Positions 1-36,009 of a DNA stretch of 36,009 bases are shown piece after piece. A program made the translations under genes and the position numbers. Below the pieces are notes generated by a model. The model ran no database searches. It was given only the letters and a program-made list of their open reading frames with translations, and was not told the DNA's origin. The stretch is from positions 1 through 36,009 of the forward strand of contig KQ960863.1 in the NCBI GenBank assembly GCA_001553355.1, read 5' to 3'. The stretch comes from Veillonellaceae bacterium DNF00626. GTDB lineage: Bacteria; Bacillota; Negativicutes; Veillonellales; Dialisteraceae. How positions within the stretch are numbered: position 1 is the stretch's first letter; each line of letters begins with the position of its first letter.

Positions 1-39
1 TACGCTTTTTTGGTTTTCTCAAATGTATGAATACGATTT
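1..39 (+). repeat. Direct repeat A, copy 1 (window edge)
   Basis: These 39 bases recur exactly at 382-420, an offset of 381. The copy probably continues beyond the left edge of the window. Downstream of the 39 bases the two copies diverge after a few similar bases (ctcggggatt against ttcgaggatt). Confidence 0.8.
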
Positions 40-98
40 CTCGGGGATTGTAAATGACTACAATGGTTTTACAACATCTGAAATTGCACAAATTGTTT

Positions 99-149
99 AC
101 TTTCTCCGCGCACGGGGAAAGTCCCGGCGCAGCCGGGGATAGGGGTAAG
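99..149 (+). repeat. Two-hairpin palindromic element, copy 1
   Basis: There is a first stem-loop at 99-122 (CTTTCTCCG against CGGGGAAAG, one G-T pair). It is followed directly by a perfect 6-bp stem CCCGGC-GCA-GCCGGG at 123-137, then the tail GATAGGGGTAAG. The copy at 323-380 has the same architecture and tail in inverted orientation, so this is one family of short dispersed element. From general experience, similar doublets are scattered between genes in Firmicutes, but I do not know a name for this one. Confidence 0.65.
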
Positions 150-191
150 TTTGAGTAGACCGGGTACTTCAAACTCGAATGAGAATAGATA

Positions 192-297
192 ATACGTTTA
201 TAGCTCATTTGTGTTGTAATGGTTTAGTATTCTCGCTTTTACCATTTTTAGTCACAATGAGCATGCTAACGGATAGAGCAGGTTGTTACAACGAGCG
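192..297 (+). repeat. Direct repeat B, copy 1
   Basis: This segment aligns with 433-537 at an offset of 240-241 with one single-base indel. It shares long identical blocks such as TTGTGTTGTAATGGTTTAGT, GGATAGAG and AGGTTGTTACAA. The copies differ at scattered sites, which suggests old duplication followed by drift. The end of this copy runs into a perfect 9-bp stem at 287-316. Confidence 0.75.
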
Positions 298-322
298 TGC
301 GAAAAAACTCGTTGTACGCCAG

Positions 323-380
323 CTTACCTCTACCGTCAATTCCTACGGAATTGCCCACCTTCTCCGTGTGCGGAGAAGGT
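323..380 (-). repeat. Two-hairpin palindromic element, inverted copy
   Basis: Read on the minus strand, it starts with a perfect 10-bp stem with a 4-base loop (357-380; ACCTTCTCCG against CGGAGAAGGT). A perfect 7-bp stem CAATTCC-GTA-GGAATTG follows (337-353), then the tail GGTAGAGGTAAG. The order and tail match the element at 99-149, in the opposite orientation. The second stem differs in sequence but not in position, as expected if structure rather than sequence is conserved. Confidence 0.65.
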
Positions 381-381
381 C

Positions 382-420
382 TACGCTTTTTTGGTTTTCT
401 CAAATGTATGAATACGATTT
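382..420 (+). repeat. Direct repeat A, copy 2
   Basis: Exact match to bases 1-39. It is followed after 12 bases by repeat B copy 2, whereas copy 1 is separated from its B repeat by about 150 bases containing the two-hairpin element. This suggests that the element at 99-149 inserted into, or recombined within, an older A-B unit. Confidence 0.8.
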
Positions 421-432
421 TTCGAGGATTTC

Positions 433-537
433 ATACGTTTATCGCCATTTGTGTTGTAATGGTTTAGTATTTTCGCTTTTTATGCTTTTAGTCACTTTGA
501 AAATGCTAATGGATAGAGTAGGTTGTTACAATGTTCG
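433..537 (+). repeat. Direct repeat B, copy 2
   Basis: Degenerate copy of 192-297; see that entry. The translated similarity of the two copies is what creates the long but unsupported reading frame at 179-580. Confidence 0.75.
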
Positions 538-805
538 CGGTAAAAAGATTTTTCTCATATGTAGAAATAACGGTTTTTGATTTTTATTAGCTGCATGAGA
601 GTGATACGATAGTCATTTTTGCCGTGACGGGGATAGGCTTAGCACGGTTTGGGATGGCTATAAGGATTTTTCGGAGTTTCTGATAACTGCAACGTTTAAG
701 GGACGTAAATAGTTTGTTTTCACTGCACGGGGAGAGGGTTTTTGCTTTTAGTGATATGTTCATAAAACAGTGATGAACAATGCTCAATGAATTGACGGAG
801 GAAAT

Positions 806-974
806 ATGGATTTGATAGTACGTTTTGAGGATTTAAGGGGAAAATTTTCAAATAAGGATTTCTTAAAATTTTTGTATGAAATAGAGCGATGAATATGAAT
901 ATAGCGACTATTTGGAGACTTTTCTTGATTTAAGTATTGACATTCATTATCGTTATGCGTTACCTTATAAATGA
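806..974 (+). pseudogene. Small frameshifted ORF, possible decayed immunity-like gene
   Basis: A GGAGG site at 797-801 precedes an ATG at 806 that opens a 28-codon frame ending at a TGA at 890-892. A second frame begins exactly there (891) and continues for 27 codons to a TGA at 972-974. Its translation (starting EYEYSDYLETFLDL and ending HYRYALPYK) looks protein-like and would extend the first part naturally, so a single-base change appears to have split one gene of about 55 residues. I do not recognise the family. The acidic, aromatic composition resembles small immunity proteins, but that is only an impression. The tail overlaps the promoter proposed for the iron operon. Confidence 0.4.
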
Positions 975-980
975 TATAAA
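936..980 (+). promoter_or_regulatory. Candidate Fur box and promoter of the iron operon
   Basis: The reverse complement of 936-951 matches a Fur-type sequence (GATAATGATTATCATT) at 13 of 16 positions. Downstream, 972-980 reads TGATATAAA, an extended -10 element, so a repressor bound at 936-951 would overlap the -35 region. The position ahead of an iron operon makes Fur control plausible. The segment also lies in the tail of the frameshifted ORF at 806-974, so the match could be partly accidental. Confidence 0.4.
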
Positions 981-1044
981 GTAAATTGGGGTAATTGATT
1001 GGATATATTTTTTGAAATTATATGAGGATGTATTCGGAGGTGTC

Positions 1045-2001
1045 GTGGATTATTTTGTGACTACGTCGGATGTAATGGGTACATTCTTATCTGTCACTTG
1101 TTATGGAGAACGCGTTAGTGGACAGGTGTCGGCGGTACAGGAGTATTTCCGGTATGTTGAGCGGCTTTGTAGTCGGTTTTTGCCGGATAGTGAAATATCT
1201 TCTATATCTCAAAAAGCGGGACAGGCGTCGGTAGAGGTGTCGCCGGTAGTGCGTGATATTCTTGAGGAAGCTCTTTTTGTGGCGAAGTTTACGAAGGGTG
1301 TTTTTGATCCTACGATGGGCGCTGTGACTTCTTTATGGGATATCGGGTGTGAAGATGTACGGGTACCTTCCGAGGCAGAGCAGAAAAAGGCGTTTTCGTT
1401 GGTGGATTATCATAAGCTTACGGTCAAGGGGCTTTCTGCTTTTTTGCAGGACCGGGGAATGGTTTTGGATGTAGGCGGTGTGGCTAAAGAGTTTGCTCTT
1501 CGTCATGCGGCGGATTTGGCAGAAGGTGCCGGGGAGACGATGCTTATTAATGCCGGCGGTGATGTGGCAACGGTGGGGCATAAAGTGGATGGTTCACCGT
1601 GGCGTGTAGGTATTCAGCATCCTCGAAAGCGGCATACTTTGGTGGCGACGGTAACGCTTTCTGATCGAAATATGGTGGAAACGTCCGGTGATTATCGTAG
1701 GTTTCTTTTGCGTGATGGTCTGTTTCAGAGTCATATATTTCAAAAGGATTCATCTTGTACACCTTTGGTGAGTGCTACTTTGGTGTACAATCGGAAGGAG
1801 AAGCAGATTCCTTTTAATGGAGCTGCTTGTATTGCCGGCGGTTTAGCTTCGGTGAAATCTTGGCTTGAGCTTTGTCCGGCGGTGGAAGGGATTTTTATTA
1901 CTGCTGATTTGACGGTGTATGTCACAGAGGGAATTGCTTCTTTGGTGAAGGTTTTGGATAGTGATGTACGGAGAAAAGCACTTATATTACATAATAGATG
2001 A
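1045..2001 (+). CDS. apbE: ApbE-type FAD:protein FMN transferase
   Basis: ApbE enzymes transfer FMN from FAD onto a Ser/Thr of target proteins. Family marks are present: MGTFLSV near the N-terminus, DVGGVAKEFALRHAADL, INAGGDVATVG, PWRVGIQHPR and ETSGDYRRF. Two usual positions look changed: the common KG after DxGGxAK is KE, and the C-terminal aDalaT-like segment reads PFNGAACIAGG. Metal or FAD binding may therefore be atypical. No signal peptide or lipobox is visible. I chose GTG 1045 because GGAGG lies at 1036-1040, although the spacing is short. A TTG at 1012 in the same frame adds 11 residues but lacks a binding site. It is the first gene of the iron operon, and its probable substrate is the FMN-binding lipoprotein at 10311-10820. 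Identity is secure; the start is less so. Confidence 0.88.
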   Translation: MDYFVTTSDVMGTFLSVTCYGERVSGQVSAVQEYFRYVERLCSRFLPDSEISSISQKAGQASVEVSPVVRDILEEALFVAKFTKGVFDPTMGAVTSLWDIGCEDVRVPSEAEQKKAFSLVDYHKLTVKGLSAFLQDRGMVLDVGGVAKEFALRHAADLAEGAGETMLINAGGDVATVGHKVDGSPWRVGIQHPRKRHTLVATVTLSDRNMVETSGDYRRFLLRDGLFQSHIFQKDSSCTPLVSATLVYNRKEKQIPFNGAACIAGGLASVKSWLELCPAVEGIFITADLTVYVTEGIASLVKVLDSDVRRKALILHNR

Positions 2002-2013
2002 AGGATGATAGAT

Positions 2014-2622
2014 ATGGATATAGCAGAGATTTTTAAAGCCGGGGGAATTGTCATGTATGCCCTCGTTTTGTGCTCTATTGCGGTAGCAGCCATTATGATT
2101 GATCGATTTTTGTTGTATCGCCGTGCGGAGAAGGAACTGGAGTCTTTTGTGATGCAACTTCCTCTCTTGTTTTCGTATGCATCGTTGACGGATGTATATG
2201 AAAAAATAAAGGATAAAGATAATGCGGCTGCTTGTCTGGTGCAAGCCGGAGTAAAGGCGGCTTTGGACGGCGGAGATGTGAGATTGGCTTTAGATAATGC
2301 TTATGGGCAAGTGGCAGCTCAATTGCGGTGTCGTATGAATTATTTGTCCATGATTGTTACTTTATCTCCTCTTTTAGGGCTTTTGGGAACAATCGGAGGA
2401 ATGATCAGTTCTTTCCAGATTTTCAATTTACAAGCCGGGCAACCGTTGGCTATTACGGGTGGTATCGGGGAAGCTTTAACGGCTACGGCTACCGGACTTT
2501 GTGTAGCTATTTTTGCTTTGGTGGTGCATACTTATTTTGCCGGGAAAATGGATACCGTTTTGACGCAGGCAGAACAAGCGGAGGCGTTTGTGGCTGCTGA
2601 ATTGAGAAAGCGTGGCGCTTGA
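2014..2622 (+). CDS. exbB: ExbB/TolQ-family proton channel subunit
   Basis: This is the inner-membrane proton-channel subunit that powers TonB. It has three membrane segments (about residues 11-33, 110-132 and 152-174), with a cytoplasmic stretch between the first and second. The family signature lies in segments two and three (LLGLLGTIGGM at 120-130, then GEALTATATGL at 152-162). At 202 residues it is a typical short ExbB. ATG 2014 is preferred because AAGGA at 2001-2005 is correctly spaced; an in-frame ATG at 2005 would overlap that site. It starts 12 bases after apbE and overlaps exbD by 1 base. TolQ or MotA identity is less likely, because exbD and tonB follow directly. Confidence 0.92.
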   Translation: MDIAEIFKAGGIVMYALVLCSIAVAAIMIDRFLLYRRAEKELESFVMQLPLLFSYASLTDVYEKIKDKDNAAACLVQAGVKAALDGGDVRLALDNAYGQVAAQLRCRMNYLSMIVTLSPLLGLLGTIGGMISSFQIFNLQAGQPLAITGGIGEALTATATGLCVAIFALVVHTYFAGKMDTVLTQAEQAEAFVAAELRKRGA

Positions 2623-3038
2623 TGGAGCGGAGACGAAATTTTCATTCATTAGGTCAGCCGGATATTATTATTATTCCGATGATTGATATTATGTTATTTT
2701 TGTTGATTTTCTTCATGGTCAGCACGATATATATGGTGCAGGTGAATACGCTTTCCGTTAATTTACCTGCTGCTGAAGCGGCACAGACAGAGACAAAACC
2801 TACGGTGGTGTCGGTGACCGTGAATAAAAAGGGACATATTTTTTATGATAAGGAAACACAACCAACGATGGATGTGTCGGCGAAGGTGAAGAATACATTG
2901 GCAAGTAATCCGGAATCCATATTTGTCATTCGAGGAGATAGGGATACGAATTACGCTGATATTACTCATGCATTGGATTCATTAAAAGCTGCCGGTGCAA
3001 AGCATGTGTCATTGGCGACGGAATCGAAAACGAGGTAG
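2622..3038 (+). CDS. exbD: ExbD/TolR-family protein
   Basis: ExbD pairs with ExbB to form the proton-driven motor for TonB. The protein has a short cytoplasmic N-terminus and one membrane helix (about residues 16-38). That helix carries the essential aspartate at position 22, in PMIDIMLFLLIF. A periplasmic ExbD domain follows, with NLPAAE and VIRGDRDTNY. It is 138 residues, the normal length. ATG 2622 overlaps the exbB stop as TGATG, so translation is probably coupled; only a weak purine stretch precedes it. Three bases separate its stop from tonB. Confidence 0.93.
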   Translation: MERRRNFHSLGQPDIIIIPMIDIMLFLLIFFMVSTIYMVQVNTLSVNLPAAEAAQTETKPTVVSVTVNKKGHIFYDKETQPTMDVSAKVKNTLASNPESIFVIRGDRDTNYADITHALDSLKAAGAKHVSLATESKTR

Positions 3039-3040
3039 AC

Positions 3041-3862
3041 ATGCATTATCGTACAAATTGGGCTTTGGTTATTGGTTTGTCATTATTGTTACATGGAGCT
3101 GTATGGGGCGGTATCGTAATGGTGCGTTCTTTGTTGGATAGGAATACTACGCCACCGCCTACGGTGTCGGAAAATGTCGTCCCTATCGAAGATGCTCCGG
3201 ATACGGATAGCGATGACAATGAGCTGCCCGGCACAGAAGACGGAGCAGATACCGGTTCTCTTATGGGAGAAGCGATACCGGAAACAGGTGTGACTGATGT
3301 TTCGGAAAAGGATATTTCTTCTGAACCGGAGACAGATACACCAAAGGTAGAGGAAATCAAAGAGGAACCGGAGGAAATTGAGCCTCTGACTCAGGATGAT
3401 ATATCAGAAGATGAAGCGCCTTCTGAAGATCCGATAGAAGCAGAAACAGAGGAAGATGCTTTAAAAGCGTATCAGAAACAAGTAGAAGAAGCGAAGAAGG
3501 ATCCGAAGAAAAAAGTATCTAATGTCATTGTGGTTAAGAAAAAAGGCAATGGTGGGCGTCAAATGGGCCAGCCGCCTATTACTATCGTGGATTCGTATCC
3601 TCCCGACGGTATGTATACGTTTAAAGGTGTGGTACGTGTATTATCAACGATTGGAACAAACGGGAAAATTATTCGTACGAAAATAGCTGTTACATCAGGA
3701 AATAGAGCCATTGATGAATTAGCTATGGCATTTTGTCGGAGATGGACTTTTAAACCGGCGTTAGATGGGAAGGGAGTACCGATGGAGTGTAATAAACTTA
3801 TTCGGATTCCGTTTAATCTTTCTCCGGAAAAAATGAAAGATCAAATTGATAGAAATGGCTAA
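3041..3862 (+). CDS. tonB: TonB-family energy transducer with acidic spacer
   Basis: TonB links the ExbBD motor to outer-membrane receptors. Residues 8-30 form the membrane anchor and carry the SxxxH motif (S14, H18). Residues about 185-265 form a TonB C-terminal domain (DSYPPDGMYTFKG, TIGTNGKI, RRWTFKPALDGKG, IRIPFNL). The linker between them is rich in Glu, Asp and Pro, rather than the Pro-Lys/Pro-Glu repeats of E. coli TonB. It becomes Lys-rich only at about 150-170. GAGG at 3032-3035 sits 5 bases before the ATG. The gene lies 3 bases after exbD and 24 before the FTR1 gene, so this TonB is probably dedicated to the iron operon. No TonB-dependent receptor is visible in the window. Confidence 0.9.
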   Translation: MHYRTNWALVIGLSLLLHGAVWGGIVMVRSLLDRNTTPPPTVSENVVPIEDAPDTDSDDNELPGTEDGADTGSLMGEAIPETGVTDVSEKDISSEPETDTPKVEEIKEEPEEIEPLTQDDISEDEAPSEDPIEAETEEDALKAYQKQVEEAKKDPKKKVSNVIVVKKKGNGGRQMGQPPITIVDSYPPDGMYTFKGVVRVLSTIGTNGKIIRTKIAVTSGNRAIDELAMAFCRRWTFKPALDGKGVPMECNKLIRIPFNLSPEKMKDQIDRNG

Positions 3863-3886
3863 TATCCTTGTAAACAGGAGGTTATT

Positions 3887-5098
3887 ATGGTTAAAAAGAT
3901 AGGGTATGTGATGGTGGTCACCTTGCTCATGATATGGAGTATGGCGGTTCCGGCAGAAGCGTCACAGAATTGGATGCAAGTGTATACACATATAGAACAG
4001 ATGATTCATGATGGTGTTGAACAGTATAATAATCATGACATAGATGCGGCCAAAAAGACCGTCAATGATTCTTATTATGGTGTTTATGAAAAAGATGGAC
4101 TGGAAAAAGCTATCCGTGCCACTATTTCTTCTAAAAATGCAAATCTGACGGAATATCAATATGGAAAATTGAAAAAAGCCATTCGTGATGATGCAGGCGC
4201 AGAAGCGGTACGTACTGAAGCGGATACGCTTTTGTCCATGATAAAATCTGATGTAGCCTCTTTGGATGCCAAAGGAGCCGGTGGCGGTAAATGGTCATCT
4301 TTTATCCCTGCTTTTGTGATTTTACTTCGTGAAGGTATGGAAGCCTTACTTATTTTGGTGGCAATCATGGCTTATTTAGGGAAATCGGGTAATGAGAAAT
4401 ATTTAAATACGGTGTATAATTATTCTATTGCAGCTGTGGTGGCTAGTTTTGCTACTGCTTATGTATTTAGTACGGTACTTACACAAATGGCTGCCGGCGC
4501 TCATCAAGAAATGATTGAAGGATTTACGGCACTTTTTGCTGTGGCCGTTTTACTCTATATGAGTTTCTGGATGGGAAGAAAAGCAGAAGCGAGAGCGTGG
4601 AAAGCCTATATCGATAATATGATGAAAACGACTCTGACGACAGGGCGAGCGAGAGCATTGGGCGTGGCCGCTTTTCTGGCCGTTTATCGTGAAGGTGCAG
4701 AAGTGGTATTATTTTATCAGGCGCTTTTTAACGGAGCATCAGGAGATGTGGATATGATTTGGTATGGCTTTTTGGCAGGTTGTGCAGTATTAGCGATCAT
4801 ATTTGCCATTATTCATAAAGGGCTTTTCCGTATACCACTGCGTTCTTTCTTTATTGTGACCGGCACATTGATGTATATCATGGCTGTTAGTTTTGCCGGG
4901 GGCGGTATCAGTGAATTGCAGGAGGCACAGGTCGTATCGCAGACTGTTTTGGCGGTATCTTGGTTCCCTCACGTTGATTGGCTTGGACTGTATCCTACTT
5001 ATGAAACGGTGGGTATTCAAATATTGCTTTTAATAGTGGGTATAGCAGCCTTAGTTTATCAACATCGAAAAAATAGAAAAATAGAAAATCCCGTTTGA
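3887..5098 (+). CDS. FTR1-family iron permease with periplasmic N-terminal domain
   Basis: FTR1 proteins move iron across the cytoplasmic membrane. A signal peptide (cleavage after AEA, about residue 25) is followed by a helical extracytoplasmic domain to about residue 135. About seven membrane segments follow. Both REGxE iron-handling motifs are intact: REGME at 148-152 and REGAE at 268-272. It is 403 residues, matching bacterial FTR1-like proteins with an N-terminal extension rather than the shorter EfeU form. AGGAGG at 3876-3881 gives a clear start. In Campylobacter and relatives this gene sits next to P19 and DUF2318, exactly as here. Membrane topology is inferred from hydrophobicity by eye. 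Confidence 0.92.
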   Translation: MVKKIGYVMVVTLLMIWSMAVPAEASQNWMQVYTHIEQMIHDGVEQYNNHDIDAAKKTVNDSYYGVYEKDGLEKAIRATISSKNANLTEYQYGKLKKAIRDDAGAEAVRTEADTLLSMIKSDVASLDAKGAGGGKWSSFIPAFVILLREGMEALLILVAIMAYLGKSGNEKYLNTVYNYSIAAVVASFATAYVFSTVLTQMAAGAHQEMIEGFTALFAVAVLLYMSFWMGRKAEARAWKAYIDNMMKTTLTTGRARALGVAAFLAVYREGAEVVLFYQALFNGASGDVDMIWYGFLAGCAVLAIIFAIIHKGLFRIPLRSFFIVTGTLMYIMAVSFAGGGISELQEAQVVSQTVLAVSWFPHVDWLGLYPTYETVGIQILLLIVGIAALVYQHRKNRKIENPV

Positions 5099-5101
5099 TT
5101 T

Positions 5102-5148
5102 TTGATAGGGACTTGAATCAGGTTATAACTGACACTTGAATACAAGTG
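5102..5148 (+). promoter_or_regulatory. Candidate internal promoter and small hairpin before P19
   Basis: TTGATA (5102-5107) and TATAAC (5124-5129) are separated by 16 bases, a reasonable sigma-70 promoter. Just downstream, CACTTG-AATA-CAAGTG (5133-5148) is a perfect 6-bp stem with no T-run, so it is a poor terminator. It could stabilise or process the RNA ahead of P19, which would allow P19 to be made at a higher level than the rest of the operon. Confidence 0.35.
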
Positions 5149-5187
5149 GTTAATTATATACAAATTTTTTATAAGGAGAGTGTTCAA

Positions 5188-5739
5188 ATGAACAATTTCA
5201 AGAAAACATTGGTAGCGGGTCTTGCAGCTGCTGCCGTATTTGCCGGCGGTATAACCGCATCTGCAGGATTTCAGGAATTTCCTATTGGAGATGAACAAGA
5301 AGATGCAGCCAATCATTTCAAGGTAGCTTTGGTTTATTTCCAGCCTGTTCAAATGGATCCGGAAGGCAGTATGTTACAGCCTGATAAAGCAGATATCCAC
5401 ATGGAAACAGATATCCATGCGACAGAAGGAAATGAATGCGGATTTGGCGTAGGAGAATGGATTCCTTATTTGACTGTTCATTATAAATTGACAAAACGGG
5501 AAACCGGTCAATCTATTGAAGGCGTATTCATGCCGATGAGCGCTGATGATGGCCCGCATTATGGTGCAAATTTGAAGCTTTTGGGTGCCGGCACTTATGA
5601 TTGTGAATTTAGCATTGATAGCCCGGCTCGTCAGAACTATGGACTTCATATCGATAAAGAAACCGGTGTTACCGGTCGTTTCTGGAAGGAACCGATTGTA
5701 ATGAAATGGACATTTGATTATGTTCCGCGTAACTGGTAA
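5188..5739 (+). CDS. P19/Tp34-family periplasmic iron-binding protein
   Basis: The protein belongs to the P19 (Tp34) family of periplasmic ferrous-iron/copper-binding proteins. Residues 1-26 are a signal peptide ending ASA. The family metal-site region IHMETDIHA supplies H71, E73 and H77. FMPMSADDGPHYGANL supplies M117 (or M115) and H124, and LHID supplies H154. These correspond to the His, Glu and Met ligands known for Campylobacter P19. AAGGAG at 5173-5178 marks ATG 5188; an upstream in-frame codon at 5146 has no binding site and would bury the signal peptide. It lies between FTR1 and DUF2318 in the conserved order. At 183 residues it is full length. Confidence 0.93.
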   Translation: MNNFKKTLVAGLAAAAVFAGGITASAGFQEFPIGDEQEDAANHFKVALVYFQPVQMDPEGSMLQPDKADIHMETDIHATEGNECGFGVGEWIPYLTVHYKLTKRETGQSIEGVFMPMSADDGPHYGANLKLLGAGTYDCEFSIDSPARQNYGLHIDKETGVTGRFWKEPIVMKWTFDYVPRNW

Positions 5740-5774
5740 TCAGTAATAAATAAAGGGGATTTTCTTAAATCTCC

Positions 5775-5915
5775 GGTGAAAAATGGAGCTGTAACGTATT
5801 CTCAACAGCAGAATAGGAATGAAATAGAGATAAGTTTCTTCAGCTTTTGTCTGTTGACAGATTTCTTTGTTTTTTGTGTCCTTTGTTGATGAACGTTACG
5901 GCTCATTTTTTCACC
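5775..5915. repeat. 141-bp element with 23-bp terminal inverted repeats (MITE-like or structured RNA)
   Basis: Bases 5775-5797 pair with 5893-5915 at 21 of 23 positions (one of them G-T), and the pairing resumes inside with TCAACA (5802-5807) against TGTTGA (5884-5889). The 76-base interior contains a small TCTG-TTGA-CAGA hairpin. The element fills most of the gap between P19 and the DUF2318 gene and ends 11 bases before the latter's ribosome binding site. Two readings are possible: a miniature inverted-repeat transposable element, or a long RNA stem that dampens expression of the distal genes. I see no clear target-site duplication. Confidence 0.6.
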
Positions 5916-5938
5916 TGCTTTTATGAAAGGGTTTTCTT

Positions 5939-7198
5939 ATGCAATTACAAATGTTTCTGCAGCAACTTATCCCGGCGATGGAATATGGTACGGCGTTAAT
6001 GACACCGTTAGCTGTTTTGTTTGCTATTTTATATAGCCTTGATGGCGGTACTTTCCGGAAGGTGTTCAAAAAGGCGGCTTATTGGGGATTCTGGGGTTCT
6101 GTTTTTATTATGGCAGTCAAACAGGGGACGAGAAATGCTGTAAGTCGAGAAGGCTTTGAAGGGCTGATGGCACTTTTTGCTATTGTAAGTGAGCTTATAT
6201 TGATAAGCATTCTTTTAGGGCCTTCTTCTAAAATCATAAAAAGGAAAAATATCTTCCGTAAGGGCGTTTTAGGAATTGTGATATCGCTGACTATGTACTA
6301 TGGCATGGAAATTTGGTTGATTCCTGTCACAACGGTACTCAATGTCAATGACGTTTTTTCATTAAATATGTTGATTCGCATGCTGGGCTTCGTGGGTGGT
6401 TTATGTATTGCCATTACGAGTAGCTGGTTGATTTATCATGCGGCCAAATCGTTGAATGATAAAAGGCTTTATATTGTTTTTGCTATTCAAGTGGCAGCAC
6501 TTCTCATACAGCAAGTGATTTATCTTATACAAATATCTATGGCACGAGGCATTTTGCCGGCTCGATATTTCATTAAATGGATGGCACCGATTATCGATCA
6601 TCAAGATTGGTTTATTTTTATCGTATTTTTCGTGGTGTTTACCGTTCCGATTGCTCTTTTTTCTCAAAAATGTCCGCCGAAACCGGAAGGATTTAATCCG
6701 GCGCAATATCGTCGAATGGTAGCCATTGATATGCATAAAAAAAGATGGGGCAAGGCAGCTGTCGTGGCACTTGCTTTGATGATTTTTCTCTCCAGTGGCG
6801 GTAGTATGTATGCCAACAGGAAAGAAGAATTGGTACCGGCAGTGAGTGTGTCAGCCGTGAATGGGGCTGTGGCTATTGATATTAATAAAGTAAATGATGG
6901 ACATCTCCATCGCTTTGCCTATCACACACGAAAAGGGACACAAGTACGATTTATTATCGTATTAAAAGGAGGTTCTGCGTATGGTGTCGGGTTGGATTGC
7001 TGTGAAATATGCGGACCGACCGGTTACATCGAACGAGAAGGACAAGTTGTCTGCAAGTTGTGTGATGTGGTGATGAATAAACAAACCATTGGACTTCCGG
7101 GAGGTTGTAATCCTATTCCTTTGAAATATGGAGTGGCCAATGGGAAAGTACAAATACAGCAAAGTGATTTAGATGAAGCGGAGAAATATTTTAGGTAA
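5939..7198 (+). CDS. DUF2318-type membrane protein with C-terminal Fe-S-like cysteine domain
   Basis: This is the Fe-S-containing membrane protein found beside P19 and FTR1 (Cj1660-like). Residues 1-285 hold about eight membrane segments. Residues 290-419 are extracytoplasmic and carry the DUF2318 domain. Six cysteines are visible there: C354, C355 and C358 in DCCEICGPTGY, C372 and C375 in VVCKLCD, and C390 in GGCNPIPL. The family is thought to bind metal or an Fe-S centre and to pass electrons to or from imported iron; the exact reaction is not established. AAAGGG at 5926-5931 precedes ATG 5939. The upstream inverted-repeat element separates it from P19, while the next gene starts 17 bases downstream. 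Confidence 0.88.
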   Translation: MQLQMFLQQLIPAMEYGTALMTPLAVLFAILYSLDGGTFRKVFKKAAYWGFWGSVFIMAVKQGTRNAVSREGFEGLMALFAIVSELILISILLGPSSKIIKRKNIFRKGVLGIVISLTMYYGMEIWLIPVTTVLNVNDVFSLNMLIRMLGFVGGLCIAITSSWLIYHAAKSLNDKRLYIVFAIQVAALLIQQVIYLIQISMARGILPARYFIKWMAPIIDHQDWFIFIVFFVVFTVPIALFSQKCPPKPEGFNPAQYRRMVAIDMHKKRWGKAAVVALALMIFLSSGGSMYANRKEELVPAVSVSAVNGAVAIDINKVNDGHLHRFAYHTRKGTQVRFIIVLKGGSAYGVGLDCCEICGPTGYIEREGQVVCKLCDVVMNKQTIGLPGGCNPIPLKYGVANGKVQIQQSDLDEAEKYFR

Positions 7199-7215
7199 GA
7201 GAAAGGAGGACTACT

Positions 7216-8496
7216 TTGTTTTGGCAAATGGTGAAAGGTGCCGTATTAAGGCAGGGAAGGCAACTCCTTTTTGTTGCGCTTACTGTGGCATTGGGTATTT
7301 CCTTGGCAACAGCCATGCTCAATGTCATGTTCGATGTGGGAGATAAAGTAAATCAAGAATTGAAAGCCTTCGGTGCCAACATTACGGTGACTTCAAAAAA
7401 TTCGTCCATATTGAAAGACATATACGGATTAGATGAAGATTCGGCGCCTAAAGAATATTTGAAAGAAGCCGATTTAGGAAAAATCAAAACTATTTTCTGG
7501 ACAAATAATATTGTGGCATTTGCGCCGCATTTGACCGGGGACGTGATCTTGTCTGATGGGACGAAAGTGACCATGGAAGGAACGTGGTTTGATCACGTGA
7601 TGGATTTACCCACCGGAGAAACATTTACAACCGGTGAGCAATACCTGAAATCATGGTGGCAAATTAACGGTACATGGCCGGAAGAAGCCGATGAAAATAC
7701 AGTGTTGGTAGGGAAGGACTTAGCCGCAAGCAGGAATATACAACCGGGAGATACGCTGTCTTACAAGCTTCCTGACGGTACTGAGGAAATAATAAAAGTA
7801 TCAGGTATTTTGTCCGGCGGCGGTGACGAAGACCATCAAATTATCGCGCAACTTCCGATAGTACAAAAAGCATTGGGCTTAGAAGGAAAGATAGATAACG
7901 TCACAGTCAGCGCTATTACGACACCGGAAAATGAATTGGCACGCAGAGCGTCTATGAATCCGAAAAGCTTATCGGTGAAAGAATATGAAGTGTGGTATTG
8001 TACCGCTTATGTCAGCTCTATTGCCTACCAAATCGAAGAAGTCATTCAAGATTCCGTGGCACGGCCGGTGCGACAAATTGCAGAATCAGAAGGGCGGATT
8101 CTCGGAAAGACGCAACTTCTCATGCTCTTGATAACCATTTTATCCGTTCTTTCTGCGACCATGGGCGTCTCCAATTTAGTCAGCGCAAATATTATGGAAC
8201 GAAGTAAAGAATTGGGATTACTGAAAGCACTGGGGGCAACAGATATTTCAGTGATAATATTAGTCTTGACAGAAATATTTATGTCCGGTTTTATTGGCGG
8301 TGTTTTCGGGTACTTTATCGGACTTGGATTTGCGCAAGTTATCGGGCATGCGGTTTTCGGTACAGGAATTGCTGTTAATTTAGCCGTTATTCCTATTCTT
8401 ATTACACTTTTAATTTTGATGTTGCTTTTAGGCAGTTTGCCGGCGATACGCTCATTACTCAGACTTAGACCGGCTATTGTATTGCATGGCAGGTGA
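7216..8496 (+). CDS. FtsX/MacB-like ABC transporter permease 1
   Basis: Permease of the ABC unit in P19 iron loci (Cj1661-like). One N-terminal membrane segment lies at about residues 16-36. A large extracytoplasmic MacB-type domain follows to about 295, then the FtsX domain with three membrane segments (LLMLLITILSVLSATMGVSN; RSKELGLLKALGAT; C-terminus RLRPAIVLHGR). The KELGLLKALGA stretch is the typical ATPase-coupling loop. Such proteins often work by mechanotransmission across the envelope rather than classical transport. The start is TTG 7216, with AAAGGAGG at 7202-7209. It overlaps the next permease's possible GTG start and runs straight into it. At 426 residues it is of normal length. 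Confidence 0.9.
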   Translation: MFWQMVKGAVLRQGRQLLFVALTVALGISLATAMLNVMFDVGDKVNQELKAFGANITVTSKNSSILKDIYGLDEDSAPKEYLKEADLGKIKTIFWTNNIVAFAPHLTGDVILSDGTKVTMEGTWFDHVMDLPTGETFTTGEQYLKSWWQINGTWPEEADENTVLVGKDLAASRNIQPGDTLSYKLPDGTEEIIKVSGILSGGGDEDHQIIAQLPIVQKALGLEGKIDNVTVSAITTPENELARRASMNPKSLSVKEYEVWYCTAYVSSIAYQIEEVIQDSVARPVRQIAESEGRILGKTQLLMLLITILSVLSATMGVSNLVSANIMERSKELGLLKALGATDISVIILVLTEIFMSGFIGGVFGYFIGLGFAQVIGHAVFGTGIAVNLAVIPILITLLILMLLLGSLPAIRSLLRLRPAIVLHGR

Positions 8497-8501
8497 TTAC
8501 T

Positions 8502-9638
8502 ATGGATATGAAACGATTGAAAATGTATCTGATCATGGTAACGAATGCCTTGCTCAGACGTAAATTACGAATGTTCATCGCACTTTTGGCAGTGGCGATT
8601 GGGGCAACGATTATTTCCGGAATGATTACCGTATATAAAGAAGTTCCGGAACAAATGGGTAGGGAGTTCCGTGCTTACGGAGCAAATTTATTACTCCTTC
8701 CGGCTCGTGGATCCACTTTGGTGGCAGAGGATGATTTGCCGCAGGTGTATCAATTAATGAACGGACATGAAATAGTAGGCGCTGCTCCTTTCCTGTATGA
8801 ACGACTGAAAATCAATGAATTACCGGTGCTTATCGGTGGGACAGATTTTGCGGAAATAAAGAAAGTCAGTCCGTACTGGCAAGTACAAGGGGCATTTCCG
8901 AAAAAGAACAGCAAAGAAATATTATTAGGCTACGAAATAGCAGAAAAATTCCGTGCTGAACCGGGTTCTCACGTAGTGGTAGCTTTGGGTGACGGATCGA
9001 AAGAAGATGTGTACACCGTATCCGGTATCGTTCGTACCGGCGGTAAAGAAGAACAATTTGCCTATACGGATTTGGACACATTAAGTTCTTTCTTAGACAA
9101 AAAAGGATTTGTCAGCATGGTGCAAGTCAGTGTAGTCATGGGTGCTTCCGATTTAGAAGCACTGACAGAAAAAATGGCAACAAAAACACCGTCTATACAT
9201 CCGCAGACAGTAAAACAAATTGCTGCATCAGAACAGACAGTGTTAGGCAAATTGCAGGCACTGGTTCTCTTGGTGACTGTGGTGGTTTTGCTACTGACCT
9301 TGGTATGTGTCGGTACTACAATGACAGAAGTCGTATCAGAGCGGCGGCGTGAAATTGGGTTGAAAAAAGCCTTAGGGGCGACCAATAAAAATATTGCTGC
9401 AGAATTTTTTGGAGAAAGTTGTATGCTTGGGTTTATTGGCGGTTTAATCGGAACCGGATGCGGATATGGATTTGCTCTGTTGGTGGGAATCAATGTATTC
9501 GGGCGAAGTTTGGAAGTATCGCTTCCCATTGCTGTTATGTCAGTCATTTTATCTATGGTTGTAACAGCGGTAGCCACTATGCTGCCGGTACGAACGGCAG
9601 TCAAAGTAGAACCGGCGATAGTCTTGCGTGGAGAATAA
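8502..9638 (+). CDS. FtsX/MacB-like ABC transporter permease 2
   Basis: Second permease of the same ABC unit, paralogous to the gene before it. It has an N-terminal segment at about residues 20-43, an extracytoplasmic domain to about 245, and a C-terminal FtsX domain. That domain carries RRREIGLKKALGATNKN and ends VKVEPAIVLRGE. The two permeases would form a heterodimer on the ATPase encoded next. ATG 8502 is preferred because CAGGTG at 8490-8495 is well placed; GTG 8493 in frame would overlap the preceding stop. It is 10 bases upstream of the ATPase start. Confidence 0.89.
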   Translation: MDMKRLKMYLIMVTNALLRRKLRMFIALLAVAIGATIISGMITVYKEVPEQMGREFRAYGANLLLLPARGSTLVAEDDLPQVYQLMNGHEIVGAAPFLYERLKINELPVLIGGTDFAEIKKVSPYWQVQGAFPKKNSKEILLGYEIAEKFRAEPGSHVVVALGDGSKEDVYTVSGIVRTGGKEEQFAYTDLDTLSSFLDKKGFVSMVQVSVVMGASDLEALTEKMATKTPSIHPQTVKQIAASEQTVLGKLQALVLLVTVVVLLLTLVCVGTTMTEVVSERRREIGLKKALGATNKNIAAEFFGESCMLGFIGGLIGTGCGYGFALLVGINVFGRSLEVSLPIAVMSVILSMVVTAVATMLPVRTAVKVEPAIVLRGE

Positions 9639-9648
9639 GGGGTGAATC

Positions 9649-10314
9649 ATGAGTCTTTTACAATTAACAGATGTAGGTAAAGTATACGGCGGTCGTGTGC
9701 CGGCATTGGAACATATTAACCTGACCGTGGAAAAAGGAGATTGGCTCGCCATTATGGGGCCGTCAGGCTCCGGGAAAACAACGCTGATGAATATCATCGG
9801 ATGTATGGACAATCACACATCCGGCGAAGTCATTTTAGATGGAATCAACTTAAATGAAATATCGAAAAACGAATTAACACAAATTCGCCGAGATAAAGTA
9901 GGCATGGTATTTCAACAATTTCATTTGATTCCCTATTTGACAGCTGTGGAAAATTTGATGGTAGCTCAGTATTATCACAGCATTCCCGACAAAAAAGAAG
10001 CCATGGAAGCCTTGGCACGAGTAGGATTGGAAGATCGCGCCAATCATTTACCCAGTGAATTATCCGGGGGTGAGCAGCAACGTGTATGTATCGCACGAGC
10101 ATTAATCAACTATCCTGTTCTCATTTTGGCTGATGAACCCACGGGAAATTTGGATGAAAAGAATGAAGCGTTAGTGATGCAACTTTTCCGAGAACTGAAT
10201 GAAGAAGGACATACTATTATTACAGTCACTCATTCTGAACATGTAGGAAAAGCGGCGAAAAAGATTGTTATTATCGAACATGGTCATATGAGAGAACAAG
10301 GAGGAGAAGAATGA
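9649..10314 (+). CDS. MacB/LolD-type ABC transporter ATPase
   Basis: ATP-binding subunit for the two FtsX-like permeases. The nucleotide-binding elements are intact: Walker A GPSGSGKT (37-44), Q-loop in VFQQFHLIP (88-96), signature LSGGEQQR (138-145), Walker B LILADEPTG (158-166) and switch histidine H195 (VTHSEH). At 221 residues it is the standard MacB/LolD size. AAGGGG at 9637-9642 overlaps the preceding stop and sits 6 bases from ATG 9649. Its last codons overlap the lipoprotein gene (ATGA). The substrate is not evident from sequence. In Campylobacter the equivalent locus supports P19-dependent iron acquisition. Confidence 0.93.
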   Translation: MSLLQLTDVGKVYGGRVPALEHINLTVEKGDWLAIMGPSGSGKTTLMNIIGCMDNHTSGEVILDGINLNEISKNELTQIRRDKVGMVFQQFHLIPYLTAVENLMVAQYYHSIPDKKEAMEALARVGLEDRANHLPSELSGGEQQRVCIARALINYPVLILADEPTGNLDEKNEALVMQLFRELNEEGHTIITVTHSEHVGKAAKKIVIIEHGHMREQGGEE

Positions 10315-10820
10315 CGAAAGCAAAGACGTATGGTGCCCTGCTATTAGTAGGGACTACCGCTATATTAGCCGGCGGCTGCGGAGATAAAACGGAACCGGTG
10401 AAACAAGATGCGGCAGCGCAAAAAGCGGAAGCGCAGTATACACCGCCAAAAGTAGATACAAAAGCATTATTGGAAAAAGCAAAAGACGGAACATTCACGG
10501 GAAAAGTGGATGGTGGTCACGGAAGCTCGGCAGTCATGACCATTACCATTCAGAATCACAAAATTGTGGCATCTACCTTTGAAGGATTTGATAAAAACGG
10601 TAATTTGAAAAATGAAGAATACGGGAAAACCAATGGAAAAGTAGAAAATAAAGTGTACTATAACAAAGCGCAAATTGCGGCGAAAGCATTCAAATCCTAT
10701 GCGGATGCTTTAGTACAAGTCCAAGAACTAAACAAAGTAGACGGAATTTCCGGTGCTACAGCGGCGTATAAACAGTTTTTTGACGCTGCACAATTAGCAT
10801 TGGAAAATGCAGGAAAGTAG
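10311..10820 (+). CDS. FMN-binding (flavinylated) lipoprotein
   Basis: This appears to be an extracytoplasmic electron-carrier lipoprotein with covalently bound FMN. Residues 1-23 form a lipoprotein signal with C23 in LAGGC. A short Lys/Ala-rich linker follows, then one FMN-binding domain. Its C-terminal DGISGAT (144-150) matches the ApbE target consensus, with T150 as the probable attachment residue. NKVYYNKAQIAAKAF and AYKQFFDAA flank it, as in the family. AAGGAGGAG at 10299-10307 precedes ATG 10311, and the gene overlaps the ATPase by 4 bases. In the Campylobacter version of this locus, thioredoxin-like proteins occupy the end of the cluster. A flavin carrier here suggests the same redox slot filled differently (inference). 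Confidence 0.9.
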   Translation: MTKAKTYGALLLVGTTAILAGGCGDKTEPVKQDAAAQKAEAQYTPPKVDTKALLEKAKDGTFTGKVDGGHGSSAVMTITIQNHKIVASTFEGFDKNGNLKNEEYGKTNGKVENKVYYNKAQIAAKAFKSYADALVQVQELNKVDGISGATAAYKQFFDAAQLALENAGK

Positions 10821-10882
10821 GAAATAAGACAATTTATTATATATTGATATCTTAAAAATGGAGACAATTAGTAAGTGTCTTT

Positions 10883-10932
10883 ACAGCATGGAGGCTATCT
10901 ATATTTTGTGGGTAGCAGTCATGCTGTTTTTT
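10883..10932 (+). terminator. Terminator of the iron operon
   Basis: ACAGCATG (10883-10890) pairs perfectly with CATGCTGT (10920-10927). An inner GCTATC/GGTAGC stem lengthens the hairpin, and the right arm runs into six Ts (10927-10932). It lies 62 bases after the lipoprotein stop. Confidence 0.75.
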
Positions 10933-11099
10933 GCATGTATGTATCATTGATCAATTGTAAAATTCATGACCTCAATTGTTTTATTTACTGGTTGTGTCAA
11001 GAATTTACACCAACTTTCTTGACACAACTGAATTGGAAAGGCGTTTGGATATATTGATGACAAAGATGAAATAAAACGTAGAAATAATTGATGAAATTT
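10933..11099. other. Intergenic space with a 13-bp perfect inverted repeat
   Basis: No credible gene lies here; a 60-codon frame at 10875-11057 begins inside the terminator and lacks a binding site. GTTGTGTCAAGAA (10991-11003) and TTCTTGACACAAC (11016-11028) form a perfect 13-bp stem with a 12-base loop. The motif TTTACAC followed by TTCTTGACAC resembles the ends of mutator-type (IS256-like) insertion sequences, so this may be a scar of abutted element ends. That identification is from memory and is weak. Confidence 0.4.
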
Positions 11100-11136
11100 A
11101 AAAACTCCTGTATCGATTAAAGGTACAGGAGTTTTT
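11100..11136 (-). terminator. Bidirectional-looking terminator after the C-S lyase gene
   Basis: A perfect 13-bp stem, AAAAACTCCTGTA against TACAGGAGTTTTT, encloses an 11-base loop. T-runs are present on both strands. It stands 44 bases beyond the stop of the minus-strand gene ending at 11181. Confidence 0.85.
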
Positions 11137-11180
11137 GTGTAAAAATAGATTCATGATAAAAGGCAGATTGAATATGCTTG

Positions 11181-12347
11181 CTATTCCTTAAACGCTTCGT
11201 AAAGTTGCTTTAGACCTTGCTCCAAGGTTACTCTTGGACAGGCGATATTCATGCGGAAATAACCGTTGCCTTCTTCGCCGAACATGTCGCCCATATCCAT
11301 CCATAAATGAGCTTCATTGACGATTTTTTGCTCCAATGCTTTGGGGGAAAGTCCGTAAGCATTACAGTCAATCCAAAGCAGATAAAGCCCTTCCGCTTTT
11401 GTTAATTTCATCTTAGGTAAATATTTCGCCAAAAAGGCTTCCGTATAATTTCTATTGTCGCTGATATATTCTTTGACTTTTATAAGCCATTCTTCGCCGT
11501 GACGATAAGCGGCTTCACAAGCGATGATGCCCATGATATTCACTTCACAATAACCGAAAGTGGCCTCGATAGCTAAGAATTTTTCGCGTATTTCTTTATT
11601 GGCAATCCAGATATTGGAAATTTGAAGACCGGCGATGTTGAATGTTTTGCTTGGCGCAGTACAAATGATGGCATTATTTTCCGCCTTTTCCCCTAAGCTG
11701 CCGAAAGTGGTGTGATGATAACCCGGAAGATTGAAATCTGCATGAATTTCATCGGCGATGATCTTCACATTGTGTTTGACGCAAATATCCAAGTATGTTT
11801 GTAATTCGTCTCTTGTCCAAATACGACCGACCGGGTTGTGCGGTGTGCATATGATGGCTAATTTCACATCATTGTCAATGATTTTTTGCTCCATATCGGC
11901 AAAGTTTATTTCATAATGATTATCTTTCTTTATCAAGGGACTATTAATGAGACGACGTTTATTGTTATTGATTCCTTCCAAGAAAGGATAATATACCGGG
12001 CGATTAACTAAAACAGCATCACCTTCTTTAGTAAGGGCTTGTATGCCGATATTGATAGCCGGTACAATGCCCGGCGTTTTCACTAACCATTCGCTCTTCG
12101 GCGTCCAGTGGAATTGTTTGGTAAACCATTGAGATACAGCGTCAAAGTAACTCTCTTTTGTATCAGAATAGCCGTAAATGCCATGTTTTACTCGCTCCAT
12201 CAATGCTTCTGTTATTGCAGGCGCTACGGGAAAGTCCATGTCGGCAATCCAAAAGGGAATAAGTCCTTCAGGCATACCGTTTTCCTTAGCAAAATCATAT
12301 TTCTTTGAATTGGTGTTTTTTCGGTTAATTACTTGATTTAAATCCAT
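11181..12347 (-). CDS. patB: PatB/MalY-type PLP-dependent C-S lyase (aminotransferase fold)
   Basis: A fold-type I PLP enzyme of the MalY/PatB group, which usually cleaves cystathionine or cysteine conjugates to give thiols, pyruvate and ammonia. Key segments are FWIADMDFPVAPAI (32-45), PVYYPF (117-122), TPHNPVGR (168-175), ADEIHADF (198-205) and the Schiff-base lysine K234 in TAPSKTFN. It is 388 residues, as usual for the family. GGAGGAG (12358-12364, minus strand) lies 10 bases before the ATG. A TATAAT on the minus strand at 12404-12409 is a likely -10. An upstream ArsR-type gene is separated from it by a terminator, so the gene has its own promoter. A plain aminotransferase activity cannot be excluded. 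Confidence 0.85.
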   Translation of the reverse strand: MDLNQVINRKNTNSKKYDFAKENGMPEGLIPFWIADMDFPVAPAITEALMERVKHGIYGYSDTKESYFDAVSQWFTKQFHWTPKSEWLVKTPGIVPAINIGIQALTKEGDAVLVNRPVYYPFLEGINNNKRRLINSPLIKKDNHYEINFADMEQKIIDNDVKLAIICTPHNPVGRIWTRDELQTYLDICVKHNVKIIADEIHADFNLPGYHHTTFGSLGEKAENNAIICTAPSKTFNIAGLQISNIWIANKEIREKFLAIEATFGYCEVNIMGIIACEAAYRHGEEWLIKVKEYISDNRNYTEAFLAKYLPKMKLTKAEGLYLLWIDCNAYGLSPKALEQKIVNEAHLWMDMGDMFGEEGNGYFRMNIACPRVTLEQGLKQLYEAFKE

Positions 12348-12403
12348 TTGTAGTAAACTCCTCCTTATAGTTCGTTAAAAGAATAATTCCATTCCTTTTA
12401 CTC

Positions 12404-12409
12404 ATTATA
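12404..12409 (-). promoter_or_regulatory. -10 element of the C-S lyase gene
   Basis: The minus strand reads TATAAT here, 57 bases before the start codon. The -35 region at 17-18 bases is weak (ATTCAA or TATTCA). The call rests mainly on the perfect -10. Confidence 0.4.
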
Positions 12410-12503
12410 CTTCGTTTGAATGAAATTGAATAGGAGAAAAGTGATTTTTTGAAAAAATAAAAAGCAAGAAATTCTTTACCGAGATAAAAATTGATTTTAT
12501 GCA

Positions 12504-12534
12504 CAAAAAAAGCCTCCGCACGGGAAGCTTTTTT
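12504..12534 (-). terminator. Terminator of the ArsR-type gene
   Basis: AAAAAAAGCCTCC pairs with GGGAAGCTTTTTT around a short loop (with wobble pairs), giving a U-run on the minus strand. It begins 17 bases past the stop of the minus-strand gene ending at 12551. Confidence 0.7.
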
Positions 12535-12550
12535 ATTGCTGATTATCAAA

Positions 12551-12919
12551 TTAATTACCAAAAGGGTCTTTGCTGTCTGCCTCAGGCGTTTCAGGATTTT
12601 TGCAATATTTGATTTGCTGGCAGATACATTTATCTTTCAATTTATATAATTCCGGAAGGAAATCCATGATTTTGGAAAAGGTAGTGTCATTGATGGAATA
12701 TTTCGTCCATAACCCTTCTCGATGAGCATTCACTACACCGGCTTCAATCAATATTTTCATGTGATAGCTGAGTGTTGATTGAGATAAAGTGAAATTAGAT
12801 AAAATGTCGCAAGCAGACATTTCTCGGCAAGATAACATATCGATGACACGAAGTCTCGTTTCGTCGGAGAGTGCCTTGAAAATAGCGGCAAATTCTTTAT
12901 AGCTCGGTTCAAAATTCAT
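12551..12919 (-). CDS. ArsR/SmtB-family transcriptional repressor with cysteine-rich tail
   Basis: A small winged-helix regulator of 122 residues. KALSDETRLRVIDMLS (15-30) is the typical ArsR opening. The recognition region is ILSNFTLSQSTLSYHMKIL (39-57), followed by the wing EGLWTKYSI. The classic ELCVCDL metal motif is reduced to EMSACDI, with cysteines C31 and C37. The C-terminal tail contributes C98, C100 and C106 (KCICQQIKYC). It may therefore sense a metal or thiol stress through a non-classical site, or act like SdpR-type members that sense nothing. GGAGA (12927-12931, minus) marks the start. The neighbours are a flavodoxin-like gene upstream and a C-S lyase downstream. Target genes are unknown. 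Confidence 0.88.
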   Translation of the reverse strand: MNFEPSYKEFAAIFKALSDETRLRVIDMLSCREMSACDILSNFTLSQSTLSYHMKILIEAGVVNAHREGLWTKYSINDTTFSKIMDFLPELYKLKDKCICQQIKYCKNPETPEADSKDPFGN

Positions 12920-13092
12920 AGTTAGATCTCCTTTTTTATTGTACTACATATATTCCAAACATATTTATAATACTGTTAGAATGAGTGGTGAAATAAAAAT
13001 ACCTACATTCCTACGCATTATGTAATTTTAAGTATAATACTTTTACATCGATGTGTCTACATATACTTAGTCTTTTTTATATTAGAAAATTT
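12920..13092. other. A/T-rich intergenic region with palindromes
   Basis: It contains AAGTAT-A-ATACTT (13030-13042) and ACATCGATGT (13045-13054), both perfect palindromes of operator size, upstream of the ArsR-type gene. They could be repressor sites or parts of the flavodoxin 3' end. No gene is visible. A weak minus-strand promoter (TTTCAC, 17 bases, TTATAA) can be read at about 12970-13000. Confidence 0.3.
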
Positions 13093-13623
13093 TTATTTTT
13101 TGATAGTGATAGATTCTGCCTGATGATATATTTCTTTTGCCCATAAAGCGGCGCGTTGAAAGTCTTCTTCGTTAGGGTGTTTTTCCGCTTCTTGTAATCT
13201 TTTTAGGCGCTCCGGCGTGAGGGGGTGCACTTTTTTGGCTGATTCATTTCTCGTATTGGTATGAAAGGAATGGACTCTTCCTTGCAGAATGAGGTTTCCT
13301 AAGAGTATATTGTCTTCCGGAAGAAGAGCAGCGGCGGCGGTTAGATAGTTTTGTGCGGCCGGTGAATCGGGATAAGTGCCGGCAGTGGCGTATAGTGCCA
13401 CTTTTTGGTTGTGAATGGATGATAATACGTTTCGAGCTTCCATATTAGCTCCTCGGCGGAATGCCCAAAATCCGACAAAAACTAAATCATATTCATCGTA
13501 GTTTCCTTTATAGCGTCCGTTTTCAATGAAATCTTTTTCGCAAGGAAGCGCATCATAAATCGCTTGCCCGACGGATTTTGTATTTCCTGTTCGTGATGAC
13601 CAAAGAATAAGTGCTTTCATCAT
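13093..13623 (-). CDS. Flavodoxin-like protein
   Basis: A 176-residue protein with a flavodoxin-type fold. The phosphate-binding loop SSRTGNT (9-15) lies right after the first strand (ALILWS). The second strand segment YDLVFVGFWAFRRGA (45-59) and the third strand KVALYATAGTYPDS (74-87) are in the expected order. The C-terminal 60 residues are charged and helical. Such proteins carry FMN and act as electron donors or as domains of larger reductases; the partner is not visible here. AGGAG (13633-13637, minus) lies 9 bases before the first of two adjacent ATG codons. A palindromic site (13654-13664) lies in its promoter region, shared with dinB. Confidence 0.82.
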   Translation of the reverse strand: MMKALILWSSRTGNTKSVGQAIYDALPCEKDFIENGRYKGNYDEYDLVFVGFWAFRRGANMEARNVLSSIHNQKVALYATAGTYPDSPAAQNYLTAAAALLPEDNILLGNLILQGRVHSFHTNTRNESAKKVHPLTPERLKRLQEAEKHPNEEDFQRAALWAKEIYHQAESITIKK

Positions 13624-13653
13624 TCATAATGACTCCTTTCGTTTCTGTTTATT

Positions 13654-13664
13654 GTTATGATAAC
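13654..13664. promoter_or_regulatory. Palindromic site between flavodoxin-like gene and dinB
   Basis: GTTATGATAAC is a perfect palindrome around one central base. With flanks (TTGTTATGATAACGA) it partly resembles PerR/Fur 7-1-7 boxes, matching about 10 of 14 PerR positions. It lies about 30 bases upstream of the flavodoxin-like gene's start on the minus strand. Confidence 0.3.
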
Positions 13665-13694
13665 GAATATTTTGAATTTAGTAAAGAAAATAAT

Positions 13695-13723
13695 TTGACA
13701 TTCGATGAAATCATTCCTACTAT
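13695..13723 (+). promoter_or_regulatory. Promoter of dinB
   Basis: A consensus -35 TTGACA (13695-13700) and TACTAT (13718-13723) are spaced by exactly 17 bases. The start point would fall near 13730, just before or within the strong GGGGAGGAGG site. This supports the internal start at 13743 rather than a longer upstream frame. Confidence 0.6.
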
Positions 13724-13742
13724 GAAGGGGAGGAGGTATGTG

Positions 13743-14930
13743 ATGAAGCGGTGGATTATGCATGTGGATATGGATGCATTTTTTGCGTCAGTGGAGCAAA
13801 GGGATCATCCGGAATGGCGAGGGAAACCGGTCATTGTGGGTGGAAAGGCAAAGCGTGGTGTGGTGGCTACGGCATCTTATGAAGCTCGAGCATTTGGTGT
13901 GCGTTCTGCTATGCCTTCTGCAAAGGCGCATGAACTTTGTCCCGACGGCGTTTTTGTCGCGCCTCGTATGGACGTATATAAAAGAGAATCTGCCAAAATT
14001 CATGAAATTATGCTTCATTACGCGCCGGCGATTGAGCCTATTTCTTTAGATGAAGCGTTTATGGATATTTCCGGACTTCGAAATCATTATCCATCGGTGG
14101 ATGCGGTCGGCCGTGCGATTAAGGAGGAAATCAGGGAAAAAACGGGGCTTATCGCATCAGCAGGCATTGCGCCGAATAAATTTTTAGCGAAGATGGCGAG
14201 TGATATGGGAAAACCGGACGGGTTGTTTATTATTCCTTATGGAAAAGAAATAGAAATATTAGCGCCCTTACCTATTAGAAAACTATGGGGTGTTGGACAT
14301 GTGACGGAAAAGAAATTCATAGAAATGGGCATTGAGACCATTGGAGACTTACAAAAAACGCCCACGAACGTATTGAAATCGATTTTAGGCAATCAAGCCG
14401 GCATGTTTAAGAAATTGTCTTTGGGAATTGATAATCGTCCTATCGAGTCAAGGCGCGTGGCGAAATCTATCGGTGATGAATCGACTTATGAAACGGATAT
14501 GACGGACGAAAATGAAATTAATCGGCAGATTGCGCTGCATAGTGATGTGGTAGCACAAAGACTGAGGAAACAAAAATTAGCCGGGAGGACAATTTCTTTG
14601 AAAATACGGTTTGCCTCTTTCCGTACGGTAACAAGATCCATTACGCTTGAAGTAGGTACAGATCTACAAGAAGATATTTACGAAGCGGCTATGAAATTGA
14701 AAGAGAAAATATATTTCACGGAAGGCGTTCGACTGATTGGCATAACGGCATCCAACTTATGCCCACCGGTGGAAACGATTGATTTATTTTCCGATAAACG
14801 GGAAAAGCAATCTCGGGCAGAAAGAGTGATGGACAAGATACAAGATTTATTTGGGAAAAATGCCCTTCGTCGAGCGATTTGGTTGGAAGAAGAAAAACGA
14901 AAAAATCAGTCGGACGAAAAGGAAAAATAG
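13743..14930 (+). CDS. dinB: DNA polymerase IV (Y-family)
   Basis: An error-prone translesion polymerase. The catalytic acids are present: D9 in HVDMDAFF, and D103 and E104 in SLDEAF. The nucleotide-contact YEAR (46-49) is also present, followed by the thumb (GHVTEKKFIEMGIETIGDL) and the little-finger domain (about 230-340). It is 395 residues long with a Lys/Glu-rich tail. A canonical clamp-binding peptide is not obvious, although IDLFSDKR around 355 may serve. GGGGAGGAGG (13727-13736) and the promoter at 13695 place the start at 13743. The open frame continues upstream to 13611, but that part crosses the promoter. No LexA box is evident. Confidence 0.95.
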   Translation: MKRWIMHVDMDAFFASVEQRDHPEWRGKPVIVGGKAKRGVVATASYEARAFGVRSAMPSAKAHELCPDGVFVAPRMDVYKRESAKIHEIMLHYAPAIEPISLDEAFMDISGLRNHYPSVDAVGRAIKEEIREKTGLIASAGIAPNKFLAKMASDMGKPDGLFIIPYGKEIEILAPLPIRKLWGVGHVTEKKFIEMGIETIGDLQKTPTNVLKSILGNQAGMFKKLSLGIDNRPIESRRVAKSIGDESTYETDMTDENEINRQIALHSDVVAQRLRKQKLAGRTISLKIRFASFRTVTRSITLEVGTDLQEDIYEAAMKLKEKIYFTEGVRLIGITASNLCPPVETIDLFSDKREKQSRAERVMDKIQDLFGKNALRRAIWLEEEKRKNQSDEKEK

Positions 14931-14972
14931 ACAGAAAAAATATTTTATAAAGAATATCAAAGGAGAATGATG

Positions 14973-16100
14973 ATGGTTAATGAAGAACGAATCAGACAGA
15001 CTTTCGAGGAATTAGTACGGATGTATGCGCCCAGTAAAGGGGAAAGAGCCGTGTGCGATTATCTAAAAAAGCGGATGAGAGCGTTAGGGGCAGATGAGAT
15101 TATCGAAGACAATGGCGGTTCTATTAATGGAGGAAATAGCGGTAATCTTATTGCGAAATTTGCCGCCAATGCAGAAAATCTTCCGTCTATCGCACTGACC
15201 GGGCATATGGACTGTGTTGAATGCTGCGAGCATATCGAACCGGTTCGCCGCGATGGCGTTTACTATTCCAACGGAAATACTGTTTTGGGCAGTGACGACA
15301 AATCGGGAGTAGCTGCCATATTAGAAGGACTGGAACTTATTAAAGAGAAGAACATTCCTCACGGAAAAATAACGGTCATCTTCACCGTGCAAGAAGAGAG
15401 CGGTCTTGGCGGATCAAAAAATATTGGAACGAAATATATTGAGGGAATTGACTTCGGATACACCTTAGATGGTGACGGACATGCAGGGAATGTTTATATT
15501 GAAGGACCGGCGCAATATACATTGACATTCACTCTTCACGGCAAAGCATCTCATGCCGGAATGGCACCGGAGAAAGGAATTAATGCTATTTCTATGGCTG
15601 CTTCCGGTATTGCTCAATGCCCTACCGGACGGATTGATGAAGAAACAACATGCAATATCGGAGTCATTGAAGGTGGTATAGCGACTAATATTGTGCCTGA
15701 AACTTGCGTCGTTCATGTAGAAGCACGGAGTCGGAATGATGAAAAATTAGAGCAGATTGTTAAAGAAATCATTCACGCCTTTGAAAACGGGATAAAATCC
15801 TTTGATGGCGGTACGATGGATGTAGTGAAAACAAAAGAATATGAAGCTTTTCGCGTGAAGGAAAATGCACCGATGATGACACTTTTCCGCAAAGCCTGTG
15901 ACAATGCAGGATTTGAAATGAAAACGGCTGTTAGTGGTGGCGGAAGTGATGCCAATTGGTTTGGCGCAAAAGGGTTTCCGTCGGTATTAGTAGGCGTAGG
16001 CATGGCAGATTTCCATACGAATAGAGAGAATTTAGCAGAAAAAGATCTCTATGAAGCCGGTGAATTGGTGTATCGACTTATCGAGGCAGAAACGAAATAG
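14973..16100 (+). CDS. PepT-like M20 metallopeptidase
   Basis: A cytoplasmic di-zinc exopeptidase of the M20 family, closest to the PepT-like (tripeptidase-type) branch. Metal and catalytic residues: H78 and D80 in TGHMD, D108/D109 in GSDDKSG, the general base E141 with E142 in VQEES, D166 in LDGDG, and the C-terminal DFHTNREN histidine. The dimerisation domain (about 180-290) contains GKASHAGMAPEKGINAI. At 375 residues it is standard. Three ATG codons stand in a row (14967, 14970, 14973). AAGGAG ends at 14965, so the third, 7 bases away, is the best start. It is 42 bases after dinB and may be cotranscribed. Confidence 0.9.
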   Translation: MVNEERIRQTFEELVRMYAPSKGERAVCDYLKKRMRALGADEIIEDNGGSINGGNSGNLIAKFAANAENLPSIALTGHMDCVECCEHIEPVRRDGVYYSNGNTVLGSDDKSGVAAILEGLELIKEKNIPHGKITVIFTVQEESGLGGSKNIGTKYIEGIDFGYTLDGDGHAGNVYIEGPAQYTLTFTLHGKASHAGMAPEKGINAISMAASGIAQCPTGRIDEETTCNIGVIEGGIATNIVPETCVVHVEARSRNDEKLEQIVKEIIHAFENGIKSFDGGTMDVVKTKEYEAFRVKENAPMMTLFRKACDNAGFEMKTAVSGGGSDANWFGAKGFPSVLVGVGMADFHTNRENLAEKDLYEAGELVYRLIEAETK

Positions 16101-16110
16101 AGAAATAATA

Positions 16111-16154
16111 AAAAAACTCTTATTTGTGTGATAAACTATGAATAAGAGTTTTTT
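16111..16154 (+). terminator. Terminator after the PepT-like gene
   Basis: A perfect 14-bp stem, AAAAAACTCTTATT against AATAAGAGTTTTTT, encloses a 16-base loop and ends in six Ts. It begins 11 bases after the stop codon. Confidence 0.88.
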
Positions 16155-16256
16155 ACTGCGGTGAAAGAATTTAGTTTATGATAACTATGTAATAATAAAA
16201 TCATAGTGAAATCAAGTACAAGGGAAATTTTTTGACAGGAAATAGAGGAGAAAATG

Positions 16257-17111
16257 ATGGGACAGATAACCCTTGGAATTGTGTTATCCATTTTGTCGGC
16301 GTTGCTATTTACCGGGATGGATGCATTTGTCAAAGTATTGGATAATTTAGGAACCGGAGAATTGACTTTCCTGCGTGGTGTTATTGGATTAGCCTTTATT
16401 CCCCTTGTTTTGCGTAAAGAAAAGGGCCCTTTGTTTTCGGGGAAAGATCATTGGCTTCTTCATGCTCGCGGTTTCTTTGGCGGTTTGGGTATTTGCTCTT
16501 TCTTCTTTGCCTTGAAAGGTATGACTTTGGGAGATGCCCAAATATTGGGACAATTGACAGGATTCTTCCTTTGTATTTTGTCCCCAATATTTCTGAAAAC
16601 GAAAGTATCCAAAGATTTCATTCCGGCGATTGTGGGAATTATTTTAGGTACAGCCATTGTCATGCAAGTGTGGAATTTCAATACATTTAATGCCTACGCT
16701 TGGGGCGCTGTCGCTTGTTCCTTTTTCTCTGCCTGCGCCTATACATGTATCGGAAAACTTAATGAAAACGGAGGACATGCCGGGACAGAAATAGTTTTCT
16801 ACTTCCAAATGTACAGTATCCTTTGCGGCGGAGCGCTGATGATTTTCGACTTTACCATACCGCAAGGAATTGATTGGGTGTTCCTTGTGGGGCTATCCTT
16901 CTGCGCTATTTTTGCGCAAATGTCACTGACGTGGGGTTGTCTCTACATATCTCCTCTCTTAGTGAGTTTTTTGCAATATACGGCGATTCTTTTTCACATC
17001 ATTGTGGGTTGGATGTTTTGGGGCGAAGTGCTTACCATTTACAGCTGGATCGGTGGCGCATTCATCGTTTTGGGCAGCGGGATGCTCTTGTGGAAGTCAA
17101 GAAAAGCATAA
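16257..17111 (+). CDS. EamA/DMT-superfamily transporter
   Basis: A ten-helix drug/metabolite transporter made of two EamA repeats (about residues 5-135 and 148-280). The first repeat shows FTGMDAFVKVL and ELTFLRGVIGLAFIPLVL; the second ends with VGWMFWGEVLTIYSWIGGAFIVLGS, the usual end of an EamA unit. The protein has 284 residues. The substrate cannot be told; relatives export amino acids, nucleobases or S-adenosylmethionine. GAGGAG at 16245-16250 is 6 bases from ATG 16257 and only 3 from ATG 16254, so the second ATG is preferred. It is flanked by the 16111 terminator and the rnj promoter, so it is probably monocistronic. Confidence 0.88.
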   Translation: MGQITLGIVLSILSALLFTGMDAFVKVLDNLGTGELTFLRGVIGLAFIPLVLRKEKGPLFSGKDHWLLHARGFFGGLGICSFFFALKGMTLGDAQILGQLTGFFLCILSPIFLKTKVSKDFIPAIVGIILGTAIVMQVWNFNTFNAYAWGAVACSFFSACAYTCIGKLNENGGHAGTEIVFYFQMYSILCGGALMIFDFTIPQGIDWVFLVGLSFCAIFAQMSLTWGCLYISPLLVSFLQYTAILFHIIVGWMFWGEVLTIYSWIGGAFIVLGSGMLLWKSRKA

Positions 17112-17167
17112 ATACCGCAAAAAAGACACATATTTCTTTATAAAACCATACACATACCGAGTTTTCG

Positions 17168-17176
17168 TGATATAAT
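17168..17176 (+). promoter_or_regulatory. Extended -10 promoter of rnj
   Basis: TGATATAAT is a TGn-TATAAT extended -10 element, 58 bases before the start codon. No good -35 is seen, which is normal for extended -10 promoters. The same nonamer recurs at 19018-19026. Confidence 0.6.
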
Positions 17177-17233
17177 AATAGAAGCGACTACGTACGGTTT
17201 ATATTTATTTAACAATTGAATAGGAGGTTAATC

Positions 17234-18895
17234 TTGGCAAAATCAGGATTACAAATGATCCCCTTAGGTGGATTAGGGGAGATTGGGAAAAATATGACGG
17301 CGTTCCGTTATGGCGACGAAATTATCGTAATAGATGCCGGCATAGCTTTTCCTGATGAAACAATGCCGGGGATCGATATCGTTATCCCCGATTTCAGTTA
17401 CCTTATCGAAAATAAGGACAAAGTAAAAGCTATTTTAATTACACATGGACATGAAGATCACATCGGATCAGTTCCTTATTTACTTCGCGATGTGTCTGCA
17501 CCGGTGTACGGTACGCGCCTCACTTGCGGACTTATCGAAGGAAAACTGAAAGAACATAAAATAAAAAATTACAAATTAAATGTGGTTAAGACCAGAGAAG
17601 AATTTAAATTAGGTTCATTTCGCTTTGGCTTTTTCCATGTTTGTCATTCCGTTCCGGATGCAAGCGGTATTTATTTGACATCACCGGTAGGAACTATCGT
17701 TCATACAGGAGATTATAAATTTGACCACTCTCCGATGGACGGACAATTAACAGATATGTATACGTTGGCAGAACTTGGTAAAAAAGGTGTTTTGGCTCTT
17801 TGCGCGGACTCTACCAATGCGATGAATCCGGGATACACACCATCAGAGACTGTCGTTGTTAAGTCGCTCAGAGAAGCCTATGATGATGCACGGGGTCGTG
17901 TTATTTTAGCCACTTTTGCATCCAATGTATCACGTTTGCAAATGGCGGTAGACGCAGCCGTAGCACATAAAAGAAAAATTTGCGTATTCGGTCGTTCTAT
18001 GGTGAATGTAGTCGGTATTGCCTTAGAAATGGGATATTTGAAAGCACCGAAAGGCACATTTATTGAACCGGAAGAATTAAATCGCTATCATGATGATCGC
18101 ATTTGCATACTCACCACAGGCAGCCAAGGCGAGCCTATGGCAGGCCTTTCTCGTATGGGTGACGGAAGCCATCGGCAAGTACAAATTCATGCCGGTGATA
18201 CAGTTATTATTTCTGCTCATCCTATCCCGGGAAATGAAATTGGAGTAGGACGAACCATTGATAATCTCATGCGTTTAGGGGCGCGAGTTATTACATCTCA
18301 TGACACAAAAGTGCATGTATCCGGGCACGGGGCGCAAGAAGACCTTAAAGCCATGCTTGCTATTCTCAGACCGAAATTCTTTATACCGGTGCATGGCGAA
18401 TATCGTATGCTCTGCGCACACAAAGAATTAGCCGTAAGCACAGGCGTACCACCGCAAAATGTCATTATCGGAGAAAACGGATCAGTTATTGAACTTACTG
18501 CGAAAACCGCTAAAATTGTAGGACATGTACAAGCCGGTGCCGTATTTGTAGACGGACTCGGTGTAGGTGATGTAGGAAATATCGTCATTCGTGATCGGCA
18601 ACAATTAGCACAAGACGGCGTATTCATTGTCGTTTTGGCATTAGAAAAAGGAAGCAACCAAGTGATTGCCGGGCCGGATATTGTTTCCCGTGGATTCGTA
18701 TACGTTCGAGACAGCGAAGAACTGATGGCAGGAGCGAAAGAAAAAATTGAACATATCCTCTATCGCTTAAGCGCAGGCAACGTCAATGAGTGGAGCGCTA
18801 TCAAATTGCAAATCAAAGACAGCTTAGGCAGATATTTCTATGATAAAACCAAACGTAGACCGATGATACTTCCGATCATTCAAGAAGTAAAATAA
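17234..18895 (+). CDS. rnj: Ribonuclease J
   Basis: A metallo-beta-lactamase/beta-CASP ribonuclease with endo- and 5'-3' exonuclease activity, central to Firmicutes mRNA decay and rRNA processing. The zinc motif HGHEDH is at 71-76, followed by HTGDYKFD. The beta-CASP region includes CADSTNA, TTGSQGEPMA and SAHPIPGNE. FFIPVHGEYRML is typical of RNase J, and a C-terminal dimerisation domain completes it (553 residues). The start is TTG 17234 with AGGAGG at 17222-17227. An upstream in-frame TTG at 17216 precedes that site and is unlikely. It appears to be the only RNase J gene in the window and stands alone between a promoter and a terminator. Confidence 0.96.
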   Translation: MAKSGLQMIPLGGLGEIGKNMTAFRYGDEIIVIDAGIAFPDETMPGIDIVIPDFSYLIENKDKVKAILITHGHEDHIGSVPYLLRDVSAPVYGTRLTCGLIEGKLKEHKIKNYKLNVVKTREEFKLGSFRFGFFHVCHSVPDASGIYLTSPVGTIVHTGDYKFDHSPMDGQLTDMYTLAELGKKGVLALCADSTNAMNPGYTPSETVVVKSLREAYDDARGRVILATFASNVSRLQMAVDAAVAHKRKICVFGRSMVNVVGIALEMGYLKAPKGTFIEPEELNRYHDDRICILTTGSQGEPMAGLSRMGDGSHRQVQIHAGDTVIISAHPIPGNEIGVGRTIDNLMRLGARVITSHDTKVHVSGHGAQEDLKAMLAILRPKFFIPVHGEYRMLCAHKELAVSTGVPPQNVIIGENGSVIELTAKTAKIVGHVQAGAVFVDGLGVGDVGNIVIRDRQQLAQDGVFIVVLALEKGSNQVIAGPDIVSRGFVYVRDSEELMAGAKEKIEHILYRLSAGNVNEWSAIKLQIKDSLGRYFYDKTKRRPMILPIIQEVK

Positions 18896-18908
18896 TAGTG
18901 GACATAAG

Positions 18909-18938
18909 AAACAGTAGGAAAAATCCTGCTGTTTTTTT
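18909..18938 (+). terminator. Terminator of rnj
   Basis: AAACAGTAGGA pairs with TCCTGCTGTTT (one G-T) around four As, followed by a run of Ts. It starts 14 bases after the rnj stop. Confidence 0.85.
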
Positions 18939-19017
18939 ATTGCCTGTACCATAAAAAGGAGAACAACGGAAAAATCCGAGAATTTACGTATAAAGAGAAA
19001 GACAAAATAAAATATTA

Positions 19018-19026
19018 TGATATAAT
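19018..19026 (+). promoter_or_regulatory. Extended -10 promoter of the J-like/HIRAN pair
   Basis: TGATATAAT is identical to the rnj extended -10 and lies 65 bases before the start codon at 19091. Confidence 0.55.
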
Positions 19027-19090
19027 CGAGATAAAAGATGAGAAAAATATGAGATGTGAAGAAATGAACACAGGAAAGGAGGGCGAAGAG

Positions 19091-19915
19091 ATGGATAAAA
19101 AAGAAAATAAAGGAATAATCCTATTTCCGGAATTTGAAAAAATAAAAGAAGAAGTAGAAAAAATCCGCGTAGAACTATCCATGCTGCTTTTAGAGCGAGA
19201 TGAATTGAAATTTGTGATATGCAAAAATATTGAAACGGAATACATGCTTTCATTAGGATGTATCGAATATAAGATTTATGAGGCGGAATGCGCAGTCCTA
19301 AGATTGAAAAGGAAAATGGAACTTATGCAAATACAAATCAATCAAGAAAAACCCATTCACCTTAAAGACATAGAAAAAATATTAGACAAAGAATTTGCTG
19401 CATATCGGAAACGTTTAGCGGATCAATTGGAGAAACTCAATGACGCATTGCGCCATAGCGAACTGGAGAGGTTATCTGATAAAGACACAAAAGAACTGAA
19501 ATCACTATATCGTAAAATCGTCAAATCCCTTCATCCGGATATCAATCCCGGCGTGACCGACGAAGAAAAAGAATTACTTCAGCACGCGGTAGAAGCTTAC
19601 AAAAACGGTAATTTACTGATGCTTCGTATGATTTGGAGTATGGTAAAAGACGAAGTATTACCATCGAATAAAGACGATGCAATGAGTCAACTGCTCAAAG
19701 ACAAAAAACAGTTAGAAGAATCCTGCCATACGCTTCGGCTGGAAATAGAAAAAATCAAAAGCGAATATCCGTATACGATGAAAGAAATTTTAGCGGACGA
19801 AGAGAAGAAAGCCAATAAAAAGAAGGAATTAGAAGATATTCTTCAGCAATACAAAGAAGCAATCACTCTGTATGAAGAAAGGATAGCGGAAATGATGAGG
19901 TGTATAGATGAGTAA
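19091..19915 (+). CDS. Coiled-coil protein with J-like domain
   Basis: A 274-residue cytoplasmic protein, almost entirely helical. Residues 10-80 and 200-270 are Lys/Glu-rich heptad-like stretches that should form coiled coils. Residues about 125-185 resemble a DnaJ J-domain: helix KELKSLYRKIVKSL, then the HPD tripeptide (148-150) in HPDINPG, then a helix with HAVEAYKNGNLLML. The HPD motif is what stimulates the DnaK ATPase, so it may recruit Hsp70 to a partner; that is inference. AAAGGAGGG at 19075-19083 selects ATG 19091 over an upstream in-frame codon at 19049. Its end overlaps the HIRAN gene by 8 bases, so the two proteins are probably translationally coupled and functionally linked. Codon use is markedly A-rich. 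Confidence 0.75.
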   Translation: MDKKENKGIILFPEFEKIKEEVEKIRVELSMLLLERDELKFVICKNIETEYMLSLGCIEYKIYEAECAVLRLKRKMELMQIQINQEKPIHLKDIEKILDKEFAAYRKRLADQLEKLNDALRHSELERLSDKDTKELKSLYRKIVKSLHPDINPGVTDEEKELLQHAVEAYKNGNLLMLRMIWSMVKDEVLPSNKDDAMSQLLKDKKQLEESCHTLRLEIEKIKSEYPYTMKEILADEEKKANKKKELEDILQQYKEAITLYEERIAEMMRCIDE

Positions 19916-20306
19916 TTTAGTCAAAAATGATGAAAATAATTTATTGACACTCCTTCATGGAAGGAACGGAAATATGCCTATACCGAAACCCTTCGAGAGA
20001 GATATTTTCCTCTTCTCCACCTTTGTAGCCGGCACAACGCATGTCGAAGGCATCGAAGAGTTGGAGAAACATCTACAAATAGGCGATCATTTAGATTTTT
20101 ATCGTGAACCTCAAAATGAATATGATAAGAGAGCTATCGTCATTAAAACGAAAAATGGCGTCAAAATCGGCTATGTCCCACGAGCGGATAATATCGTATT
20201 TTCCCGATTGATGGATGCCGGGAAACTTCTCTTTGGTCGAATTAGTAAAAAAGAAATACTGGATTCGTGGGTGAAAATCAATATCAAGATTTTCTTGCAT
20301 GAGTAA
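19908..20306 (+). CDS. HIRAN-domain protein
   Basis: A 132-residue protein. Residues about 33-130 match the HIRAN domain: FVAGTTHVEGIEELEKHL, then GDHLDFYREPQNEYDKRAIVI, then GVKIGYVPRADNIVFSRLMDAG. In eukaryotic HLTF/Rad5 this domain binds 3' DNA ends at stalled forks. In bacteria it occurs alone or fused to nucleases and helicases, and its role is poorly known. Here it is free-standing, with a 32-residue N-terminal extension. GAGG (19897-19900) sits 7 bases before ATG 19908, which lies inside the preceding J-like gene. A strong terminator follows, so the pair forms a complete two-gene operon. Confidence 0.85.
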   Translation: MSNLVKNDENNLLTLLHGRNGNMPIPKPFERDIFLFSTFVAGTTHVEGIEELEKHLQIGDHLDFYREPQNEYDKRAIVIKTKNGVKIGYVPRADNIVFSRLMDAGKLLFGRISKKEILDSWVKINIKIFLHE

Positions 20307-20366
20307 ATAGGATTTCCGTTATGGGCAAGGAAAAATGCAAAGATAGGACAGGTATATTTCTAATAG

Positions 20367-20407
20367 AAAAGCGAAATGTCGCCACATGATTGGTCATTTC
20401 GCTTTTT
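20367..20407 (+). terminator. Terminator after the HIRAN gene
   Basis: AAAAGCGAAATG pairs with CATTTCGCTTTT across a 16-base loop, with five Ts at the end (20403-20407). It lies 60 bases after the stop. Confidence 0.85.
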
Positions 20408-20530
20408 GTATGTAAGAATAATGTGCGCCATAGTGAAATTGTGAGGAGTATTTCATTTTTCTTTGGGATGAAAAGCCTTTTTCTTGGTTTTATGATAAAA
20501 TAAAAATAATAAAAGAATAAAGGAGTTATT

Positions 20531-21487
20531 ATGAACGAGATACGTCGGGGTGAAACGAATTCGGTAGTGCTTGCCAGGATGTGTACGGCGCTTGCTGTGG
20601 TGCTTTCGGTGGCGGGGTTTTATTTGCCGTTGGTTTCAAGTATTATTTTTCTTTTGATTCCTCTCCCTATTGCTTACTTGGGTATGAAGGAGGGGGCGTC
20701 TTGGGCTGTCATTGTTTTGTTTGGCGTGATGGTTTTGGATTCTTTGTTTTTTGGTATTATTTCTGCTGCATTTTTGTGCGCTATTTTTGGTATGCTCGGT
20801 GTGGTGATGGGGATTTGTTATCGGAATCGGGTGTCGGCGCAGGTGACGCTTATTGTGGGAGCGGTCGTGGTACTTGCTGCTTTGGTCGGCGAGGCTTTGG
20901 CGGCTTTTTATGTATTGAATATGCCACAGGTTCTTTTCGGCGGTGAGATGATTGATCGGATGGAGTCGCAAATGCTTGCACAAATGGGTTCTATGTATAC
21001 GGGTGAGCTTTTGGTGCAGGCGGAGGCGAATGTGCATGCGATGATGGATGTGATTCGTAAGTCGATTCCTTTTGCTGCTGTGGCAGCGGCTTTGTTTTAT
21101 TCATGGGCGTCTATGACTTTGGGTAAGAAGGTATTCCGCCGTTTGGGTATAACGGATATCCCGGTGTTGCCGCCGTTGGAGCGTTGGGAGTTTCCTCGTT
21201 TGTTTGTGGGTTTGTATATCCTTGTTGTGTTGTCTTCGTATTTTATCAAGGATAATGAGATGGTTTCTTTGTTGTCGTATAATGGCGGACTTATTTGCAC
21301 TTTTGTGTTTTGGCTGCAAGGGTTGGCTGTGTTGTGGTGGTTTCCCCGGAAGTATCCTGTGATGAAGCCGTTTCGTTGGGTTGTGGCGGTTTTGTCGGCT
21401 TTCGTGGGTTATGTACAGCTTTTTGTAGTTCTCATGGGTATGGCGGATTTGTTGCTTCGTTATCGTAAGAAGAGAAATTATGAGTAG
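20531..21487 (+). CDS. DUF2232 membrane protein (YybS family)
   Basis: A 318-residue integral membrane protein with about eight helices, belonging to the YybS/DUF2232 family. The gene order yybS-gdpP-rplI, known from Bacillus and many other Firmicutes, is kept here and supports the call. Visible features are an N-terminal hydrophobic block (residues 15-110), an amphipathic extracytoplasmic stretch around 130-170, and PLERWEFPRLFVGLYILVV near 215. Distant relatives include energy-coupling-factor S components, but no substrate is known. AAAGGAG ends 5-6 bases before ATG 20531. The gene is 23 bases upstream of gdpP. The coding strand is strikingly rich in G and T. Confidence 0.87.
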   Translation: MNEIRRGETNSVVLARMCTALAVVLSVAGFYLPLVSSIIFLLIPLPIAYLGMKEGASWAVIVLFGVMVLDSLFFGIISAAFLCAIFGMLGVVMGICYRNRVSAQVTLIVGAVVVLAALVGEALAAFYVLNMPQVLFGGEMIDRMESQMLAQMGSMYTGELLVQAEANVHAMMDVIRKSIPFAAVAAALFYSWASMTLGKKVFRRLGITDIPVLPPLERWEFPRLFVGLYILVVLSSYFIKDNEMVSLLSYNGGLICTFVFWLQGLAVLWWFPRKYPVMKPFRWVVAVLSAFVGYVQLFVVLMGMADLLLRYRKKRNYE

Positions 21488-21510
21488 GACCGATAAAAGT
21501 AGGTGAGTTT

Positions 21511-23490
21511 ATGTTAAATGATATTTGGGTGTATAAGAAGACATCGAAGGTTCTTATTGTAGTTCTTTTGGCGGCGGTTATTTTGCTCGCTACGCAGAAT
21601 TGGCAGTTGGGGCTTTTGCTTTTCATTGTGGTGGCTGCGGTGATTGTCTGGATGAAGCGCAGTGATATGATGCAGGAGAAGTTGTTGGTCGGGTATTTGG
21701 ATCATTTGTCTGCCGGCGTGACGACGGGAACGGCGTATGCTATCAAGAATTTGCCGATGGGTATTGCGGTGATGGATGAAAAGAAGAAATTGGTGTGGGC
21801 GAATAGTGTTTTTCGTTCATGGATTTCTGATTCTGATGAGGCTGTGCCGTTTCGTGAGTTGATTCAGGGGCAAAGGGTGTCAAAGATATGGGGTAAAACG
21901 GGCTGGTTTGATTGTTATGCGAAAGGGATTTTGTTTCGTGTATTTCATAAGTTCATTTTACCGGAGGATGGTTCGGAGACACCGCTTATGGTCTTGTATT
22001 TCATGGATCGAAGTGATGTGGAAAAGACGGTGAAGGAGGCGGAGGAGTCTCGACCGGTTTTTTGTCTTATCCGTATTGATAATGCCCCGGAGGTGACGGT
22101 GGATATGACGGATGTGGATCGGTCGGCGCTTTTGTCTGATGTGGCTGAGAGGGTATTGAGTTATTTCAGTGATTATCATGGGTTCATTAAGCAGTATTCC
22201 ACGTCGGAGTTTGTGGCTTGTATTTCGTCTAAGGCTCTTCAAGAGATGATGGATGGAAATTTTGAAATATTGGATAAGGTGCGGGATATTCATACGGTGA
22301 ATCGTATCCCGGTGACGCTTTCTATCGGGATTGTGAAGAGTGAGGATACGTTTGCTAAGCAGTATGAGGAAGCGCAGGTGTCTTTGGATTTGGCTTTGGG
22401 ACGTGGCGGTGATCAGGTCATCGTGCGTTTGGGCAAGGATGTGAAGGCATTTGGCGGAAAGGCGCCGACGTCGGTGTCCGGTACGCGTGTCCGTGTCCGC
22501 GTGGTGGCACAGGCGTTGAAGGAAGTCATTCAAGAGGCGGATCAGGTGCTTGTGATGGGTCATGCTCATGAGGATTTTGATGCGTTAGGGGCTGCCGTAG
22601 GGGTGACGCATTTGGCCAGGTTGTCTCATGTGGATGCGCATATTATTCTTTCGTCGCAGGATGATACATCTAAGAAGATGATTGATGCGATTAGAACTAG
22701 TGGCATGGCTGATGGTCTTTTGATTGATGAGAATCAAGCGAAGGGGCTTTTGACGGATAAAACGGTGGTCATCGTGGTGGATACGCATGTGCCTACGTTG
22801 GTGGCGGCACCGGAAATATTAAAGAAGGCAAAGAAGAGGGTTGTTATTGATCATCATCGAAGGTCAAGTACAATGATTGAAACGCCACTTTTGACGTATA
22901 TGGAACCGTCGGCTTCGTCGGCGTCTGAATTGGTGACGGAGCTTATTCAATATTATGGCGGTGATGAGGAAATGAATGTCATGGAAGCGTCTTGTCTTTA
23001 TGCCGGTATTGTAGTGGATACGAAAAATTTTGCGGTACAAACCAGTGTGAGAACGTTCGATGCTGCCAGTTATTTACGGCGTTGCGGAGCAGATACGGCT
23101 TTGGTGAATCGACTTTTTGCTGTGGATATGAATTTCATCAAGGTAAAGTCGGAAATATTATCTAAATTGACGCAAGTGGATGAGTACATGGTTTTTGCTG
23201 AATGTCCGGAAGGCACGGCAGATTCGCAAATTATCGCAGGGCAGGTGGCGGATTTCTTGGTCACGGTGCAAACGGTTCGATGCAGTTTTATTTTTTATCA
23301 TACGGAAAAAGGCCTCTGTTTATCGGCGCGTTCTAATGGTACAATTAATGTACAGGTGGTGATGGAAGCGGTAGGCGGCGGCGGTCATCAAACGGTGGCA
23401 GGCGCGCAATTTGGTGAAGAAGGAAATATAAAGGAGATTACAAAGGCAATTATTCAAGAAGTTCGTAAACAGATGGAGGAGAAAGAATGA
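21511..23490 (+). CDS. gdpP: Cyclic-di-AMP phosphodiesterase GdpP
   Basis: A membrane-bound enzyme that hydrolyses c-di-AMP to pApA. Two N-terminal helices (about residues 12-48) are followed by a PAS-like domain (70-170) and a degenerate GGDEF domain (175-310; LSIGIV then GRGGDQVIVR in place of GGDEF). DHH and DHHA1 domains complete it. Metal ligands are seen in MGHAHEDFDALG (H351, D355, D357), VVDTH (D424) and the DHH triplet (447-449). GGGGH (622-626) closes the active site. The first motif reads HAHEDFD where HRNPDMD is usual, but the metal ligands are kept. It has 659 residues, standard for GdpP. The binding site GGTGAG is modest. The stop overlaps rplI by 4 bases. Confidence 0.95.
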   Translation: MLNDIWVYKKTSKVLIVVLLAAVILLATQNWQLGLLLFIVVAAVIVWMKRSDMMQEKLLVGYLDHLSAGVTTGTAYAIKNLPMGIAVMDEKKKLVWANSVFRSWISDSDEAVPFRELIQGQRVSKIWGKTGWFDCYAKGILFRVFHKFILPEDGSETPLMVLYFMDRSDVEKTVKEAEESRPVFCLIRIDNAPEVTVDMTDVDRSALLSDVAERVLSYFSDYHGFIKQYSTSEFVACISSKALQEMMDGNFEILDKVRDIHTVNRIPVTLSIGIVKSEDTFAKQYEEAQVSLDLALGRGGDQVIVRLGKDVKAFGGKAPTSVSGTRVRVRVVAQALKEVIQEADQVLVMGHAHEDFDALGAAVGVTHLARLSHVDAHIILSSQDDTSKKMIDAIRTSGMADGLLIDENQAKGLLTDKTVVIVVDTHVPTLVAAPEILKKAKKRVVIDHHRRSSTMIETPLLTYMEPSASSASELVTELIQYYGGDEEMNVMEASCLYAGIVVDTKNFAVQTSVRTFDAASYLRRCGADTALVNRLFAVDMNFIKVKSEILSKLTQVDEYMVFAECPEGTADSQIIAGQVADFLVTVQTVRCSFIFYHTEKGLCLSARSNGTINVQVVMEAVGGGGHQTVAGAQFGEEGNIKEITKAIIQEVRKQMEEKE

Positions 23491-23933
23491 AAGTTGTATT
23501 ATTGCAGGATGTAAAGAAATTAGGTAAGAGCGGTGATGTAGTGGAAGTGGCTGATGGGTATGGCAGAAATGTGCTTATTCGTCGAGGGCTTGGCATTGAA
23601 GGAAATAAGGTAACGCTTCAGGAAGCGGCGCAGAAAAAGGAATCTCGAGAATTTCAATCTCAGGTGGCAGCTGATGAGGCAGAAATCATGGCAGCACAGT
23701 TAAAGAAAGTGAAAGTGACTATTCCTGTGCAGATTGGTGAAGATGGAAAAATTTTCGGTAGTGTGACGGGGAAAGATATTTGTAATGCTATCGAAAAGCA
23801 ATATAAATTTAAAATTGATAAGAAAAATGTCAAATTGAAAGCACCTATTAAAACGGTGGGGGAATATGATGTAGATATATGGGTACATCAAAATATTACC
23901 GCCGAGGTGCATGTGTCAGTGGTAGCAGAGTAA
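23487..23933 (+). CDS. rplI: 50S ribosomal protein L9
   Basis: L9 binds 23S rRNA and helps keep the reading frame. MKVVLLQDVKKLGKSGDVVE is the classic N-terminal RNA-binding domain, followed by the long connecting helix (about 43-75). The C-terminal domain contains GKIFGSVTGKDI and WVHQNITAEV. It has 148 residues. One oddity: the usual GYARNFLIPKGLA segment reads GYGRNVLIRRGLG, so an invariant-looking Phe and Pro are replaced. GGAGGAG precedes ATG 23487, which overlaps the gdpP stop as ATGA, the common arrangement in Firmicutes. Confidence 0.96.
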   Translation: MKVVLLQDVKKLGKSGDVVEVADGYGRNVLIRRGLGIEGNKVTLQEAAQKKESREFQSQVAADEAEIMAAQLKKVKVTIPVQIGEDGKIFGSVTGKDICNAIEKQYKFKIDKKNVKLKAPIKTVGEYDVDIWVHQNITAEVHVSVVAE

Positions 23934-23937
23934 AGGG

Positions 23938-23968
23938 ATAAGCCGTTCGTGATGAATGGCTTATTTCA
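23938..23968 (+). terminator. Hairpin after rplI
   Basis: ATAAGCCGTTC pairs with GAATGGCTTAT (one G-T) around a five-base loop, 5 bases past the rplI stop codon. The T-run behind it is weak (TTTCAATTTATTT), so termination may be partial. Confidence 0.6.
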
Positions 23969-24095
23969 ATTTATTTATGACTGATGTTGTTTGTGATGTG
24001 AAATTTCAGGAGAGATGGATCAAGTCGAAGAGATGTAAATTTTTTAGTTCATCACGGAATTTATTTTTTTAGTCCCCCTTAGGATGGAGGTTGCG

Positions 24096-25709
24096 ATGAA
24101 TTTCAAAAATAAAATGACGGAGATTCGCCGGAGGCATTTGGCAGGTGTGACGAGGTTTATTAGTGCGTCTGTGCTTGCGTTGTTGTTTTTCTTGGTGATT
24201 CTTGGTCGTGTGTTGTATGCGGTTCTTTTTGATAAGGAAGTGGAACTTTTTTCTCAGTCGGTAGAGCAGGTTCTTATTGCTGTCATGACGACTCTTTTTT
24301 TCTCTGTGGTGTGGAGAATTGTCGGGGAACGTCGGGGGCAAGTGGGGTTTCTTTATGAAATAGTTAATGTCCCTGTTTTAGGGGGTTTTTATTTCCTTTG
24401 GAAAAGCATGCCTATGAATATGTATTACACAATGTATGTGGCCGGGGTTCTTTTGGCGCTTTTTTGTTTTACGGTGTATTTGCTTTGGACGGAAGAGACG
24501 AAGGATATTTTCTCGGTTCTTTTTGTGTCGTTTTGGAAAACGGCGGGACAGATTTTTCTTATAGGTGTATTGGGAAGCATTTGCCTTTTTGCCATTGATT
24601 GTCTATTGATCGAGGTATTTTATGGTTGGTGGTATGTGTGGCTTGCTTTTTGTTACGTGCTGGCGATTCATCTTTTTTTGTCTTATATACCTCATTTTGG
24701 CGAATATGTGGAGACGAAATCGCTTCATTTCTTGTTGGAGCGAATATTTCTTCCGGCGTACTTGGTGATGCTTGTTATTTTGTATTTGTATATGGCGAAA
24801 ATTATCGTTACGGTGACGATGCCGGTGGGAACGATGAATTGGTATGCGTCGGTGGCGGTGGCTTTGTATGCTCTTTTCTATTTTTGTCTTTATGAGGAGG
24901 GAAATAGTAGGATTCGCCGTTTTCTTCGTTATGGCGGTATAGCGTTGCTACCGGTGATGGCGATGCAGGCGTGGGGGATTTATATCCGCTTTGATGCTTA
25001 TGGACTCACTACGGCGCGGTATGTTTCCATGGTTTGTAATGTGTTTGGCTTGGTGGTCATTTTGTCGGGGATTGGTAGGCGCTCCGGGAAATATTTATTT
25101 CTTTTAGCCGGATTATTGACGATCATGATGACTCTTTTGCCTACGAATATGATTGATGTGCCTGCTGCTAATCAATGGAATCGTTTGTCTGCTTGTCTTG
25201 AACGTCATGGGATGATAAAGGATGGAAAAGTCATCATGTCTCATGAACTTACGGTAAATGAAAAAAATGATATCAGAAGTGCGTATCGTTATTTGGCGCA
25301 TAATCCGGGCAGGTGGAAATATCCCTTGGTGGATGTGATGAAAAAGGATAATGATTTACGGAGTTTCTTGAATGTTTATCAAAAGGAAAATTGGATTGAT
25401 TTGATGTATCACTGGGAAGCGATTGATGTCTCAGGTTATGAGAAGATGTATATGTTCAACGGTAGGCGTGATGATATAGCGCCGGATGGTACATTCACTT
25501 TTGATACGGAGGATGGTAAGAAAACGGTGCCGCTCATGCCTTATATGGAGCGGCTGCGGAAAGGGGCATCTTCGGGCGTTGATGGAACAAAAGCGGACAT
25601 GACTTATGATGTAAATGAGTATCGGCGGATTTATTTCAATGATGTCCGTTTTCCGAAAGAGGGAGCATGTAAGGATGCGCGTTTCAGCGGATTTTTGTTG
25701 GAGAAATAA
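24096..25709 (+). CDS. DUF4153 multi-pass membrane protein
   Basis: A 537-residue protein with about eleven membrane helices (residues 18-360) and a soluble extracytoplasmic C-terminal domain (about 365-537). The segment from RRFLRYGGIALLPVMAMQAW to RFDAYGLTTARYV is the DUF4153 hallmark. No function is established for the family. ATG 24096 is chosen because GGAGG (24086-24090) lies 5 bases upstream; an in-frame ATG at 24084 overlaps that site. It sits between rplI and sbcD, 51 bases before the latter, and may be read with it. Base use is G/T-rich, as in the preceding three genes. Confidence 0.78.
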   Translation: MNFKNKMTEIRRRHLAGVTRFISASVLALLFFLVILGRVLYAVLFDKEVELFSQSVEQVLIAVMTTLFFSVVWRIVGERRGQVGFLYEIVNVPVLGGFYFLWKSMPMNMYYTMYVAGVLLALFCFTVYLLWTEETKDIFSVLFVSFWKTAGQIFLIGVLGSICLFAIDCLLIEVFYGWWYVWLAFCYVLAIHLFLSYIPHFGEYVETKSLHFLLERIFLPAYLVMLVILYLYMAKIIVTVTMPVGTMNWYASVAVALYALFYFCLYEEGNSRIRRFLRYGGIALLPVMAMQAWGIYIRFDAYGLTTARYVSMVCNVFGLVVILSGIGRRSGKYLFLLAGLLTIMMTLLPTNMIDVPAANQWNRLSACLERHGMIKDGKVIMSHELTVNEKNDIRSAYRYLAHNPGRWKYPLVDVMKKDNDLRSFLNVYQKENWIDLMYHWEAIDVSGYEKMYMFNGRRDDIAPDGTFTFDTEDGKKTVPLMPYMERLRKGASSGVDGTKADMTYDVNEYRRIYFNDVRFPKEGACKDARFSGFLLEK

Positions 25710-25760
25710 TAATTTTACTATTTCTTGAAAGGTAAATAAGTAAGATGATAAGGAGTTCTC

Positions 25761-26897
25761 ATGAAATTTATTCATACATCTGATTGGCATTTAGGAAAAT
25801 TATTTTACGGCGAATATTTGACGGATGAGCAGGCGTGGATTTTGAGAAATCAATTTTTGCCGTTGGCGGATAGTGAAAAACCGGATGTGATTTTGCTTGC
25901 CGGCGATGTATATGATCGCTCTATCCCACCGGAAGAAGCTGTGGCGCTTTTTAATGAGATGATTGAGGAAATTGTGGAGAAACGCCATATTCCTTTCATC
26001 GTTATTAGCGGAAATCACGATAGTGCGGAGCGTATTTCTTTTGCCAGTACGGTATTGGAACGTTCGGGGCTTTATATGTGCGGTGATTTAACACGCTTGT
26101 CGCCTATATTTCTTTCTGATGCTTGGGGGAAGGTGGCTTTTGTGCCTTTGCCGTATGCTGAGCCGGGAACGGTTCGTACGGCGCTTTCTGTCGATGTGCA
26201 TAGTCATGAGGAGGCGGAAAAGGCTTTGTCCTCTCATTTGCTGAAGTGCGTGCCGGAAGGTATGAGAAAAATAGCTATGGCCCATGAATTTGTGGCAGGG
26301 GGGAAGGAAAGCGATTCAGAAAGGCCTTTGTCTGTGGGCGGTACAGATCAAATTCACGGGAGCGTTTTTGATGGTTATCATTATACGGCGTTAGGTCATT
26401 TGCATGGTGCGCAAAAAGCCGGTGGCAGTGATCTTATCCGTTATAGCGGAAGTCTTTTGAAATATTCTTTTAGCGAAGCGACACATAAAAAAGGGGTCAT
26501 CATCGGGGAAATAGATGGTGAGGGACGAGTGAGGACAGAATTTCATCCTCTTGTGCCACGAAAAGATGCGCGGATTATCGAAGGTACTTTTGATGAATTG
26601 ATGGCAAAAGACGATCCGGCGCCCAATGATTTTCTGATGGCAGAGTTGATGGACGATAAGCCGGTCATTGATGTGATGGCACGGCTTAGAAAGAAATATC
26701 CTAATATGATGACGATTCATGCCAATCGACAACTTAGTGAAGATACGGGTAGCCGACATTTTGATTTCAATAAACGTATTGATCCATTAGATATGTTTCG
26801 TATTTTTTATAAAGAAATGCAAGATAAAGAATTTACCGATGAAGAAGAAGAGTATATGCAAAAAGTGTGGAATGATGTAAGGAAGGAGGATCTATGA
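25761..26897 (+). CDS. sbcD: Exonuclease SbcD (Mre11-type nuclease subunit)
   Basis: Nuclease subunit of SbcCD, which opens DNA hairpins and removes protein-blocked ends. Calcineurin-like phosphoesterase motifs are intact: D8 and H10 (TSDWHLGK), D49 (AGDVYDR), N85 and H86 (GNHDS), H175 (AHEF), and H213 and H215 (LGHLHG). A capping domain follows (about 275-378). It is 378 residues, a normal length. AAGGAG at 25750-25755 is 5 bases before ATG 25761. The stop overlaps the sbcC start as ATGA. Confidence 0.96.
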   Translation: MKFIHTSDWHLGKLFYGEYLTDEQAWILRNQFLPLADSEKPDVILLAGDVYDRSIPPEEAVALFNEMIEEIVEKRHIPFIVISGNHDSAERISFASTVLERSGLYMCGDLTRLSPIFLSDAWGKVAFVPLPYAEPGTVRTALSVDVHSHEEAEKALSSHLLKCVPEGMRKIAMAHEFVAGGKESDSERPLSVGGTDQIHGSVFDGYHYTALGHLHGAQKAGGSDLIRYSGSLLKYSFSEATHKKGVIIGEIDGEGRVRTEFHPLVPRKDARIIEGTFDELMAKDDPAPNDFLMAELMDDKPVIDVMARLRKKYPNMMTIHANRQLSEDTGSRHFDFNKRIDPLDMFRIFYKEMQDKEFTDEEEEYMQKVWNDVRKEDL

Positions 26898-29536
26898 GAC
26901 CGGAAAGATTGACGATGAGTGCTTTTGGTCCGTACCCTCAGCAAGAATTTTTGGACTTTTCACAGCTCAAAGGCGAGGAATTATTTCTTATCTGCGGGCC
27001 GACAGGCGCCGGTAAATCAACGATTTTAGACGCTATGTGTTATGCCCTTTATGGCAGAACCAGCGGAGCTGTAAGATCGGGCGAATCTATGCGAAGTAAT
27101 TATGTAGGGCCTGACAAGGAAACTTATGTGCAGTTTGATTTTGCCGTAGGAAATAAACATTATCGTGTGCATAGAAATCCCACGCAATTTTTGGAGCGGA
27201 AAAAGGGAGATAGTGATAAACCGGTAGAGAAAAAAGCGAAAGCGGAATTGTATGAAATTACGAGCGAAGGGGAGGAAATACAACTCATTACAGCGCGCGC
27301 TGTATCGGCAGCAGTAGAGAATCTTTTGGGCGTAGGACTCGAACAATTTCGTCAAATTATTCTTCTTCCGCAAGGAGATTTTCGGAAACTTCTTTTAGCG
27401 GATTCATCGGATAGGCAAGTCATTATGCAACAACTATTTCAGACGAAAATATATCTTCTTTTTGAAGAAAGGCTAAAAAAAGAAGCCCTTAAGCTCAAAA
27501 GTGATTATGAGGAAGGAAAACGAAATCAGGGAATTTATCTGGAAACGTGTGAAGCGGATAGTTATCAAGCGTTAGAAGAACAGCTGAAAGCACGGGAAGC
27601 ACGAATCAAAGAAATAAATATTGCTTTAGGAAATGAAGAAAAGAAACAAAAGGAATTTCAAAAGGTTTATGATGAGGGGCGCCGGCTTTTTGATGCTTAT
27701 AAAAGAAAAGAAGCGGCAGAAAATGCATTAGCGGTATTGGAAAAGCAAAAAGCACATATAGAAGAATTGCGTCAAAAAACAGATAAAGTGAAAAAATTTC
27801 AATTAATTATGGATATCTGGACGGAAACGGAAAGTATTTATAAACAGCGTCGAGCATTGGAAAGTTCAATCGAACAGGGAAAACAGGATATACCTAAATG
27901 GGAGAAAGAAAAGCAAGAAGTTCAGAAAGAAGCAGAATTATTTCAACAAAAAGAGGAATTATATAAAAAGCAAAGTGCATGGAAAACGCAATTAGAAACT
28001 TATGCCAAAGACGCTACGGAGTATAGCGAGATTCTTACCACAGCCAAAAATGCGGAAAGGAATTATGTCAAAGCGTTGGACGAAAAGGGAAAGTTAGATA
28101 TTTCTTTAGAGAAAGCAAAAGAGAAAGCTTTACAGGATAAGAAACATTGGATGGGGCAAAATGAATTATTTCTCCATTCACAAGCTTATGTATTGGCTGC
28201 CAATCTTGAAGATGGCACGCCTTGTCCGGTGTGCGGTTCTGAAATTCATCCGAACCCTGCGGAAAGTAGCGATATTGTCATCACGGAAAAGGATGTGGAA
28301 ATCGCCGCGAAGGCAATGAAAATGTCCGAAACGGCGGCGGAAGATGCTGTCATGCGGAGAGAAAATTTTCAGCGTGAGGTATTACAAAAAGCGGAAACGG
28401 AAAAAGAAAGAGCAAGCGCGCGTATTGAGCAAATGGAAAAATCCCTACCTGAAACGTATCGGGATGCCGGTTTTATAAGAAAGGAAATAGAAAAAATAGA
28501 CGAGAGCATCGCTCATTATGAAAAGGAAAAGAAACGTATCGAGGAAAGGCAGAAAGAGGCGGATCTTCGTTATCATGGCGCGGTAAAAAACCAAGAGCTA
28601 TTGGAAAAACAATATGAAACGGTGCGTTTATCGTCAGAAGAAAAAATGGAAGAATTAAGGGAAAAAGTGAAAGCGGTCGGCTTTGAAACGATGAATGAAT
28701 GTAAGGTGTATCGCGATAATATTTCCTTTTTAGATGCGTGGGAAGGCGAACTTAAAACTTACGATGAAAGGAAACATGCGGAAGAGGAAATAAAAAAAGC
28801 AGAAGAACAAATGATAGGAAGTCGTTCATGGCCGGATATGGACGGGCTGACGAAAATGAGAGATGATTTATTTACGCATGTGCGAGCCATCACGGCACAA
28901 AAAGCAGCAGAAGAAGAAACGGAAAAGAAAGAGAAAGAAGTTCTTCGGAAATTGGATCAATTGAAGAAGGATCAAGAAATAGTAGAAAAGAAAAGTCGGT
29001 TGGTATTTCATTTATCCGAGCTTGCGAGCGGAAAGGACACCGGCGTCAATTTGGAGCGTTTTGTGCTGGGAGCGCTTTTGGATGCAGTAACGGAAAAAGC
29101 CAATTTGCGATTAAAAGAAATGAGCGGAAATCGCTATGCCCTTCTTCGTAAACGCGGTGAACGTGATGACGCAAGGAAGACAGCCGGTCTTGATTTAGAA
29201 GTGTATGACAGTCATACAGGACGTAATCGCCCGGCGTCCACGCTTTCCGGTGGTGAAACATTTATGGCATCCCTTTCACTTGCCTTAGGTTTGGCGGACG
29301 TAGTGCAAGAATATGCAGGCGGTGTGCATTTAGATGCTATGTTTATTGATGAAGGATTTGGCAGTTTAGATGCCGAATCTTTGGACTTAGCTATGAAAAC
29401 ACTACAAAAACTAAAAGGACAAAATCGCTTAGTGGGACTTATTTCTCATGTAGGCGGGCTGGAAGAAAGAATTCCGGCCAAGTTACGAGTAAAAAAATCT
29501 CAAACCGGAAGTCGAGCCTTTTTTGAAATGCCGTAG
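26894..29536 (+). CDS. sbcC: Exonuclease SbcC (Rad50-type ATPase subunit)
   Basis: SMC-like ATPase partner of SbcD. Walker A is GPTGAGKST (35-43). Q-loop-type LLPQGDFRKLL follows, then long coiled coils (about 190-430 and 460-720). Between them lies the zinc hook CPVC (444-447) in GTPCPVCGSEIHP. The C-terminal lobe has STLSGGETFMASLSLALGLA and Walker B MFIDEGFGSLD. At 880 residues it is shorter than E. coli SbcC (about 1050), so its coiled-coil arms should be shorter. GGAAGGAGGA at 26881-26890 lies just upstream. A plain stop is followed by A/T-rich DNA before the next promoter. Confidence 0.96.
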   Translation: MRPERLTMSAFGPYPQQEFLDFSQLKGEELFLICGPTGAGKSTILDAMCYALYGRTSGAVRSGESMRSNYVGPDKETYVQFDFAVGNKHYRVHRNPTQFLERKKGDSDKPVEKKAKAELYEITSEGEEIQLITARAVSAAVENLLGVGLEQFRQIILLPQGDFRKLLLADSSDRQVIMQQLFQTKIYLLFEERLKKEALKLKSDYEEGKRNQGIYLETCEADSYQALEEQLKAREARIKEINIALGNEEKKQKEFQKVYDEGRRLFDAYKRKEAAENALAVLEKQKAHIEELRQKTDKVKKFQLIMDIWTETESIYKQRRALESSIEQGKQDIPKWEKEKQEVQKEAELFQQKEELYKKQSAWKTQLETYAKDATEYSEILTTAKNAERNYVKALDEKGKLDISLEKAKEKALQDKKHWMGQNELFLHSQAYVLAANLEDGTPCPVCGSEIHPNPAESSDIVITEKDVEIAAKAMKMSETAAEDAVMRRENFQREVLQKAETEKERASARIEQMEKSLPETYRDAGFIRKEIEKIDESIAHYEKEKKRIEERQKEADLRYHGAVKNQELLEKQYETVRLSSEEKMEELREKVKAVGFETMNECKVYRDNISFLDAWEGELKTYDERKHAEEEIKKAEEQMIGSRSWPDMDGLTKMRDDLFTHVRAITAQKAAEEETEKKEKEVLRKLDQLKKDQEIVEKKSRLVFHLSELASGKDTGVNLERFVLGALLDAVTEKANLRLKEMSGNRYALLRKRGERDDARKTAGLDLEVYDSHTGRNRPASTLSGGETFMASLSLALGLADVVQEYAGGVHLDAMFIDEGFGSLDAESLDLAMKTLQKLKGQNRLVGLISHVGGLEERIPAKLRVKKSQTGSRAFFEMP

Positions 29537-29615
29537 TTTTAGTGAAATTATGCATAAAGTGCATAAATATTTATGGCGATGTAAAAAAATATCTAAGAAA
29601 AAAGGATTTTTTCTC

Positions 29616-29644
29616 TTGACAGGCATACATCGTTTTGATAAAAT
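29616..29644 (+). promoter_or_regulatory. Promoter of the amino-acid-binding lipoprotein gene
   Basis: Perfect TTGACA (29616-29621), a 17-base spacer, and TAAAAT (29639-29644) preceded by TGA, an extended -10. This is the best sigma-70-type promoter in the window and predicts strong expression. Confidence 0.8.
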
Positions 29645-29693
29645 ATGCACATAAATAATTTTTTATTCATTTTGTTGTATGGAGATGATAATT

Positions 29694-30479
29694 ATGTTTA
29701 GTAAAAAGATGAAAATGTTTTTAGCTGTTGGTGCATTAGCAGCAGCGGTAGCAATGACCGGTTGCGGTAGCAGTGATAAAGCAAAGGATACGAATGCCAA
29801 TGGCATCCCTTCAGTGATTCGTGTCGGATCAGAAACCACATTCCCGCCTTTTGAATTTACCGAAGGAGATAAATATGTCGGTTTTGATTTAGATTTGGCG
29901 GACGCTATCATTAAACAAATGGGAAGTAAAATGGAATTTAAGAGCATGGGCTTTGATGCATTGATTCCGGCTGTTCAGAGTGGACAAATTGATATGATTG
30001 CTGCCGGTCTTTCTTCTAATCCTGAAAGAGCAAAACAAGTAGCATTCTCTGATGTTTATTTTGATAAAGACGGTTTTGTTCTTGTTGTTCGGAAAGATAA
30101 TGACAGCATCCATGATTGGTCTGATTTGGCAGGTAAAAAAGTAGGGGCTCAAGTAGGAACGGATTCAGTCAAATTTGCGACAGAAGCAAAAGGCGAAGTA
30201 AAGCAATTTGACTCCAATTCTCAAGGCTTTATGGAATTGAAAGCCGGCACATTGGAAGCTTTCGCTTTGGATCAGCCGGTGGCAATGTACTACTTGAAGC
30301 AAGGGGCTGATAAAGATTTGAAGATTGTCGGCACACCGAAAGCCGGTGAAGGCTATGTATTGGCATTCAATAAGGACAATAAAGCCTTACAAGAAGCAGC
30401 CAACAAAGCGTTGAAGGAATTAAAAGCCAACGGCGAATATGATAAGATTTTCGCTAAATGGTTTGGTGAAAAGAAATAA
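29694..30479 (+). CDS. Amino-acid ABC transporter substrate-binding lipoprotein (family 3)
   Basis: A 261-residue extracytoplasmic solute-binding protein of the polar amino acid family (GlnH/ArtI-like). Residues 1-24 form a lipoprotein signal with C24 in MTGC. The binding fold shows VIRVGSETTFPPFEF, YVGFDLDLADAI, FDALIPAVQSGQIDMIAAGL, ERAKQVAFSDVYF and, near the end, ALKELKANGEYDKIFAKWF. The ligand is probably a polar amino acid such as glutamine, arginine or cystine. GGAG at 29681-29684 favours ATG 29694. Usually such genes are followed by a permease and an ATPase; here a terminator follows directly, so the membrane partners must be elsewhere. Confidence 0.93.
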   Translation: MFSKKMKMFLAVGALAAAVAMTGCGSSDKAKDTNANGIPSVIRVGSETTFPPFEFTEGDKYVGFDLDLADAIIKQMGSKMEFKSMGFDALIPAVQSGQIDMIAAGLSSNPERAKQVAFSDVYFDKDGFVLVVRKDNDSIHDWSDLAGKKVGAQVGTDSVKFATEAKGEVKQFDSNSQGFMELKAGTLEAFALDQPVAMYYLKQGADKDLKIVGTPKAGEGYVLAFNKDNKALQEAANKALKELKANGEYDKIFAKWFGEKK

Positions 30480-30492
30480 GAAATAGCATGAC

Positions 30493-30527
30493 AAAATCCT
30501 CTTTACATCAGGTAGAGAGGATTTTTT
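30493..30527 (+). terminator. Terminator after the binding-protein gene
   Basis: AAAATCCTCTTTAC pairs with GTAGAGAGGATTTT (one T-G) around a five-base loop, followed by a T-run. It begins 14 bases after the stop. Confidence 0.88.
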
Positions 30528-30780
30528 GATGGGTAAAAAGTAGTTGTACCGGCTGTATAGCGGTTTAGAGAACCAACGGCCAAATTTTCGGAGTTATTCG
30601 GTACGTTTTATTTTATCAGTTGGTAGGAATTTCATTCTTGTTCTTTTATTTCTTTATGTATGGTATTGAAAAGATTAGTGTTTACCGAGCATAGACTTGC
30701 AAAAAGTTTGTTATAGATATAGAATATATATAGATATAGAAATATTTTTGAAATAAATTAAGAAGAAAGGAGGGAGCCTC
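30528..30780 (+). promoter_or_regulatory. Intergenic region with possible folded RNA and a promoter
   Basis: TGTACCG (30545-30551) can pair with CGGTACG (30599-30605), enclosing two small hairpins (GCT-GTAT-AGC and GGTT-TAGAG-AACC). The significance is doubtful. Further on, TTGCAA (30697-30702) and TAGAAT (30720-30725) with a 17-base spacer make a fair promoter for the small ORF at 30781. The remainder is A/T-rich without visible features. Confidence 0.35.
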
Positions 30781-31023
30781 ATGGAATGCGAAATGAATAG
30801 AGAATGGGACGATGTGATGTATGAATTGTATCTGATGGCTATTTTTCTTGTAGAAGGAGCCAATCTTTTTACGCCGCATCGCGAAAATTCCAATTTCAAT
30901 TGTGTGATTTCTTGGTTCTCTTCTTTCTTTAAAGGTTTTATCGGAGCCGGAGGAATGGCACAAGATGGGCAAAGAATCAATGTGAACGCGTCTGTACCGC
31001 AAGCCGGTCAGTTTTTCTTGTAG
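30781..31023 (+). CDS. Possible small hypothetical protein
   Basis: An 80-codon frame that I do not recognise. In its favour are a strong AAAGGAGGGAG site at 30764-30774, a promoter-like pair upstream (30697-30725), and two tandem hairpins after it, the second a true terminator. The N-terminus (MECEMNREWDD) is acidic. The middle holds hydrophobic stretches (LYLMAIFLVEGANLF and VISWFSSFFKGFIGAGGM), and the end is polar. No domain or lipobox is evident. Against it, a minus-strand frame of similar length overlaps, and the region could be a repeat remnant. Confidence 0.4.
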   Translation: MECEMNREWDDVMYELYLMAIFLVEGANLFTPHRENSNFNCVISWFSSFFKGFIGAGGMAQDGQRINVNASVPQAGQFFL

Positions 31024-31080
31024 AAAAATTGTTTTTGTAAAGAATTTTATGTTATGAAGGAATCAAACATCTTAATTCGC

Positions 31081-31133
31081 TACTTCGTCATGATGAAGTA
31101 AAAGAAAGAGACGCGTAAAAGGCGTCTTTTTTT
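31081..31133 (+). terminator. Tandem hairpins ending in a terminator
   Basis: Bases 31081-31100 form a 20-base near-perfect palindrome (TACTTCGTCA/TGATGAAGTA, one G-T). It is followed by AGACGC-GTAAAAG-GCGTCT (31109-31127) with a long T-run to 31133, a standard terminator. It ends 30 bases before the MATE gene start. Confidence 0.8.
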
Positions 31134-31163
31134 GTGGGCGTTTTATGTATGGGAGATGGTAAT

Positions 31164-32765
31164 ATGCGATTAAATGATATAAAAATAGTATTAGCAGTAA
31201 CACTTCCTATTGTAGTGGCTCAATTATCCACGATGGGAATTAATTTTATTAATACAATGATGGTAGGGCATTTCGGTGCAGATGATTTGGCAGGAGTGTC
31301 CGTGGGGGTAGGACTTTTTTATCCTTTTGAGGCGGCGGTGATTGGTTTGCTCATGGCAGGTACGCCTATTATAGGACAGCTTTGGGGTGCCGGAGACACA
31401 AAATCCATTCCGTCTGTGGTAAGAACAGGGCTATATATGGCCATGCTTACCGGAGTTATTTTTATGGTAGGATACATGCTGTTTATGGATCCGATTTTGG
31501 AATATATGAAGTTAGAACCCGAAGTTTATCAGGTGGCGAAATATTACATCTTAGCCATGGTAGCAACAGCGATTTTTGTGGCACTTATTATTCCCCTTCG
31601 TGCGTTGACAGACGTTATCGGCGGTACAGCTATTTCCATGAGATTGTTTTTATTGGCGCTGCCCATTGATACTCTCTTGAATTATCTTTTTATTTTTGGT
31701 AATGCAGGTTTTCCGCGTTTAGGCGGCATTGGTGCCGGTGTATCATCCGCTGTTACCTATGCGGTGATTTTGTTATTATTTCTCTTTGTACTCCATAAAG
31801 ACGAAAGATTCATGGGCGGTCGTATTTTTGCCGCATGGAAAACCGGAGTCAGATATTGGAAGGAATATTTGAATATAGGTATTCCTGCCGGGTTGTCCGT
31901 ATTTTTAGAAACGGGTATGTTTGGCGCGATCATTTTATTCATGGCTAAATTTGGCACAGAAACATTGGGTGCTTATCAAATCGCCGATAATTTCGCGAAT
32001 ATGGCATACATGATTCCTTTATCCTGTTCGATGGCGCTTACTATTTTGGTGGCTCGCGCCGTGGGAGCCGGTGATAGCGCTTTGGCTAAACGCTACGCAA
32101 GAACGGGAATTATCCTATCCGTAGGATTTTCATTCACTGAAGTTATTTTGACTATTGTTTTCAGAAGTCACATCAGTTTGATATATACCGATGACTTGGC
32201 AGTGGTGATGATTGCATCACACTTTCTTCTTTATGCATCGTTATTCCAATTTTTTGACTCCGTTGCCGTGCCGATTCAAGGTATCCTGAGAGGCTATAAA
32301 GATACGAAAATACCTTTCTTTTGCATGCTCATTGCTTACTGGGGCGTATGTTTACCGCTCGCATGCTTTTTAGATTTCGTCATGGATATGGGCGCTGTTT
32401 CCTATTGGATTGGTCTTGTGTTCGGCGTGGGAACAGTGGCAGTGCTTATGACATTGCGATATATTTTCAAAAAAGACGAATTCCGTTCGCCGCCGATATC
32501 ATCTGATGTAGTGGCACCTTTTTTACATAAATCATCGATACATTTAGGGTATATGAAAGAAATATATGAAGAAGTATGTCGCCGTAAGACAGCAAAAATA
32601 GAGGAAGATGCAAAGAAAAAAGAATCATTATTCCTGTGCAGTGATTCCGTTTATCGGAAAGATATCTATTTACCGCAAACGACGATCATTGAAATACGAC
32701 GGCATGTTTTGACTTTGTTGAAACGATATATCGTAGGCAGAGCCACGCCGGAGTTTGTCCCATAG
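31164..32765 (+). CDS. MATE-family efflux transporter with C-terminal extension
   Basis: A twelve-helix multidrug/toxin exporter of the NorM-like MATE branch. Typical pieces are TLPIVVAQLSTMGINFINTM, MVGHFGADDLAGVSVG, GTPIIGQLWGAGD and, in the second half, GAYQIADNFANMAYMIPL. The core ends near residue 450. About 75 further residues form a charged cytoplasmic tail (from PPISSDVVAPF to the C-terminus) that standard MATE proteins lack. GGAG (31152-31155) selects ATG 31164; in-frame GTG 31134 and ATG 31149 lack a binding site. It has 533 residues and stands alone between terminators. The substrate is unknown; Na+ or H+ coupling is a family trait. Confidence 0.92.
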   Translation: MRLNDIKIVLAVTLPIVVAQLSTMGINFINTMMVGHFGADDLAGVSVGVGLFYPFEAAVIGLLMAGTPIIGQLWGAGDTKSIPSVVRTGLYMAMLTGVIFMVGYMLFMDPILEYMKLEPEVYQVAKYYILAMVATAIFVALIIPLRALTDVIGGTAISMRLFLLALPIDTLLNYLFIFGNAGFPRLGGIGAGVSSAVTYAVILLLFLFVLHKDERFMGGRIFAAWKTGVRYWKEYLNIGIPAGLSVFLETGMFGAIILFMAKFGTETLGAYQIADNFANMAYMIPLSCSMALTILVARAVGAGDSALAKRYARTGIILSVGFSFTEVILTIVFRSHISLIYTDDLAVVMIASHFLLYASLFQFFDSVAVPIQGILRGYKDTKIPFFCMLIAYWGVCLPLACFLDFVMDMGAVSYWIGLVFGVGTVAVLMTLRYIFKKDEFRSPPISSDVVAPFLHKSSIHLGYMKEIYEEVCRRKTAKIEEDAKKKESLFLCSDSVYRKDIYLPQTTIIEIRRHVLTLLKRYIVGRATPEFVP

Positions 32766-32778
32766 CGCAGAAAGAAAT

Positions 32779-32826
32779 AAAACGGATGCTTAGAGAGAAA
32801 ATAGTCTCTTTGGGTATCCGTTTTTT
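32779..32826 (+). terminator. Terminator of the MATE gene
   Basis: AAAACGGAT (32779-32787) pairs with ATCCGTTTT, and an inner AGAGA/TCTCT stem extends the hairpin. Six Ts follow. It starts 13 bases past the stop. Confidence 0.85.
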
Positions 32827-32906
32827 ATTGTGTTGATTCATTGTGAAATATAGAGCTCAAAAGGGTATTATTGTATGAATTTTATTATTTGCTTTATGCT
32901 TTATTG

Positions 32907-32915
32907 TGATACAAT
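32907..32915 (+). promoter_or_regulatory. Candidate extended -10 promoter of the GmrSD-like gene
   Basis: TGATACAAT fits an extended -10 (TGn-TACAAT) 61 bases before the start codon. No clear -35 is visible. Confidence 0.4.
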
Positions 32916-32976
32916 AAAATTAATAAGTTTTATTGATTGGAATGAATTTGTATGATAATAAAAAGGAGAAAATTTT

Positions 32977-34983
32977 ATGAGTAAAATTACGGGAAAAGAA
33001 TATCCGCTATCAAACATATTCAGCTCTGAATTTGAATATTACATTCCATCCTATCAACGCCCCTATGCATGGACGACAGAACAGGCGGAAGTTTTATTTG
33101 ATGATTTATATCAATTTTTTATAGATAAAACGGCGGACAATTATTTTCTTGGGAGTATCGTACTTATTAAAGAAGAAGGTAATTCTAAGTCAGAAGTGAT
33201 TGATGGACAGCAACGCTTGACCACATTGTCTATTTTATTTGCCGTGATGGCGGAAGCTTTTGATGATGAAGAGTTAAAAGGTGAGTGTAAAAGTTATATT
33301 TGGGAAAAAGGAAATATAGGACAAAAAATAAAATCGAGACCACGTTTGACTTTGAGAAAAAAAGATCAGGAATTTTTTGAAAAATATATTGAAAAGGTGG
33401 CGTTGGAGGATTTGATGAATGTAAATCCCCTCACTTTGGATGAAGCGAAAAAACATATTTATGAAAATGCTAAGTTGTTAAGAGAAAAATTGGATGACCG
33501 GTTTTCTTCCGATGAAGAAAGGCTTGAATTTTATCAATTTGTATTGAATGAATGTTTCTTAGTAGCTGTATCTACCCCTGATCAGGAATCAGCCTTTCGC
33601 ATATTTTCTGTTATGAATAGTCGTGGATTGGATCTTTTGCCGACGGATATTATTAAATCGGATACTATTGGAAAATTGTCTAAAGATAAGCAGGATGAAT
33701 ATACGGATAAATGGGAAGAGATGGAAAATAAAGTAGAACGAGCAGGATTTAATGAAGTATGTACTCATACACGAATGATTTTTGCTAAAGAAAGACCGCG
33801 TAAAACTTTATTGGAAGAATTTAGAGAATACGTGATGGAACGCATATCTCCCGAAGAGCTTATTGATGATTATTTGATCCCTTATACAGACATATATAGT
33901 GATTTGAGAAATTGTAATTATCGGTCATCGGAAAAATCAGACGAAATCAATGAAGTGCTTCGTTGGTTAAATAAAACATATAATAACGATTGGATGCCGC
34001 CGGCTATTCAATTTTTATCAACACATCAGAAAGATGATGCTTATGTGTTATGGTTTTTACGTAAATTAGAACGGTTAGCAGCTTATTTGTTGGTTACGGC
34101 TCAAGATGTGAATGCTCGTATGAGTCGGTATAAATGGTTGCTCGTGGAAATGGAACGTAGACCGGATACGACGTTGGATAGCCCTTTAAGAATGATGGAA
34201 TTGACGGAATGGGAGAAAAAGCGCTTTTTAGATGTTTTGGATGGAAATATATATGATATGCCGGCAAAACGAAGAAACTATATTATTCAGCGTCTTAATT
34301 CTTTGGTTAGTGATGGAGCAGCGACTATTGATTCTAAACTATTTACCATTGAACATGTATTGCCCCAGCATCCGGGAAAAGATAGTGAATGGATGAAACT
34401 ATGGACTCGTGATGAAATGGATTTCTGGGTGAATCGTATGGCGAATTTGGTACCATTGACAGGGAAGCATAATTCGGCAGCACAAAATTATGATTTTGAT
34501 ACGAAAAAGAAGAAGTATTTCCAATCTAAAGGGGGAACTACGTCTTATCCATTGACGACACAAGTGATAAATGAGGAAAAATGGATTCCTGAAGTAGTGA
34601 AGAAACGGCAAGAAGATATTTTAAGAATATTTAGCGAAAAATGGGAATTGATGCCCGATGAAACAGCGTTGCAAGAGGATGGTATATTTTATTTAGCCGG
34701 TAACGGTAGTGATGCTATGGGACGATTGGAAGAAACCGGGAAATTGGTTGTATTAAAAGGAAGTCGTATATCGTCAATTATAGCGCCGAGTTTACAGGAA
34801 AATTATCGAGCTATTAGGGAAAAGTTAATAAAACAAGGCGTCATTCAAGATAATATTTTTACTTGTGATTGGTGTGCCGAAAGCGTGTCACAAGCTGCTG
34901 TCATTCTTTTAGGGAGATCCGCCAATGGAAATACGGAGTGGAAGAAAATGGATGGTCGTGCTTTAGGAAAATGTAAGCGATAA
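32977..34983 (+). CDS. GmrSD-like DUF262/DUF1524 (HNH) protein with DUF4357
   Basis: A 668-residue protein resembling the GmrSD class of modification-dependent restriction and related anti-phage proteins. The N-terminal DUF262 domain carries YIPSYQRPYAW (22-32) and the nucleotide-processing motif VIDGQQRLTTL (DGQQR 76-80). The DUF1524 nuclease domain has IEHVLPQH (H460) and the HN pair H498-N499 in GKHNSAAQNYDF, an HNH-type site. A C-terminal DUF4357 domain (about 568-655; GKLVVLKGS to KMDGRAL) is extra to classical GmrSD. AAGGAGAA at 32963-32970 marks ATG 32977. It probably cleaves foreign, perhaps modified, DNA. No methylase or partner gene is adjacent, as expected for a type IV-like single-gene system. 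Confidence 0.9.
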   Translation: MSKITGKEYPLSNIFSSEFEYYIPSYQRPYAWTTEQAEVLFDDLYQFFIDKTADNYFLGSIVLIKEEGNSKSEVIDGQQRLTTLSILFAVMAEAFDDEELKGECKSYIWEKGNIGQKIKSRPRLTLRKKDQEFFEKYIEKVALEDLMNVNPLTLDEAKKHIYENAKLLREKLDDRFSSDEERLEFYQFVLNECFLVAVSTPDQESAFRIFSVMNSRGLDLLPTDIIKSDTIGKLSKDKQDEYTDKWEEMENKVERAGFNEVCTHTRMIFAKERPRKTLLEEFREYVMERISPEELIDDYLIPYTDIYSDLRNCNYRSSEKSDEINEVLRWLNKTYNNDWMPPAIQFLSTHQKDDAYVLWFLRKLERLAAYLLVTAQDVNARMSRYKWLLVEMERRPDTTLDSPLRMMELTEWEKKRFLDVLDGNIYDMPAKRRNYIIQRLNSLVSDGAATIDSKLFTIEHVLPQHPGKDSEWMKLWTRDEMDFWVNRMANLVPLTGKHNSAAQNYDFDTKKKKYFQSKGGTTSYPLTTQVINEEKWIPEVVKKRQEDILRIFSEKWELMPDETALQEDGIFYLAGNGSDAMGRLEETGKLVVLKGSRISSIIAPSLQENYRAIREKLIKQGVIQDNIFTCDWCAESVSQAAVILLGRSANGNTEWKKMDGRALGKCKR

Positions 34984-35081
34984 TTTATCATAACAAGTGC
35001 AATACAAAATAAACTCATAGCTAATCAGCTGTATTAATATGTAAGTAATCAAACAAAACATATTAAAAGGAGTGATAAACT

Positions 35082-35622
35082 ATGAGCTATAGAGATTTTG
35101 TATCTATCAATTTTTAAATTTAGGAATGAATTACTTTTCAATAAAGGCAAATGACAAATATCGTAATAGAGGGAAAGATTGTCATAGGTTCGTGTTCATA
35201 GTGAGTTGCTTTTGCATATATTGCCAGTCGTGCAGGACTGGATATTTTGGATTTTCGTGGAGATGAAAGTCAAAATACATTCTCTTATATGGAGGTTATT
35301 TCAAAGATAGCAGGATTCCCGAAGGTTAAAAGTTATGTGGAGAAAAATATTAATGATTATGTATTTGCGGATATACTTTTTGACAAAATGGCTCAAGAGA
35401 AAGAATATCTTGAATTGCAGGCATATAATAATAATGGATATAAACCGTTGAACAAAAAAATTAAAAATCGAGATTTAACTGTAAGCGGTCACGCACATTA
35501 GCAGGGCAAAAAATAAAAAAGCCAGTATTTTAATTGATGTTGAAAGCTTAGCAAAAAGTGCTGAGTTTAAAAAATTATTGGGTACATTAATACAAATAAA
35601 AATTCACAGAAAAAGGGGGTAA
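35082..35622 (+). pseudogene. Decayed ORF, possible toxin remnant
   Basis: A strong AAAAGGAGTGAT site precedes ATG 35082, but this frame stops after 11 codons. Protein-like pieces then continue in different frames. NYFSIKANDKYRNRGKD lies around 35127-35180, followed after stops by VAFAYIASRAGLDILDFRGD (from 35205) running through an 84-codon frame to 35501. A final piece, ASILIDVESLAKSAEFKKLL, ends at a TAA at 35620-35622. The fragments look like one gene broken by several frameshifts. I do not recognise the family. The last stop abuts a small acidic gene, the usual toxin-immunity order, so a toxin or effector origin is a reasonable guess, no more. Confidence 0.45.
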
Positions 35623-35628
35623 ATGACA

Positions 35629-35913
35629 ATGAAAAATAATGAATTTTATGAAGATGATGATTATATATATGCCGCTTGCGATATTCCCGGCTATGAAGAT
35701 TTTTTTAAAGAAAAAGACAAGAAAACTAACAAAATATGGTGGACATCTAAAATAGAAACTATTGGTGAAATGGCTTTTAGTTTTGACCGTAAAAAAATAT
35801 ATAATTTATTCAAAGATTATCCGTACAATATGACAAAAGAAGAAGTTGAAATATTTAAAAAAGAAGAACCATACTGGGCGGATTTCTTTTCAGGACGAAC
35901 GGTAGCAAAATAG
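35629..35913 (+). CDS. Small acidic protein, immunity-like (resembles DUF7675)
   Basis: A 94-residue acidic cytoplasmic protein. The core (NKIWWTSKIETIGEMAFSFD, then KIYNLFKDYPYNMTKEE, then EEPYWADFFSGR) resembles a family of small Firmicutes proteins that I recall as DUF7675. Its pattern is IWW, FSFDKK, NLFxDYP and PxWADFF. Function is not known to me; acidic proteins of this size behind a toxin gene often neutralise it. AAAAGGGGG at 35611-35619 is 9 bases from ATG 35629 and only 3 from ATG 35623, so the second start is preferred. The gene is intact, unlike the ORF before it, and a terminator follows. Confidence 0.65.
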   Translation: MKNNEFYEDDDYIYAACDIPGYEDFFKEKDKKTNKIWWTSKIETIGEMAFSFDRKKIYNLFKDYPYNMTKEEVEIFKKEEPYWADFFSGRTVAK

Positions 35914-35926
35914 TAGTTTTACTATT

Positions 35927-35950
35927 AAGACAGCGTGACTGTCTTTTTTA
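35927..35950 (+). terminator. Terminator after the immunity-like gene
   Basis: AAGACAG-CGTGA-CTGTCTT is a perfect 7-bp stem followed by four further Ts and an A. A smaller TAGTA-GTTT-TACTA hairpin overlaps the stop codon just upstream (35911-35924). Confidence 0.85.
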
Positions 35951-36009
35951 TTGCGATAAAAAATTACAATAAAATATACAAAAGGCAAGAGATAGGTCAC
36001 TGGGAGGCG

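Follow-up and report, generated by a model that had tools for sequence, protein, structure and literature searches.

What a gene pair coding for a J-like coiled-coil protein (gene A) and a HIRAN protein (gene B) does for its host is the question raised by the locus in Table 1. The locus lies in a 36,009-nucleotide stretch of the Veillonellaceae bacterium DNF00626 genome (contig KQ960863.1 of assembly GCA_001553355.1), which we call the window. The original prediction regarded the pair as an operon with its own promoter and terminator, and proposed that it serves chaperone-assisted remodelling at damaged or foreign DNA. Both ORFs were confirmed at the predicted positions. Gene A runs from an ATG at 19091 to a TAA stop at 19913-19915 and, because the ATG of gene B is at 19908, the two genes overlap by 8 bases. 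An alternative start of gene A at 19049 (288 aa) was dropped in favor of that at 19091, which is backed by a ribosome-binding site. The terminator claimed for the pair was borne out by folding (z -5.5), whereas the promoter upstream of gene A is no more than plausible as a consensus match: the site, AAGACA-16-TATAAT with TG, agrees with the consensus at 10 of the 12 positions, and the promoter scan found 9 sites against 6.4 expected by chance. As rnj has its own terminator, the pair is not a read-through partner of this gene.

Table 1. Features of the gene A/gene B locus (positions in the window)
Feature	Position	Strand	Basis
Terminator of rnj (RNase J gene)	18906..18937	+	-17 kcal/mol hairpin and T run, z -5.7
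Promoter-like site AAGACA-16-TATAAT, extended -10 (TG)	18999..19026	+	Consensus match only
Ribosome-binding site of gene A, AAAGGAGGG	19075..19083	+	Read directly in the sequence
Gene A, J-like coiled-coil protein, 274 aa	19091..19915	+	ORF, profile searches, AlphaFold model
J-like core, gene A residues 130-171 (helices II and III with the HPD loop)	19478..19603	+	
HPD codons, gene A residues 148-150	19532..19540	+	Invariant in 46/46 homologues
Gene B, HIRAN protein, 132 aa	19908..20306	+	ORF, PF08797
HIRAN domain of gene B, residues 34-130	20007..20297	+	67.1 bits
Terminator 3' of gene B	20366..20407	+	Folding: -18.7 kcal/mol, z -5.5

The co-occurrence of the two families, which the original prediction suggested checking, was found to be far beyond chance. 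All of the 80 loci of the nearest gene B relatives (52-72% identical) carry a gene A homologue alongside the HIRAN gene, usually within 6 bp; 75 of the gene A homologues were detected directly adjacent by profile search and five by inspection. The hosts are Clostridia, Negativicutes, Erysipelotrichaceae, Staphylococcaceae, Chloroflexota, Synergistaceae, Treponema, and Elusimicrobiota, spanning the phyla Firmicutes, Chloroflexota, Synergistetes, Spirochaetes, and Elusimicrobia. One ORF lies between the two genes in L056 (a DUF5063 protein) and in L078 and L080 (an unknown 266-aa protein). Genes A and B are joined in a single ORF in L076, and the HIRAN frame is shifted in L067, for which the pairing was established by inspection. 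The pair is kept in reversed gene order in a diverged clade of Negativicutes (L137, L138, L141, and L144), and four Negativicutes homologues of gene A have no HIRAN gene within 1.5 kb. The distances among the A proteins correlated with those among the B proteins (Mantel r of 0.79), the maximum of 2000 permutations being 0.42. Furthermore, dN was much lower than dS in each of the seven close pairs (dN/dS of ~0.03-0.18), and purifying selection acts on both genes. Altogether, the two genes form a unit that is conserved and co-evolves outside the source strain and keeps its HPD motif intact, and the idea of a strain-restricted pair is thereby refuted.

Other arrangements were also seen among the distant relatives. 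A Sel1/TPR-repeat gene precedes a diverged pair in L089:518-2624, L090:964-3211, and L124:3-1713, apparently as a three-gene operon. In L091:1201-3040, a distant J-like coiled-coil gene overlaps a gene for a leucine-rich-repeat protein, not a HIRAN gene.

The assignment of gene B as a free-standing HIRAN protein is secure, with a PF08797 score of 67.1 bits over residues 34-130 against the cut-off of 24.7. Besides the domain, two stretches, the N-terminal IPKPFERDI and RLMDAGKLLF, hardly vary between phyla. We take N91, Y93, D94, R71, Y72, Y73, and H110 of HLTF to be the residues of its pocket for DNA 3' ends. In the gene B homologues, the positions aligned to N91 and D94 are invariant, and Y or H occupies the one aligned to Y93; an aromatic residue (H, Y, or F) is found near Y72, H110 is replaced by Y, and the positions of R71 and Y73 are not conserved. 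DNA-end binding is therefore a likely, predicted property of B. The HIRAN domain of HLTF (PDB 4s0n and 4xzf) belongs to the same family as gene B, but the latter is free-standing and not part of a helicase, and differs at the R71 and Y73 positions. The closest solved structure by sequence is that of the bacterial HIRAN protein lp_0118 (PDB 3k2y; E 1.5e-13), of which only the HIRAN part aligns with gene B.

The gene A family has no model of its own in Pfam, NCBIfam, or PADLOC. The AlphaFold model of A is almost entirely helical (mean pLDDT of 87.7) and places a J core between a coiled coil at residues 13-123 and a second one at residues 197-273; helices II and III and one further helix are predicted around the HPD motif. 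PF00226 matched residues 130-170 (helix II, HPD, and helix III) with 23.5 bits, below the cut-off of 27.8, and one relative, L116, passes the cut-off with 29.7 bits. When the profile of the J segment of the family was searched in reverse against the PDB, the best natural matches were DnaJ-type J-domains (E 7e-5), and the profile of the whole protein A, run on 398 genomes, picked up the DnaJ core in many of them. The HPD motif is invariant in all of the 46 aligned homologues of A, which are 34-57% identical to the window protein. So are Y140 and Y170 together with the motif residues H148, P149, and D150, and the basic residues of helix II (K137, R141, and K145) are nearly invariant. The predicted J-like nature of A is supported by the HPD motif and the PDB profile matches but not by the Pfam score. 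On sequence, the second refutation named in the original prediction, an HPD-containing segment that does not fold as a J-domain, does not apply, and we regard the J-like core, as read from the sequence, as real but partial. A shares with DnaJ/Hsp40 the signature formed by helices II and III and the HPD loop. On the other hand, no helix I is recognizable in A, the canonical context and the G/F or zinc regions of these proteins are missing, and the J core is embedded in a long coiled coil.

We propose that A and B constitute a two-protein, DNA-end-directed co-chaperone module, and give this reading a probability of roughly 0.4. The HIRAN domain of B would hold exposed, probably 3', DNA ends, and A would be placed at these ends by binding to B. 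The HPD loop of A would then bring DnaK, and DnaK would pull apart or refold the proteins stuck there, which may be a stalled replication complex or the proteins of a phage or mobile element on DNA. The variable front ends described below would add chemistry, among them the removal of ADP-ribose in some lineages. The benefit to the cell would lie in repair, defense, or both.

The pair is a low-GC insert (33-37% versus mostly 40-50% in the surroundings) between rnj and a DUF2232 gene. In a genome of the same genus (G001), protein matches place these two genes 47 bp apart with nothing between them. A gene A homologue was found in two of the 60 genomes comprising the window's own genome and its nearest relatives (the window's own and one other), and in 12 of the 299 genomes of the class. 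The patchy distribution, the empty site, and the low GC therefore indicate a patchily distributed cassette, which most likely moves horizontally. No match to gene A was found in the plasmid collection, the HIRAN matches in the plasmid and phage collections were distant ones only, and IMG/VR yielded no more than three close copies. In L114:7374-9797 (an IMG/VR contig), L020, and L023, a gene for an XRE repressor lies on one side of the pair and one for an ImmA/IrrE-like peptidase on the other, and the pair also has a Y-family polymerase gene and a type I restriction-like gene as neighbors; some of these genes are nearby in L025 and L029.

The patchy spread, the empty site in the relative, and the low GC also fit defense against phages or mobile elements, in which B would sense the ends of phage DNA and A, via DnaK, would disable the replication or packaging complex of the phage. 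Consistent with this alternative, McrBC, type I RM, GmrSD, or HEC-06-type neighbors occur at some loci, and the copies on viral contigs either have an XRE repressor on one side and an ImmA-like peptidase on the other or adjoin McrBC. Nevertheless, McrBC, type I RM, and GmrSD genes, as well as XRE-ImmA-polymerase modules, flank a minority of the loci, many loci have housekeeping neighbors, and we claim no enrichment of defense genes because the census of neighbors had no background control. The pair contains neither a nuclease nor a toxin, no PADLOC model matches gene A, and close copies in IMG/VR are few. A dedicated defense system is thus possible but doubtful.

The strongest clue to the function of the pair is located outside the window, namely a recurrent link with ADP-ribosylglycohydrolase. 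This enzyme is encoded in seven of the 80 loci (672 kb) versus ~0.2 expected from an estimated density of ~0.25-0.28 such genes per Mb, and also on the viral contig L124. It is fused to gene A in L007, L041, L021, and L040. In L007 and L041, gene A carries the ADP-ribosylglycohydrolase at its N-terminus together with a DUF6508 domain and one more domain that has no name, and the enzyme in L021 and L040 differs from theirs. A separate gene directly upstream encodes the enzyme in L042 and L055; in L076, its gene lies 1.7 kb downstream, a placement that may be due to chance. The gene order in L124 is Sel1-repeat, J-like, HIRAN, ADP-ribosylglycohydrolase, and a gene for an unnamed domain. The seven loci are not all independent. 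In a tree with enzymes from other genomes of the phylum, however, the linked ADP-ribosylglycohydrolases fell into three independent branches, all of them surrounded by unlinked enzymes, and the enzyme joined the pair at least three separate times. A single origin of the enzymes fused to gene A was ruled out by the same tree. No HIRAN gene was nearby in the unlinked ADP-ribosylglycohydrolase loci tested, and the metal-binding motifs are kept in most of the linked enzymes. Other N-terminal modules were found on gene A in L013, L028/L052, L044, L075/L116, L045, and L066; the J-like/HIRAN core is fixed, while the front end is variable.

Two of the unnamed domains recur. One, with the pattern W..I.Y.DG....G...YP..W..L and no Pfam match, spans residues ~400-505 of gene A in L041, recurs with ADP-ribosylglycohydrolase and gene A, and was also found in L007, L015, L045, L037, L028, and L124. 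The second, FAQKYY.LY..D...D.....EEC..LGF, is N-terminal in gene A of different hosts (L116:7494-8789 and L075:3831-5000). As for the window's own genome, it has two ADP-ribosylglycohydrolase genes, both on other contigs, one of which (L149:1183-2502) encodes a protein that resembles ADP-ribosylglycohydrolase but has degenerate metal-binding motifs (GNTQ for SDDT and GGNSAT for GGDSDT) and a lysine-rich tail.

The fused or adjacent enzyme suggests that the lesion or the end-bound protein can carry ADP-ribose, which may be placed by a phage or toxin transferase. Iyer, Burroughs, and Aravind (2022; PMC9503650) proposed counter-ADP-ribosylation systems centered on ADP-ribosylglycohydrolase and reported a two-gene link of an ARPP protein with a HIRAN protein. 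The A/B loci resemble these systems in the combination of a fixed core with variable accessory domains and, in a minority of the loci, of ADP-ribosylglycohydrolase with a chaperone-type partner. They differ in that the core consists of the J-like and HIRAN proteins, and that the chaperone part is a putative Hsp70 recruiter instead of a TY-chaperone or vWA protein. Neither Nudix, a WYL regulator, nor a phosphatase was among the 25 commonest of the 141 neighbor families (132 flanking genes). Since ADP-ribosylglycohydrolase is optional in the A/B loci and absent from the window pair, we do not regard the latter as a member of these systems. It is nonetheless conceivable, if rather unlikely, that the pair primarily supports de-ADP-ribosylation, recognizing proteins or DNA that a phage or toxin enzyme has ADP-ribosylated and restoring them with the help of an ADP-ribosylglycohydrolase, which would be fused in cis or come from the host in trans. 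The repeated recruitment of the enzyme, the parallel with the conflict systems mentioned above, and the two genes elsewhere in the window's genome agree with this idea, but the enzyme is nearby in only 7 of the 80 loci and found neither with the window pair nor on its contig, and at least one of the two genomic copies is degenerate.

The co-chaperone module presumes that A works with Hsp70. If the HPD core were instead a relic, A would be a coiled-coil scaffold for B. The sub-threshold Pfam score would fit a relic, and so would helix I, which was not recognizable in A. Foldseek and VIA-align 2 listed no J-domain. The fold searches with the whole A model gave generic coiled coils only, and those with the J segment alone gave only three-helix bundles of a generic kind, in many cases designed proteins; the matches of the segment were counted neither for nor against J identity. 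In addition, the diverged member L138 is paired with HIRAN yet has HSD in place of HPD. Against these points, HPD is invariant in every one of the 46 members despite identities as low as 34%, and the entire J signature is retained, which makes a relic improbable. HPD was lost in three of the four homologues that have no HIRAN gene nearby (NPD, HPS, and HPA).

HIRAN-bearing HipN antitoxins have been proposed, and the HIRAN proteins HipN/HipL have been proposed to sense DNA ends (PMC8262856). As in these systems, a bacterial HIRAN domain resides here in a small mobile operon, and gene B matches the PDC-M03B models of PADLOC, the profile layout of which looks HipN-like, in their HIRAN half only. 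The A/B pair differs in having neither a HipA-type kinase nor a HipS-like N-terminal domain and in the J-like coiled coil as the partner; because there is no kinase, it is not a HipN system. By analogy with the proposed antitoxins, a mobile cassette of two overlapping genes might be taken for a toxin-antitoxin pair, but this is highly improbable, as no toxin domain, whether of a kinase, a nuclease, or another type, occurs in A, B has no HipS-like domain, and the four Negativicutes homologues of A occur without HIRAN nearby.

As the original prediction had it, no function has been described for such a pair: no paper describing it was found in the literature searched, and no described system matches it. 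We tentatively extend the reading as a DNA-end-directed co-chaperone module to an undescribed, widely exchanged system, in which a J-like coiled coil able to recruit Hsp70 would be directed to DNA ends by the HIRAN protein, and ADP-ribose removal would be optional. Such a system could be the first Hsp70 module targeted to DNA ends, clearing protein-DNA complexes modified by phages or toxins. The present analysis adds a very regular, undescribed gene pair, an untouched protein family in gene A, and a specific proposed chemistry. If the proposal is true, DNA-end recognition, Hsp70 recruitment, and the reversal of ADP-ribosylation would be tied together in one mobile unit, and the free-standing HIRAN proteins of bacteria would gain a partner and a mechanism.
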